A DNA stretch of 43,940 bases from a virus: positions 1 through 43,940 of IMG/VR virus record IMGVR_UViG_3300031403_000017; one strand, given 5' to 3'. Shown here piece after piece: positions 1-43,940 of the stretch. A model generated the notes under the pieces. It was not told the DNA's origin and searched no databases. It saw nothing but the letters and a program-made list of their open reading frames with translations. The stretch's first letter is position 1; each line of letters begins with the position of its first letter. The translations under genes were made by a program, and so were the position numbers.

Positions 1-78
1 CTAGAAATAGAATTTGGTCACGAAAATGCAGTTGAACTACATGAAATATACAAGAAGCACTTAGATCACCGTATTTAA
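1..78 (+). CDS. 3' end of an unidentified gene
   Basis: An open frame enters the window at base 1 and ends at the TAA at 76-78, giving the last 25 residues of a protein (charged, probably helical, ending HLDHRI). The start lies outside the window. The next gene begins 7 bases after the stop, as expected within one operon. Too little is visible to assign a family. Confidence 0.6.
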   Translation, partial: LEIEFGHENAVELHEIYKKHLDHRI

Positions 79-85
79 TAATTTT

Positions 86-709
86 ATGAAAATGAACATC
101 TTAAAAGAAGCAGATAAAATCGTTAACGAAAGATCAGAAGAAAAAGATCGACAGTATGGACCATTCTCAGAGGGAATGGCCCGAGCAGCTCAGATCATGT
201 CAGGCGGAACAGGAAAAGATATCACTGCGTCGGATATGTATATCGCTTTAGTCGCTTTAAAACTATCTCGGCAGAGCTATAATCATAAAACTGATAACCT
301 TTTAGACTCCGTCGCTTACTTGGGAGCTCTTAATAATCACATCGAAGAGCAGAACGAGGTAGATGAAAAAGGTAACATAGTGAATAAAAAGAAGTCAGCT
401 TTGCAGTTTGGCACGGAGGTTCACGAAGCAATGGAAAGAAAGTTATTTATCCCCTCGGAATACAGAGGTAGGGGTTGGAAAAGATTAGCAACTATGAGAG
501 ATATATCTGTTAATGGTTTTACTAATGCCAAGAGAATGGGCATGAAAAAAACTGCTATGTCGACGTTGATTTGGTCTATAAACAAGGATTATGGATTGAA
601 GATATTTTGCGATAGAACAAAAGGTGTTACTGGGAATTATGTCATCTGCGGATCCCAACGAGGTGACTTAGATTTAGCTGTTTCAGAATGGGATGCAAAA
701 ATTAGTTAG
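86..709 (+). CDS. DUF6378-like phage protein
   Basis: A 207-residue protein. Residues about 5-90 have the pattern of the phage family DUF6378: a helix with a YGPF-like motif near residue 24, then ITASDMYIALVALKLSR and a D-x-x-LDS segment resembling the family's 'dSl.DiaGYa' ending. Residues 100-207 are a separate basic region that I do not recognise; it carries two Cys (IFCDR and VICGS). The function of the family is unknown; it is common among small early genes of tailed phages. The start is the ATG at 86; another ATG two codons later is equally possible. No Shine-Dalgarno is present. Confidence 0.75.
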   Translation: MKMNILKEADKIVNERSEEKDRQYGPFSEGMARAAQIMSGGTGKDITASDMYIALVALKLSRQSYNHKTDNLLDSVAYLGALNNHIEEQNEVDEKGNIVNKKKSALQFGTEVHEAMERKLFIPSEYRGRGWKRLATMRDISVNGFTNAKRMGMKKTAMSTLIWSINKDYGLKIFCDRTKGVTGNYVICGSQRGDLDLAVSEWDAKIS

Positions 710-734
710 TTATATTTCTTAATCAAAAACTAAA

Positions 735-1007
735 ATGAAGTTCGAAAGTTTAGCGTCTGCCGGTTTCCCAAATTATCGAATATTTGAGAATGGTGATGTC
801 ATGAATGTTAACACCCAAAAAACTTTAAAAGTTATGGGAAAACGAAGGTTGATCACGTTAAGTAATAATGGCTACAAAGAATGGTTCTACGTAGATTCAT
901 TAAAAAAGATTTATTTTCCAGAGCCATGGATCAAGTTTCTCAAAAGAATTACAAGAGAATGTTTTGGAGCGTTCATTCTATGGGTTTTTAATATAAAAAA
1001 GAAATGA
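735..1007 (+). CDS. Small protein with NUMOD4-like N-terminus
   Basis: A 90-residue protein. The first 55 residues (FPNYRIFENGDVMNVNTQK, then a Lys-rich strand, then GYKEWFYVDSL) resemble the NUMOD4-type DNA-binding motif usually found in front of an HNH nuclease in phage homing enzymes. Here no HNH nuclease follows; the protein ends in a hydrophobic/basic tail (FGAFILWVFNIKKK) that could be a short membrane-associating helix. It overlaps the next gene by the 4 bases ATGA. The NUMOD4 reading is a pattern impression. It may be a remnant of a homing endonuclease or an unrelated small protein. Confidence 0.6.
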   Translation: MKFESLASAGFPNYRIFENGDVMNVNTQKTLKVMGKRRLITLSNNGYKEWFYVDSLKKIYFPEPWIKFLKRITRECFGAFILWVFNIKKK

Positions 1008-1234
1008 TAAAAAAGTTAGACGTATTCGTGGGTAACGGCTTGCTAATAGTGGTTACTGGTAAATCTAATAACGAAATAGCTTACACCTCTTTTAGTAAAA
1101 TGGGTTCAGATAAAGATGACAAGACTGATCTTGGTTGTGTATCAAGTTGTAACACTGTTTGTATTAGGTTTGCGTTTATTGAAATGATCAATGATGGTTA
1201 CTCTAAAGTAGATAAAACAATTCACACTATTTAA
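1004..1234 (+). CDS. Hypothetical protein, 76 aa
   Basis: An unrecognised 76-residue protein. It begins in the ATGA that overlaps the previous stop, which supports the start and indicates translational coupling. It carries three Cys in the centre (GCVSSCNTVC) and is otherwise a plausible small alpha/beta protein. The following gene starts 1 base after its stop. Confidence 0.6.
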   Translation: MIKKLDVFVGNGLLIVVTGKSNNEIAYTSFSKMGSDKDDKTDLGCVSSCNTVCIRFAFIEMINDGYSKVDKTIHTI

Positions 1235-1235
1235 A

Positions 1236-1487
1236 ATGAAAGGAATATTAATCAAAAAAGATCCGGCAAAGCAAAGTAGGCACGGGGGAGGTGAGTACGT
1301 TAGGTGTCATTTTAAATGCGAAGACGGAAAAACCAGAACTCTAGATGTTTACGAGGGTCACCCAAGGAGCAAAATGTTTTTCCAAACAGGTTTGAAATTA
1401 CAGGGAAGGTATGGGAACTTATCGATTTACAAGGAAAAGTTTATCGATGGCACTTCTAATTTTATTTATTACGGAGTTAAACAATGA
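1236..1487 (+). CDS. Hypothetical protein, 83 aa
   Basis: An unrecognised basic 83-residue protein, rich in beta-prone segments (EYVRCHFKCEDGK, TRTLDVYEGH, NLSIYKEKF) and consistent with a small OB- or beta-barrel-like fold. Its stop overlaps the start of the SGNH-like gene (ATGA at 1484-1487), so it is co-translated with the putative hypermodification operon and may be its first member. Confidence 0.6.
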   Translation: MKGILIKKDPAKQSRHGGGEYVRCHFKCEDGKTRTLDVYEGHPRSKMFFQTGLKLQGRYGNLSIYKEKFIDGTSNFIYYGVKQ

Positions 1488-2446
1488 AAATAGCAATGGT
1501 ATCGGTTTTAGGAAATGTCTCAGAATCTGAGAACCATCACTCAGGTGGATTCACGTGGGTCATGCTGGATCAATGGAAGCAGACTTTTGATGCATTGTTT
1601 CCAGATGATTTCAGTATCGAGATAGAAGTCTGCAATGATTCTTGTAAATGGACCAACTATGATGCTTTAATAGTCAATGAGGGTCCACATTTTAAGAACG
1701 GAGTTTGGAATCTATTCGGGGGAATGAATCAGGTTTTAAAAGATAAACTAAGCGATTTAAACTCTTTCCCCGGAAAGGTCTATTGTTACAAAAATAACGG
1801 AATGTTTGTCCCTGATTACCAAGACCTTTGTGACAAAAGAGGTATGGATTTTGATTTCAAAAAAGAAATTAAGGATATTCAGTTCCCGATAAAAAGCAGA
1901 ATTTTAGAGCTTGGAGATTCCCATGTTTTATCTATCCACAGACCTGGAAATTGCATCGTAAAAGTTGATGGGAAAACTCTTTATGGAATACTTAATCCCA
2001 AAGAGGGAGTTAAGATGCTCGAAGAGGCTTCAAAGTTTTACGACGAAATGGTTATCTATTTTGGAAACATAGATGTTCGTCATCACTTGATGAGACAAGA
2101 GGATCCAGTGGCTAGCACTAAGAGCTTAATGAGTCAATACAAAGGAGTCTTAGAATCGCTTAATTGCAAAGTTACCCTAGTTCATTTGCTCCCAATAGAG
2201 GATGAATCAAGGAAGCTTCCAAAGACTGGTTACTACAAAGGCTCGCCATTTACCGGATCCAGAGAGGAAAGGGAGGATATTAGACAGTTGTTTAATCGAT
2301 GTTTAAATACTATAGCTAGGATCAATGATTATGAAGTTTTAACTTGGGAAGAGTTAGAGCTAGATGAAAACGACGCCCTTAGTTTCAATTGCATGGAATC
2401 GCGTCAATCAGTCCACTTAAGACCTAAGTTCTACAAATTCAAATGA
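1484..2446 (+). CDS. SGNH/GDSL-like hydrolase or acyltransferase
   Basis: A 320-residue protein. Residues 1-135 look like a separate Rossmann-type domain (MKIAMVSVLG start). Residues 138-320 carry the SGNH pattern: block I GDSH at 144-147 (putative nucleophile Ser146), the block III-like motif YFGNIDVRHH at 192-201 with Asn195 and Asp197, and a C-terminal His311 in SVHLRP where the catalytic His is expected; the usual Asp two or three residues before that His is not evident. SGNH enzymes hydrolyse or transfer acyl or sugar-ester groups. Being sandwiched by 4-bp overlaps with the pyrophosphorylase-like gene, it is inferred to act on a modified nucleotide or its precursor rather than on the cell wall. 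Fold assignment is fairly firm, substrate unknown. Confidence 0.7.
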   Translation: MKIAMVSVLGNVSESENHHSGGFTWVMLDQWKQTFDALFPDDFSIEIEVCNDSCKWTNYDALIVNEGPHFKNGVWNLFGGMNQVLKDKLSDLNSFPGKVYCYKNNGMFVPDYQDLCDKRGMDFDFKKEIKDIQFPIKSRILELGDSHVLSIHRPGNCIVKVDGKTLYGILNPKEGVKMLEEASKFYDEMVIYFGNIDVRHHLMRQEDPVASTKSLMSQYKGVLESLNCKVTLVHLLPIEDESRKLPKTGYYKGSPFTGSREEREDIRQLFNRCLNTIARINDYEVLTWEELELDENDALSFNCMESRQSVHLRPKFYKFK

Positions 2447-3486
2447 GATTCAATGTAGATAACGACATGCTAGAAGCTCTAGATGATTACCATGTAAAGA
2501 GCAAAGCAATGCAATCTTATTACTTGGACATGGACAGCAACTGTTTGTGCGAAGTAGATCTAGAGTTTTCCGTAGATGACGACCTGGTTTTTAACGTTCC
2601 AATCTACGACATGTTAGATAGAAAGTACGCAGCATTTAGCTCTCTCACTGAAGCTATAATGAGACCAGATCAAGACCCTAAGCAAAATGGAAGATTTTTT
2701 GAGCATTACAAAAGAGATATGGTGGATAACATGATGCTGTTTTACTTGTTCAGGCTTTGCGGATCAGGCATTAATTATGTCCCAAGGGAGAATAACGGTT
2801 CAGAGCCGATTGGCACTCACGGATTTGGAAACTTCTGGGTAGCTAAAGTGCTAAGAACTTGTCAAATAGAGACCGGTCCTACTGAGTGGTTGATGGCACT
2901 AGAGAATTGGTCAGGGCCTTTCACTGATAGCAAAGGTTATTTACTACCTCAGTTTTCTTACCCTAACCAGAAAGGTGGCCACATGAAGAGGTTTATATTA
3001 GAAAACTCCTGGGACCTTGTTTTCTTTTTACATGATTTCGTTGTTAGTAACAAGCAATTAGAAATATTCGAGATCGTTGACGTAGGCAACGAATGGCTGA
3101 TGTCAAGAGGTTACAAGCGCCAGAACTTCGTTTTAACAGCTTTTGCTATGGATATAGCAGAGTATTACCCTGAGTACGTAGATCCACAATCTAGAACTTA
3201 CTGCGGAAGCAACGCTAAAAAATGTATCAGAAAAATATTTAGCAAAAAAGGCAAGGTATCTGATTTTGATTTCGAAAACGATGTACTGAGATTCCTAGCT
3301 GATAGATATGGATCAACTCCATATTCGGTCGAGGATTCTAGAGCTTGTGATGTTTGGAGGTACTTCAAGGAGTACCAATCACCGGATCACATAAAGAAAA
3401 ATGGCGGAGTAGAGATGCTTAATAACAGCATATTAAAAACAAAGTGGGGAGAAGAAAGTTACTATAATTGGATTAAAAATTTATAA
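2443..3486 (+). CDS. Alpha-glutamyl/putrescinyl thymine pyrophosphorylase-like protein
   Basis: A 347-residue protein matching, from memory of the family, the aGPT-Pplase group (closest in appearance to clade 3), which was identified in phage DNA hypermodification systems. Signature segments are the helix FEHYKRDMVDNMMLFY (86-101), YLFRLCGSGINYV (101-113), the loop GTHGFGNFWVAK (124-135) and a conserved aromatic stretch near 145-165. These proteins are predicted, and for phage relatives shown, to replace an activated (pyrophosphorylated) 5-hydroxymethyl pyrimidine group in DNA with an amine or amino acid. The kinase that makes the activated base is not in this window. It overlaps its upstream neighbour by ATGA and is followed with zero spacing by the papain-like gene. 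Alternatively it could belong to another clade of the same DNA-glycosylase-like fold. Confidence 0.75.
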   Translation: MRFNVDNDMLEALDDYHVKSKAMQSYYLDMDSNCLCEVDLEFSVDDDLVFNVPIYDMLDRKYAAFSSLTEAIMRPDQDPKQNGRFFEHYKRDMVDNMMLFYLFRLCGSGINYVPRENNGSEPIGTHGFGNFWVAKVLRTCQIETGPTEWLMALENWSGPFTDSKGYLLPQFSYPNQKGGHMKRFILENSWDLVFFLHDFVVSNKQLEIFEIVDVGNEWLMSRGYKRQNFVLTAFAMDIAEYYPEYVDPQSRTYCGSNAKKCIRKIFSKKGKVSDFDFENDVLRFLADRYGSTPYSVEDSRACDVWRYFKEYQSPDHIKKNGGVEMLNNSILKTKWGEESYYNWIKNL

Positions 3487-4005
3487 ATGATAAACATTGA
3501 AACCGTATACGAATTCCTAGAAGAGAATCAGAAAGTTTTTGGAAAGTTTGGAACACTTGGAGGAGGAGTAGATCACTCAGTTCACAACTCTGGAGACCTG
3601 GATACTTCATTTCCCTTTGGAAGATGTTTCCAGTGCTGTAACTTCCTTTATTACATGCTCGGAGCTAAAAAAAGAGGTTACCAGTTAAAGATAATTAACT
3701 CGAAGCATATAACCATGTCGTCCTACCCAACTACTCATTGGTTTATCCAAAAGGGAGACGAGATCATAGATGTAACGAGCCACCAGTTCGACTTTAGCTT
3801 GGAAGATGTTTACAAGCTTGGAGTCGAGAGTAACCTTGGTAGAACTAGGTTCATGAAAGGTAAAGAAATAATCGAAGTTGGGGACGAGTTATTTGTACCC
3901 ACTCAGAACACGATGGTGCTCTACGATAAATGGGTCAAGAAATACGGAGTAGTTGAGGACATGACAGATTATTATAATGCTTGGAAAAAATCAAAATGTT
4001 TATAA
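3487..4005 (+). CDS. Papain/transglutaminase-like cysteine enzyme
   Basis: A 172-residue protein with a probable Cys-His-Asp triad of the papain-like fold: Cys47 in FGRCFQCCNFLYYML (N-terminal end of the core helix), His84 in TTHWFIQKG, and Asp95 in IIDVTSHQFDF. The HWF...D-T-x-x-QF pattern is shared with a family of uncharacterised phage and bacterial proteins. Such enzymes act as amidases, peptidases or acyl/amine transferases. The gene abuts the pyrophosphorylase-like gene (stop followed directly by ATG) and overlaps the PLP gene by 10 bases, so a role in trimming or attaching the amino group of a modified base is a reasonable guess. No signal peptide, so not an obvious lysis enzyme. Confidence 0.65.
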   Translation: MINIETVYEFLEENQKVFGKFGTLGGGVDHSVHNSGDLDTSFPFGRCFQCCNFLYYMLGAKKRGYQLKIINSKHITMSSYPTTHWFIQKGDEIIDVTSHQFDFSLEDVYKLGVESNLGRTRFMKGKEIIEVGDELFVPTQNTMVLYDKWVKKYGVVEDMTDYYNAWKKSKCL

Positions 4006-4910
4006 ATAACCAGATCGGAATCGGGAATAACGACTTACAGAATGGGAAAGACCTTGAGTATTACCTAGAGCTAACCAAGGATTTTAAATCTAGTTTGCCA
4101 CCGTTTAAAGTTAAAAACATAGATGGGTTCAATATTATGGACGAATCAGTTTCCTGTCCAGTTGGCTACAAGGCTAGATCTGGGGAGTTCTTGATCCAGA
4201 AGTTAAAATCAGAGGGCTTCACTGAAGTGGTATATGTCCAACCTAGACAGGGATTCGCTGGGATAAGTTTATCATGGCTTTGCAAGAAATATGACATGAA
4301 CTTAACTTTGGTCATGCCATCTTCTAAACAAGTATCTGATCATCAGGCGCTCTGCATAGAATACGGAGCTAAACCGCTGTTCTTGAGGATTGCTTCTATG
4401 CCAAATGCGAACAGAGCTGCTAAGTTATACGCAGAAGGTGGTTCACATAGAGCTTATGTCCCTCTAGGCTTAAACCATGAATACGTGGTAGCCGGAGGAG
4501 TCAGAGCTTTTCATGACTTTTTCAAAGGAAAAGAACATCCTAATTTTATGTGGTGCGTAATCTCTACTGGCGTACTCTTAAGGACTATGCAAATAGCATT
4601 GCCAGATACTAATTTCAAAGCGATAGCAGTCTCTAGGAATATACAACAAGGAGAGCTTGGAAAAGCTAAGTTCTATAGTTACCATAAGCCTTTCCTAGCT
4701 AAGTCAGACGTAATACCAACTAAGTTTAACTGTGAACCATGTTACGACTCAAAGGGTTATGATATTATGACAAAAGAGGGAAACGAAGGTGATTGGTTTT
4801 TCAGCGTCGCTGGAGATGCTCCAGTTCCGACTATAGATAAAACAAAGATAAACTCGTTCAGGGAATGGGGTGACCACTTTGATTTTGACGTAGAAGGTAT
4901 AAAGATATAA
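3996..4910 (+). CDS. Fold-type II PLP-dependent enzyme
   Basis: A 304-residue member of the tryptophan synthase beta / cysteine synthase superfamily. The pattern DESVSCPVGYKAR (49-61) matches the family's lysine loop, with Lys59 as the likely Schiff-base residue. The segment VQPRQGFAGISLSWL (81-95) takes the place of the substrate-binding Ser-Gly-Asn-x-Gly loop, with Pro-Arg-Gln replacing the usual residues. LTLVMPSSKQVSDHQ and EYGAKPLFL follow in the normal order. I use the ATG at 3996, overlapping the previous stop; an upstream TTG would add five residues. The enzyme is shorter than typical synthases and the changed loop suggests a non-standard substrate. PLP enzymes are known in some thymidine hypermodification clusters, so action on an amino-acid-bearing base is inferred. 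Confidence 0.75.
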   Translation: MFINNQIGIGNNDLQNGKDLEYYLELTKDFKSSLPPFKVKNIDGFNIMDESVSCPVGYKARSGEFLIQKLKSEGFTEVVYVQPRQGFAGISLSWLCKKYDMNLTLVMPSSKQVSDHQALCIEYGAKPLFLRIASMPNANRAAKLYAEGGSHRAYVPLGLNHEYVVAGGVRAFHDFFKGKEHPNFMWCVISTGVLLRTMQIALPDTNFKAIAVSRNIQQGELGKAKFYSYHKPFLAKSDVIPTKFNCEPCYDSKGYDIMTKEGNEGDWFFSVAGDAPVPTIDKTKINSFREWGDHFDFDVEGIKI

Positions 4911-4916
4911 AAAAGA

Positions 4917-4945
4917 TTTTACAATATAAAAAAGTATATTATAAT
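4917..4945 (+). promoter_or_regulatory. Palindromic promoter/operator element A
   Basis: An imperfect copy of a six-times repeated intergenic element: palindrome TTTTACAATATAAAA at 4917-4931 (5-bp arms) followed by a TATAAT-like box at 4940-4945. It lies 6 bases after the PLP gene and 29 bases before the ribbon-helix-helix gene, so it is well placed as an autoregulated promoter. A promoter role is inferred from position and recurrence. Confidence 0.55.
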
Positions 4946-4974
4946 TTTTACAAATAACAATTAACAAGGAACTA

Positions 4975-5115
4975 ATGACAGCGCATACTACTATCAATAT
5001 TAAAAAAAGCACTAAGAAGCGCCTGGACGACTTTTGTGACAAAAATCAAAAAGTTAGATCTGGAGTTCTCGATGTAGCTCTTAATAGCCACTTGGACAAA
5101 GTAGAGTCTAAGTAG
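4975..5115 (+). CDS. Ribbon-helix-helix (Arc/CopG-like) transcription regulator
   Basis: A 46-residue open frame starting at the ATG at 4975 and ending with TAG at 5113-5115. The sequence has the ribbon-helix-helix layout: beta strand HTTINIKKS (residues 4-12), helix 1 TKKRLDDFCDKNQ (13-25), turn VRSG, helix 2 VLDVALNSHLDKV (32-44). The RSG at the start of helix 2 is where the family usually has a Ser-x-x-[IL] cap. Members of this fold bind short palindromes as dimers or tetramers. The gene stands directly downstream of one copy of the recurring TTTTAC-n3-GTAAAA palindrome, which makes it the best candidate to bind all six copies. It interrupts the putative hypermodification operon. The fold assignment is good; the target is inferred. 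Confidence 0.75.
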   Translation: MTAHTTINIKKSTKKRLDDFCDKNQKVRSGVLDVALNSHLDKVESK

Positions 5116-5131
5116 AAACTTAATCAGTAAA

Positions 5132-5144
5132 TTTTAATCCCAAC
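5132..5144 (+). promoter_or_regulatory. Recurring TTTAATCCCAAC leader before a start codon
   Basis: The motif TTTTAATCCCAAC ends 4 nt before the ATG of the thymidylate synthase-like gene. The same motif precedes three other lead genes at the same spacing. It does not resemble a Shine-Dalgarno sequence. It may be a non-canonical translation signal or a transcript start. Confidence 0.5.
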
Positions 5145-5148
5145 TAAA

Positions 5149-6006
5149 ATGAAGATCACAGGACTAGGCTTCCATGACACTTACGAGCAAGCAGCAAGAG
5201 AGATATATTTGAAACCAGATTTCGTTTCCAATCCCAGGGGAATGGAAGTTAAAGAGAAGCTTGGTTTGCACATGGAGATATTAAACCCTTCTCATAATTT
5301 GTTCGAAAATAAACACAGAGGCGTCCCCCTGAAGTACTTAGCTAATGAGTTAGTCCTTTATTTTGCTGGAAAATACAACGTATCTTCACTTGGAGATGAA
5401 GCTAGTTTCGGAGAAGCTTCTAGTTTCTGGAAAAAGATCGCTAAAGAAGATGGAACGGTTAACTCGGCTTATGGTTACTTATTATTTAAGCACCAAGCTT
5501 ACGAGCAGCAAACCCAATGGGATTGGATTAAGAATAATTTGATAGCTGACAAAGATTCTCGCCAAGCCATTGCTCACATCAATAGACCTTTTCATCAGTA
5601 CGATGGAAACAAAGATTTCGTTTGTACTATGAGTTACCATTTTTTCATCAGAGAAAATAAGTTGCACATGCACGTTCACCGAAGAAGCCAGGACATGGTA
5701 TTTGGTATAACTTATGATGTTCCTTGGGAGCTACTTTTGATGCAATGTATGGTCAAGGAGCTTAAAAGTCATTACCCAGAGTTGTCTTTAGGATCTTATA
5801 ATTTATTCATTGGATCTGCTCATATTTACCAGAGAGATTACGATACTATTTATAAGATGCTCATGAATGAGTTTACTCCATATAGAATCAGTATTGGGAG
5901 CGTAAACCCTATTATGCACAAAGAAGTGAACAAGATGGCATCCGATAGGAATTACAAGTACAAAGGTGGTAAAAATTTCTTTAGTTTCTTAAGCGATAAT
6001 AGATAA
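5149..6006 (+). CDS. Thymidylate synthase-family dNMP (hydroxy)methyltransferase, predicted dCMP type
   Basis: A 285-residue protein of the thymidylate synthase / dCMP hydroxymethylase family. Visible features in order are Glu67 in ANELVLYF (catalytic Glu of the HELLWFL motif), SAYGYLLF (106-113), phosphate-binding Arg138 in DSRQA, the catalytic Cys159 in DFVCTMSYHFFIR, Arg179-Ser180-x-Asp182 in HRRSQDM, and the terminal GSAHIY (222-227). At the position of the dUMP-specific Asn in the GLPFNI motif this protein has Asp190 (FGITYDV). In phage T4 dCMP hydroxymethylase the equivalent residue is also Asp and selects cytosine. The enzyme is therefore predicted to use dCMP and, in a hypermodification operon, to make a 5-hydroxymethyl nucleotide. 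The family is clear; the exact product is inferred. The TAATG at its end couples it to the next gene. Confidence 0.8.
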   Translation: MKITGLGFHDTYEQAAREIYLKPDFVSNPRGMEVKEKLGLHMEILNPSHNLFENKHRGVPLKYLANELVLYFAGKYNVSSLGDEASFGEASSFWKKIAKEDGTVNSAYGYLLFKHQAYEQQTQWDWIKNNLIADKDSRQAIAHINRPFHQYDGNKDFVCTMSYHFFIRENKLHMHVHRRSQDMVFGITYDVPWELLLMQCMVKELKSHYPELSLGSYNLFIGSAHIYQRDYDTIYKMLMNEFTPYRISIGSVNPIMHKEVNKMASDRNYKYKGGKNFFSFLSDNR

Positions 6007-6272
6007 TGCCAGGACCTAGAAAGCACATATCAGATTGGAATGCAAAAAAACTAATCAAATTTATGGTTAGGGATTTTGGAGACGTAGATCCCGATGCTGT
6101 CCAGAAAATGATTGACTATATTAACTTGTTTTATATAGGCAAAAGGACTGATCCTAAGATGTCCTCGGTTGACCCAGATCAGACTTGTATGATAATGATA
6201 ATCGAGAAAGCGCTAGAAGAGGTTCCAGAAGAACCAGTCGAATTCGAAGTAGATTTAATGGATTTCTCATGA
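6006..6272 (+). CDS. Hypothetical protein, 88 aa
   Basis: An unrecognised acidic 88-residue protein with a basic N-terminus (MPGPRKHISDWNAKK) and predicted helices. Its ATG overlaps the synthase stop (TAATG) and its own stop overlaps the next start (ATGA), so it belongs to the same transcript. Confidence 0.6.
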   Translation: MPGPRKHISDWNAKKLIKFMVRDFGDVDPDAVQKMIDYINLFYIGKRTDPKMSSVDPDQTCMIMIIEKALEEVPEEPVEFEVDLMDFS

Positions 6273-6478
6273 CACCCGAAGAAGAATCGGCAAAAAAATA
6301 CTATGATCACCAGTTCGAGTCAATGATGGACTTTAGGAAGAAAACTAATTTCAGAAAGGTTAGCCGTGGAGATGAATCAAAGATTAGGGGAGCAGCAGAG
6401 AAAATGACACAGATGAAATTTCCTACCGTAAAAGGTATACAAATGCTAGGCAAAACACCATGGCGAAAAAATACATAA
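6269..6478 (+). CDS. Hypothetical protein, 69 aa
   Basis: A 69-residue basic, helical protein. I use the ATG at 6269 (ATGA overlap with the upstream stop); a longer frame reaching back to 6185 lies wholly inside the upstream gene and is less likely. It overlaps the next gene by 19 bases. No family recognised. Confidence 0.55.
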   Translation: MTPEEESAKKYYDHQFESMMDFRKKTNFRKVSRGDESKIRGAAEKMTQMKFPTVKGIQMLGKTPWRKNT

Positions 6479-6618
6479 CAATCTCAAAAAGGTTTAGTCA
6501 TATAAATATGGCTGAAAAACAGTATAACCAGATATCAGAATCAGAGGTTACGCCTGCTGACCAGATGGAAATAGAGGAGCATTTAGCTAAAATGAACTTA
6601 AAGATAATTTGGGCTTAA
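6460..6618 (+). CDS. Hypothetical protein, 52 aa
   Basis: A 52-residue open frame starting MAKKYITISKRF and ending NLKIIWA; it fills the space between the previous gene and the VRR-NUC gene and its stop overlaps that gene's ATG (TAATG). The tight coupling is the main support. No family recognised. Confidence 0.5.
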   Translation: MAKKYITISKRFSHINMAEKQYNQISESEVTPADQMEIEEHLAKMNLKIIWA

Positions 6619-7019
6619 TGACATCAATAGAAAAAGGAATTGAAAAAGATATAGTGAGCTACCTCAACTTGAGAGGTTGGGCAGCTACACCTAACCAAAG
6701 CGGGATGCTAAAAGTAGGAACCGATGGAAACGGCGGAAGACCGAGGTACGTCAAGCTCGGACCAGAAGGGACTGAGGATATTACTTGTTGCATAAATGGG
6801 AAGTTCGTAGCAATCGAAGTTAAAAAAGATTTAGAGTCTGTAAAAGCTTGGTTTCGTTACCCTTTGGGCAAAAGAGGCAAGAAGATAGCCTTTAGCAAGA
6901 GGGTCGAGGCCCAACAACGGCGCAGAGAGGAAGTTTTAAAGGCTGGAGGTGTATTTATATTAACTCACTCAATAAATGACTTAGAAGGCGATCTAAGGCA
7001 TTACGGCTTAATTCCTTGA
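6618..7019 (+). CDS. VRR-NUC domain nuclease
   Basis: A 133-residue VRR-NUC protein of the PD-(D/E)XK nuclease superfamily. The core is GTEDITCCINGKFVAIEVKK, with Asp54 and the catalytic Glu67-x-Lys69 dyad (IEVKK). The Gln-rich helix VEAQQRRREEVLKAGG and ending GVFILTHSINDLE are typical of the family. Stand-alone phage VRR-NUC proteins of this size are thought to act on branched or damaged DNA during replication or packaging. I start at the ATG at 6618, which overlaps the upstream stop; a TTG three codons earlier is possible. It is the last gene before a regulatory element, so probably ends an operon. Confidence 0.85.
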   Translation: MTSIEKGIEKDIVSYLNLRGWAATPNQSGMLKVGTDGNGGRPRYVKLGPEGTEDITCCINGKFVAIEVKKDLESVKAWFRYPLGKRGKKIAFSKRVEAQQRRREEVLKAGGVFILTHSINDLEGDLRHYGLIP

Positions 7020-7023
7020 TTTT

Positions 7024-7070
7024 AGTAAAAAAGTATAATAAAAGTTTTACAAAGTAAAAAATGTAATATA
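7024..7070 (+). promoter_or_regulatory. Palindromic promoter/operator element B
   Basis: The best-preserved copy of the recurring element: upstream box AAAAAAGTATAATA (7027-7040), 4-nt spacer, perfect palindrome TTTTAC-AAA-GTAAAA (7045-7059), then AT box TAATATA (7064-7070). It precedes the dUTPase gene and the large RNA region. The palindrome is followed by TACATTGG (7069-7076), which loosely resembles the Bacteroidota -7 box TAnnTTTG. Confidence 0.65.
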
Positions 7071-7099
7071 CATTGGTACTACCAAATAACACAAGCAAT

Positions 7100-7555
7100 A
7101 TGAAACTTCAATTTGAGAAATGCAGGGATGTTAAAAGTCCACAGCGTGGAACACCAGGGTCAGCCGGTATAGATTTCTTTGTTCCAAATCAAGGATCCAT
7201 AGAGGGCTCTGCTGGTTACTTTTTAAGACCAGGCGAATCAGCTAATATACCATCTGGTATAATCTCTAATATACCAAAGGATCATGCGTTAGTTGGTTTT
7301 AATAAATCTGGAATAGCTATAAAGAAGGGCTTGATAGTTGGAGCTGGAGTAATAGATTCTGACTACGAAGGTGAATTACACTTGCATGTTATCAACGTTA
7401 GCGATAAACCAGTCAGTATTGACTATGGAGATAAATTAGTTCAGTTCTTATTAGTTAAGACCGATCATTGTGATATCGAGATCGTTGATAAGATCCAAAG
7501 AGATGGAAGCTCTGAGAGGGGTTTAGGTAAATTTGGAAGCACTGGAGAAAAATAG
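7100..7555 (+). CDS. dut: dUTP diphosphatase (dUTPase)
   Basis: A 151-residue trimeric-type dUTPase, which hydrolyses dUTP to dUMP and pyrophosphate. All five motifs are visible in order: GSAGIDFF (motif 1), NKSGIAIKKG (motif 2, usually GRSSxA), GAGVIDSDYEGEL (motif 3), GDKLVQFLL (motif 4) and the C-terminal RGLGKFGSTG (motif 5). The length is normal. I choose the ATG at 7100; an upstream TTG at 7073 lies within the promoter element and is unlikely. The enzyme keeps uracil out of phage DNA and supplies dUMP. It is the first gene after element B and is followed by a large gene-free structured region. Confidence 0.93.
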   Translation: MKLQFEKCRDVKSPQRGTPGSAGIDFFVPNQGSIEGSAGYFLRPGESANIPSGIISNIPKDHALVGFNKSGIAIKKGLIVGAGVIDSDYEGELHLHVINVSDKPVSIDYGDKLVQFLLVKTDHCDIEIVDKIQRDGSSERGLGKFGSTGEK

Positions 7556-7563
7556 TTACTTCG

Positions 7564-7587
7564 TAATTGACCCTTAGGGGTTAATTA
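7564..7587 (+). terminator. Hairpin after dUTPase
   Basis: A 10-bp stem (TAATTGACCC with GGGTTAATTA, one G-T pair) and a 4-nt loop TTAG, starting 8 bases after the dUTPase stop. There is no U-run behind it, so it is either a weak terminator, an RNA 3'-end stabiliser or processing signal, or the first helix of the RNA that follows. Confidence 0.45.
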
Positions 7588-7603
7588 TGAGGGAATTGAC
7601 AAA

Positions 7604-8181
7604 CTCTCACGAAGCTTCATGATCGAAGTGGTTAACTGTCAAAAGGACAGGCCATAGCCTACTTAAGATATGGTGAGTTGCTAGGTACTCTGATGTACAA
7701 CTAAAACCTAGTTAGCTAAAACACACTCTCTAGTGTGCATCCATGTACCAATGTGGTAATATGATAAGTGGTAACCCCGATAGCTATTGATCCTTGGTAG
7801 CTCCTTGGACTTAGGGATTTACATCATTGGTCTAAAATAGGAAAGTTTGAGATGATCAACATACGTTGAGAAAATCGATGCCAATAAGATACTTTCATGG
7901 GTGCACTCTAGAGGGAGTAACCGCTAACCGTAACTAGCCGGCAAGTCAGTGGAAAGCTGACACTCCCTCGTTCTTTTACATATCATTACTTACTGGCGAA
8001 ATAGAAATGCTTGGCTGAGCCCAAAGGTTCTTCAACGGAGTTGGAGGTTTGACCTCATATGGCAAGAAGGCTCTTGTGGACTGGGTATACGAGTAACAAA
8101 TTGAGTAGACTAAAAACTAATCGGGGACACTGTCTCACGCCCCATCTCGGCGAAATCCACGTAAGTAGTGATTTGTGAGAG
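7604..8181 (+). ncRNA. Large structured non-coding RNA (ROOL/GOLLD-like)
   Basis: This gene-free stretch holds dense, nested complementarity. CTCTCAC (7604-7610) pairs with GTGAGAG (8175-8181), closing about 580 nt. TCATTACTTAC (7983-7993) pairs with GTAAGTAGTGA (8161-8171) over 11 bp with one G-T. GAGGGAGT (7911-7918) pairs perfectly with ACTCCCTC (7962-7969) and encloses GTCAG/CTGAC (7945-7961). Local hairpins include CTGTC/GACAG (7636-7650), CTAGGT/ACCTAG (7681-7711), CACACT/AGTGTG (7722-7737), TCAAC/GTTGA (7856-7869), GAGGT/ACCTC (8044-8056) and CAAGA/TCTTG (8063-8076). GGCGAAAT occurs twice, just inside both strands of the 11-bp stem. It appears less AT-rich than its surroundings. Size, phage location and architecture resemble the ROOL and GOLLD RNA classes, whose function is not settled. 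Class is inferred; a structured RNA is well supported. Strand is taken from the neighbouring genes. Confidence 0.75.
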
Positions 8182-8211
8182 AACATCTCAATATTTATTA
8201 ATTCATGACAC

Positions 8212-8712
8212 ATGAAAATCACAAACGAATTGGCACATTTTATTTACTTAATAATTACCGCTTGTACCTGTAATAGCGCAGAGGATCTTAGGTTGACAAT
8301 TAAATCTTTGTCTTGCTTGCATGACATAGTTGAATCATACGAGAAGCAAAGAGCTAAGCTTCAAGAGCGAGCAATTCCTTACGAGCAAAAAGCTAGACAC
8401 TTAGTGAAAGCTATCGAGCAGTTTGGAAAAGAAGTTAATGATAAAGGCGAACCAATTAAAAGCGAAGGAAGTGTTGAAAAACTAAATAAAGAACTTGATG
8501 CAACTGTTGCATTAATATCAGAGATCGATGATTTAGCAAAAGAACTTAGAGGTAACGAGGTTGATTTCAAGCCTAGTAGCGAAGAGAAAGCTGCTATCAA
8601 ATCAGTGTTAGTTGAGAATGTCTCGAATTTCTTTGGTCCTAACCCTAGGTTAGAAAATATAGCAGGTATTAGTGATATGCGTAAGTATTTAGAAGCTATT
8701 GAATCAATGTAA
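8212..8712 (+). CDS. Coiled-coil hypothetical protein, 166 aa
   Basis: A 166-residue mostly helical protein. Residues about 45-115 are charged, with heptad-like spacing (EKQRAKLQERAIPYEQKARHLVKAIEQF, in two parts) consistent with a coiled coil. No motif I can name. It starts about 30 bases beyond the structured RNA and is followed with 1 base by a small basic protein, then SSB, so a link to DNA replication is possible but not shown. Confidence 0.65.
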   Translation: MKITNELAHFIYLIITACTCNSAEDLRLTIKSLSCLHDIVESYEKQRAKLQERAIPYEQKARHLVKAIEQFGKEVNDKGEPIKSEGSVEKLNKELDATVALISEIDDLAKELRGNEVDFKPSSEEKAAIKSVLVENVSNFFGPNPRLENIAGISDMRKYLEAIESM

Positions 8713-8713
8713 C

Positions 8714-8896
8714 ATGGATAGAGATAAATCAAAACGGCAACAAGGAATAGTTACTCCTAAGAGAGCGGTACTTAGGACTAGGAAGAAGAATGGGATGAGG
8801 ATCCGAAAAGATAACGGAATCCCTCCCGATCCTGCTGGACCACAGATGATAAAAGACGCAAGAATGGCAAAGCTAAAAAGAAGCGTAGAAAAGTAA
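8714..8896 (+). CDS. Small basic protein, 60 aa
   Basis: A 60-residue strongly basic protein (MDRDKSKRQQGIVTPKRAVLR...), with a PPDPAGP turn in the middle and a Lys-rich end. I use the ATG at 8714 rather than a TTG upstream inside the previous gene. Probably nucleic-acid binding by charge alone; no family recognised. Confidence 0.5.
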   Translation: MDRDKSKRQQGIVTPKRAVLRTRKKNGMRIRKDNGIPPDPAGPQMIKDARMAKLKRSVEK

Positions 8897-8902
8897 TTTA
8901 AA

Positions 8903-8914
8903 TTTAATCCCAAC
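8903..8914 (+). promoter_or_regulatory. Recurring TTTAATCCCAAC leader before SSB
   Basis: The 12-base motif TTTAATCCCAAC ends 3 nt before the SSB ATG. It is identical to the element before the genes at 5149 and 39330 and shares 11 bases with that at 26714. Confidence 0.5.
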
Positions 8915-8917
8915 AAA

Positions 8918-9337
8918 ATGGCGTACAAGAATCTCGCAATCATAGTCGGAAACATGGGCAAAGACCCAGAGCTAAGGAAGTTAGAAAACGATAACTACGT
9001 AACTAATTTCTCAGTTGCAACTACTAAGTCTTGGAGGAATAGCGAAGGAGAGAAGATCGAGAAAACCGAATGGCACAACGTAGTCCTTTGGAGACAAGCT
9101 GCAGAGTATTGTTGCTCTTATGCTAAAAAAGGGATGAGCGTCATGGTCGAAGGTGAGCTCCAGACTCGATCTTGGGAAGATGACAATGGAAAAACTGTTT
9201 ACCGAACAGAGTTAGTGGGTAGAGAGTTTAACATCTTAACTCCTAGAGATGCTAAAGCCGGAGAAGGAGCTAAGAAAAAAGGATCAGCTAAGGCAGCTCC
9301 TGCTCAAAGCGGGAGCGAAGATCTAGTATTTGATTAA
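8918..9337 (+). CDS. ssb: Single-stranded DNA-binding protein
   Basis: A 139-residue SSB with one OB fold (residues 1-108): MAYKNLAIIVGNMGKDPELR, VTNFSVATTKSWRN, EWHNVVLWRQAAEY and KGMSVMVEGELQTRSWEDDNG are in the classical order. A low-complexity Lys/Ala/Gly linker leads to an acidic tip SEDLVFD, the counterpart of the DDIPF tail that recruits replication and recombination partners. It coats single-stranded phage DNA and probably works with the Sak4-like recombinase and exonuclease encoded at 39330-42204. The start is the ATG just after the CCCAAC leader. Confidence 0.95.
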   Translation: MAYKNLAIIVGNMGKDPELRKLENDNYVTNFSVATTKSWRNSEGEKIEKTEWHNVVLWRQAAEYCCSYAKKGMSVMVEGELQTRSWEDDNGKTVYRTELVGREFNILTPRDAKAGEGAKKKGSAKAAPAQSGSEDLVFD

Positions 9338-9338
9338 A

Positions 9339-9503
9339 ATGAAAGGATCCTTTGTAGTTCGTAATAGGTATGGTTACGAAGTAGCTAATGGGTTTCGTAA
9401 CCTACAAGGAAAATGGTGGTACATCGTTCCAAACGTAGAATTCGGCATGGTTTCATCCGAAGAGGAAGCCAAGGAGAAGTTAATAAAAATACTAAGCAAT
9501 TAA
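9339..9503 (+). CDS. Hypothetical protein, 54 aa
   Basis: A 54-residue open frame with ATG 1 base after the SSB stop (taaaATG pattern shared with neighbours). It is beta-rich with two Trp (GKWWYIVPN) and a helical end (EEEAKEKLIKILSN). No family recognised. Confidence 0.55.
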   Translation: MKGSFVVRNRYGYEVANGFRNLQGKWWYIVPNVEFGMVSSEEEAKEKLIKILSN

Positions 9504-9504
9504 A

Positions 9505-9696
9505 ATGCAAGATAAGGGTAATATGATTTCGGCTAAAATATTTATCAGTGGAGTTCACATGGCCGATAAGTACTTACCTAATTATTTTGACATGGAAAAC
9601 CTTAGTGGTAGAACTTTTATCGTAGGCAAGGGAGTTTACTCGATACTGGACATAGAAGTTACAGCGTTTAATAAAATTAATATTTATTTAGGATGA
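9505..9696 (+). CDS. Hypothetical protein, 63 aa
   Basis: A 63-residue protein with no recognised motif. Its ATG is one base after the upstream stop and its stop overlaps the next ATG (ATGA), so it is part of a chain of coupled small genes after ssb. Confidence 0.5.
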   Translation: MQDKGNMISAKIFISGVHMADKYLPNYFDMENLSGRTFIVGKGVYSILDIEVTAFNKINIYLG

Positions 9697-9932
9697 AAAA
9701 TATGAATATTTATATGCGGAACATTTTAGGATCTTTTCTTTGTGGAATTACCTTTGCAACCTTCTTTATGCTGCTTGTATATATATGGTTCATTGAACCA
9801 GTTTTATCAGAAATGGAAGATGAAGCAATTATTAGATCTGTACAGATAGATAATTTGCTCATGAATAGACCGGGTGCTAGTTGCCCTAATTATGAATTGA
9901 TAGAATTTGAGTATGATAGAGACAATGGATGA
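9693..9932 (+). CDS. Small membrane protein, 79 aa
   Basis: A 79-residue protein with a single hydrophobic segment at about residues 11-34 (ILGSFLCGITFATFFMLLVY), so a single-pass inner membrane protein. The rest is acidic and hydrophilic. A short basic N-terminus suggests N-in orientation. Role unknown; not near the lysis genes. Confidence 0.55.
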   Translation: MKNMNIYMRNILGSFLCGITFATFFMLLVYIWFIEPVLSEMEDEAIIRSVQIDNLLMNRPGASCPNYELIEFEYDRDNG

Positions 9933-10062
9933 TTTCTTAAAAGGCTTCAAAAGGGATTTGTTCCAGACCATCTGTATCTGCATGTTCTTTGGAATTGAAC
10001 CAGAGGAGTTAGATGAGTTGGAACAAGTTGACTTAGATTTACTTTATAAAACAACGAAATGA
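9925..10062 (+). CDS. Hypothetical protein, 45 aa
   Basis: A 45-residue frame, MDDFLKGFKRDL..., with an acidic end (EPEELDELEQVDLDLL). It overlaps its neighbours by 8 bases upstream and 4 bases (ATGA) downstream, which is the main support. Confidence 0.45.
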   Translation: MDDFLKGFKRDLFQTICICMFFGIEPEELDELEQVDLDLLYKTTK

Positions 10063-10391
10063 GTAACTTTACTGAGGATATGAAGATAAAAAAATCTACG
10101 ATGATCCAGGATTGTTTTGATTTTAAATGGAAAGACTTGGTATTTGGATCTTTCGGTATATTCCTGAAAGAAAAAGAGGTTAATATCCAGTTCATTCAAA
10201 GCGTCGATACAGGGAAAGGTAATTGCCAGGATTTTATAAAGCTATTCAAGGAAGATGTAGAGTCCAGGGGTTACACATTAGTTTCTTCTTATCCGATCAG
10301 TTCTACTTGGGAGCACATAGCAAATAAGTACGAATTAAAAATATATAAACATGAAAAAGAACGAGCTATATATCAAAAAGTTACTGAGTGA
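10059..10391 (+). CDS. Hypothetical protein, 110 aa
   Basis: A 110-residue alpha/beta protein of unknown family. It starts in an ATGA overlap and its last 41 bases overlap the nuclease gene in another frame, an unusually long overlap for this genome. Either its real stop region is vestigial or the nuclease is translated from inside this message. Confidence 0.55.
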   Translation: MSNFTEDMKIKKSTMIQDCFDFKWKDLVFGSFGIFLKEKEVNIQFIQSVDTGKGNCQDFIKLFKEDVESRGYTLVSSYPISSTWEHIANKYELKIYKHEKERAIYQKVTE

Positions 10392-10995
10392 GAAGTTTAA
10401 AGGAGTTGGCAACTTCCAGAGATTTGAATATTGCATGCACATAGGGTCCACGAGACCAGACTTTGTAATACTAGATGATCAAGATTTTACTTACTTTGAG
10501 ATCAAGGGCGAGACCGATGACTTCTGCAAATTCGAAGGTCAGACGGTTGGATCGATAGGATTCTTTACTAAGAGGTTTTTAGTCGTATGTAAAAAACACG
10601 AAAGATTAGCAAGGTCTAATATTAAGTACGCATGGGAGACTCATAGAGTTCGATGGGGATTGATTTTAGTAGAAGATTTAGAGCAAGATAATTTCGCACA
10701 TAAAATTGAGTACAAGTCTAGGGAGCTAGATCCAAGGATCTTCCCTAAGATGCTTTGGAGAGAAGAAAAGGCACATATACTACAATCTGTTCAAACTCGT
10801 CTTAGAACCAAGGTACGTTATTACTGCACAAGAAAGAAGGAGTGGAAGCCTATATCTCGCATGGGATCGTACGAAATGGATGAAATATTTCATGAATATT
10901 GCTCTGGAATGGATTTGATCAGGGTTTTGAACAAGGTTTTTGCCAATAGGAACTTTGATTACTTCAAAGATAGGGAGGAAAATAGGTTAATGTAA
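10351..10995 (+). CDS. PD-(D/E)XK nuclease-like protein (sce7726-like)
   Basis: A 214-residue protein whose N-terminus carries a PD-(D/E)XK core: RPDFVILDDQDFTYFEIKGETDD has Asp37 followed by Glu50-x-Lys52, and a Gln-Thr helix (FEGQTVGS) follows. The strand FFTKRFLVVCKKHE completes the fold. The layout recalls the sce7726-type family of small putative nucleases. The C-terminal 90 residues (ILQSVQTRLRTKVRYYCTRKKE) are basic and may bind DNA. The gene closes the ssb transcript; element C overlaps its stop codon. The nuclease assignment is by motif only. Confidence 0.65.
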   Translation: MKKNELYIKKLLSEKFKGVGNFQRFEYCMHIGSTRPDFVILDDQDFTYFEIKGETDDFCKFEGQTVGSIGFFTKRFLVVCKKHERLARSNIKYAWETHRVRWGLILVEDLEQDNFAHKIEYKSRELDPRIFPKMLWREEKAHILQSVQTRLRTKVRYYCTRKKEWKPISRMGSYEMDEIFHEYCSGMDLIRVLNKVFANRNFDYFKDREENRLM

Positions 10996-11040
10996 AAAAG
11001 TATAATATGTATTTTACAAAGTAAAAAATATAATATAATA
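10994..11040 (+). promoter_or_regulatory. Palindromic promoter/operator element C
   Basis: Upstream box AAAAAAGTATAATA (10994-11007), 4-nt spacer, perfect palindrome TTTTAC-AAA-GTAAAA (11012-11026), then TATAATATAATA (11029-11040). It overlaps the last two bases of the preceding stop codon and heads the small-gene region. Confidence 0.65.
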
Positions 11041-11064
11041 TGGAATAAATTAACCATGAAATAA

Positions 11065-11406
11065 ATGATAGTTAAAAAAGTTCACCTCGTAGATATAACA
11101 AGGTTTAAGTATCCCATGTTCGTTCTGGAGTATTTTCTGTCTAGGTACTCAGTTAGCGTCGATTATGATTATATGGATCCAAATGGGATAGTATCAATAA
11201 AGACTAAGAATTTTGATTTTACTAAGTTTATATTAAATCCACCAGACCTGAGGCTATCTATGGAAGATAAAACTTTGATAAAATGCTCAGATATTCATAA
11301 TTACTTTATTAGTCCAGAGGAGTTAATAATCAATAGTAACGTCGTTGTTAGTAATTTATGGAACCAGGTCAAAAAAGATTCAGATAATTACTTAGGATTA
11401 TTATAA
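11065..11406 (+). CDS. Hypothetical protein, 113 aa
   Basis: First gene after element C. A 113-residue protein, rich in Tyr, Phe and Asp, with no motif I can name. It is followed 1 base later by the next gene. Confidence 0.55.
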   Translation: MIVKKVHLVDITRFKYPMFVLEYFLSRYSVSVDYDYMDPNGIVSIKTKNFDFTKFILNPPDLRLSMEDKTLIKCSDIHNYFISPEELIINSNVVVSNLWNQVKKDSDNYLGLL

Positions 11407-11407
11407 T

Positions 11408-11713
11408 ATGCACACAAAAGAATCGGTTACAAAGGAGTTTACAGAAGCAGTATCGAGCAGTGTTAAAGGTCTGCACGATGCTATGTGGGAATTCGACAAA
11501 GGGATTGACATTCCGCCAGTTTATTCAGATGAAGACTTGAAGCACGCCACTAAGATTTTTATGCACGTTGCTAGTAAAAAACTATGGGACCTTCAAGAGC
11601 AAGGGGGTTTTGATATGGAGTTACGAGAGAAGATGGCAGAAGACTTTGGCGTTCAGTTTAGAGGGATGATCAAGGTTTTTACGGGGATGGATCCTCATGA
11701 TTTTTATAAATAA
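11408..11713 (+). CDS. Hypothetical helical protein, 101 aa
   Basis: A 101-residue all-helical acidic protein (SVTKEFTEAVSSSVKGLHDAM..., then DLKHATKIFMHVASKKLWDL split over two helices). No family recognised. The ATG lies 1 base after the upstream stop. Confidence 0.55.
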   Translation: MHTKESVTKEFTEAVSSSVKGLHDAMWEFDKGIDIPPVYSDEDLKHATKIFMHVASKKLWDLQEQGGFDMELREKMAEDFGVQFRGMIKVFTGMDPHDFYK

Positions 11714-11733
11714 AATATTTAAATTTTTCGCAA

Positions 11734-12141
11734 ATGAACCCAACGCTAGAAATAATAACCGATTTCAGAAAAGTATTTTTAGAGCGATTGCATGGGTGTA
11801 GTTATGATGAGGCTTTAAGGGCTGAGTTTAGGGTAGGGATAACACGCGTAAAGCCCAATAAAACTGTGGGATGCGTTTACCATACAAGGGAAATAGTCAG
11901 CGGTTTTGATAATTTAATTTGCGGGAAAATCACCCTTGGCCGATTGATGGCGGCTTTAGGTAGGAGTCAATTTAATTACTGCTCGCTTGATACTGGTACT
12001 ATCTACCGAGCAATAGGCTCTAATTCTTCAAACTGGGACAAGCTATGTCAATGGAAACTTCTAAGAGAAGACAAAACCGAGTGTGACGAAACCGACCAGA
12101 CCCCAGAAACTTTATTAGCCTTAACCAATATACTACGATGA
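11734..12141 (+). CDS. Hypothetical protein, 135 aa
   Basis: A 135-residue protein of unknown family. The N-terminal half is basic (DFRKVFLERLHGCSYDEAL), the C-terminal part (CQWKLLREDKTECDETDQTP) acidic. Codon use looks somewhat different from its neighbours (for example GCG, CGC and CCC more often), possibly a recent acquisition together with the small genes that follow. Confidence 0.55.
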   Translation: MNPTLEIITDFRKVFLERLHGCSYDEALRAEFRVGITRVKPNKTVGCVYHTREIVSGFDNLICGKITLGRLMAALGRSQFNYCSLDTGTIYRAIGSNSSNWDKLCQWKLLREDKTECDETDQTPETLLALTNILR

Positions 12142-12161
12142 AAACAGAACTAATAACATTT

Positions 12162-12183
12162 CTATTTAATAATTTACCTAAAG
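12162..12183 (+). repeat. Partial copy of the 44-bp gene-leader repeat
   Basis: CTATTTAATAATTTACCTAAA, the 3' half of the two full repeats at 12371 and 12576, stands just before the ATG at 12185. Confidence 0.75.
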
Positions 12184-12184
12184 C

Positions 12185-12376
12185 ATGAATGAAGACAAAC
12201 GAACAGAGCCAGAAACAGATAAATCTACTTACCTTAAGTGGGCGCACAAAAAACACGGGATTCATGGTGCACTTATCCCCCGAAATCAATACCCACAGAT
12301 AATACAAGCATACGAAACAAGTCGCATTGCGGATGCCCTTGAGCAGATACAAGGGATGTTGGAACATAAATTTTAA
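12185..12376 (+). CDS. Hypothetical protein, 63 aa
   Basis: A 63-residue protein: hydrophilic start (MNEDKRTEPETDK), a WAHKKHG segment and a helical end (ADALEQIQGMLEHKF). It is the first of a set of small genes each preceded by the repeated TTTAATAATTTACCTAAA leader. No family recognised. Confidence 0.55.
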   Translation: MNEDKRTEPETDKSTYLKWAHKKHGIHGALIPRNQYPQIIQAYETSRIADALEQIQGMLEHKF

Positions 12377-12414
12377 AATGACCCTAAAATAAACTATTTA
12401 ATAATTTACCTAAA
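12371..12414 (+). repeat. 44-bp direct repeat, copy 1
   Basis: A 44-base sequence beginning TTTTAAAATGACCC and ending TTTACCTAAA, identical to bases 12576-12619. It sits directly before the ATG at 12416 and probably supplies a leader or promoter; the last six bases overlap the previous stop region. Confidence 0.85.
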
Positions 12415-12415
12415 G

Positions 12416-12574
12416 ATGAATAGAGATGAAATGATTGAAAGCCTAGTCATTGCGATGTGTGCTAAATCCTATCGTATTGGGGAAACCCTCGCCGTGGATA
12501 GCATGAAAACAATCGTCAGACAGGCAGGAGAAATAGTAGACGCTTATAGCGATGAGATGGCAAGAGTAAATTAA
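12416..12574 (+). CDS. Hypothetical helical protein, 52 aa
   Basis: A 52-residue frame, MNRDEMIESLVIAMCAKSY..., predicted as two or three helices. It stands exactly between the two full copies of the 44-bp repeat, so gene plus leader look like a cassette. No family recognised. Confidence 0.5.
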   Translation: MNRDEMIESLVIAMCAKSYRIGETLAVDSMKTIVRQAGEIVDAYSDEMARVN

Positions 12575-12575
12575 T

Positions 12576-12619
12576 TTTTAAAATGACCCTAAAATAAACT
12601 ATTTAATAATTTACCTAAA
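12576..12619 (+). repeat. 44-bp direct repeat, copy 2
   Basis: An exact second copy of 12371-12414, 205 bases downstream, again immediately before a gene start (ATG at 12625). Confidence 0.85.
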
Positions 12620-12624
12620 ACACT

Positions 12625-12846
12625 ATGACAAAAACAGATTGGCGTTCGGAGTTCAAAAAGCAACATGGCATAGATTTAAGTGAAATGAATACTGGCTATT
12701 TAGAACCAATAGAATTGATAGCTTTCATCAAACAAACTAGAATTGAGGCACAGATTGAGGTTCTAGAAAAGGTATGGGCTGGAAACTGGAGGGAGGGCAT
12801 TCATGGGGCGGTAGAAGAAGAACTCGAAACCCTTAAACAAAAATAA
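12625..12846 (+). CDS. Hypothetical protein, 73 aa (paralogue 1)
   Basis: A 73-residue protein starting MTKTDWRSEFKKQ and ending in helices (RIEAQIEVLEKVW, VEEELETLKQK). Its first residues, and about 24 bases of DNA, are nearly identical to those of the next gene, and both share the segment I-[EK]-[AV]-[QK]-IEVLE, so the two are duplicates that have diverged. Function unknown. Confidence 0.6.
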   Translation: MTKTDWRSEFKKQHGIDLSEMNTGYLEPIELIAFIKQTRIEAQIEVLEKVWAGNWREGIHGAVEEELETLKQK

Positions 12847-12847
12847 C

Positions 12848-13174
12848 ATGGTAAAAACAGATTGGCGTTCGGAGTTCGATGAGCAAGTAAACGACCCAAG
12901 AAACACAGGGTTACAATCATTTATTGTGGCAAGATCTATTATAGAGAGCGAAGCAGAGATGAGAAATTTAGAAGCTCCACACCTAGTGTCACCTGATCTA
13001 AGTGACTTAGTTTCTTATTGGTGGGAGTGGGTCGAAGAACAAATCAAAGCCGCTAAGATTGAGGTGCTGGAGGAATCAATGAAGTTTAGGTACAAACCCC
13101 AGTATAGATGTGGAGATTGTGCAAAGAAGATTAAAGATAAGATCCCTAATCTAAATAACAATGATCCAGTGTGA
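12848..13174 (+). CDS. Hypothetical protein, 108 aa (paralogue 2)
   Basis: A 108-residue protein starting MVKTDWRSEFDEQ, a paralogue of the 73-residue protein just upstream (shared start and shared IKAAKIEVLEE helix). It has an extra middle section and a CGDCAKK motif near the end. It starts one base after its partner's stop and overlaps the next gene by 14 bases. Confidence 0.6.
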   Translation: MVKTDWRSEFDEQVNDPRNTGLQSFIVARSIIESEAEMRNLEAPHLVSPDLSDLVSYWWEWVEEQIKAAKIEVLEESMKFRYKPQYRCGDCAKKIKDKIPNLNNNDPV

Positions 13175-13439
13175 TGTTTGCCGTAAATACAAAGAGAAGA
13201 GAGTTGGTTACTTTGTTGACCATGAAACCAGGATAGAAAAAGAGTGTAGGATTTGCAAGGAGATCAATAGATCGATCTGTGATTCAAGGAAGATGGAAGA
13301 GTTATCGCCCATGTCAGAGGAGGTAAAAGGATGGGCAGACCCTGATTCAAGATTCCATAGAGAGAATCCAAATTCATTGAAAGAGGAATACATAGATATG
13401 AGGCTTAAGCTTCACTACATAACACTAAGATCAAGATGA
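13161..13439 (+). CDS. Small zinc-ribbon-like protein, 92 aa
   Basis: A 92-residue protein with two Cys pairs, CDVC at residues 4-7 and CRIC at about 30-33, spaced as in a small zinc ribbon, and a third Cys in SICDSRK. The rest is charged and helical. Probably binds nucleic acid or protein; no named family. It ends in an ATGA overlap with the next gene. Confidence 0.55.
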   Translation: MIQCDVCRKYKEKRVGYFVDHETRIEKECRICKEINRSICDSRKMEELSPMSEEVKGWADPDSRFHRENPNSLKEEYIDMRLKLHYITLRSR

Positions 13440-13570
13440 AAACGTTCCAAGAGATTTTAAAGCAAAAGAGGGACTATTATGGTAATACCGAAGCAGCGAT
13501 AGAGTTTGCGGCAGAAGAGTTCTCTAATATCAATGTGGCAGAAGAGATTAATAAACCAAAAGATGATTGA
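13436..13570 (+). CDS. Hypothetical protein, 44 aa
   Basis: A 44-residue helical frame (MKTFQEILKQKRDYYGN..., ending NKPKDD). It starts in an ATGA overlap and overlaps the next start by 8 bases. Supported mainly by filling the gap between coupled genes. Confidence 0.5.
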   Translation: MKTFQEILKQKRDYYGNTEAAIEFAAEEFSNINVAEEINKPKDD

Positions 13571-13913
13571 TTTTGCCGTTATCAGCAAGGGTTACAGAGA
13601 TTTCGAGAACTTAGTATTCTGTGAACATGAGATATTAAAGTTAAATAACCCAAATATCAACATGGGCATTGTTAAGCATAAGAGCGGGAAGGTTCTCATG
13701 GTAAGCGGGGGATTAAGTTTCCACATAGTAAGGAATGTTGACGATGCAAGATTAAGCAGGTTTGACAAGGTGTATGATACTGGTCTAAAGATTTACGACA
13801 AAGACTATCAATCTATAAAGTATGAATTGGCTCATAGGTTTAAAGATGAAAGAAAAGACCAGAGGAGATTATACTTAGAAGCTAATTGGGGATTATTTAG
13901 AGATAACAAGTAA
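13563..13913 (+). CDS. Hypothetical protein, 116 aa
   Basis: A 116-residue alpha/beta protein. I choose the ATG at 13563 (MIDFAVISKGY); a longer frame from a TTG at 13506 would overlap all of the preceding small gene. The C-terminal region (AHRFKDERKDQRRLYLEANW) is basic and helical. Family unknown. Confidence 0.55.
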   Translation: MIDFAVISKGYRDFENLVFCEHEILKLNNPNINMGIVKHKSGKVLMVSGGLSFHIVRNVDDARLSRFDKVYDTGLKIYDKDYQSIKYELAHRFKDERKDQRRLYLEANWGLFRDNK

Positions 13914-13917
13914 GAAG

Positions 13918-14100
13918 ATGACCAAGAAGATGAATTTCGCCATGACACAAGATGAAGCGTTTGATATGTATTGTATGTGCAAAGACTTTATTGAATTAAA
14001 TGGAGATGATGACCCAGAGGTATACAAGACAGAGATAGAATTATGTAAGAGATTTATAAAGAGGTATCTAATTAGATTTAAGTTAAATGAAAGGAAATAG
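13918..14100 (+). CDS. Hypothetical protein, 60 aa
   Basis: A 60-residue helical protein with scattered Cys (MYCMCKDFI, ELCKRF) and a basic end. It starts 4 bases after the upstream stop and overlaps the following zinc-ribbon gene by 14 bases. Confidence 0.5.
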   Translation: MTKKMNFAMTQDEAFDMYCMCKDFIELNGDDDPEVYKTEIELCKRFIKRYLIRFKLNERK

Positions 14101-14245
14101 AATCGATTGGTGTGCATGGTGTAATATCACGATGAGAGGGAAGGTCTCAAAGCATTATGGTTTATGCTCTGCTTGCAGAAGGACCTCTGATGGTAGAGCA
14201 GGTGTTAAGATAGATGACGATAGATCTAAATTGTCCAAAGACTGA
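14087..14245 (+). CDS. Small zinc-finger-like protein, 52 aa
   Basis: A 52-residue frame with two CxxC pairs, CAWC at 9-12 and CSAC at 27-30, the arrangement of a small treble-clef or zinc ribbon. It is the last gene before a strong terminator, so it closes the small-gene transcript. No named family. Confidence 0.55.
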   Translation: MKGNRIDWCAWCNITMRGKVSKHYGLCSACRRTSDGRAGVKIDDDRSKLSKD

Positions 14246-14301
14246 TTTTGGATTTATAGTTAATCATGCCATCTCTGTTTGTTGGGAACAATTGGTCGAT
14301 T

Positions 14302-14331
14302 AGCACTACCATGGAAGCGGTAGTGCTTTTT
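14302..14331 (+). terminator. Rho-independent terminator before the packaging genes
   Basis: Perfect 9-bp stem AGCACTACC / GGTAGTGCT (14302-14310 with 14319-14327), 8-nt loop and a TTTTT run (14327-14331). It separates the small-gene block from the late genes. Confidence 0.9.
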
Positions 14332-14353
14332 GTAGTGCCTAGACTAAAACATA

Positions 14354-14384
14354 TTTTATAAAGTATAAAGTTTTATATACAGTG
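14354..14384 (+). promoter_or_regulatory. Palindromic promoter/operator element D (divergent copy)
   Basis: TTTATA-AAG-TATAAA (14355-14369) keeps the 6-3-6 palindrome layout of the other elements with a changed arm sequence, followed by TTTTATATACAG. It is in the only gap between the terminator and the terminase genes, so is the probable late promoter or operator. Confidence 0.45.
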
Positions 14385-14415
14385 TTAATGACTGGATCCC
14401 AATAACCAAGCAAAC

Positions 14416-15036
14416 ATGGCATCAACCGGCATTGATTTACACGAGTTCGACCCCTCTTTAACACTAAATAACTCAAGACAAGAGCGTTTTGCTAACGAGT
14501 TTTTAGAGGACCTCAATCAAACTAAAGCTGCGTTAAGGGCAGGCTACGCAGAGAACGGTTCTCATGTAGCAGGGCATAGACTCGTTCGCAACGATAAAGT
14601 TTGGGCACGTATTGAGTATTTGCAAGAAGTTAGAGCTAAGGTAATAGGCATCGACAAGCACTGGGTTCTAAGTAACCTAATGAAAGTGCATGAACGAAGC
14701 ATGGAGGCAGTAGCCGTTATGGAGTTTAATCCCGTAACTAAGGAGATGGAGCAGAAAACCAAGATGATAGAAGATGTCGATGGTAACTCACATATCGTAG
14801 GAGTTTACATGTACGATTCAGGTGGAGCCAATAGATCACTTGAGTTAATAGGTAAGCACTTGGGAATGTTCAATCTCAAGGTTGACATCAGTGCTAAGAT
14901 CCAGACGATTAATTTCGCTGTACCGCCTTCACCATTTATGAATGCTTTAGATGATAAGTCGAGAAATGCTAGAAACGAAAGTATCAAGCTCCAGAAGATC
15001 AAGAAGAAGGGGAGGCAAATTAAACAGATGAACTAA
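14416..15036 (+). CDS. terS: Terminase small subunit
   Basis: A 206-residue protein of the Terminase_2 type. Residues 18-60 have the typical start (RQERFANEFLEDLNQTKAALRAGY, in two parts, then HVAGHRLVRNDKVWARIEYL), an HTH that recognises the packaging site; a central oligomerisation region follows, and the Lys/Arg-rich tail ends the protein. It recruits the large subunit to phage DNA. It lies directly before the large subunit, overlapping by one base (TAATG). A GATCCCAAT sequence 12-20 bases upstream recalls the CCCAA leader of other genes. Confidence 0.88.
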   Translation: MASTGIDLHEFDPSLTLNNSRQERFANEFLEDLNQTKAALRAGYAENGSHVAGHRLVRNDKVWARIEYLQEVRAKVIGIDKHWVLSNLMKVHERSMEAVAVMEFNPVTKEMEQKTKMIEDVDGNSHIVGVYMYDSGGANRSLELIGKHLGMFNLKVDISAKIQTINFAVPPSPFMNALDDKSRNARNESIKLQKIKKKGRQIKQMN

Positions 15037-16562
15037 TGATTGTTAGGCCTGAAAGTGTACACGGTAAATCTAAGAAGCACTTAGAAAAGATGGATGCCAA
15101 GAATTATCTATCTAAGCTAAATGAGCAGAGAGCTAAGGGAGTGCTTTACCCACTTCAACCTAAACAGTTAGTTTTTGCGAATACGGCTATCAAGTTTAGA
15201 TTATTTGGTGGAGCTAAAGGGGGAGGAAAGTCCTACGCTATGAGAGCTGAATCAGTTCGACAAGCACTCTCATGCCCAGGAGTACGAGGATTGGTTCTAA
15301 GGCGTACATTCCCAGAAGTGAATGAGAATACATTGATCCCTATGCTGAGTGAACTGAAGTTGGCTGGGGTCGAGCACAAGTACAATGGGACCGAAAGAAA
15401 GATCACATTCCCTAATGGATCAACGATTAAATTCTCATATTGTCGTAATGAGCAAGATGTTATCAGGTACCAAGGAATTGAGTACGACTTTATCTGCGTT
15501 GAGGAGCTTACTCACTGGAGAGAAAAAGAGTTCAAGATCCTTAAGTCTTGTCTTCGAACGTCTAGGCCAGGTATCATCCCTAATTTCTTTGCTTCTACTA
15601 ATCCAGGCGGAGTCGGTCACGCTTGGGTAAGACGTATTTGGATCAATCGTAAGTTTGAGAAAGGTGAAAAACATCATGATTACGCATTTGTAGGCGCTAA
15701 CGTCTATGATAACTTTGTCCTAATGGATTCTCAGCCTGAGTACATGGAAGACCTAGAAGATCTACCAGATGCTCAAAGAGAGGCGTTCCTGCATGGAAAC
15801 TGGGATGTATTCGAAGGACAGTACTTCCCTGAGTTCGCTAGAGATATTCATGTGACCGAACCTTTCTACCCAATTATTGGTATCAAGCGAAGGATCATGG
15901 CTATGGATTATGGTTACGCAGCCCCGTCTTGTGTCCTGTGGATGTGCATAACGAATCAAAATAAGATCATCGTTTACCGTGAGCTATACCAAAATGAGTT
16001 AACCTACGAGCAGTTAGCAATCAGGATTGGAGCGATGACGCCTGTCTCAGAAACGAGGGAGATCAAAGTGTTGGTAGCAGATCCTGCGATCGTGAATAAA
16101 AGATCTGATACAACTGGAACGACTGGGAAAGATGAATTAGAAGCTCACCTAGGAGGGGTTAAAGTTGTACCAGGGACTAATCGTCGAATCGATGGATGGA
16201 TCAGGGTTCGTCAGCACTTACAACCGAAATACAACCCCAATACCAAGCAGAATGAATCGATGATAGAGATTACATCTTCTTGTATCAACTTGATTAGAAC
16301 GTTACCTGAGTTGATCTACGATAAGGGTGATGTCGAGGACTGTGATACAACTGGAGATGATCATGCTCCAGATACATTGAGATACGGAGTTATGTACCTC
16401 TCGAATGAGAAACCAGGATTCGCGACCGTGAAAGATATAAACGATAGCATGACTAGAGGGAATACCGCTAAGCATAAGCCTACTGATGAATTCAAGGAGA
16501 CTAAGTTCTTCAAAAAGAGTAGTCCTAATCGAAAACAAAATTTACTAACGAAGAAGTATTGA
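15036..16562 (+). CDS. terL: Terminase large subunit
   Basis: A 508-residue packaging motor. The ATPase domain has Walker A FGGAKGGGKS (57-66) and Walker B YDFICVEE (150-157), followed by the coupling motif FFASTNPGG. The RNase H-like nuclease domain begins near residue 285 with MAMDYGYAAPS (metal-binding Asp), continues with LVADPAIV and ends with DDHAPDTLRYGV, so all three acidic positions are present. It cuts concatemeric DNA and pumps it into the prohead through the portal encoded next. Length is normal. The CDS overlaps terS by one base. Confidence 0.95.
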   Translation: MIVRPESVHGKSKKHLEKMDAKNYLSKLNEQRAKGVLYPLQPKQLVFANTAIKFRLFGGAKGGGKSYAMRAESVRQALSCPGVRGLVLRRTFPEVNENTLIPMLSELKLAGVEHKYNGTERKITFPNGSTIKFSYCRNEQDVIRYQGIEYDFICVEELTHWREKEFKILKSCLRTSRPGIIPNFFASTNPGGVGHAWVRRIWINRKFEKGEKHHDYAFVGANVYDNFVLMDSQPEYMEDLEDLPDAQREAFLHGNWDVFEGQYFPEFARDIHVTEPFYPIIGIKRRIMAMDYGYAAPSCVLWMCITNQNKIIVYRELYQNELTYEQLAIRIGAMTPVSETREIKVLVADPAIVNKRSDTTGTTGKDELEAHLGGVKVVPGTNRRIDGWIRVRQHLQPKYNPNTKQNESMIEITSSCINLIRTLPELIYDKGDVEDCDTTGDDHAPDTLRYGVMYLSNEKPGFATVKDINDSMTRGNTAKHKPTDEFKETKFFKKSSPNRKQNLLTKKY

Positions 16563-16580
16563 TTATTATCAATTTAAAAT

Positions 16581-19241
16581 ATGGCTAAAAAAGAAACCGA
16601 GAACAAGGTAGTGAGAGCCCCACAGCTCACGAAGCCAAATGAGAAACTAAGTAATAAACCAAGAGATGGTAAACCAGGCTTTATGCTTGGAGCTTCTGGT
16701 ACGGTTATCTCAGAGGGTATTATATCCGAGGAGTATAACTCGAGTTTAGAGGGTCAATCGGGAGCAGCTATCTGGGAAGAAATGAGAAAGTCCGATGCTC
16801 AAGTGGCTGCAACTTTAGCAGTATGTGAGCTTCCATTGAAATCAACTAAGTGGTATGTAGATCCTTATGTTGGAGAATCCGGTGAATCAGATGGACAAGC
16901 TCAAGAGATTTCTGATTTCGTTACTTGGGCATTATTCGATGCAATGGATCTTACTTGGGGACAATTACTTGATGAGATCTTTACGTTCCTGCCTTTCGGT
17001 CATGCAGTCTTCGAGAAGCAGTTAACTGGAGATGGTGACAAAGTATGGTTCAAAACCCTCGCTAGTCGCAAGCAAACCACTATTCTTAAGTGGGAACAAG
17101 AAGACGGCACTTCGGGTATCAGGCAAGTCGTTCCACAGGAAATTGAAGGTGGACCAAATGATGGCGAAAAAGAAGTGGACATCCCATCTCATAACCTGGT
17201 AATATTCACCCACAAGAAAGAGGGTGAGAATCATGAGGGGGTATCACTCCTGAGACCAGCCTACAAACATTGGCACATTAAATCGAATCTTTACAAGTTC
17301 GATGCTGTTAAGCACGAAAGAGCAGCAGTAGGAATCCCTGTAATGTATATGCCATCTACGGCGTCTCAAGCTGATAGAGCAGCAGCCCAAGACATAGTAG
17401 ATAACGTTAGAATATCTGAGCAAGTTGGAATTGTTATCCCGGGTACCAAGGAAGAAGGATGGTTGTTTGAGTTCGCCCAAACACACGGCGATAAAGGATC
17501 TAATATCTTCGAATCAGTTAAGCATCATAACCGAGAGATTAGTAAGGTTATTCTCGCTCAGTTCTTAGAACTAGGTACAGACGGTGGTTCTCAGGCATTA
17601 TCTAGAGATCAGACATCTCTGTACCGCTCAGCCGTGGAATTCATTGGTAAACATATTACTGATGTATTCAATCGATACGTTATCCCTGAGTTAGTGGATA
17701 TGAACTTCGAGACTGATCAATACCCTCAATTGAAATTCAGAAAGATCGGTGAATTAGATTACTCTGACATCTCTTCTGGCTTGAAGTCGTTAGCAGATAG
17801 TGGAATCATTATCCCTGATGACGAGATCGAAGCTTACATCAGAGACATGTTTGATCTTCCTGCTAGAGATACTGATGGAGATGATGTAGAACGAGGTCAA
17901 CGTGGTAATACCGATGGAGGTGGAGAACCTACTAAGAAAACTGATCCAAATGGTAAAGGTAAACAAACGACTATTCCAAACAAGAAAGAGGTAAAGAAAG
18001 AAGTAGATAAGGCTACTAAAGCCCATGAACACGATGACGTGGGAGTATTCGATGAAGATTATCACAATCTAAGCTCCAAGATCGATAACAAAATGATCTT
18101 AAGCCTCCAGAACGAAGTTACTAACCTAGACCAGAAAGCTAGGCTAAAAAAAAAAGGGTTTAAATTCAACGAGTTCGAAAAGAACGCTGTAAGACCGTTG
18201 ACATTCGCAGAGCGAAAGGTTAATTTTACATCAATGAAAAGATCCATGGATTCTTTCGGTGATTTACTAGAAAAGCAGCTTACTGATATTACTAAGAAAC
18301 AAAGAGATGACATACTCAAGCAACTTAAGTCAGCAGTGGACAAAAACGACGTCAAAGCAATTGGGAAACTCAAGATTAAATTCAAAACGGAACTCGCTGC
18401 AGCGCTCACGAATGTTCAAAAAGAAATGTTCGAAATTGGAAAGAAGTCAGCTGCAACTGAGATGGTTGTTAAAATACCACCAACGAATGCAGCCGTTCGC
18501 GGAGCAATGCGGGTTCAGAACAGTGCTATAGCAGATGAACTCATAAATAAGATGGAGAACGTCGTTAGGATTAACTCTGCTGAGCTTATTACCAAAAGAG
18601 GTGGTGACATTAAGGACTTAGCTTCTGCTGAAGCTGTGGCCGCTGTATCAGTTGCACTCGATAAAGTGATTGGAAAAGCTATCAAATCTCTAGATTCTTT
18701 AACTGTTACTGGTTCAGTGAATATGGGAAGAGCTTCAATATTCGAACGTTACCCTGAGAAAGTTTATGCAATGCAGTACTCCGCTATTATCGATGGGAAA
18801 ACTACTGATCACTGCCTTAGCCTTGACGGTAGAGTTGTTAAACCAGGTTCTAATGAGTACTTCAATTACATGCCTCCTCAGCATTATGGATGTAGATCTA
18901 TCTGGGTCGAGATCCTAGTAGATGAAGTCTTTAAGCCTGCTATCGATGGAATCCCATCGTCCATACCCGCTACTAAGACTATCGACACTGCGACACTTCT
19001 CAAGGTTCCAATCGTTAGTAAGGACAGCCCAGCTATAAGAATAATCCAGACTGAGATTAAGCAAAGAAAGGATAAGCTGAGAATATTAACTACTGCGGGT
19101 AACTTCCCTAACAGGCAAAAGAACCACAAGAAAAGAATATCTGAGCTTGAGAAAGCGATCAAGACTAAGCTAAGCGAAGATAGAAACTTGGTATCTAATT
19201 ACTTTAAAGACGTATTAATTGCTGATGGCATCAAGTTCTAA
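16581..19241 (+). CDS. Portal protein (DUF935, Mu gp29-like) fused to a MuF head-morphogenesis domain
   Basis: An 886-residue protein joining two proteins that are separate in phage Mu. Residues 1-455 match the DUF935/gp29 portal: SDAQVAATLAVCELPLKSTKW, LPFGHAVFEKQ, then the HKKEGENHEGVSLLRPAYKHW segment and a conserved SRDQTSLYRSAVEFI. A Lys/Asp/Gly linker spans about 455-510. Residues about 560-800 form the MuF (gpF) part, with NMGRASIFERYPEKVYAMQY and the motif DHCLSLDGRVV...PPQHYGCRSIW, whose Cys and His are typical. The portal dodecamer is the DNA channel; the MuF part is carried into the capsid. A C-terminal helical extension of about 80 residues is unassigned. Confidence 0.9.
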   Translation: MAKKETENKVVRAPQLTKPNEKLSNKPRDGKPGFMLGASGTVISEGIISEEYNSSLEGQSGAAIWEEMRKSDAQVAATLAVCELPLKSTKWYVDPYVGESGESDGQAQEISDFVTWALFDAMDLTWGQLLDEIFTFLPFGHAVFEKQLTGDGDKVWFKTLASRKQTTILKWEQEDGTSGIRQVVPQEIEGGPNDGEKEVDIPSHNLVIFTHKKEGENHEGVSLLRPAYKHWHIKSNLYKFDAVKHERAAVGIPVMYMPSTASQADRAAAQDIVDNVRISEQVGIVIPGTKEEGWLFEFAQTHGDKGSNIFESVKHHNREISKVILAQFLELGTDGGSQALSRDQTSLYRSAVEFIGKHITDVFNRYVIPELVDMNFETDQYPQLKFRKIGELDYSDISSGLKSLADSGIIIPDDEIEAYIRDMFDLPARDTDGDDVERGQRGNTDGGGEPTKKTDPNGKGKQTTIPNKKEVKKEVDKATKAHEHDDVGVFDEDYHNLSSKIDNKMILSLQNEVTNLDQKARLKKKGFKFNEFEKNAVRPLTFAERKVNFTSMKRSMDSFGDLLEKQLTDITKKQRDDILKQLKSAVDKNDVKAIGKLKIKFKTELAAALTNVQKEMFEIGKKSAATEMVVKIPPTNAAVRGAMRVQNSAIADELINKMENVVRINSAELITKRGGDIKDLASAEAVAAVSVALDKVIGKAIKSLDSLTVTGSVNMGRASIFERYPEKVYAMQYSAIIDGKTTDHCLSLDGRVVKPGSNEYFNYMPPQHYGCRSIWVEILVDEVFKPAIDGIPSSIPATKTIDTATLLKVPIVSKDSPAIRIIQTEIKQRKDKLRILTTAGNFPNRQKNHKKRISELEKAIKTKLSEDRNLVSNYFKDVLIADGIKF

Positions 19242-19528
19242 TGGCTAAAATAACAATGGCTGTCATATTAGACGAGAATAACAACGTAGATGTTCAGTAC
19301 TCTGGTACTCACGCCCAGTTGATTAATATGTTGGGTGGATTATCAGTTGCTAAAGATTGGTGTGTAGGCCAGTTAAAAGTGGGCTCTCACGTTAAATCAT
19401 CTGAGCCAAGTAAGAAGGTAGGAAAAAGAGATGCAATGGATTACTACTTAAATAAAAGACAGGAGGCTGAGGATGCACTCAAGGCGGTCTCAGAGTCTGA
19501 CGATAGAGCTCAGTTCGAAGTGAGTTAG
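19241..19528 (+). CDS. Hypothetical protein, 95 aa
   Basis: A 95-residue protein between portal and protease genes, starting on the last base of the portal stop (TAATG). It begins with a strand (ITMAVILDENNNVDVQY), then a helix, and a charged C-terminal helix. Likely a small head protein by position; family not recognised. Confidence 0.6.
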   Translation: MAKITMAVILDENNNVDVQYSGTHAQLINMLGGLSVAKDWCVGQLKVGSHVKSSEPSKKVGKRDAMDYYLNKRQEAEDALKAVSESDDRAQFEVS

Positions 19529-19577
19529 GAATTTATTTTTTACATAACCCAATTTAAAACTTATAATTCTAATAATC

Positions 19578-21131
19578 ATGAAGATTACACCAAAGCAGTT
19601 CTCGGATAAAAATAAGATTTCGCAAAAACTAGCGAAGACTATTTTGGATGTTCTTTACTCTAAGGGTTTAGATGCCGCTAACTTAAGCAGCGTGATCTGG
19701 AGATTAGAATCGTACTTCGTTAAAGAGGAGCTTAAGAAGCACCTCGAGAAAGTGAAGAAAGAAAAGATCGAGACAATTGTTGATGACGTGATAGCTGATA
19801 TGGATATGTACGACCAAAAGGAGTACAAAGACAATGAGGTTCACGTGCAATTGTTTTCTGATTTAGTATTCGCTGAAGAACCTAAGCCAAATGCTAAGTT
19901 CAAAGCAGGTCAAGAGGTGGAGATTCAAATTATGCGAGTTGGGACGTGGAACCATCCTATGTACGGTAAATTTGCCATTGGCAAAAAGGACCTTGCAGAA
20001 GTGGTTAGCAATTTCGATTCTAACGAACGCGGCATCAAGCTGGTTGTTGACGAGAATCACGAACCAGACCACAAAGCACTCGCATGGTTTGAGTCCCTAC
20101 GTTTAAGTGAGGATGGTACAAAGCTTTATGCAACCTTATCGTTGAATAATGCTGGAGCCAAAATCCTAACTGACGGGTCTTACAAATACTTCTCTCCTGA
20201 GATTATCTTTAAAAAGAAAGATGAGGAGACTGGTAAAAAAGTAAAAAACTTATTGATAGGTGGTGCATTCACTAATAGGCCCTTCTTCAAATCGATGGAA
20301 CCATTGATGGCCAACGAAGATGCAGCCTCACGATCACAAGTTTTGGGCGAAGGTCCACAATCCCTATTATTTTCTAATTTGAACAGCAAAATGAAAAAGT
20401 TCCTAGAACTAATTTCGAAGTTTTCTGAAATGGACAACATCTCAGAGGACCAAAAAGCTGAACTCGAAGCTGCATTCTCAGAGCTTGAGGAAGATGACCA
20501 GACTGCGGAAATTAAAACCGTATTCAAGGAGCAACTTGCTAAGTTCGGAGAAGGTGACGACGATTCAGATGATGACGACGACTCTGATGACGACGACGAT
20601 GCAGATGCCGACGCTGATGCGGATGCTGATGCAGACGAAGACGATGAAGACGATGAAGACGATGAAGATGACGAAGGTGCTGATGGCATCAAGGCTTCTG
20701 AACCTGACGCAAACGGAAACGTACAAGTTAGCGCAAAATCATTCGCCATGCTAAAAGAAACAGCTAAAATGAGCCGAAAGCTTATTAAAAGCCAACGTAA
20801 AGCTAAGTTCAGTGAACAAGCTAATGCATTGGTATTCTCTGAGACTAACAAGTCTGGAGTGATCCTACCCAAGACTAAGAATAAAATTACTAAGTTCTGT
20901 CAAACCCTTGACGATTCTCAAGTGACAGCATTCTTCGAGATCTTGAACAAAGTTAAGATCGTTGACGCTAAGATGATTGGCTCAACTAAAGGTAAGAAAA
21001 AAGAAGTTGCATTCTCTGAATCAGGGGCAACTAAAGAAGAAGCGATTCGTTTCTTCCAAGAAGACATGCAAATGACTCCAGATGAAGCAGCTGCTGCCTA
21101 CTCTGAAGCACAGGCACAAGCAAAGAAGTAA
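19578..21131 (+). CDS. Mu gpI-like prohead protease with scaffold region
   Basis: A 517-residue protein. Residues about 75-250 resemble the Mu I protease: VGTWNHPMYGKFAIG, the His-containing DENHEPDHKALAWFESL, LNNAGAKILTDGSYKYFSPE and LIGGAFTNRPF. Residues about 270-310 begin a helical scaffold, 327-366 are an Asp/Glu/Ala-rich low-complexity stretch, and 385-517 form a helical C-terminal scaffold. In Mu the equivalent gene makes both protease and, from an internal start, scaffold; ATG codons near residue 271 (FSNLNSKMKKFLEL) could serve that purpose here. An extra N-terminal helical region of about 75 residues is unusual. Confidence 0.85.
   Translation: MKITPKQFSDKNKISQKLAKTILDVLYSKGLDAANLSSVIWRLESYFVKEELKKHLEKVKKEKIETIVDDVIADMDMYDQKEYKDNEVHVQLFSDLVFAEEPKPNAKFKAGQEVEIQIMRVGTWNHPMYGKFAIGKKDLAEVVSNFDSNERGIKLVVDENHEPDHKALAWFESLRLSEDGTKLYATLSLNNAGAKILTDGSYKYFSPEIIFKKKDEETGKKVKNLLIGGAFTNRPFFKSMEPLMANEDAASRSQVLGEGPQSLLFSNLNSKMKKFLELISKFSEMDNISEDQKAELEAAFSELEEDDQTAEIKTVFKEQLAKFGEGDDDSDDDDDSDDDDDADADADADADADEDDEDDEDDEDDEGADGIKASEPDANGNVQVSAKSFAMLKETAKMSRKLIKSQRKAKFSEQANALVFSETNKSGVILPKTKNKITKFCQTLDDSQVTAFFEILNKVKIVDAKMIGSTKGKKKEVAFSESGATKEEAIRFFQEDMQMTPDEAAAAYSEAQAQAKK
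20556..20675 (+). repeat. Acidic low-complexity repeat in the scaffold gene
   Basis: Degenerate GATGAC, GCAGAT/GCTGAT and GACGATGAA units encode 40 consecutive residues that are Asp, Glu, Ala or Ser only (residues 327-366 of the protease/scaffold). Such tracts vary in length by slippage. Confidence 0.8.
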
Positions 21132-21157
21132 TCTATAATTTAACTTGAACCATTCAC

Positions 21158-21625
21158 ATGGCTGCTAAAACAACCGCAACCGATTCAGAACGAAAAGATG
21201 GTAAATTGCTAGCGTTTCCAATGCTAGCATCAGTTAAGATCTACAAAGGATCTACTGTCGTAGCAGATGCTACAGCCCGTTTTGCTCAAACGAATGATGG
21301 CGCTACCATCACACTAGCTGCAGGTGATAAATTCCTAGGAATTTGTGCAGAAACAATGGACAACGTCGGAGCTGATGGCGACGAGGATGTTCGAGTATAC
21401 CGAAACGGTGTACATTTACTAGAATTCACAGACGCATTGACCGTTGCAGATTTAGGGAAACCAGTTCTCTTGAACAATGTTACAGACAATGGCGCAGTAA
21501 CGGTAACATCTGACTCTGGTAACCCAGAGGTACAAGTTGGTGAAATCGTTGAGATAGTAAGCGCGAGCACTGCTCGAGTTGATATCGCAAACGCAGTAGG
21601 TAATTTAGTTGCCGACGCTGCTTAA
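21158..21625 (+). CDS. Capsid decoration (cement) protein, DUF2190-like
   Basis: A 155-residue beta-rich, Ala/Val/Thr-rich protein in the normal place between scaffold and major capsid genes. The pattern (AAGDKFLGICAETMDN, RVYRNGVHLLEF, DLGKPVLLNNVTDNG, VGEIVEIVSASTARVDI) is that of small capsid-stabilising proteins such as DUF2190 or the Mu-like decoration proteins. It likely binds the outside of mature capsids. The family is inferred from pattern and position. Confidence 0.75.
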   Translation: MAAKTTATDSERKDGKLLAFPMLASVKIYKGSTVVADATARFAQTNDGATITLAAGDKFLGICAETMDNVGADGDEDVRVYRNGVHLLEFTDALTVADLGKPVLLNNVTDNGAVTVTSDSGNPEVQVGEIVEIVSASTARVDIANAVGNLVADAA

Positions 21626-21654
21626 TTTTTTTAATACTTAATAGAACTTAAACA

Positions 21655-22560
21655 ATGTTAACTCGACAAGATGTAACACGTCTCCAAAATGCGGGTCTTA
21701 AGACACAGTTCTTCAAAGGATTTGATACAGCTCCTACTACTATGTACATGAGCATCTGTACCGAGATTCCTTCGAACGGTGCGTCTGAAGATTACGCCTG
21801 GTTGGGAGAAACGAACGGACTAAAAGAATGGAAAGATGAACGTGTACCACATGCGTTACTCGAAACCGGATTTAGTCTACGGAATAAAGATTACGAAGAT
21901 ACTATTGCAGTAGATCGTAATGCTATTCAAGATGAGAAGTACGGTCAGATTAAAATCCGTGTAGGTAACATGGGTACAATCGCTAAGCAATCTTACGATG
22001 AGATTCTTACGGCTAAGATTGAAGAAAATGGACTCTGTTACGATGGACAAAATTTCTTCGATACTGATCATGAAGAAGGATTGAGCGGAGTTCAGTCAAA
22101 TGTCGCTACCTCTGGTATGGCATTTACAGCTGAGAATGTTCAAATCATTACGTCACGGATGAAGCGATTCAAAATGAGTAATGGTAAACGAGCTAAAATC
22201 AAACCATCTACGTTGATGGTCCCATCTGACTTGGAATGGGCAGCTCGAATCATGATGGATCCTAAAGCAGTTTCAGTTACGACTGATCCTAGCAAGGCTA
22301 TCATGAAAGATCTACTAGATATCATGGTAAATGATGAACTAGAGAACGATGGAGTAGATTCTAAATACTACGTCCTTGATCTTAAATCTCGTGGAGTGAA
22401 ACCATTCATCTTCCAAAACCGAGAAGCTATTACGTTCACGTCACTGGATAATCCAAACGACCAAGACGTATTCATGCGAAAGACCATCTACTACGGTGTT
22501 CACGCTCGCTTCGCATTCGGTTACGGTGATTGGCGTCAAGCTTACCGAGCTCAGAAGTAA
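21655..22560 (+). CDS. Major capsid protein (Mu gpT-like)
   Basis: A 301-residue protein corresponding to the Mu major head subunit T family, which has the HK97 fold. It has the family start (MLTRQDVTRLQNAGLKTQFFKGFD), WLGETNGLKEWKDER, FSLRNKDYEDTIAVDR, a DTDHEEG segment, and the typical terminal FGYGDWRQAYRAQK. It assembles into the capsid shell with scaffold and decoration proteins. Its codons look more biased than most genes here, as expected for a highly expressed protein. A terminator hairpin follows. Confidence 0.93.
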   Translation: MLTRQDVTRLQNAGLKTQFFKGFDTAPTTMYMSICTEIPSNGASEDYAWLGETNGLKEWKDERVPHALLETGFSLRNKDYEDTIAVDRNAIQDEKYGQIKIRVGNMGTIAKQSYDEILTAKIEENGLCYDGQNFFDTDHEEGLSGVQSNVATSGMAFTAENVQIITSRMKRFKMSNGKRAKIKPSTLMVPSDLEWAARIMMDPKAVSVTTDPSKAIMKDLLDIMVNDELENDGVDSKYYVLDLKSRGVKPFIFQNREAITFTSLDNPNDQDVFMRKTIYYGVHARFAFGYGDWRQAYRAQK

Positions 22561-22579
22561 AAAACTGAAGAGTGATCGA

Positions 22580-22611
22580 CTGGACCCTTCGGGGTTCAGT
22601 AATTACTTTTT
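22580..22611 (+). terminator. Hairpin terminator after major capsid gene
   Basis: 8-bp stem CTGGACCC / GGGTTCAG (one G-T pair) capped by the stable TTCG tetraloop (22588-22591), followed by TAATTAC and a T5 run. It may partially terminate transcription and set capsid protein above the later genes. Confidence 0.75.
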
Positions 22612-22632
22612 AATTCCTAACAAAAAATAATC

Positions 22633-23142
22633 ATGGCTAAAGGTAAAAAAATCGTAGTTCGAGTAAGTCCAAGCGTCCAACAAGGACGACGACGTCGAGC
22701 TGGTTTCGTATTCGATCATAAACCCTCTTCGGTAGTAGTTACTAAAGAGCAAGAAGAATTAATCAAGAACGATGAATTTCTATTAATTGTCACAAAAGGC
22801 CTCGCTCTCGAGGATGGAATGAAGAATGCTAACACTTCTGATAAAACAGCCTCTGAGGATGACGCTGGTGACGAGGTAGTTAACACAGATGATAGTAATA
22901 ATGGCGATGACGCTGGAAACGACCAGGGTGGACCTGCAGCGACTCCTGCGCCAGAAGCGGTCAACTTAGATGATGACAAAGCTGATAAAAAGAAAGCTCC
23001 ATTAAGTTTCGATGAACTAATGCAGAAATCACCTAAAAAACTAGTTAAGATGCTAGTTGGAAAAGGAAAAGTAGACGGAACAGATTTCGATTCTAAAGCT
23101 GCTAAAGAAAGCCTAGTTAAATTATTATTAACCCTTGAATAA
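22633..23142 (+). CDS. Mu gp35/HI1506-like head protein
   Basis: A 169-residue protein. The N-terminal 55 residues (VSPSVQQGRRRRAGFVFDH, then VTKEQEELIKNDEFLLIV) resemble the short Mu-like gp35/HI1506 proteins found between capsid and gp36 genes. A middle acidic linker of about 55 residues rich in Asp, Ala and Pro follows, then a small helical domain (FDELMQKSPKKLVKMLVGKG) of the HeH/LEM type. Position and N-terminus support a head or neck role. Function of this family is not known. Confidence 0.65.
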   Translation: MAKGKKIVVRVSPSVQQGRRRRAGFVFDHKPSSVVVTKEQEELIKNDEFLLIVTKGLALEDGMKNANTSDKTASEDDAGDEVVNTDDSNNGDDAGNDQGGPAATPAPEAVNLDDDKADKKKAPLSFDELMQKSPKKLVKMLVGKGKVDGTDFDSKAAKESLVKLLLTLE

Positions 23143-23143
23143 C

Positions 23144-23419
23144 ATGCAAATCAAAAAACCAACTCTCGGAACATTGATCAACCTGTTTGACGAGATCTCT
23201 ACTTACCGCGTAAGTAATGGGTCATTCTACACAGGGATTTTACGTTCAACTCGTAAGCGTCGTCTTCGAGACCCTCAGAATCCAGGTAAAGATCTTCCAG
23301 CTCACAGCGAAGAAGATATCAAGATCCAAGAAGAAGAACGTATCGAAACCATGATCGAATCAGTTGAAGATTACGCTCTTGAATTACGTAAACACTTTGG
23401 ACTTCCTAAAGAAGATTAA
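23144..23419 (+). CDS. Hypothetical structural-region protein, 91 aa
   Basis: A 91-residue helical, charged protein located between gp35-like and gp36-like genes. I start at the ATG at 23144, just after the upstream stop, rather than at an upstream TTG. No family recognised. Confidence 0.55.
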   Translation: MQIKKPTLGTLINLFDEISTYRVSNGSFYTGILRSTRKRRLRDPQNPGKDLPAHSEEDIKIQEEERIETMIESVEDYALELRKHFGLPKED

Positions 23420-23422
23420 TAA

Positions 23423-23887
23423 ATGGCAAATTACAGCACGGTGTCAGAGGTTAGGAGTGAATCCGGTTTTTCCGGAGACTCCTCTGTTCCAGATGAATTG
23501 ATTCAAACTTATATGGATCAAGCAACTGGAATAGTACTCTCTCACTGTGCTGCTGTTTATAATACGAGCCCAATACAACCTGGTACTATCAATACTTCAG
23601 CTCCAGCTCATGGCTTACTAAAAAGATCTGAGATACTGATAGCATCTGGCTACCTGCTTATAAAATTATATGGCGGAGAGATGGACGGAGATAAAGACGG
23701 GTACGATAAAATCAATGAAGGGAAGGCGTTAGTTATGCAAGTGAGTGACAAAAAGGCACCTCTAAGGCTAGTAAATGAATCAGGCTCAGAGTATGGAAGG
23801 AATCAGTATAATGAGCACACTAGAATGGCTTTAAGTACTAATTTGAGTAAAGGCGGGCAGGTTTTTAACGTTTCTGATAAATACTAA
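23423..23887 (+). CDS. gp36-like (DUF1320) head-tail connector
   Basis: A 154-residue protein matching the DUF1320 / Mu gp36 family: an N-terminal strand-helix YSTVSEVRSESGF, helix DELIQTYMDQATGIVLSHC, then LLKRSEILIASGYLLIKLYG. Proteins of this family form the adaptor ring joining portal to tail. Compared with Mu gp36 there is an insertion in the middle (NTSPIQPGTINTSAP). It sits where expected, just before the gpG-like gene. Confidence 0.8.
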   Translation: MANYSTVSEVRSESGFSGDSSVPDELIQTYMDQATGIVLSHCAAVYNTSPIQPGTINTSAPAHGLLKRSEILIASGYLLIKLYGGEMDGDKDGYDKINEGKALVMQVSDKKAPLRLVNESGSEYGRNQYNEHTRMALSTNLSKGGQVFNVSDKY

Positions 23888-23888
23888 G

Positions 23889-24371
23889 ATGCAATTAGCT
23901 TTCGAAGTAGATGGAGTAATCCAATTATCACGTAACCTCAGAGTTTCTGCGGTTAGTTTGGCGCAAATGGAAGAGTTTCACGAAGAGTCCACAGATATTA
24001 TTGAGGAAAGATCAGACTCACTGTTCAAAAAAAGAGGGAGAAACCTAGAGAAGTCCAATAAGTGGAAGGGATTATCTAAGGGGACTAAGACTGCTAGAGC
24101 TAATAAATGGGGTTATTACAAGCAAGAGCCTAATAATCCATCGTTACTTAGATGGACCGGGAACCTACAGGATAATAAAACTAAGAACTTCAATTCGATG
24201 TTCGGTGAGCTATCTTACAACGCTGAGTACGCGATCTACCATCACAAGGGATCGGGGAATCTGCCTAAGAGAGCTTTGATAGATCTAAGTAACTCGACTA
24301 ACACTTTAATAGTCAAGGCTATGCAAAGGAAGATAGAGAGAGACTTGGGAGTATTTGGAAGCCAATTATAA
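23889..24371 (+). CDS. Mu gpG-like virion morphogenesis / tail completion protein
   Basis: A 160-residue protein with the pattern of the phage virion morphogenesis family (Mu gpG): a basic centre (RGRNLEKSNKWKGLSKGTK), LLRWTGNLQDNK and NAEYAIYHHKGSG followed by LPKRALIDLS. These proteins complete the neck or head-tail junction. It ends the head gene block; the 69-base gap after it has only a short ATTAC/GTAAT hairpin. Confidence 0.8.
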   Translation: MQLAFEVDGVIQLSRNLRVSAVSLAQMEEFHEESTDIIEERSDSLFKKRGRNLEKSNKWKGLSKGTKTARANKWGYYKQEPNNPSLLRWTGNLQDNKTKNFNSMFGELSYNAEYAIYHHKGSGNLPKRALIDLSNSTNTLIVKAMQRKIERDLGVFGSQL

Positions 24372-24440
24372 ATTTTACTGAATCGGTATTTAAGATTACT
24401 ATTTAAATGTAATTATATTATTTACTTAAGTTAATCGGCT

Positions 24441-25184
24441 ATGGATCAGGTTATGTTGGCAATTAAGCAATTGCTTGATACCGCTCGTAAGATCGAAGGA
24501 TCACCATTGAGCGATATCCAGCGAGTCTTCCTCGGAGACCCTATTGTGATACAAGAAAACATTTTACCTGCTATCGCTATTCAACCTATAGTAACAGATT
24601 ACAAGAAGCGAGGTTCAGTTTACGATCAAAAGATTCACAAACTAGATATCCGCCTCGTCTACAATTCTAAGACTTTCTTTGGAAAATCTTCTGGACCTAA
24701 AGTTGATCTATCGACTGCAGTCTGGGAGCTTGGACAAATAAAGTTTAACTCTTCTACTTCTCATGACTTAGAAGAGGGTGACAGCATTTCTATTGCTGGT
24801 TGTTTGCCAGAAGCATTCAATGGGACTTTTGCAGTGAAGAGCATAATATCCCTGAATGAATTTACCGTTGAGAAGACAGCGGATCCTGGAAATTTAACCA
24901 TAGGCGGAAAAGTCACCAAAGGAATACTAGACGAAGTTTTTTCAGTTACAGATTCTATTGAAAAAGTTGAACCAACGATTGATAAAGAAACAATTGCTAA
25001 CAGCATTTGCGGAATTATTCAGAAAAATTACAACCTAGCTCACTTCGTTGATGGGATTCAGGTTATACCCTGTGAACAATGCGACGTAACCACCGTTAGA
25101 TACGACTTTGGATCTAAAGTTAGGCCATTCACTTCTTATGAGGTAACGACCTCGGTACAAGCCCTCGTAGTAGCTAAACGTTAA
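24441..25184 (+). CDS. Tail terminator-like protein with inserted beta domain
   Basis: A 247-residue protein. Residues 1-90 and 170-247 have the alpha/beta layout of small tail terminator proteins (helix VMLAIKQLLDTARK, strand LPAIAIQPIVTDY, C-terminal DVTTVRYDFGSKV and TTSVQALVV). Between them, about residues 95-155 are an inserted beta domain with HDLEEGDSISIAGC, EAFNGTFAVKSI and FTVEK, which resembles the FCCH-like domain spread through phage tail proteins. Position before the tube protein supports the terminator role. Confidence 0.65.
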   Translation: MDQVMLAIKQLLDTARKIEGSPLSDIQRVFLGDPIVIQENILPAIAIQPIVTDYKKRGSVYDQKIHKLDIRLVYNSKTFFGKSSGPKVDLSTAVWELGQIKFNSSTSHDLEEGDSISIAGCLPEAFNGTFAVKSIISLNEFTVEKTADPGNLTIGGKVTKGILDEVFSVTDSIEKVEPTIDKETIANSICGIIQKNYNLAHFVDGIQVIPCEQCDVTTVRYDFGSKVRPFTSYEVTTSVQALVVAKR

Positions 25185-25200
25185 AACTAATTGAATTAAA

Positions 25201-25425
25201 ATGTCAAACACTATTAAAGTAAGAAACACGACAGACTCAAATCTTCAGATCCCTGGCCATCCAGCCTTCGGACCCAAAGAAGTAAGAGAGGTTGGAGTTC
25301 AGTACTCTGAGCGACTCTTGATGAGCCCGTATATCGAAAAAGTCACTAAGAGTGATAGCAAATCAACTCAAAAGGCCGAACGGTCAGTCCAGGGAGTTGA
25401 TTCAGAATCTGGCAAAAAATTATAA
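25201..25425 (+). CDS. Hypothetical tail-region protein, 74 aa
   Basis: A 74-residue protein: a small beta domain with a GPKEVREVGV turn, then a charged Ser/Lys-rich tail. It lies between the terminator-like and tube genes. No family recognised. Confidence 0.55.
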   Translation: MSNTIKVRNTTDSNLQIPGHPAFGPKEVREVGVQYSERLLMSPYIEKVTKSDSKSTQKAERSVQGVDSESGKKL

Positions 25426-25447
25426 TATCTTTTAATAAATTACTAAC

Positions 25448-26689
25448 ATGGCCTCAACTAGAGAAGGTTACTTGGCAATCAAAAAAGAGTCTACTGTTGC
25501 ACTAGCAGTTAAGCCAACGAATTTTGTTAGGTTCAAGAGTGGTGATATTAACTACACTCCTGAAGTTATAGCAAACAATCCTATCCAAGGAACTCGTTGG
25601 AATGCTATCACACCCGTTGATGGCAAAGCAACTGCTGCTGGCACGTACAATATGGACCTAGACCTAAATGAAAGTATGCATTTCATCGCTGCTGCAATGG
25701 GTAAAATCGCTTCGTCTACTGATATTTCATCAGCTTCAGACGGATCAGTTATGAAGCACGTTATCGATCACGCTAACTCTGTTTACGGTTTAACTATCGA
25801 GCAAGGTAAAGGTAACTTGTCTGATGATTCTAATAATCGTCAGAACTACCAAGTAGATCGAGCATTTGGTTGTATCGTTGATAAGTTCACTATCTCTGGT
25901 GGCGAAGGAGTTATCGATATGGCTTTAGATATCAAGGCTCACGGAATGCTTCAAAAAGCAAACCTGATCAATGATGCTTCTAGCGGATCGGCAGTTGTTA
26001 TTAACCTAGCTTCTGCTGAAGGATTCGTTGCAACTGACGATGTTAACATTTTTGATAACACACCTCAGAGTGATACCGCTGAGGTCTCAGCGTTAAGCTT
26101 GACAGCTAAAACGTTGACACTCGACTCTATCTCGAATAGTTACACAGTAACCAATTCTGGTAAAGTTGAATTGATTCCTCAGACGCCCTCGTTCACTGAT
26201 GACCCAAACCCATTCTCGTTTGTTCACTGTTCTTTCCAGTTTGGATCTGACACAGCGGCTGCTGCATCTTCTGCAGAAGAAAACGTTGAAAACTGGGATC
26301 TTCAGTACATGAACAACTCAGAAGAAAGATTTGGATCACTTCGGAACACTCCATCTGTAATCGCTGTCAAAGGAAATGGTGCTAAGATTTCTTTCACTAA
26401 ATACTTTGAAAATGTTGCCGATAGAGATCGCTACCAAGATCGAGCTAAGAGAGCTTGCATCCTTACTATTTCGAACAACAAGATTGTATCATCTGATGAT
26501 ACGAACAACGCAAAAGAAACTATCAAGTTTATTGCATCTGACGTACGGTTCACATCTTACGATATGCCAACTGGAACAGATGACCTGTACGCAATCAACG
26601 CTGAGCTGGAACTGTTCCATGACAGCACTGACGGGCGTGCACTAAGAGTTGAATTTACAAACGGTAAATCAGCAGCTTACTACGCATAA
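25448..26689 (+). CDS. Major tail tube protein
   Basis: A 413-residue beta-rich protein in the tube gene position, before the frameshifted chaperones. The N-terminus MASTREGYLAIKKESTVALAVKP and the repeated Thr/Asn/Asp-rich strands match large siphovirus tube proteins. A segment at about 185-240 (SAEGFVATDDVNIFDNTP, then TLTLDSISNSYTV) looks like an inserted FCCH- or Ig-like domain. The subunits stack into the tail tube. The exact family was not identified. Confidence 0.75.
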   Translation: MASTREGYLAIKKESTVALAVKPTNFVRFKSGDINYTPEVIANNPIQGTRWNAITPVDGKATAAGTYNMDLDLNESMHFIAAAMGKIASSTDISSASDGSVMKHVIDHANSVYGLTIEQGKGNLSDDSNNRQNYQVDRAFGCIVDKFTISGGEGVIDMALDIKAHGMLQKANLINDASSGSAVVINLASAEGFVATDDVNIFDNTPQSDTAEVSALSLTAKTLTLDSISNSYTVTNSGKVELIPQTPSFTDDPNPFSFVHCSFQFGSDTAAAASSAEENVENWDLQYMNNSEERFGSLRNTPSVIAVKGNGAKISFTKYFENVADRDRYQDRAKRACILTISNNKIVSSDDTNNAKETIKFIASDVRFTSYDMPTGTDDLYAINAELELFHDSTDGRALRVEFTNGKSAAYYA

Positions 26690-26697
26690 TTACTTAA

Positions 26698-26708
26698 TTT
26701 AATCCCAA
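26698..26708 (+). promoter_or_regulatory. Recurring TTTAATCCCAA leader before tail chaperone
   Basis: TTTAATCCCAA followed by TAATA and the ATG at 26714; fourth copy of the leader motif seen before the genes at 5149, 8918 and 39330. Confidence 0.5.
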
Positions 26709-26713
26709 TAATA

Positions 26714-27088
26714 ATGGCCTCTGTAAATATTACAACCAAGAACACGACAACCGTAGAGCTACCTACTTACGAAGGAGCTAAAGTAGTTATTGACAACGTT
26801 TTAACCGTTGGAGATATCGAAGCTATTAGAGCGAGTGTAACAGTAGAACCCTCAGAAGAAGATAAATTCAATGAGGCAGTAGGTAACGCTATGGTTCTTA
26901 AGTCGATCGTTTCATGGAATCTATCGGATGACAAGGGTGACCTTGATATCACTATTGAAAACCTTAAGAGACTTCCGTTCAAAGATTACCAAGTAGTTTT
27001 ACAAGCCGTTACTGGTGAGCAGAAAACAGACTCAGAGGGCAACCTGTTATCAGCCGCTGAAGTCGACGCTGCTAGGAAAAAAAAGTAA
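26714..27088 (+). CDS. Tail assembly chaperone (gpG-like)
   Basis: A 124-residue acidic protein in the position of the lambda gpG-type chaperone, which coats the tape measure protein during tail assembly. The last codons are AGG AAA AAA AAG TAA, and a -1 shift on the A AAA AAG heptamer joins it to the next frame. Most products should be this short form. No sequence match to a named family was needed; assignment rests on position, size and frameshift site. Confidence 0.75.
   Translation: MASVNITTKNTTTVELPTYEGAKVVIDNVLTVGDIEAIRASVTVEPSEEDKFNEAVGNAMVLKSIVSWNLSDDKGDLDITIENLKRLPFKDYQVVLQAVTGEQKTDSEGNLLSAAEVDAARKKK
27079..27085 (+). other. Programmed -1 frameshift site A AAA AAG
   Basis: The eight-A run (27077-27084) plus G27085 gives A AAA AAG aligned with zero-frame codons AAA AAG. 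After a -1 slip, reading continues GTA AGA TCT CAA with no stop until 27306. This is the layout of tail chaperone frameshift sites. Confidence 0.8.
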
Positions 27089-27114
27089 GATCTCAATATA
27101 AAGTTTGGGACCTC

Positions 27115-27306
27115 ATGAGTTCTGGCAAGGGGATATCAAATATTAGTACCCATATTGAACTAAAAGCAGTTCAAACATACAATAAGGTTTCCCTTGCTCG
27201 TGAATTCGGTTGGTCTGAAAAACAGATCGACGAATCGTCAGAAGAGTTTATAAATTCGGCTTCCACTATTATCAACTTGATTAATCATAAAACAAGAAAT
27301 AGATGA
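27115..27306 (+). CDS. Tail assembly chaperone, frameshifted extension (gpGT-like T domain)
   Basis: A 63-residue frame in the -1 frame relative to the chaperone. Reading is open from the slippery site, so the real product is probably the 124-residue chaperone minus its stop plus VRSQYKVWDLMSSGKG and the rest. An independent start at the ATG at 27115 is possible but less likely. The helical C-terminus (LAREFGWSEKQIDESSEEF) would bind the tape measure protein. Its end overlaps the tape measure gene by ATGA. Confidence 0.7.
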   Translation: MSSGKGISNISTHIELKAVQTYNKVSLAREFGWSEKQIDESSEEFINSASTIINLINHKTRNR

Positions 27307-30300
27307 CCGAACAAGTAAGAGTTAAAATTATCGGTGACGAAGAGGTTTCACCATTGATGGAGAAGGTTGCAAAATCTTCTGATGAACTCGGTAAAGCATA
27401 TAAAGATCTATCGTTACAAGCAGGAGCTTCGTTTGCGAAGATGGAGAAGTCTATGGACTTATACGCCGACAAGGCGACCAAGTTCGGTAAAAGTATGAGC
27501 CTAAAGGTTTCTGCACCAATCGCTGCTTTAGGGGCTCTCACGATAAAAACTGCAGCTGATTTCGAAAAAGGAATGTCAGATATATCGACAGTTATTGATA
27601 CAACTGTAGAGGACATGAAAAAAATGGGCAACGAAGTCCAGGACATAGCAAAAAGAACTCCAGTCGCTCTCGGTGATTTGACATCTGCACTTTACGATGT
27701 TAGATCTGCTGGTATATCTGCTGCAGACTCGATGACTGTACTAGAGAGATCAGCTCAGCTCGGAGTAGCTGGTCTTGGTACAACGAAAGAAGCTGTGAAC
27801 GTTGCCACAAGTGCGATCAATGCATTTAGATTCGAAGGTGAAGAAGCAGCAGGAGTGTTCGACGTATTAATGCTTGCTGTTAAAAACGGTAAAACAACTA
27901 TTGCTGATCTATCTAGGGGTTTCGGTGGAGTAGCCGGTTTGGCGAAAGAGGTTGGAGTTACTTTCGAGGAACTAATGGCGACTACCGCTGCGATGACAGC
28001 GACAGGTCTAAAAGCCTCTGAATCCTACTCTTCTATTAAACAGGTTATATCTAACGTTGCTAAGCCGACCGCTGAGGCAATAGAATGGGCAAAGAAGTTA
28101 AACATACAATTTGACGCACAAGCTTTGAGATCTAAAGGTTTAGCTGGCTTCATGGGAGACCTAGCCAAAGCTACTGACGGAAACAAAGACGCTGTAATAG
28201 CTATGTTTGGATCCGTAGAAGGATTGAATACCGCACTTAGCTTGACAGGAGCTAATGCAGAGAATTTCAATTCGATACTGGAAAGCATGCAAGACCCAAC
28301 CGGGGTGCTAAGCGAAGCTTTCGCAAAACAAAGTGATACGTTTATGGCTCATTGGCAAATAATGAGAAATAATTTATCAGTAGCCATGGTTAAACTAGGG
28401 AGCGAAGTCCTCCCCATGTTATCTAGAGCTGCTGACAACGTCTCTAATGCGCTTCAGAATATGAACCCTACTGTTATCAAGGTTGGAGCGGTTATCGCGT
28501 TACTGGTGGCAACTATCGGCCCACTCTCTTTAATGCTAGGAGCAACTATCAAAGGATTCCTAGGAATGTACAAGGCGATCAAGTTCATGACGGTGGTTAC
28601 CAAGTTATTAACAACGGCTAACCTGGTTCAAACTGCATCGTTGTTTGGTATGACAACTGCTGCTGGTTCTGCAACTGCGTCTATCACTGGTTTATCAATA
28701 GCGATAAAAGTATTAGCTGGACCAATCGGTTGGGCAATAGCTGCCGTTGGTTTACTAGCCGTCGCTTGGAAAACTAACTTTATGAGAATAAACGATATAG
28801 TTTCTAGCGCAGGTAGGGCAACTAGTGAATTTATGAAAGGCGATATGGCTATGAAAGGCAAGATAGTAGCTATAAGTTTAAAAGCTATATTTAATATATT
28901 TAGAGCTTACAACAAAGATGTTTTAGCCAACATGGTGGTTGCAGGCAAAAAGCTTGCACAAGTCTTCATAAAAGGTCTTGAGTTCTGGTCTGGGATTGGA
29001 GATAAAATGGTAACCTATATGACCGGAAGGTTTATAGCTTTACAGGATTGGCTTAATGACTTTAGCTTACTAGATACTATGGGCAAAATAGGTAACACTA
29101 TTATTGACGGTATATGGAAGATAGGCGAAAAGATGGGCTCTGCAGCATTTGAGATTGGCCAAGTATTTAAGAAAGCACTTAAAGGTGATTTCAGTGGGTT
29201 TGATTTGTCTGACTTACTATTCGATGAGAACGGTAGTAGCAATATCGATAAAATGATAAATGATATTGCTTCATCTGATCTAGCTGCAAGTATTGAGAAT
29301 ATGCAAAAAGGGATAGCCAATGATTTTTCAGATATCCTTGGCGCAGAAGAGTTTGGGTTTAAATTCTCAAACGAAGCTATCGATGATTTCGATAAATCAA
29401 TTGCTGGACTAGCTCCACAAATAGAAGCTGTAAAACTAGCACAAGACGAAGTATCGAAAACGACAGAGCAGATCACTCTCGACACTAAGAATCTAACTGA
29501 TCAACTAGAAGGGAGCGGTAAAGCAGCTGAAGACTCTGCTAAGGAAGTTAAAAAAGAGATGGAGCAAAAACAGAAAGAGATTGCAAAACTTCAGAAAAGT
29601 ACTCAATCTTCTTTGGATTCACTAGTTAAATCTCACACGAATTATTCAACCAAAGTTAAATCTCAAATAGCTGATCTGAAAAAAGAGTTGTCATCATTGA
29701 AAGATTCCTACGAAGAGAATCTATCTGGAATCAATAAAAATATTGGTGAATCAATAGTCGAGCAAGAGAATAAAATCAAGCAACTAAAAGAGTCGTTGAA
29801 AAACACTGATGACTTTGATCAAAAAGCTAAGATAAAAACAGAGATTAGTGTCGAAGAGGATGCTCTCAACGGGTTTATGTCTACATTGCCTCAGAATTCT
29901 TCTAAGGTTAACCAACTCAAGGATGATATCGCTGCACTAGAATCTCAGTTAGGCAGAATGTCAAGGTTCAAAGAGAACCAAGGAGCTAGAGACGGTGTTC
30001 AGTCCCAAATAGATGCTAAGCAAGCAGATATCGATGCCATGAAAAACGCAGAGGGTGGTTACCAATCAGAGATAGAAGAGGCGAGACGTAGACAATCCCT
30101 TACTGGTTTCCAAAGAGATATAGAAGATTTTAATTCAAAAGTTGAGCTACTTAAGCAAGAGAAAGATGCTAACGCAGATATTATCAATGCTAAGATCCAA
30201 GGGCTTCAAGAGGAAAGAGCTGTAGAGCAGCAAATGTTCGACATAAAGAAAACTGAGCACGCTGAGATACTCGAAGGGCTAAAGAACGGGATAATCGAAC

Positions 30301-30860
30301 AAAAAGAGTTACAAGAAGATTACTACACTTCTTTGGGTACTGGCATGGAGGAGGCTTCCACAAGCAACGCTGATATGACTACTAAGTTCGGAGAAAACTC
30401 AGCTATATACAACGAACAAACAGTTAAAAACTCCGAAGCTCACTGGTCAATGGTTACTGCGATCAAAGAAGCGAATGAAACTTTGATCAATAGCATACAA
30501 GTCACAGTCGATAAAGCAAAAGTACTTTACGAGCAATTAAAGCAAACTATATTGCAAATAAAATCTGTAACTGCTCCCGCGGAGGGACCAGACAGAAGAA
30601 GTACTCAGGACGTTGCGAAACAATTTGATATCCAGGACCCTACTAGCGGCTCATTCGTATCTAAAGGTAATATAACTAATGGGATAAACAGTTCTGCTCC
30701 TCAGGATCAATCCAGTGGCTTTAGTGGATCAGCTGGAGGTGGGTCAATAGTTCAGACCTTTAGCTTTACGATAAATGGATCAACTGGAGACCAAGGAAGT
30801 ATCAATACCTTGATCGATGAAATAATGTTAAGAATAAAAAGAGAATCTCAATTTAATTAA
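27303..30860 (+). CDS. Tail tape measure protein
   Basis: A 1185-residue protein, the longest in the window. Residues about 60-330 match the TP901-type tape measure domain (FEKGMSDISTVIDTTVEDMK, DLTSALYDVRSAGIS, VLERSAQLGVAGLGTTKEAV). Residues about 390-490 contain hydrophobic segments (VIALLVATIGPLSLML, VLAGPIGWAIAAVGLLAVAW) expected to enter the host membrane. Residues about 730-1080 form long charged coiled coils. It sets tail length; 1185 residues would predict a tail of roughly 170-180 nm by the usual 1.5 A per residue rule. Confidence 0.93.
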   Translation: MTEQVRVKIIGDEEVSPLMEKVAKSSDELGKAYKDLSLQAGASFAKMEKSMDLYADKATKFGKSMSLKVSAPIAALGALTIKTAADFEKGMSDISTVIDTTVEDMKKMGNEVQDIAKRTPVALGDLTSALYDVRSAGISAADSMTVLERSAQLGVAGLGTTKEAVNVATSAINAFRFEGEEAAGVFDVLMLAVKNGKTTIADLSRGFGGVAGLAKEVGVTFEELMATTAAMTATGLKASESYSSIKQVISNVAKPTAEAIEWAKKLNIQFDAQALRSKGLAGFMGDLAKATDGNKDAVIAMFGSVEGLNTALSLTGANAENFNSILESMQDPTGVLSEAFAKQSDTFMAHWQIMRNNLSVAMVKLGSEVLPMLSRAADNVSNALQNMNPTVIKVGAVIALLVATIGPLSLMLGATIKGFLGMYKAIKFMTVVTKLLTTANLVQTASLFGMTTAAGSATASITGLSIAIKVLAGPIGWAIAAVGLLAVAWKTNFMRINDIVSSAGRATSEFMKGDMAMKGKIVAISLKAIFNIFRAYNKDVLANMVVAGKKLAQVFIKGLEFWSGIGDKMVTYMTGRFIALQDWLNDFSLLDTMGKIGNTIIDGIWKIGEKMGSAAFEIGQVFKKALKGDFSGFDLSDLLFDENGSSNIDKMINDIASSDLAASIENMQKGIANDFSDILGAEEFGFKFSNEAIDDFDKSIAGLAPQIEAVKLAQDEVSKTTEQITLDTKNLTDQLEGSGKAAEDSAKEVKKEMEQKQKEIAKLQKSTQSSLDSLVKSHTNYSTKVKSQIADLKKELSSLKDSYEENLSGINKNIGESIVEQENKIKQLKESLKNTDDFDQKAKIKTEISVEEDALNGFMSTLPQNSSKVNQLKDDIAALESQLGRMSRFKENQGARDGVQSQIDAKQADIDAMKNAEGGYQSEIEEARRRQSLTGFQRDIEDFNSKVELLKQEKDANADIINAKIQGLQEERAVEQQMFDIKKTEHAEILEGLKNGIIEQKELQEDYYTSLGTGMEEASTSNADMTTKFGENSAIYNEQTVKNSEAHWSMVTAIKEANETLINSIQVTVDKAKVLYEQLKQTILQIKSVTAPAEGPDRRSTQDVAKQFDIQDPTSGSFVSKGNITNGINSSAPQDQSSGFSGSAGGGSIVQTFSFTINGSTGDQGSINTLIDEIMLRIKRESQFN

Positions 30861-30862
30861 AA

Positions 30863-31720
30863 ATGTATAATTTAGCAACTTTCAATACCACGCAGTACAA
30901 CGGTAATTACTTCCCCAGCTTAGGGGATTTAGTTACTGACGCTACTAGGTTTAATAACTTGGGCTTGAGCAACTCAAAGGTCCTTAGTAATATTCCACAA
31001 TATGACAAGCCTGCCAACTTGGTAGTTGACTCATACAAGAAGCCAGGTAGAAACGGTTTTGGTTCTAATTCTCAGACCATGGGGATAAAAAATATTAAGA
31101 TACGTGGAACCCTTGTTACAGAAAGCCAATTGGAACTAGAGGAGTTAATTGACCAGATAAACGACGAACTAAACGTGGAATTTGGAAACCTAGATATAAA
31201 AAGAGCTGACGGAACGTACCGTAGGTATGTTTCAAAAGCATCTGGTATTCAGCAATTTAGAGATGAGCACTACCACTTGGGTTGGTGCCCTTTTGAAATA
31301 GATTTCGAAGTGTACGATGGAGTTGGGATGGCCTTGACGGAGAGTTCGTCTGGTGCGCTTGTAGATGAACTGGTTTACAACGGTAATCATGTATGCAGAA
31401 CAATAGGGAAGAACATAGAAACTCCATCTGTATTTATATTTGCAATTAAGTCCGCTGACTCTGTTTCTAAACTAACTATTAAGAATAACGCCACTGGTGA
31501 CGAAATAGATATAAATACATCTTTTCTGCCCGGTGACTTTCTTTACGTTGATGGAATAAACTTGGTTTGTTACAAGATATCAGCGGGAGTCAGGACCGAC
31601 CTTAAACCAGTTGGTAGGTACATAACTTTGGCAAAAGGGGAAAACCCTTATTTAGTAACAACGGTGGGGACTTCTATAAGCACTGTGGTAACCGTTAAGC
31701 ATATAGATTTATTTGTTTAG
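30863..31720 (+). CDS. Distal tail protein (Dit-like)
   Basis: A 285-residue protein immediately after the tape measure gene, the normal place of the distal tail hub. The N-terminal half has a DPANL-type segment (PANLVVDSYKKPGRNG), NIKIRGTLVTES and the helix LELEELIDQINDELN, then LDIKRADGTYRRYV and CPFEIDFEVYDG, resembling Dit N-terminal domains; the C-terminal half is beta-rich, as in the galectin-like domain of Dit proteins. Confidence rests on order and pattern. Confidence 0.75.
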   Translation: MYNLATFNTTQYNGNYFPSLGDLVTDATRFNNLGLSNSKVLSNIPQYDKPANLVVDSYKKPGRNGFGSNSQTMGIKNIKIRGTLVTESQLELEELIDQINDELNVEFGNLDIKRADGTYRRYVSKASGIQQFRDEHYHLGWCPFEIDFEVYDGVGMALTESSSGALVDELVYNGNHVCRTIGKNIETPSVFIFAIKSADSVSKLTIKNNATGDEIDINTSFLPGDFLYVDGINLVCYKISAGVRTDLKPVGRYITLAKGENPYLVTTVGTSISTVVTVKHIDLFV

Positions 31721-31748
31721 GATTTTTAGTTTATAGTGTAATTGAAAA

Positions 31749-33680
31749 ATGCAATTTAAAATGATGTCGGCATCGAACAACGCTGAGAGTCTACTCGATA
31801 GCGTACTACTATCATCAGAGGATTCTTTTACCTTGAAACCAGGTAAAGGTGCAGATTTCCCGGTTGGTTTCAATGGGCTGGCAACGGGGGCTGGAACTTC
31901 CACTGTTTTGAATATGACTGGTATACAGGCCGCTCTCAGTGGCAAAAGCTTGGGAGTTGGTGATTTCATAAAGAATAATGATTCTGGTTACTCGGCTTCG
32001 ATAGTCTCGGTATCTACTAACTCGATTGTTACATCTGAGCTAGAGTCTGGAACGTGGGCAAACGGAGACGAAGTCAGTATTGGTGGTTTTGATTTAAAGC
32101 TACATAGCAAAGCACCTGATGGAAGTTCTACTGTCTTTGAAAATGTTCTAGTTAAGTACGTTGACAACGATAACGATATAGTTTATATAGAAGCGAGAGA
32201 ACAAGGAGGGACTACCTCTAGGGACTGGCAAACATCTGATTATGCCACTTTAGTTAGTGGCGAAGCGGCATTTAATGGTCTAAAAGATTCTATATCAACG
32301 TCAATGAAGGATATTTACGGCATAAAACATGGAGACATAGATATTAAGGGGGTAAAAGACTTCGAGAGCCTTCCAACTTCTTCAGAAACACCAATCAGCC
32401 CTAACCAGTTAGTAACAAAAGAATACGCTGACTCTATTGGTGGGGGCGGCTTTTCTTTGGTGGGGAGTAGATCAGGTGAATTTTTTCCTAGAGAATTAGT
32501 TTGGGGCGATATCATTGATAGTGGAACTTACACAGTCAAAAGAAAAGTTGGAGCTGCTGCATATCAAGACATAGCAACGGTTTCCCATGAAGTAGATACC
32601 TACATCGACTCAGGAAGTGTTACAGGAGACATCTTGTACAAGATCGAAGCGGAAGACGCTAGTTCTGTTTACACCGTTAGTTCTGAGGTCACTTTTAATG
32701 ACACAGTGAATGATACGGTGGGAGTTGGTCAATACGGAAATAGCTCTGACGGAGCCTATACTGGCGGCGACTTGGAGAAAGGAAAAATATATCAATTTTC
32801 TGGATTTGATCTTAATTCGGAAATGGATTTTTTAGGAGATGGACTAGGAAATGTTTTTATTGACGGAGACATGAATGTTGGTGCAAGTGCTGTAATGAAT
32901 TTTATTGCAGGACTAGCAGATGATACCGCGCCATCGACGTTAACTGTTCACGATAATGCTCTCGATGTTACTTCTAGCGGAGGATTAGGAGGCACAAACG
33001 GTGGAGCAGGTGGAGGCGGTACAAGTGGTTGGGGTCGTGCGGGGGGTGGAGGTGGAGCAGGTGGATCAAGCAGAAATTCAGGAGCAGCAGGAACGGCAGG
33101 AGTGGCGGGAACTTTCTCAACTGGAGGTTGGGGAGGTACAGGAGGTTGGGGTACAAACACCTATTCTGAAGCAACTAGGGGTGCAGGTGGCGGTGGAGGT
33201 GGAGGTGGAGGTGGTTCTAATTATGCAGAAGGTGGTTCTGGAGGTGGAGGTGGTGGTGGTGGAAAAGGAGGCGTGTTGCTAAACTTTCAAAATGGAGTCA
33301 CTTTTATCGTAAGTGGAAACGTTGATATCGCAGCAGGGGCAGTAATCAATGGAATTGGTGCTACTGGGGAAGATGGGTTTAGTGGAACAAACGGTTACAA
33401 TGAAAATGGAACAGCCCGATGTGGAGCAGGTGGAGGCGGTGGAGGTGGAGCAGGTTCAGGCGGAGGGAATGGTCTTAAATTAAATATTCTTCACGGTGGT
33501 ACATTCTCTAATGAAGGTACTAGTAATCTGGGCGGTGGAGTAGGTGGTGGTGGTGGTGGAGCAGGGGCAGGTGGAACCAGTTCTCATTATGGAACTGGAG
33601 TTGCTGGAACGGCACCGACAGGAGGTACTTCAATCGGAGCTACTGGTGGAGTGGGAAGCATAACTAACACGGCATTGTAA
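31749..33680 (+). CDS. Tail fibre/adhesin with glycine-rich tip
   Basis: A 643-residue protein. Residues 1-140 are beta-rich with an FCCH-like part; 175-240 include a typical fibre stretch (IDIKGVKDFESLPTS, then NQLVTKEYADSIGGGG); residues 240-410 form beta domains. From about 411 to 637 the chain is dominated by Gly runs broken by short loops and by two non-glycine segments (NFQNGVTFIVSGNVDI, KLNILHGGTFSNE). The Gly-rich part recalls the polyglycine-helix tips of T-even gp38 adhesins, which bind outer membrane receptors. It is probably the host-recognition protein. Confidence 0.7.
   Translation: MQFKMMSASNNAESLLDSVLLSSEDSFTLKPGKGADFPVGFNGLATGAGTSTVLNMTGIQAALSGKSLGVGDFIKNNDSGYSASIVSVSTNSIVTSELESGTWANGDEVSIGGFDLKLHSKAPDGSSTVFENVLVKYVDNDNDIVYIEAREQGGTTSRDWQTSDYATLVSGEAAFNGLKDSISTSMKDIYGIKHGDIDIKGVKDFESLPTSSETPISPNQLVTKEYADSIGGGGFSLVGSRSGEFFPRELVWGDIIDSGTYTVKRKVGAAAYQDIATVSHEVDTYIDSGSVTGDILYKIEAEDASSVYTVSSEVTFNDTVNDTVGVGQYGNSSDGAYTGGDLEKGKIYQFSGFDLNSEMDFLGDGLGNVFIDGDMNVGASAVMNFIAGLADDTAPSTLTVHDNALDVTSSGGLGGTNGGAGGGGTSGWGRAGGGGGAGGSSRNSGAAGTAGVAGTFSTGGWGGTGGWGTNTYSEATRGAGGGGGGGGGGSNYAEGGSGGGGGGGGKGGVLLNFQNGVTFIVSGNVDIAAGAVINGIGATGEDGFSGTNGYNENGTARCGAGGGGGGGAGSGGGNGLKLNILHGGTFSNEGTSNLGGGVGGGGGGAGAGGTSSHYGTGVAGTAPTGGTSIGATGGVGSITNTAL
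32979..33660 (+). repeat. Glycine-codon low-complexity region of the adhesin
   Basis: Dense GGT/GGA/GGC codon runs interrupted by short unique loops, covering residues 411-637 of the fibre protein. Such tracts promote recombination and length change. Confidence 0.75.
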
Positions 33681-33681
33681 T

Positions 33682-34128
33682 ATGAAAATTTTTATAAACG
33701 GAAATAAATGGTCTACATCACGAATAACTTTCAGTGACTGGAAGCCTATAGAAATTAGCGAAAAAAATGCTGATCTCTTAATTAGGGGGAAAACATCGCT
33801 TAATTTTGAAAAAACTACTGACAAAAAAGCGGTAGTTTTCAGCGCGGAAGAATTTAAAAGAATAAAAGATCAAATTGACTATAAAAGATCTATGAAACAA
33901 AAAAGCCAAGAAGTTCAAGATTTTATTTACTCTCGATACTCTAAAACTGATCAAGATAATATGAAGTCAAAAATATTATACGAAAGAGAGATCACTGGAA
34001 AGGTTCTAAAGTCAACTAAAGAGGATGGAAAAGAAATGTTCGAATGGATAAGCATGGTTGTTAATACGTTTAGATCAAAAGGCTTGTTAATTAATTTTAA
34101 AGAACTAGAAAAAAAATCAAATGTTTAG
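33682..34128 (+). CDS. Hypothetical protein after the adhesin, 148 aa
   Basis: A 148-residue basic, mainly helical protein (LINFKELEKKSNV end). It follows the adhesin by one base and overlaps the holin-like gene by 8 bases. By position it could be an adhesin chaperone or accessory fibre protein; no family recognised. Confidence 0.6.
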   Translation: MKIFINGNKWSTSRITFSDWKPIEISEKNADLLIRGKTSLNFEKTTDKKAVVFSAEEFKRIKDQIDYKRSMKQKSQEVQDFIYSRYSKTDQDNMKSKILYEREITGKVLKSTKEDGKEMFEWISMVVNTFRSKGLLINFKELEKKSNV

Positions 34129-34462
34129 TGAATACGCAATACATATTCCTTGGGTGATAGGGGGCATGGTTGCCGGTATCTGTATAGGTCTTTACTTTGG
34201 TTTATTTTTTAGGAATAGAAGCGATACTAGTGATGCAAGGAGATTAATAGCAACTGCTTTATCTTTTTTTTATTCTGCGTTATGGGTATACTGGCACTTG
34301 CAGGCAGCACAGGGTTCTTGGGCCCCTGTTGCACCAATATTCGATGCAATAGGAGGTATCACTACCGCACTAATGCTAGGCATAGATATATCAGTTATTG
34401 GTAGACTAGTTGGCAACTCAATCGATAATATTTCAAAAACAATTAAAGATGCAAAAAAATAA
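34121..34462 (+). CDS. Holin-like membrane protein
   Basis: A 113-residue protein with three likely membrane spans: about 10-28 (WVIGGMVAGICIGLYFGLFF), 42-62 (LIATALSFFYSALWVYWHL) and 70-98 (FDAIGGITTALMLGIDISVIG). The cytoplasmic end is charged (SIDNISKTIKDAKK). Size and three-span topology fit a class I holin, which makes membrane holes at lysis. It is before the hub gene rather than next to the endolysin genes, so this role is not certain. Confidence 0.6.
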   Translation: MFSEYAIHIPWVIGGMVAGICIGLYFGLFFRNRSDTSDARRLIATALSFFYSALWVYWHLQAAQGSWAPVAPIFDAIGGITTALMLGIDISVIGRLVGNSIDNISKTIKDAKK

Positions 34463-35042
34463 CCCAAAACATTTTATCATAGGGGCGTCAACTCTCCTAA
34501 TTGTAGGTTTCATTTTCCTGAGACCATTAATGCTGATGTCATCCAATATTTATGCCACAGAGAAACTCAGGTCAACGGAAATAGTAGTCGAGGAGAAAGC
34601 GTTAGAGCTAAACCTAAGCTACAACAATGACCCTCTGGAGAGCTTTATTAACTTTAGGGGTATAGAATCACCTGACATAGAATTATTCCAAGAGGTTCAA
34701 AAGAATCGAACAATAGCTGAAATAAATCTTGAGGTAAAAGCTAAAGGCCCTCACAAGCTGTATTGCGCCTTTGATGAGCAAGTGGATGATATAGGAATGA
34801 AAATTCGCTCAAGGGAGGTTGATGAATTAATTAAGATTGTAAGTTACGAAGACGCATGGTTTTACCGCCCTAACGAGATAGGTATCAGGGGTCAATGGCC
34901 AATTGATATACCTCAAGAGGCTTATGAGCAATGTGAAACAGGTAGATTATTTTGGGGTGTATCACTACAATTAGAGATGCCAAACGGAACTATCAGATTG
35001 GCAGATGAATTTTATAGCAATATTTTTGAAATAATAGAGTAA
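34449..35042 (+). CDS. Membrane-anchored protein, 197 aa
   Basis: A 197-residue protein. After a basic start (MQKNNPKH), residues 9-30 are a membrane span (FIIGASTLLIVGFIFLRPLM); the rest is a soluble, probably periplasmic domain with two Cys (LYCAFDEQ and YEQCETG). I use the ATG at 34449, overlapping the holin-like gene by 14 bases; a longer frame from a TTG at 34410 is less likely. Possible spanin-like or superinfection-related role, but no family recognised. Confidence 0.6.
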   Translation: MQKNNPKHFIIGASTLLIVGFIFLRPLMLMSSNIYATEKLRSTEIVVEEKALELNLSYNNDPLESFINFRGIESPDIELFQEVQKNRTIAEINLEVKAKGPHKLYCAFDEQVDDIGMKIRSREVDELIKIVSYEDAWFYRPNEIGIRGQWPIDIPQEAYEQCETGRLFWGVSLQLEMPNGTIRLADEFYSNIFEIIE

Positions 35043-35043
35043 C

Positions 35044-36147
35044 ATGCAAAATGCGTTCGTTGTTAGCTTCTACGATAAAAACATGGTATTTCTAAATGAT
35101 TTACCTGACGTAAAAACTAGTCCCATATCTTTCCAGGAATCAACTAATGGTGGTCAAAAAGATATAACAATAGAGTGCTCATACAAATTCGAAGAAAGAC
35201 CTGATTTTATAAATGAAGGAAACTACGTGAGGATTACACAACTAAACAATGACTATGCACCCAAAGGAAGGTTAGTTTATTCTGGTTACATAGAGGGGTT
35301 AGATCCATATATCAAAGGTGGAAACCAAGGTTTAACTATAACTATAATGGGATTAGTTGGCCTCCTTCAGAGAAGCTTCTTTAAAGACGCTGGAGCATTG
35401 TCTAGGTCGTACGTCACGACCGATCCATCTATCGTTATAGCAGACGTGCTATCTTCATACCAAGTTGATTACCCTTCCTCTGGCAATGATTTCATAGGAA
35501 GCGATGCATTGTCAGTGGAAGGATTGTTAATAAGAGTTGGTAACCAGATATCCAGTACCGGTAAAAGCATAGGGTTCGATTTTGATAAAATAAACCACTT
35601 TGACGCAATAAAGAAATGCCTAGAACTAACGGGCGAGGATTGGTTCTGGAAGGTGGACGCTGGTGGTGATTTTATATTTAAAGCTAAGCCAGTTTCCGCG
35701 ACTCACTCATTCACAGTTGGAAAGGATATACAAGATATAAGCCCAAGAAGATCTATTAGCGAAGTCGTAAACAAGGTTTACGCTGAATACGATTCTGGAT
35801 TAACAAGTGACTCCGACTCGGTCAGCGTAAACGACTTTGGGTTATCGGAGGATATCATAAACGAATCAACGGCAGATCTTGATGCAGCGGATGAATTAGT
35901 GGCACAAAAGTTGTCCTCATCTAAGGATAAAAAGTCTTTTGCGAAGATAACTATAAACAATCAATATGATACGTTCTCAATTAAACCAGGTGATACATGT
36001 GAAGTTCTGAACATAGTAAAGAACAATGACATGTTCAACGATAACATGTTCATCAAATCAGTGACCTACGAGGAGAACCTCTGTCACTTAACACTAGAGG
36101 ATGAACCACTGGAAATAACAAAGGTTTTAAAAAATGCTACACGGTGA
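35044..36147 (+). CDS. Baseplate hub / tail tip protein
   Basis: A 367-residue protein with the layout of gp27/gp44-type hubs: an N-terminal barrel (VVSFYDKNMVFLNDL, DITIECSYKFEERPDF, YVRITQLNNDYAPKGRLVYSG split by loops), a middle helical segment (LGRSYVTTDPS-like stretch and FDAIKKCLELTGEDWFWKVD), and a C-terminal barrel (ITINNQYDTFSIKPGDTCEV). Such hubs close the tail end and hold the fibre and peptidoglycan enzyme. It is followed by the lysis-type genes. Confidence 0.72.
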   Translation: MQNAFVVSFYDKNMVFLNDLPDVKTSPISFQESTNGGQKDITIECSYKFEERPDFINEGNYVRITQLNNDYAPKGRLVYSGYIEGLDPYIKGGNQGLTITIMGLVGLLQRSFFKDAGALSRSYVTTDPSIVIADVLSSYQVDYPSSGNDFIGSDALSVEGLLIRVGNQISSTGKSIGFDFDKINHFDAIKKCLELTGEDWFWKVDAGGDFIFKAKPVSATHSFTVGKDIQDISPRRSISEVVNKVYAEYDSGLTSDSDSVSVNDFGLSEDIINESTADLDAADELVAQKLSSSKDKKSFAKITINNQYDTFSIKPGDTCEVLNIVKNNDMFNDNMFIKSVTYEENLCHLTLEDEPLEITKVLKNATR

Positions 36148-36181
36148 TAGTATTTAGACGTACTTTTTAACAAGTAATAAG

Positions 36182-36655
36182 ATGGCATCAATTCAATTGG
36201 CGTTCTACAGAAACAGCAAATCAACTTTTGGTAAGTTGATACGTTTACAGCAGAGGGTCCAGGGAATACCAGGTAGAAGCTCTATGTACTCACACGTTGA
36301 GATAGTTTTCGAAGATGGTTACTGGTTCTCTTCGTCCGAGCAAGACAAAGGTGTTAGGAAGAAAAAAATAGTAGATAACAAAAATAACTGGGATTACCTA
36401 AGGGTCCCGCTAACAGATGAGCAAGAGGAATTAGTCAGGGATTGGTGTGAAAGCCAAATAGCTAATAGGTATAACTGGTGGGGAATATTCTTTTGCCAGG
36501 TACTAAAAACAATGTGGTTCATAAAGCCTCATGACTATTTTTGCTCACAATACTGCGCTAAAGCACTCCAGAGGGTTTCCATATTATGCGGAGTAGATGC
36601 AATAACTATCAATCCAGGAAGGCTTAGAGAAGAGGTATTAACAATACTAAAATGA
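36182..36655 (+). CDS. Permuted NlpC/P60-like cysteine peptidase
   Basis: A 157-residue protein of the circularly permuted papain-like (YiiX/YebB-type) group: the His comes first (His38 in SMYSHVEIVFEDG) and the nucleophile last (Cys121 in YFCSQYCAKAL), with the WWGIFF helix between. No signal peptide. These enzymes cut amide bonds in peptidoglycan or lipids; in a phage between tail and amidase genes a role in wall entry or lysis is likely. It overlaps the amidase gene by ATGA. Confidence 0.75.
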   Translation: MASIQLAFYRNSKSTFGKLIRLQQRVQGIPGRSSMYSHVEIVFEDGYWFSSSEQDKGVRKKKIVDNKNNWDYLRVPLTDEQEELVRDWCESQIANRYNWWGIFFCQVLKTMWFIKPHDYFCSQYCAKALQRVSILCGVDAITINPGRLREEVLTILK

Positions 36656-37251
36656 GAATCCATCAATCGATCGATAACGAAAGGAATCCAGTGGGTAATA
36701 CAAACGAATTGTTCGTTAACCACCACACTGGCTCAATGGCACCAGATATTAACCAGCGTAATTTCCTAAATAGGGAGGATTACATCTCGGTTCACTACTC
36801 TTGTGACAGAAACGGTAAACTATGGCAAATGATGGGCGAGGAGTATATTGCGTACCATTGCGGAGTGTCTTCTTGGAAGAACTTTACAGTTACTAATAAA
36901 TTAGTGGTAAATCCACACACCGGCGAGAAGTTCACACTAAGTGGTTTGAATCCAGTTTCATCTGGAGTTGAGATAAACTCAGATGGACTTAGCTTTACTG
37001 ACGCACAGAGAAACGCAATACTAAAGCTAAATGTGTATTGGTGCTTCAAGAACAATAGGAATGCGGATAGGTGCGTAACACACGAAATGATAGCACCTAC
37101 TAGGAAGTGGGACGTTGGACCTAATTTTTACAAAGAGAAGTGGGGTTCGTGGGAAGGATTCCAGAAAGCAGTTCAATTTGAGCTCGATTTAGTGAGAAAA
37201 CACTTTAATGATGAATCTGAGTTCCTGGATATCACCTATATCAAGAAGTAG
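36652..37251 (+). CDS. N-acetylmuramoyl-L-alanine amidase (Amidase_2)
   Basis: A 199-residue type 2 amidase, which cuts between the sugar and stem peptide of peptidoglycan. It shows the zinc His in FVNHHTGS (24/25), the strand ISVHYSCDRNGKLWQ (46-60), the AYHCG motif (67-71), GVEINSDG, and the C-terminal THEMIAPTRKWDVGPNF with the second zinc His, the catalytic Lys and an Asp in place of the usual third Cys. No signal peptide is visible, so it probably relies on a holin. A terminator follows. Confidence 0.9.
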   Translation: MRIHQSIDNERNPVGNTNELFVNHHTGSMAPDINQRNFLNREDYISVHYSCDRNGKLWQMMGEEYIAYHCGVSSWKNFTVTNKLVVNPHTGEKFTLSGLNPVSSGVEINSDGLSFTDAQRNAILKLNVYWCFKNNRNADRCVTHEMIAPTRKWDVGPNFYKEKWGSWEGFQKAVQFELDLVRKHFNDESEFLDITYIKK

Positions 37252-37282
37252 CCTCACAGCGCCATTCCTAAAGAGTTTATTT

Positions 37283-37318
37283 AAACAAGAGGTGTATAAT
37301 ACCATCTCTTGTTTTTTT
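37283..37318 (+). terminator. Rho-independent terminator after amidase
   Basis: AAACAAGAG (37283-37291) pairs with CTCTTGTTT (37306-37314), and the T-run extends to 37318. It ends the late structural/lysis transcript. Confidence 0.88.
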
Positions 37319-37378
37319 ATTTAACCTATGCAACTCAAATGGTTTAATGGCTTTTTATATATTAAATTATATAAAATA

Positions 37379-37406
37379 TTTTACAATGTAAAAAATATAA
37401 TATACA
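37379..37406 (+). promoter_or_regulatory. Palindromic promoter/operator element E
   Basis: Perfect palindrome TTTTAC-AAT-GTAAAA (37379-37393) followed by TATAATATACA (37396-37406), 60 bases after the terminator and 37 bases before the next ATG. It lies in the only spacer able to start the downstream transcript. Confidence 0.65.
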
Positions 37407-37442
37407 ATGTGAAACGTAAATTACTTTTTAACTCAAAACTTT

Positions 37443-37610
37443 ATGACATTTACAACCAGCATAACTTTGCTAATCCTTCTTATTTTTTTTATCGTAGGTT
37501 ATGCATTCGCTTGCTCTGCTAGAAAAAGAGAGAAGTATGTCGGTATCGGTATCGCCTTTGCATCATGGGTTAATATGATGCTTATTACTTTACAATTAAA
37601 CGTACTATGA
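37443..37610 (+). CDS. Small membrane protein, 55 aa (holin candidate)
   Basis: A 55-residue open frame starting MTFTTSITLLILLIFFIVGY, with two hydrophobic segments (about 5-24 and 34-53) separated by a basic loop (SARKREKY). Two spans with a charged turn is the layout of small class II holins or antiholins. Its stop overlaps the next ATG (ATGA), and the following genes are a secreted protein and a lysozyme, so it is a second holin candidate besides the protein at 34121. Confidence 0.6.
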   Translation: MTFTTSITLLILLIFFIVGYAFACSARKREKYVGIGIAFASWVNMMLITLQLNVL

Positions 37611-37978
37611 AAAAATTACTATCAAAATCGGCTCCATTGTTTATCGCTATCTTATTCGTAAGCACCGTTGCTTATGCATCTTTCGGTTTTCAAACTAGAT
37701 CTTACGAAGAACTTTACAATGAAGAAGTAGAAACTACAAATGAAACCGGAGAGCAATATAATAAACAATTAATAAAAGAATTAAGAGCTCGGAAAGATTT
37801 AGCTATCTTCAAGGGTCAAGCCGCTTTCGGTGAAAACAACTCAGAGGAAGTGGATCGTTTGCAGAAGCTTATTAGTGAGATCGATGGAATCATCCTCGAC
37901 TTACAATCTACTACTCAACCAGAATTAACAAGAAGATTAATTGACCAAGAGGTTGCAGTTTTAACGACGGGAGCGTAA
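37607..37978 (+). CDS. Secreted protein with signal peptide, probably N-terminal part of a split endolysin
   Basis: A 123-residue protein with a clear signal sequence (MKKLLSKSAPLFIAILFVSTVAYAS, in parts; cleavage likely after the Ala-Tyr-Ala). The mature part is helical and charged (LIKELRARKDLAIFKGQ, EEVDRLQKLISEIDGII). The frame ends in TAA at 37976-37978, but a long, clearly coding frame shifted by -1 is open across this point and encodes a lysozyme-like domain without its own start. I suspect the two make one exported enzyme, either by frameshifting or before a one-base change. Confidence 0.65.
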   Translation: MKKLLSKSAPLFIAILFVSTVAYASFGFQTRSYEELYNEEVETTNETGEQYNKQLIKELRARKDLAIFKGQAAFGENNSEEVDRLQKLISEIDGIILDLQSTTQPELTRRLIDQEVAVLTTGA

Positions 37979-38445
37979 AGACTCCAGAAAAACTAGAAAC
38001 TAATTGGCTCGTCGAAGTTGGCGAGACGTACAAAAACGAAAGAGCTAGTTATGCATACGAATACAGTGGTTTCGATAAAGACTTCGTGCTACTATTGAAT
38101 GCAGAAAACGGTGCATGGACACACGATTCTGAGCACGGAAAATCTTATCGCCTTTGTTGGACCTGGAAGGCTTGGGCGGGTGGGGTTTTACCAAATCAAA
38201 CCGATTGCTGGGGTGGTCTCGATCACAATGGTAGTGATAATTTCGTAAAAGTGCACAATGATCACGGATTTTGTGGAGTATCAGATGGATATTATAAGCA
38301 TATCTATGAAAACCCGAGATTTAAAAGTGATTGGAAGTGGCAAATCGAACAATGTCACAGTTTATATAAAGGTGGCACAAAGTTCTATGGTTGGGATCAC
38401 CGCGAAGAAAGAGGTAAGAATATAATTTTTAATAATCCATCATAA
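37978..38445 (+). CDS. Lysozyme-like domain lacking a start codon
   Basis: A frame open from 37945 to the stop at 38443-38445. From 37978 it reads KTPEKLETNWLVEVGETY, then a lysozyme/transglycosylase-like core: NAENGAWTHD carries the candidate catalytic Glu, and DHGFCGVSDGYYKHIY with FKSDWKWQIEQCHSLY follows the order seen in such muramidases. No ATG or TTG is in frame upstream of the core; the first usable codon is GTG at 38086, which would leave off about 36 residues that look coding. The most likely reading is fusion to the upstream signal-peptide protein by a -1 shift, or a mutation or sequence error. Confidence 0.6.
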   Translation, partial: KTPEKLETNWLVEVGETYKNERASYAYEYSGFDKDFVLLLNAENGAWTHDSEHGKSYRLCWTWKAWAGGVLPNQTDCWGGLDHNGSDNFVKVHNDHGFCGVSDGYYKHIYENPRFKSDWKWQIEQCHSLYKGGTKFYGWDHREERGKNIIFNNPS

Positions 38446-38447
38446 CT

Positions 38448-38831
38448 ATGTCAGTAAACAAAGGTCGTCATTGGTCAAGGAGCTCTATTATACAATGCGT
38501 AGCTATGCGAAAAGTGGTTGACATAGCTAAGAAGAGAGTCACAGATAAATCTGCTTTGAATGGGATGGTTTGTTTGTCATGTATCGAATGCAAATGCAAA
38601 TTCAAAAGGTTCCCAAGTAAGATGAGGCCAAAGAGGTTGTGCCCAGGTTGTTTCGAGAAAGATAAAGGGTATAAACAAAAAAATGTATACTACTTATCCG
38701 AAAAAGATAAACAAAAAATAGTTGCGTCAAACGAGATAGAAGGAGTAACAGTGAGGAAGTTATCCGCAAGGGAGATGATGAAAATAAAAGTAGACAGAAC
38801 TAGGTCTATAATTAATAAAAAAAGGTTATGA
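38448..38831 (+). CDS. Basic zinc-ribbon protein, 127 aa
   Basis: A 127-residue basic protein with a zinc ribbon in the centre: CLSCIECKCKFKRF near residues 42-55, then CPGCFEK about 17 residues later. Both ends are Lys/Arg-rich helices. It probably binds nucleic acid, perhaps as a late or middle gene regulator. It overlaps the next gene by ATGA. Confidence 0.6.
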   Translation: MSVNKGRHWSRSSIIQCVAMRKVVDIAKKRVTDKSALNGMVCLSCIECKCKFKRFPSKMRPKRLCPGCFEKDKGYKQKNVYYLSEKDKQKIVASNEIEGVTVRKLSAREMMKIKVDRTRSIINKKRL

Positions 38832-39157
38832 GAAAAAACATCCACAGATCGAAACCAGTTAACCAAAGGTGGGTCAATAAAAAAGTTAAATCATTTTTTA
38901 AATACCCAACTCCAAAGTATATCGAGTTTATCGATGAAATGCTGAACCATGGGTACGAAGTGAAGTTACTAGAGGTTAAGGTTTCAAAATACATCTTCGT
39001 TTGCAAGGACGAAGTGTGGACAAAAGTTAGGTTCTCAAATCACAGGCCAAACAAGTGGCGAGAAAAAGAAGAGGATTGTGATTACTTCGTAGGAATTAGT
39101 CACTTCCAGGTTTCAACATGGAAACAAGTCGTAAGTAAGGTGTTAAAAGATGGGTAA
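38828..39157 (+). CDS. Hypothetical basic protein, 109 aa
   Basis: A 109-residue basic protein with alternating strands and helices (YIEFIDEMLNHGYEVKLLEV, KYIFVCKDEVWTKVRF). Family not recognised. It is coupled to both neighbours by 4- and 8-base overlaps. Confidence 0.55.
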   Translation: MRKNIHRSKPVNQRWVNKKVKSFFKYPTPKYIEFIDEMLNHGYEVKLLEVKVSKYIFVCKDEVWTKVRFSNHRPNKWREKEEDCDYFVGISHFQVSTWKQVVSKVLKDG

Positions 39158-39263
39158 AACTAAAGGAAAACAGGATCCAAAAAAAAAGAAAGACATGGCC
39201 TTGCGTTTAAAACGTGAGGCTATTCGTTTAAGGAAAAGTATTAAAAAGAAAAAAGCCTATTAA
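39150..39263 (+). CDS. Very basic small protein, 37 aa
   Basis: A 37-residue frame, MGKTKGKQDPKKKKD..., almost wholly Lys/Arg plus a short helix (LRLKREAIRLRK). It overlaps the previous gene's end by 8 bases. It may be a small nucleic-acid binding protein or a chance frame. Confidence 0.4.
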   Translation: MGKTKGKQDPKKKKDMALRLKREAIRLRKSIKKKKAY

Positions 39264-39312
39264 AGTTTACTAAAGTCTATCAAAGTGATACATTCTTATT
39301 ACCAAATTATTT

Positions 39313-39324
39313 TTTAATCCCAAC
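39313..39324 (+). promoter_or_regulatory. Recurring TTTAATCCCAAC leader before the recombinase
   Basis: TTTAATCCCAAC then ATAAA and the ATG at 39330, identical in its 12 bases to the copies before the synthase-like and SSB genes. In front of it are repeated AAAGT steps (39263-39289) of unknown meaning. Confidence 0.5.
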
Positions 39325-39329
39325 ATAAA

Positions 39330-40580
39330 ATGGTACAGATATTTGAGTACAAGCCACAAGATCAACCTCTAAAGGTTTTGATCTATGGTAAATCAGGAAC
39401 AGGTAAGACCCACTTAGGATCTACTGCTCCAAGCCCGATATTCGCTTCTGCAGAAGAGGGTTTACTTGGTACTTCCAGAGAGTCCAAGATTAGTTATGCC
39501 ACTATTACTTCAGTTAAGGACCTGCAGGACCTTTTTGATTTCCTGAAAAAGGGGGAGCACTCGTTCAAGACGGTTGTCTTAGATTCTATTAGTGAGATCA
39601 ATGAGATCATCAAAGATAAACTAGAGAAAGATAACAACCGACCTATCCAGAGAGCAGATTGGATGAAAGTCCAAAAAGATATCAAAGCCGTGTTCAAGTC
39701 ATTTAAAGGATTGGACATGAATGTTATTATCATTGCTCAAGAAAAGATCGTTAGCGATGGAGAGGAGGGCACTATAAGCCAGATACTTCCATCTCTAAAT
39801 GGTAAGTCATCAACTGATATAGCTTACAGCATGGACGTAGTTGGTTACTGTTACATCGACCCAGATGGAAACTACCAAGTAACTACTAAGCCTCATGAGA
39901 AATTAATCTCTAAGTGCCGTGGTAACTTCCTAGAAGATGTCAAATCAACTGATTTCAAGGACTGGATAAAAGCACGTAACTCTATTAAGTCAGGTAAAGA
40001 AAAAGAAGTTGCTAACCATGAAGTGAAAGTTGAGCCAAAGAAGCTAGAGAAAAAGAAGGAGCTTCCCCAGCCTCCTCTTCCGAAAAAAGAAGATGAATTC
40101 GCACCTGCAGCAAAAAAAGAAGAACCTAAAAAAGTGGCTAAACCAAAAAAGAAGGAGGAGCCAAAAGTAGAAGCAGAGGTTTTACAAGAAGAAGTCCAAG
40201 ATGATATCACTACTGATCCAGGAGAACAGAAAGCAACTGCTGATCAATTCGAGAATTGGGACGAGGAAGAGGAAGTTGCACCAGTGACTGAGCCTGACCC
40301 TGAGCCGGAAGAGGAAGAAGCTGACGAGCCAGAAGTTATGATGGCTACTGCTACTGATGCTTCTAGAATGTTCTCTTTGTGGGATGAATTCTACTCTCTG
40401 TTGATGATCAAAGATCCTTCAAAAGAAAAGAGCAGCAAAGACCCTATTAGAAAAGCAACTATCAAAGGAGCTTACGGAGTTGATTCATCTAAAGACATGA
40501 GTCATGAACAAGTAATGGATTTCTGTAAAAAACTAGAAGGGAAAATATCTACGTTGACGGAGCAAGTTTCATCAAAATAA
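39330..40580 (+). CDS. Sak4-like RecA-family recombinase (AAA_24)
   Basis: A 416-residue protein. The first 220 residues form a RecA-like core of the phage Sak4/AAA_24 group: Walker A GKSGTGKT (20-27), Walker B FKTVVLDS (79-86), a polar strand MNVIIIAQEK. Sak4 proteins promote single-strand annealing together with SSB. From about 230 to 340 the protein has a long Lys/Glu/Pro-rich, then very acidic linker, and the last 80 residues form a separate helical domain (ASRMFSLWDEFYSLLM). The next gene is a RecB-like nuclease, so the two make up a phage recombination pair. Confidence 0.85.
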   Translation: MVQIFEYKPQDQPLKVLIYGKSGTGKTHLGSTAPSPIFASAEEGLLGTSRESKISYATITSVKDLQDLFDFLKKGEHSFKTVVLDSISEINEIIKDKLEKDNNRPIQRADWMKVQKDIKAVFKSFKGLDMNVIIIAQEKIVSDGEEGTISQILPSLNGKSSTDIAYSMDVVGYCYIDPDGNYQVTTKPHEKLISKCRGNFLEDVKSTDFKDWIKARNSIKSGKEKEVANHEVKVEPKKLEKKKELPQPPLPKKEDEFAPAAKKEEPKKVAKPKKKEEPKVEAEVLQEEVQDDITTDPGEQKATADQFENWDEEEEVAPVTEPDPEPEEEEADEPEVMMATATDASRMFSLWDEFYSLLMIKDPSKEKSSKDPIRKATIKGAYGVDSSKDMSHEQVMDFCKKLEGKISTLTEQVSSK

Positions 40581-40590
40581 CCCAATAAAT

Positions 40591-42204
40591 ATGTTACTTA
40601 CAGAAGAACAAAAGGCCAACTTCCCAGTTGGCCACTACTCGGCATCGGCAATCAAGACTTACTTAGAGGATAGACAGGGGTTTTTCAAACGAAACATAAG
40701 ATTCGAATTCGATCAATACACTAAGCCTGTTTTCGTTATAGGTAGAATACTCCATCACTCGCTAGAGGATTACTATAAATTTATAAAAAACAACGGTAAA
40801 CCAAGCGAGTTCGATTGGGAGAAAGTAAAAGAAATATGCTTCCTAAAGGAGACAAATACTACTAGGAACGATGATCTAATAGCGAATAATGAGAGAGATT
40901 TAGCTGATTTCGTCGAAGTATTTAAAATACCAGAGGATAGCGACGTTAGAAGCGAAAAGAGCTATGAATTATTTAAAAAAGGATTAGCATTGTACGAAGA
41001 GCGTATTACTAACCCTAGGTACGAAATAGCTAATGAACTAGTAAAGCTAGATTGGTTTAAGCACGGTAAATCACCAGAGGGTCTCTGCTCTTATTACCAA
41101 GAAAAGAAAACTGAGATAATCAAAGAGGATATGAAAACAGAGATACGATTTAACACTACTGTTGCAGACGTATCTGAAATAAAAAGAATATCATTTGATG
41201 TAATCGACTTCTACAGAGAAGAGCTTCCAAAAGATATAAAAAAAGTACTAGATGTAGAAGAGAGATATTTTACTCAGTTTACCGACCTAGAGGGCAATGA
41301 GATGCCTATTCCGTTGAAAGCCTATGTAGATCTCGTCTGGGAAGATGAAGATGATCTACTGGTTATCGAGGACCACAAAACGGTTGGCAAACCCTCAGAA
41401 GCTGGAAACCCAGGTTACGAAATCCAGGCATGCACTTACTGGTTCGTCGTTAGAGCTAAGTTTGGTAAAAACCCAGATAGAATGATCTTTAGACAGATCC
41501 TAAAAACTAAGCAAGCTTGCCCACTCAAGAAAGATGAACTAATACAGTTGCTAGAAAAAAACAAAAGACCAGTAACAAAGATAACTTTCGAAGAAACAGA
41601 AGAATCTAAATTACTCGAAAAAGATTATGAGATAGCATTAACAGGTCTTGAAACATCAGAGAAGCTAGTTTCAATGGCTTCTGAAATGAAAGCAGCAGAT
41701 ATTAAGCTACTAAGTAAAGAAATAAATGAGGAAAATTATTCGAACCCTATTATCCAGCACTTAGAGAATTACTTTGACGAGGAAGTAAAAGGTTACGATG
41801 GAGATGATATATCGGACATGATCAAGTTGATCAAGAAGTGCAAAGTAAAACGCAAATCTATGTTAGTCGAAGAGATGACCAGGTCTGCTATTAATTATGG
41901 ACTTTGGACTCCGGATCCTCAAGTGGTTCCATACGTTATCAAGTTTGATACAGCTATGATCGAAAGATTCCTAGAGATCTACCGAAGAGTGACCAAGGAG
42001 TTATCAGGTCAACCACTAGTGAGCGAAGATGGAATAGTTCAATTCTTACCAAACCCGTTTGGAATGTTCAACGGGAAGGATTCTTGGCAAGATTTCTGCG
42101 ACGAGGTAGAAGCAGGTCCTTATAATATCAATGATATTATATCCGAGCGCGATAACAGGTACGAAAACATCGAAGCAATCGACCTTGATTCAGATGATTT
42201 TTAA
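40591..42204 (+). CDS. RecB/Cas4-like PD-(D/E)XK exonuclease
   Basis: A 537-residue nuclease. The N-terminus YSASAIKTYLEDRQGFFKR (16-34) and His55 in GRILHHSLEDYY are typical of the PDDEXK_1/RecB-nuclease group; the metal site is Asp247 (AYVDLVW), Asp261 and Lys263 (VIEDHKT), and the Gln279...Tyr283 motif (EIQACTYW) follows. There are no clear iron-sulfur Cys. It likely resects DNA ends for the Sak4-like partner encoded 10 bases upstream. A second region (370-460) is helical and unassigned. Confidence 0.87.
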   Translation: MLLTEEQKANFPVGHYSASAIKTYLEDRQGFFKRNIRFEFDQYTKPVFVIGRILHHSLEDYYKFIKNNGKPSEFDWEKVKEICFLKETNTTRNDDLIANNERDLADFVEVFKIPEDSDVRSEKSYELFKKGLALYEERITNPRYEIANELVKLDWFKHGKSPEGLCSYYQEKKTEIIKEDMKTEIRFNTTVADVSEIKRISFDVIDFYREELPKDIKKVLDVEERYFTQFTDLEGNEMPIPLKAYVDLVWEDEDDLLVIEDHKTVGKPSEAGNPGYEIQACTYWFVVRAKFGKNPDRMIFRQILKTKQACPLKKDELIQLLEKNKRPVTKITFEETEESKLLEKDYEIALTGLETSEKLVSMASEMKAADIKLLSKEINEENYSNPIIQHLENYFDEEVKGYDGDDISDMIKLIKKCKVKRKSMLVEEMTRSAINYGLWTPDPQVVPYVIKFDTAMIERFLEIYRRVTKELSGQPLVSEDGIVQFLPNPFGMFNGKDSWQDFCDEVEAGPYNINDIISERDNRYENIEAIDLDSDDF

Positions 42205-42214
42205 TATAACGATA

Positions 42215-42421
42215 ATGCAACAAACTAAGTTCACATTAAGAGATATAGAGAGGCTTAAGTTAATACCCTATAAGTACAGCTCTTTACTTAAGTTCTGTAA
42301 AGAAGGGAGACTCGAGCACAGCAGGGCTGGAAAATCTGCTAACTCTAGGATCGTAGTTACGAGAGAATCTATAAACAAGTTCAATGAAAAAAGTTTCAAA
42401 GATACTAGAAATAGTTTATAA
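42215..42421 (+). CDS. Small HTH DNA-binding protein (excisionase-like)
   Basis: A 68-residue protein resembling MerR/excisionase-type winged helices: FTLRDIERLKLIPYKYSSLLKFCKEGRLEHSR contains the helix-turn-helix (in two parts), and the strand-rich SRIVVTRESINKF follows. Without an integrase nearby it is more likely a transcription regulator or replication accessory protein. I use the ATG at 42215; a longer frame from 42131 overlaps the nuclease gene. Confidence 0.65.
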   Translation: MQQTKFTLRDIERLKLIPYKYSSLLKFCKEGRLEHSRAGKSANSRIVVTRESINKFNEKSFKDTRNSL

Positions 42422-42480
42422 GTTCAATAGTTTACTTAAGGAAGGGACGCCTTATAATGAACTCAGTAAAATGCTCATTG

Positions 42481-42516
42481 CCCGTCGTCCCTAAAAGGGC
42501 GATGGGTATTTTATTA
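42481..42516 (+). terminator. Terminator before the replication gene
   Basis: CCCGTCGTCCC pairs with GGGCGATGGG across a TAAAA loop (42481-42506), with one bulged base and one G-T pair, followed by TATTTTATTAT. It separates the recombination module from the replication gene. Confidence 0.75.
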
Positions 42517-42528
42517 TAAAAACCAAAC

Positions 42529-43263
42529 ATGGCAAAAAAATCGGGAAATTTTAGGTTATACAGAAGCTTGCTTGAGTCAGATATATGGCTCAAGGAGACT
42601 TTTACTAGAGGTCAAGCTTGGGTAGATCTTATATTCTTAGCTAATTATAAAGATAGTTGCTTAAGAATAAGAGGTCAAAGGGTTCAGGTTAGTCGTGGAC
42701 AATTAGGGTACTCTAAATTGAATCTCGCAAAGCGCTGGTGCTGGTCAAGAGGCAAGCTAAATAGGTTCCTCGATGAACTAGAAACGGACCAGCAGATAAC
42801 ACAGCAGAATATGAATACTACGACAATAATAACTATAATAAATTACGAAAAGTATCAAGGAAACGATACAGCAGACGGTCTACCACCTAGTACACCAGAC
42901 GGCACAGCAGATGCACTAGCAGATAGACTACATAAAAGAAAGAGTAATAAAAGGAAAGAAAGTAAAGAAAGGAAAGAGAGCGGCGAAAAAGATTCGCCGA
43001 CACCCTCAGAGATAGCTTTATCTTTCTTTTCAAACGAGAATAGGCAGCTCGAGTTATCTGAGAAGCTTTCAGTTTCTAAGGGGATAGAACTTGAGATCTG
43101 CAAAAATGAAGTCAAGAAATTTGTTAGTTACTGGACCGAGAAGAGTAGGAGCGGAAAAAAAGTAAGATGGGAGGATCAAAAGTTTTTTGATATTGGAAAA
43201 AGAATGGGAACTTGGATGAAGAACTCCAAAATAGAATCTTCTAGTGATTTAATATTTGATTAA
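42529..43263 (+). CDS. Winged-helix replication initiation-like protein
   Basis: A 244-residue protein. The first 110 residues have the pattern of phage replication proteins with an N-terminal winged helix (FRLYRSLLESDIWLKETFTRG, then VQVSRGQLGYSKLNLAKRWCWSRGKLNRFL in parts, then TTTIITIINYEKYQ). A basic, low-complexity linker (RKSNKRKESKERKESGEK) leads to a C-terminal helical domain (VKKFVSYWTEKSRSGKKVRWEDQKFF in parts) like those that recruit helicase loaders. It may bind the phage origin, possibly within its own gene. The exact family is not identified. Confidence 0.7.
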   Translation: MAKKSGNFRLYRSLLESDIWLKETFTRGQAWVDLIFLANYKDSCLRIRGQRVQVSRGQLGYSKLNLAKRWCWSRGKLNRFLDELETDQQITQQNMNTTTIITIINYEKYQGNDTADGLPPSTPDGTADALADRLHKRKSNKRKESKERKESGEKDSPTPSEIALSFFSNENRQLELSEKLSVSKGIELEICKNEVKKFVSYWTEKSRSGKKVRWEDQKFFDIGKRMGTWMKNSKIESSSDLIFD

Positions 43264-43794
43264 ATGGATTTAATTATAAAGAACCAAAATTCGATCTCTA
43301 AGGAAGATTTATCGATCTACCATGAAGATATACCACTTTTAATGGAAAGATGCAGAGAGGTATGGTTACGTGAGAAAGATGGCAACAAACCCGTATTCTC
43401 TATCGACGCAAGTTTACTCGAAAGAGACATTGTTAGGGTTATTGTAAAAAAACCAAGAAGGTTTAGGATGAAATTCGAGGACGACCAAGGAAAGATTAGG
43501 TACAAAGTCGTCACTTGGGAGATGTCTTTGCAAATGAATAAGATAATCGAAAACGGTGGATCTATAAAAACAAAGATTAACGATAAGCTTTATTTGTTTA
43601 CTAGGTTCCAGTTTAAAGGAATGAGCGAGTTAGATACAGAATTTTTCGACGTAGAGCTCACTATTACCGATGAGGAAAAAGAAAGAAGGAGCGATATGAT
43701 TCGTAAGTTCTACTCTATGGGTAAAAACAAAGGAGTTAATTTCGATAAAGCAAACAAGGATAACATCGAACTGGTTAAACGTAAAAAAGTATAA
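43264..43794 (+). CDS. Hypothetical protein, 176 aa
   Basis: A 176-residue alpha/beta protein following the replication gene with zero spacing. It contains a basic strand (VRVIVKKPRRFRMKFEDDQG) and an acidic stretch (DVELTITDEEKERRSD). Its stop lies inside promoter element F. Likely to act with the replication protein by position only; no family recognised. Confidence 0.6.
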   Translation: MDLIIKNQNSISKEDLSIYHEDIPLLMERCREVWLREKDGNKPVFSIDASLLERDIVRVIVKKPRRFRMKFEDDQGKIRYKVVTWEMSLQMNKIIENGGSIKTKINDKLYLFTRFQFKGMSELDTEFFDVELTITDEEKERRSDMIRKFYSMGKNKGVNFDKANKDNIELVKRKKV

Positions 43795-43826
43795 TAAAAG
43801 TTTTACAATATAAAAAATATAATATA
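43783..43826 (+). promoter_or_regulatory. Palindromic promoter/operator element F
   Basis: Upstream box AAAAAAGTATAATA (43783-43796), 4-nt spacer, palindrome TTTTACAATATAAAA (43801-43815), then TATAATATA (43818-43826). The upstream box and spacing are identical to elements B and C. It begins within the last codons of the preceding gene and precedes the gene at 43868. Confidence 0.65.
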
Positions 43827-43867
43827 AAGTAGGAAATGTTAAACTAATTAAATAACTTTTTAGCAAC

Positions 43868-43940
43868 ATGGAAAAAACATTCTTTCAGGCTTTACGAGAG
43901 TTGGCTACGATGGCAGAGGGAGCAGAGATGATAACGTTTA
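43868..43940 (+). CDS. 5' end of an unidentified gene
   Basis: An open frame from the ATG at 43868 to the window edge: MEKTFFQALRELATMAEGAE... (24 residues visible, helical). It is the first gene after element F, with an A-rich leader. It does not run on in frame into base 1 of the window. Confidence 0.5.
   Translation, partial: MEKTFFQALRELATMAEGAEMITF

Follow-up and report, generated by a model that had tools for sequence, protein, structure and literature searches.

Gene Organization at the Locus

The window, that is, the whole stretch of DNA that was analysed, comprises positions 1 to 43,940 (43,940 nt) of the IMG/VR virus record IMGVR_UViG_3300031403_000017. Five enzyme genes were identified on its plus strand. 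The first codes for a protein of 320 amino acids (1484..2446), designated BGT-N/SGNH, in which an N-terminus like that of T4 beta-glucosyltransferase (BGT) is followed by an SGNH-like catalytic domain. It is followed by the genes for a 347-aa protein (2443..3486), predicted from its fold to be an ADDT-like helical DNA-modifying enzyme, for a 172-aa papain-like or YunG-like Cys-His-Asp protein (3487..4005), for a fold-type II PLP enzyme of a phage hypermodification subfamily (3996..4910; 304 aa from the ATG), and for a 285-aa dCMP hydroxymethylase-type thymidylate synthase homologue (5149..6006; Glu67, Cys159 and Asp190). The coordinates of these five open reading frames in the first-pass annotation, and their arrangement with overlaps of 4 bp to 10 bp or near-zero spacing, were confirmed: the SGNH and ADDT-like genes overlap by 4 bp, the ADDT-like and papain-like genes are spaced by 0 bp, and the papain-like and PLP genes overlap by 10 bp. 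All motifs named there are present as well, namely GDSH, GNID and the terminal His, both FRLCGSG and GTHGFGN in the ADDT-like protein, the papain-like triad C47/H84/D95 and Lys59 of the PLP enzyme.

Two further genes are found on the same strand. A small open reading frame (4975..5115) codes for a 46-aa putative regulator with weak family matches (phrog_2727, 6.7e-4), and lies outside the conserved cassette. The gene at 86..709 codes for a DUF6378 protein (PF19905, E=1.6e-10), a conserved cassette neighbour; its homologue is located directly upstream of the SGNH gene in most of 132 loci, and adjoins the dCMP hydroxymethylase gene in L050 and L061. The DUF6378 protein might be a dCTPase, though no match to MazG, T4 gp56 or the PDB was detected.

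Conservation of the Cassette

The cassette family was identified by a query with the PLP enzyme and then by an alignment of the ADDT-like protein; most of the records are genome fragments. In about 150 viral loci, the genes are organized on one strand in the order BGT-N/SGNH, ADDT-like and PLP, usually followed by the dCMP hydroxymethylase. Among 150 loci containing a member of the 347-aa ADDT-like family, the SGNH gene was present in 140, the PLP gene in 148 and the dCMP hydroxymethylase gene in 122. All adjacent gene pairs that were checked lie on the same strand (410/410), with a median gap of -1 bp both for SGNH-ADDT and for ADDT-PLP. An ADDT-like gene was identified in all of 72 loci retrieved by the PLP protein alone, except L052, which is truncated by the contig end. 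The catalytic residues are intact across the dereplicated families, and 213 environmental phage-contig loci of this lineage were confirmed in one pattern scan. The cassette is a real conserved unit, for which chance is excluded, and its initial description as a DNA base hypermodification cassette is supported by the core conserved in approximately 150 loci. The mirror-tree correlation of the core genes was positive and modest (0.16-0.58); it lacked a control gene, included truncated open reading frames and was not used as evidence. Single-protein scans with the 347-aa and the 172-aa proteins gave no match in viral contigs or cultured phages, the family was absent from the cellular genomes scanned, and PADLOC gave no match to a defence family.

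The Hydroxymethylase and the Modified Base

For the thymidylate synthase homologue, the best profile match in the PDB was T4 dCMP hydroxymethylase (1b49, 2e-36), with MilA CMP hydroxymethylase among the next matches, and comparison to T4 gp42 by hhalign gave 99.8% (2e-28). C159 and D190 are present in all 63 members of the dereplicated family. Asp190 corresponds to position 177 of E. coli thymidylate synthase (TS), where the Asn of the dUMP type is absent and Asp is found in 63/63 sequences. The exchange N177D has been identified as the dCMP determinant in TS homologues, and Asp at this position divides modified-cytosine from unmodified contigs; in the modified contigs, the neighbours of TS include phosphoribosyl-ATP pyrophosphohydrolase and dCMP deaminase domains (PMC8670742). 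Near the cassette, a MazG-type pyrophosphohydrolase was found in 89 loci and a dCMP deaminase in 50 loci.

The assignment of the thymidylate synthase homologue as a T4 gp42-type dCMP hydroxymethylase is well supported by its sequence. Hydroxymethylation rather than methylation of dCMP is favoured from the context of the BGT-N domain and not from residues. The modified base is most likely cytosine, via hydroxymethyl-cytosine (hmC). A 5-hydroxymethyl pyrimidine had been predicted at first; the hydroxymethylase agrees with this, and the invariant Asp190 and the closeness to T4 gp42 narrow the prediction to cytosine. ADDT, aGPT-PPlase and PLP enzymes are known from the thymine hypermodification pathway; since the base is most likely hydroxymethyl-cytosine, the cassette would not represent that pathway.

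The BGT-N/SGNH Protein

The N-terminal stretch of about 110 amino acids of the BGT-N/SGNH protein is homologous to the N-terminal domain of T4 BGT, which forms the acceptor side (hhalign, 94.7%, E=6.1e-8). The score of this alignment was 55.3, compared to 25.3 for the best of 100 shuffles, and the match was an outlier among 195 background open reading frames. The alignment ends at BGT residue 101, and the C-terminal UDP-glucose-binding domain of BGT is absent. The remainder of the protein is occupied by SGNH motifs, with GDSH (144-147), G168, GNID (194-197) and SVH following in order, all of them conserved. S146, N195 and the C-terminal His, His311, were found in 66 of 66 members of the dereplicated family; in place of the usual D-x-x-H, the protein has E305...H311. 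The protein matches phrog_13881 (1e-40); the match to Lipase_GDSL in Pfam is weak (E 0.12, and 0.0081 for the best family member), and a PDB profile search gave no match. The SGNH domain is named as a putative one, by its motifs.

In L085, SGNH is fused to ADDT (712 aa), and in the Aeromonas T4-like phages 31, 44RR2.8t and 25 the BGT-N/SGNH protein is fused to an HMUDK_hel-like domain (795 aa in phage 31, PHG31ORF233c). A Walker A motif is absent from the fusions of L085 and Aeromonas phage 31. In thymine pathways, a P-loop kinase activates the hydroxymethyl group. Since fusions of SGNH with ADDT-type domains occur in two lineages, SGNH probably stands in for the base kinase; perhaps it acylates hmC, which would give a leaving group. 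To our knowledge, no SGNH enzyme activates a base for substitution. The first-pass annotation had regarded the protein as a tailoring enzyme. The BGT-like N-terminus, the status as a core gene and the ADDT-type fusions argue against a plain tailoring esterase.

The ADDT-Like, PLP and Papain-Like Proteins

The 347-aa protein is below every Pfam cut-off. With ADDT (PF18724; cut-off 26.2 bits), no match was obtained in the window or in 20 related records at E<=1-10; comparison of the ADDT-like family to M6 ADDT/HMUDK_hel by hhalign gave no signal, and relatives of the protein match HMUDK_hel weakly. In a Foldseek search of BFVD with the AF2 model (pLDDT 77.8, pTM 0.81), an ADDT-annotated protein (4.3e-12), the SP10 5-hmdU kinase (1.2e-3) and aGPT-PPlase clade 1 (3.8e-3) were matched; matches in the PDB were weak (AGOG/TAG). 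The protein is predicted to have the helical, DNA-glycosylase-like fold of the amino-acid:DNA transferase / aGPT-PPlase / 5-hmdU-kinase superfamily. An aGPT-PPlase-type fold, on which the initial proposal had been made to depend, is thus matched by the model at the level of the superfamily. Since the protein is below the Pfam thresholds and without hhalign signal to M6 ADDT, the link to ADDT is drawn from predicted structure and weak matches.

The PLP enzyme matches PF00291 (2.3e-8; 34.2 bits compared to a cut-off of 35), phrog_7093 (5.9e-17) and, in the PDB, serine dehydratase-like 2rkb (1.3e-5). Comparison of its family to that of M6 gp52 by hhalign gave 95.2% (E=2.8e-8). Lys59 is the Schiff-base lysine, and a C-terminal C-x-x-x-YD-x-K motif is present; K59, Y250, D251 and K253 are conserved in 49/49 members of the dereplicated family. 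Judged by its sequence, the protein is a fold-type II PLP enzyme, as annotated from the start, and kin of phage M6 gp52. A related PLP domain was identified within a ParB-DNA methyltransferase protein of Erythrobacter phage R6L.

The papain-like gene was identified in 17 loci, the window and 16 others, where it usually follows the PLP gene. C47, H84 and D95 are conserved in 8/8 members of the dereplicated family, the papain-like and YunG models of Pfam gave weak matches only, and the structure model (pLDDT 40.6) was unusable. The triad of the papain-like enzyme was retained from the initial description; its membership in the core set was not, and the protein is regarded as an optional putative tailoring enzyme.

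Proposed Pathway and Alternative Explanations

The cassette likely produces a hypermodified cytosine within the DNA of the phage itself, by a route of five steps, and the decoration on the cytosines is very probably amino-acid-like. In the first step, for which the sequence gives good support, the gp42-type enzyme would convert dCMP to 5-hydroxymethyl-dCMP, which is then polymerised into DNA. In the second, the BGT-N/SGNH protein would recognise hmC in DNA by the domain shared with T4 BGT, a docking supported by the homology; the SGNH domain may then form an acyl-enzyme and act by it on the oxygen of the hydroxymethyl group. Most likely, this oxygen would be esterified and a leaving group thus created, a task that thymine pathways leave to the P-loop kinase. 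In the third, which has the support of both fold and context, the helical ADDT-like enzyme would flip out the activated base and exchange the leaving group for an amino acid. In the fourth, the PLP enzyme may alter the amino-acid substituent by decarboxylation, elimination or rearrangement, as its relationship to M6 gp52 suggests. In an optional fifth step, present in a minority of loci, the papain-like enzyme might trim or N-acylate the substituent. Phage DNA modified in this way would be protected from host nucleases. The kinase-free form of the route, in which an hmC-steered SGNH acyltransferase makes the ester, the ADDT-like enzyme displaces it with an amino acid and the PLP enzyme tailors the product to an undescribed base, is put forward tentatively.

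It is possible, if doubtful, that hmC is instead activated otherwise, by a kinase encoded elsewhere or by carbamoylation to 5-carbamoyloxymethyl-C, and that SGNH acts late, as an esterase or acyltransferase that edits the finished substituent. An hmC carbamoyltransferase has been described in environmental phages with modified DNA (PMC8670742), a Carbam_trans_N protein is encoded by each of the three largest relatives (136-183 kb), and a remote kinase is conceivable since most records are fragments. However, an M6-type kinase was found near 0 of 150 cassettes, compared to 35 of 39 ADDT loci of the M6 type, so that activation by a kinase from outside the window, as first suggested, was not borne out among the related loci. 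A base kinase was also not found in the window, where Walker A motifs are limited to terminase, Sak4 and one probably spurious small frame. HMUDK_hel gave weak matches only, either to the ADDT-like gene of the cassette or to the fusion in Aeromonas, and a T4 gp1-type dNMP (hmdCMP) kinase was found neither in the window nor in the viral-contig relatives tested, which are mostly fragments. The position of SGNH as a core rather than an optional gene, fused to the helical transferase domain, also speaks against a late editing role.

Alternatively, SGNH might add an acyl or aminoacyl ester straight to hmC as the main decoration, with the ADDT-like protein just flipping bases or binding DNA. The SGNH-helical fusions without a kinase are consistent with this, as are the Aeromonas T4-like phages, which have the fusion and in which no PLP gene of the cassette family was found (phage 31). 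In window-type cassettes, however, the polar residues of the ADDT-like protein are strongly conserved and the PLP gene is kept in nearly all loci, which makes this explanation unlikely.

A thymine (hmU) pathway like that of phages M6, ViI or phiW-14 would fit the adjacency of ADDT and PLP and the relationship of the PLP enzyme to M6; it is very improbable in view of the invariant Asp190, T4 dCMP hydroxymethylase as closest solved relative, the lack of an hmdU kinase in the loci examined and the predicted BGT-like hmC-recognising domain of the SGNH protein. Modification of a non-DNA target, such as glycans of the host surface or a pool of small molecules, is suggested by how often SGNH, PLP and papain-like enzymes take part in the chemistry of cell envelopes and natural products. 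It can hardly be reconciled with genes that are constantly linked to a dCMP hydroxymethylase, to a helical enzyme resembling DNA glycosylases and to a BGT-like domain.

Comparison to Known Systems

Pseudomonas phage M6 makes 5-(2-aminoethyl)deoxyuridine (PMC6449724). Common to M6 and the cassette are a TS-homologue hydroxymethylase and ADDT (gp51 in M6) followed by a fold-type II PLP enzyme (gp52) of a related subfamily. M6 starts from hmdU, while the hydroxymethylase of the cassette is of the cytosine type, and the ADDT-like protein has no detectable sequence similarity to M6 gp51. M6 further contains the P-loop protein gp54, HMUDK_hel gp55 and gp53, annotated as DNA repair photolyase, whereas the cassette is without a kinase and, unlike M6, has the SGNH protein with the BGT-like domain. 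We know of no amino-acid or amine hypermodification of phage DNA from the ADDT-type superfamily other than on thymine, via a phosphorylated hydroxymethyl group.

With the glucosylation of hmC in T4 (gp42 and BGT), the cassette shares the dCMP hydroxymethylase and the BGT N-terminal domain; the SGNH domain stands where the sugar-nucleotide half of BGT was, and the ADDT-like and PLP enzymes are additional. The 5-carbamoyloxymethylcytosine system (PMC8670742) likewise has a cytosine-type TS with Asp177, dCMP deaminase and pyrophosphohydrolase neighbours, and hmC decorated post-replicatively, as in the proposed route; the transferases differ, and the window is without a carbamoyltransferase. 5-Carboxymethylcytosine-glycine amide (CmoX/CmoY, PMC12783734) resembles the proposed product as an amino acid on a cytosine C5 handle in phage DNA, but there the handle originates from a Cx-SAM-dependent methyltransferase and is joined by an ATP amide ligase, enzymes unrelated to those of the cassette. 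A BGT-N/SGNH protein as in the cassette is also encoded by Tenacibaculum PTm1 (ORF-050).

The initial remark that this combination of enzymes matches no described pathway holds in the literature searched, in which no paper joins SGNH, hydroxymethylcytosine and phage. The cassette points to an amino-acid hypermodification chemistry on cytosine with a different activation step, in a common environmental phage lineage, and its SGNH-helical half occurs in cultured Aeromonas T4-like phages. If true, this would mean a new DNA base and an SGNH chemistry grafted onto a BGT-like hmC reader, likely serving counter-defence.

Organization and Distribution of the Cassette

Judged from sequence and predicted structure, the cassette combines a dCMP-type hydroxymethylase, a protein with an amino-acid:DNA transferase (ADDT)-like fold, a PLP enzyme of the type present in Pseudomonas phage M6 and a transferase-coupled BGT-N/SGNH protein, and it contains no kinase. 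The window, a whole 43,940-bp IMG/VR record, also encodes phage terminase, portal, capsid, Sak4 and DnaD-like genes. The open reading frames, overlaps and motifs listed in the first-pass annotation were all found in the sequence. Among the window proteins, Pfam recognised the thymidylate synthase (TS) homologue (5149-6006, plus strand; 1.4e-19) and, slightly under the cut-off, the PLP enzyme (3996-4910, plus strand; 2.3e-8); the 347-aa ADDT-like protein (2443-3486, plus strand) matched no Pfam family.

With the PLP protein as query, 72 viral loci were retrieved, and tblastn of the window proteins revealed the neighbourhood DUF6378, SGNH, ADDT-like, PLP and TS homologue in nearly all of them. 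Single-protein queries with the 347-aa protein and the 172-aa papain-like protein (3487-4005, plus strand) gave zero relatives; an alignment of the 347-aa family as query led to 213 loci, and 80 of them were retained. Profiles made from family alignments were applied to 150 loci having the ADDT-like gene, and identified SGNH in 140, PLP in 148 and dCMP hydroxymethylase in 122. All 410 neighbouring gene pairs share the same strand, with a median gap of -1 bp at both the SGNH-ADDT and the ADDT-PLP junction. Since some cassette-bearing records are 136-183 kb long, different phages carry the cassette; among 84,980 prokaryote genomes scanned, none had it. The papain-like gene occurs in 16 loci besides the window, usually after the PLP gene, and before it in the window. 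The DUF6378 protein (86-709, plus strand) is a near-constant neighbour, with its cluster present in 132 loci, and a role in the nucleotide pool is possible.

Cytosine as the Probable Substrate Base

The best solved relative of the TS family is T4 dCMP hydroxymethylase (1b49, 2e-36), with the CMP hydroxymethylase MilA among the next. In the 63 dereplicated members, the catalytic Cys159 is always kept, as is Asp190, at the position of E. coli TS Asn177; Thr or Asn occupies position 160 (E. coli His147). An Asn177Asp exchange switches TS from dUMP to dCMP, and in the MetaGPA study positions 177 and 147 set the TS proteins of modified-cytosine contigs apart from others (PMC8670742). Domains related to MazG-type pyrophosphohydrolase and dCMP deaminase flank TS in the modified contigs of that study (PMC8670742); near the cassette, the corresponding genes were identified in 89 and 50 loci, respectively. 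Hypermodification of cytosine in DNA is very likely the function of the cassette.

In several loci (L107-L109, L120, L131, L139, L144 and L155), the dCMP hydroxymethylase gene has another, more distant member of the TS family downstream of it (hmmsearch E ~1e-7 to 1e-12), perhaps coding for an ordinary thymidylate synthase. A Carbam_trans_N protein, which may be an hmC carbamoyltransferase, is encoded by each of the three largest relatives (G006, G008 and G012, the records of L101, L112 and L133).

The ADDT-Like Protein and the PLP Enzyme

For the 347-aa protein, a structure was predicted with a pLDDT of 77.8 and a pTM of 0.81. Its best structural match is a viral protein labelled amino acid:DNA transferase in UniProt (4.3e-12), followed by further viral matches to the SP10 5-hmdU DNA kinase (1.2e-3), to aGPT-PPlase clade 1 (3.8e-3) and to helical 5-hmdU kinase (HMUDK_hel) domains; matches in the PDB are weak and include the DNA glycosylases AGOG and TAG. 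The family member of locus L116 matches HMUDK_hel weakly (E 0.001 within its record, 0.031 alone). The aGPT-PPlase-type fold initially assigned to this protein is supported by the predicted structure, but the Pfam ADDT profile did not match it, and profile-profile comparison of the family to M6 ADDT gave no signal. The protein shows the ADDT-type fold in its model, lies outside the Pfam ADDT family as defined, and by context probably has the ADDT role.

In the PLP family, the Schiff-base residue Lys59 is invariant. By hhalign, the family aligned to M6 gp52 over 211 columns (95.2%, 2.8e-8), including the C-terminal C-x-x-x-YD-x-K motif. Since M6 gp51 is an ADDT by Pfam (1.4e-46) and gp52 a PALP protein, the ADDT-PLP gene pair is common to M6 and the cassette. 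In Erythrobacter phage R6L (L002, 6822-9236), a ParB-fused DNA methyltransferase has a homologous PLP domain lodged between its motifs. This arrangement fits a PLP domain acting directly on a DNA base, and suggests yet another base modification.

The M6-type loci and the cassette differ in the kinase. The P-loop protein gp54, adjoining the helical gp55, is present in 35 of 39 M6-type ADDT loci, whereas its profile matched none of the 150 cassette loci. Walker A reading frames of 100-400 aa within 4 kb of the 150 cassettes are nearly all terminase-like or helicase-like. In the window, Walker A motifs are restricted to terminase, Sak4 and one small, probably spurious frame.

The BGT-N/SGNH Protein and the Proposed Pathway

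Residues 1 to ~110 of the 320-aa SGNH protein (1484-2446, plus strand) align with the N-terminal portion of T4 beta-glucosyltransferase (BGT; hhalign 94.7%, E 6.1e-8), in an alignment including MKIA, YD-LIV and F-GG. With BGT residues 1-170, the score was 55.3 compared to 25.3 for the best of 100 shuffles, and among 195 background ORFs the sole higher scorer was a true homologue. SGNH-type blocks follow, in which all 66 members keep Ser146, Asn195 and His311, although the SGNH fold is weakly supported by profile searches.

In the proposed pathway, SGNH would create a leaving group on hmC in DNA, ADDT would exchange it for an amino acid and the PLP enzyme would then tailor this substituent, with further tailoring by the papain-like protein in some phages. 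It is likely that ADDT and PLP, together with the activity of SGNH, make a substituent of amino-acid type; activation specifically through an ester is a tentative proposal.

Phages are known to hypermodify thymine with ADDT and PLP enzymes. The cassette is new compared to the thymine systems in its cytosine substrate, its BGT-N/SGNH protein and its lack of a kinase. No description of the cassette was found in the searchable literature, whose scope missed some key papers.

BGT-N/SGNH Proteins in Other Phages

Tenacibaculum phage PTm1, of 225 kb, contains a stand-alone BGT-N/SGNH protein, ORF-050 (L201, 9965-10984), directly 3' of a ribonucleotide reductase gene; none of its annotated neighbours is named ADDT or PLP. 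In locus L085, the SGNH and ADDT-like proteins form a single 712-aa ORF. In Aeromonas phage 31, the 795-aa PHG31ORF233c (L006, 6001-8388) consists of a BGT-N/SGNH part and a C-terminal HMUDK_hel-like domain, and homologues were identified in 38 Aeromonas and 2 Stenotrophomonas phage records. A Walker A motif is absent from both fusions. Phage 31, which also encodes a T4-type dNMP kinase, and its relatives are cultured T4-like phages, and PHG31ORF233c may reveal how the T4-like phages having it decorate their DNA.
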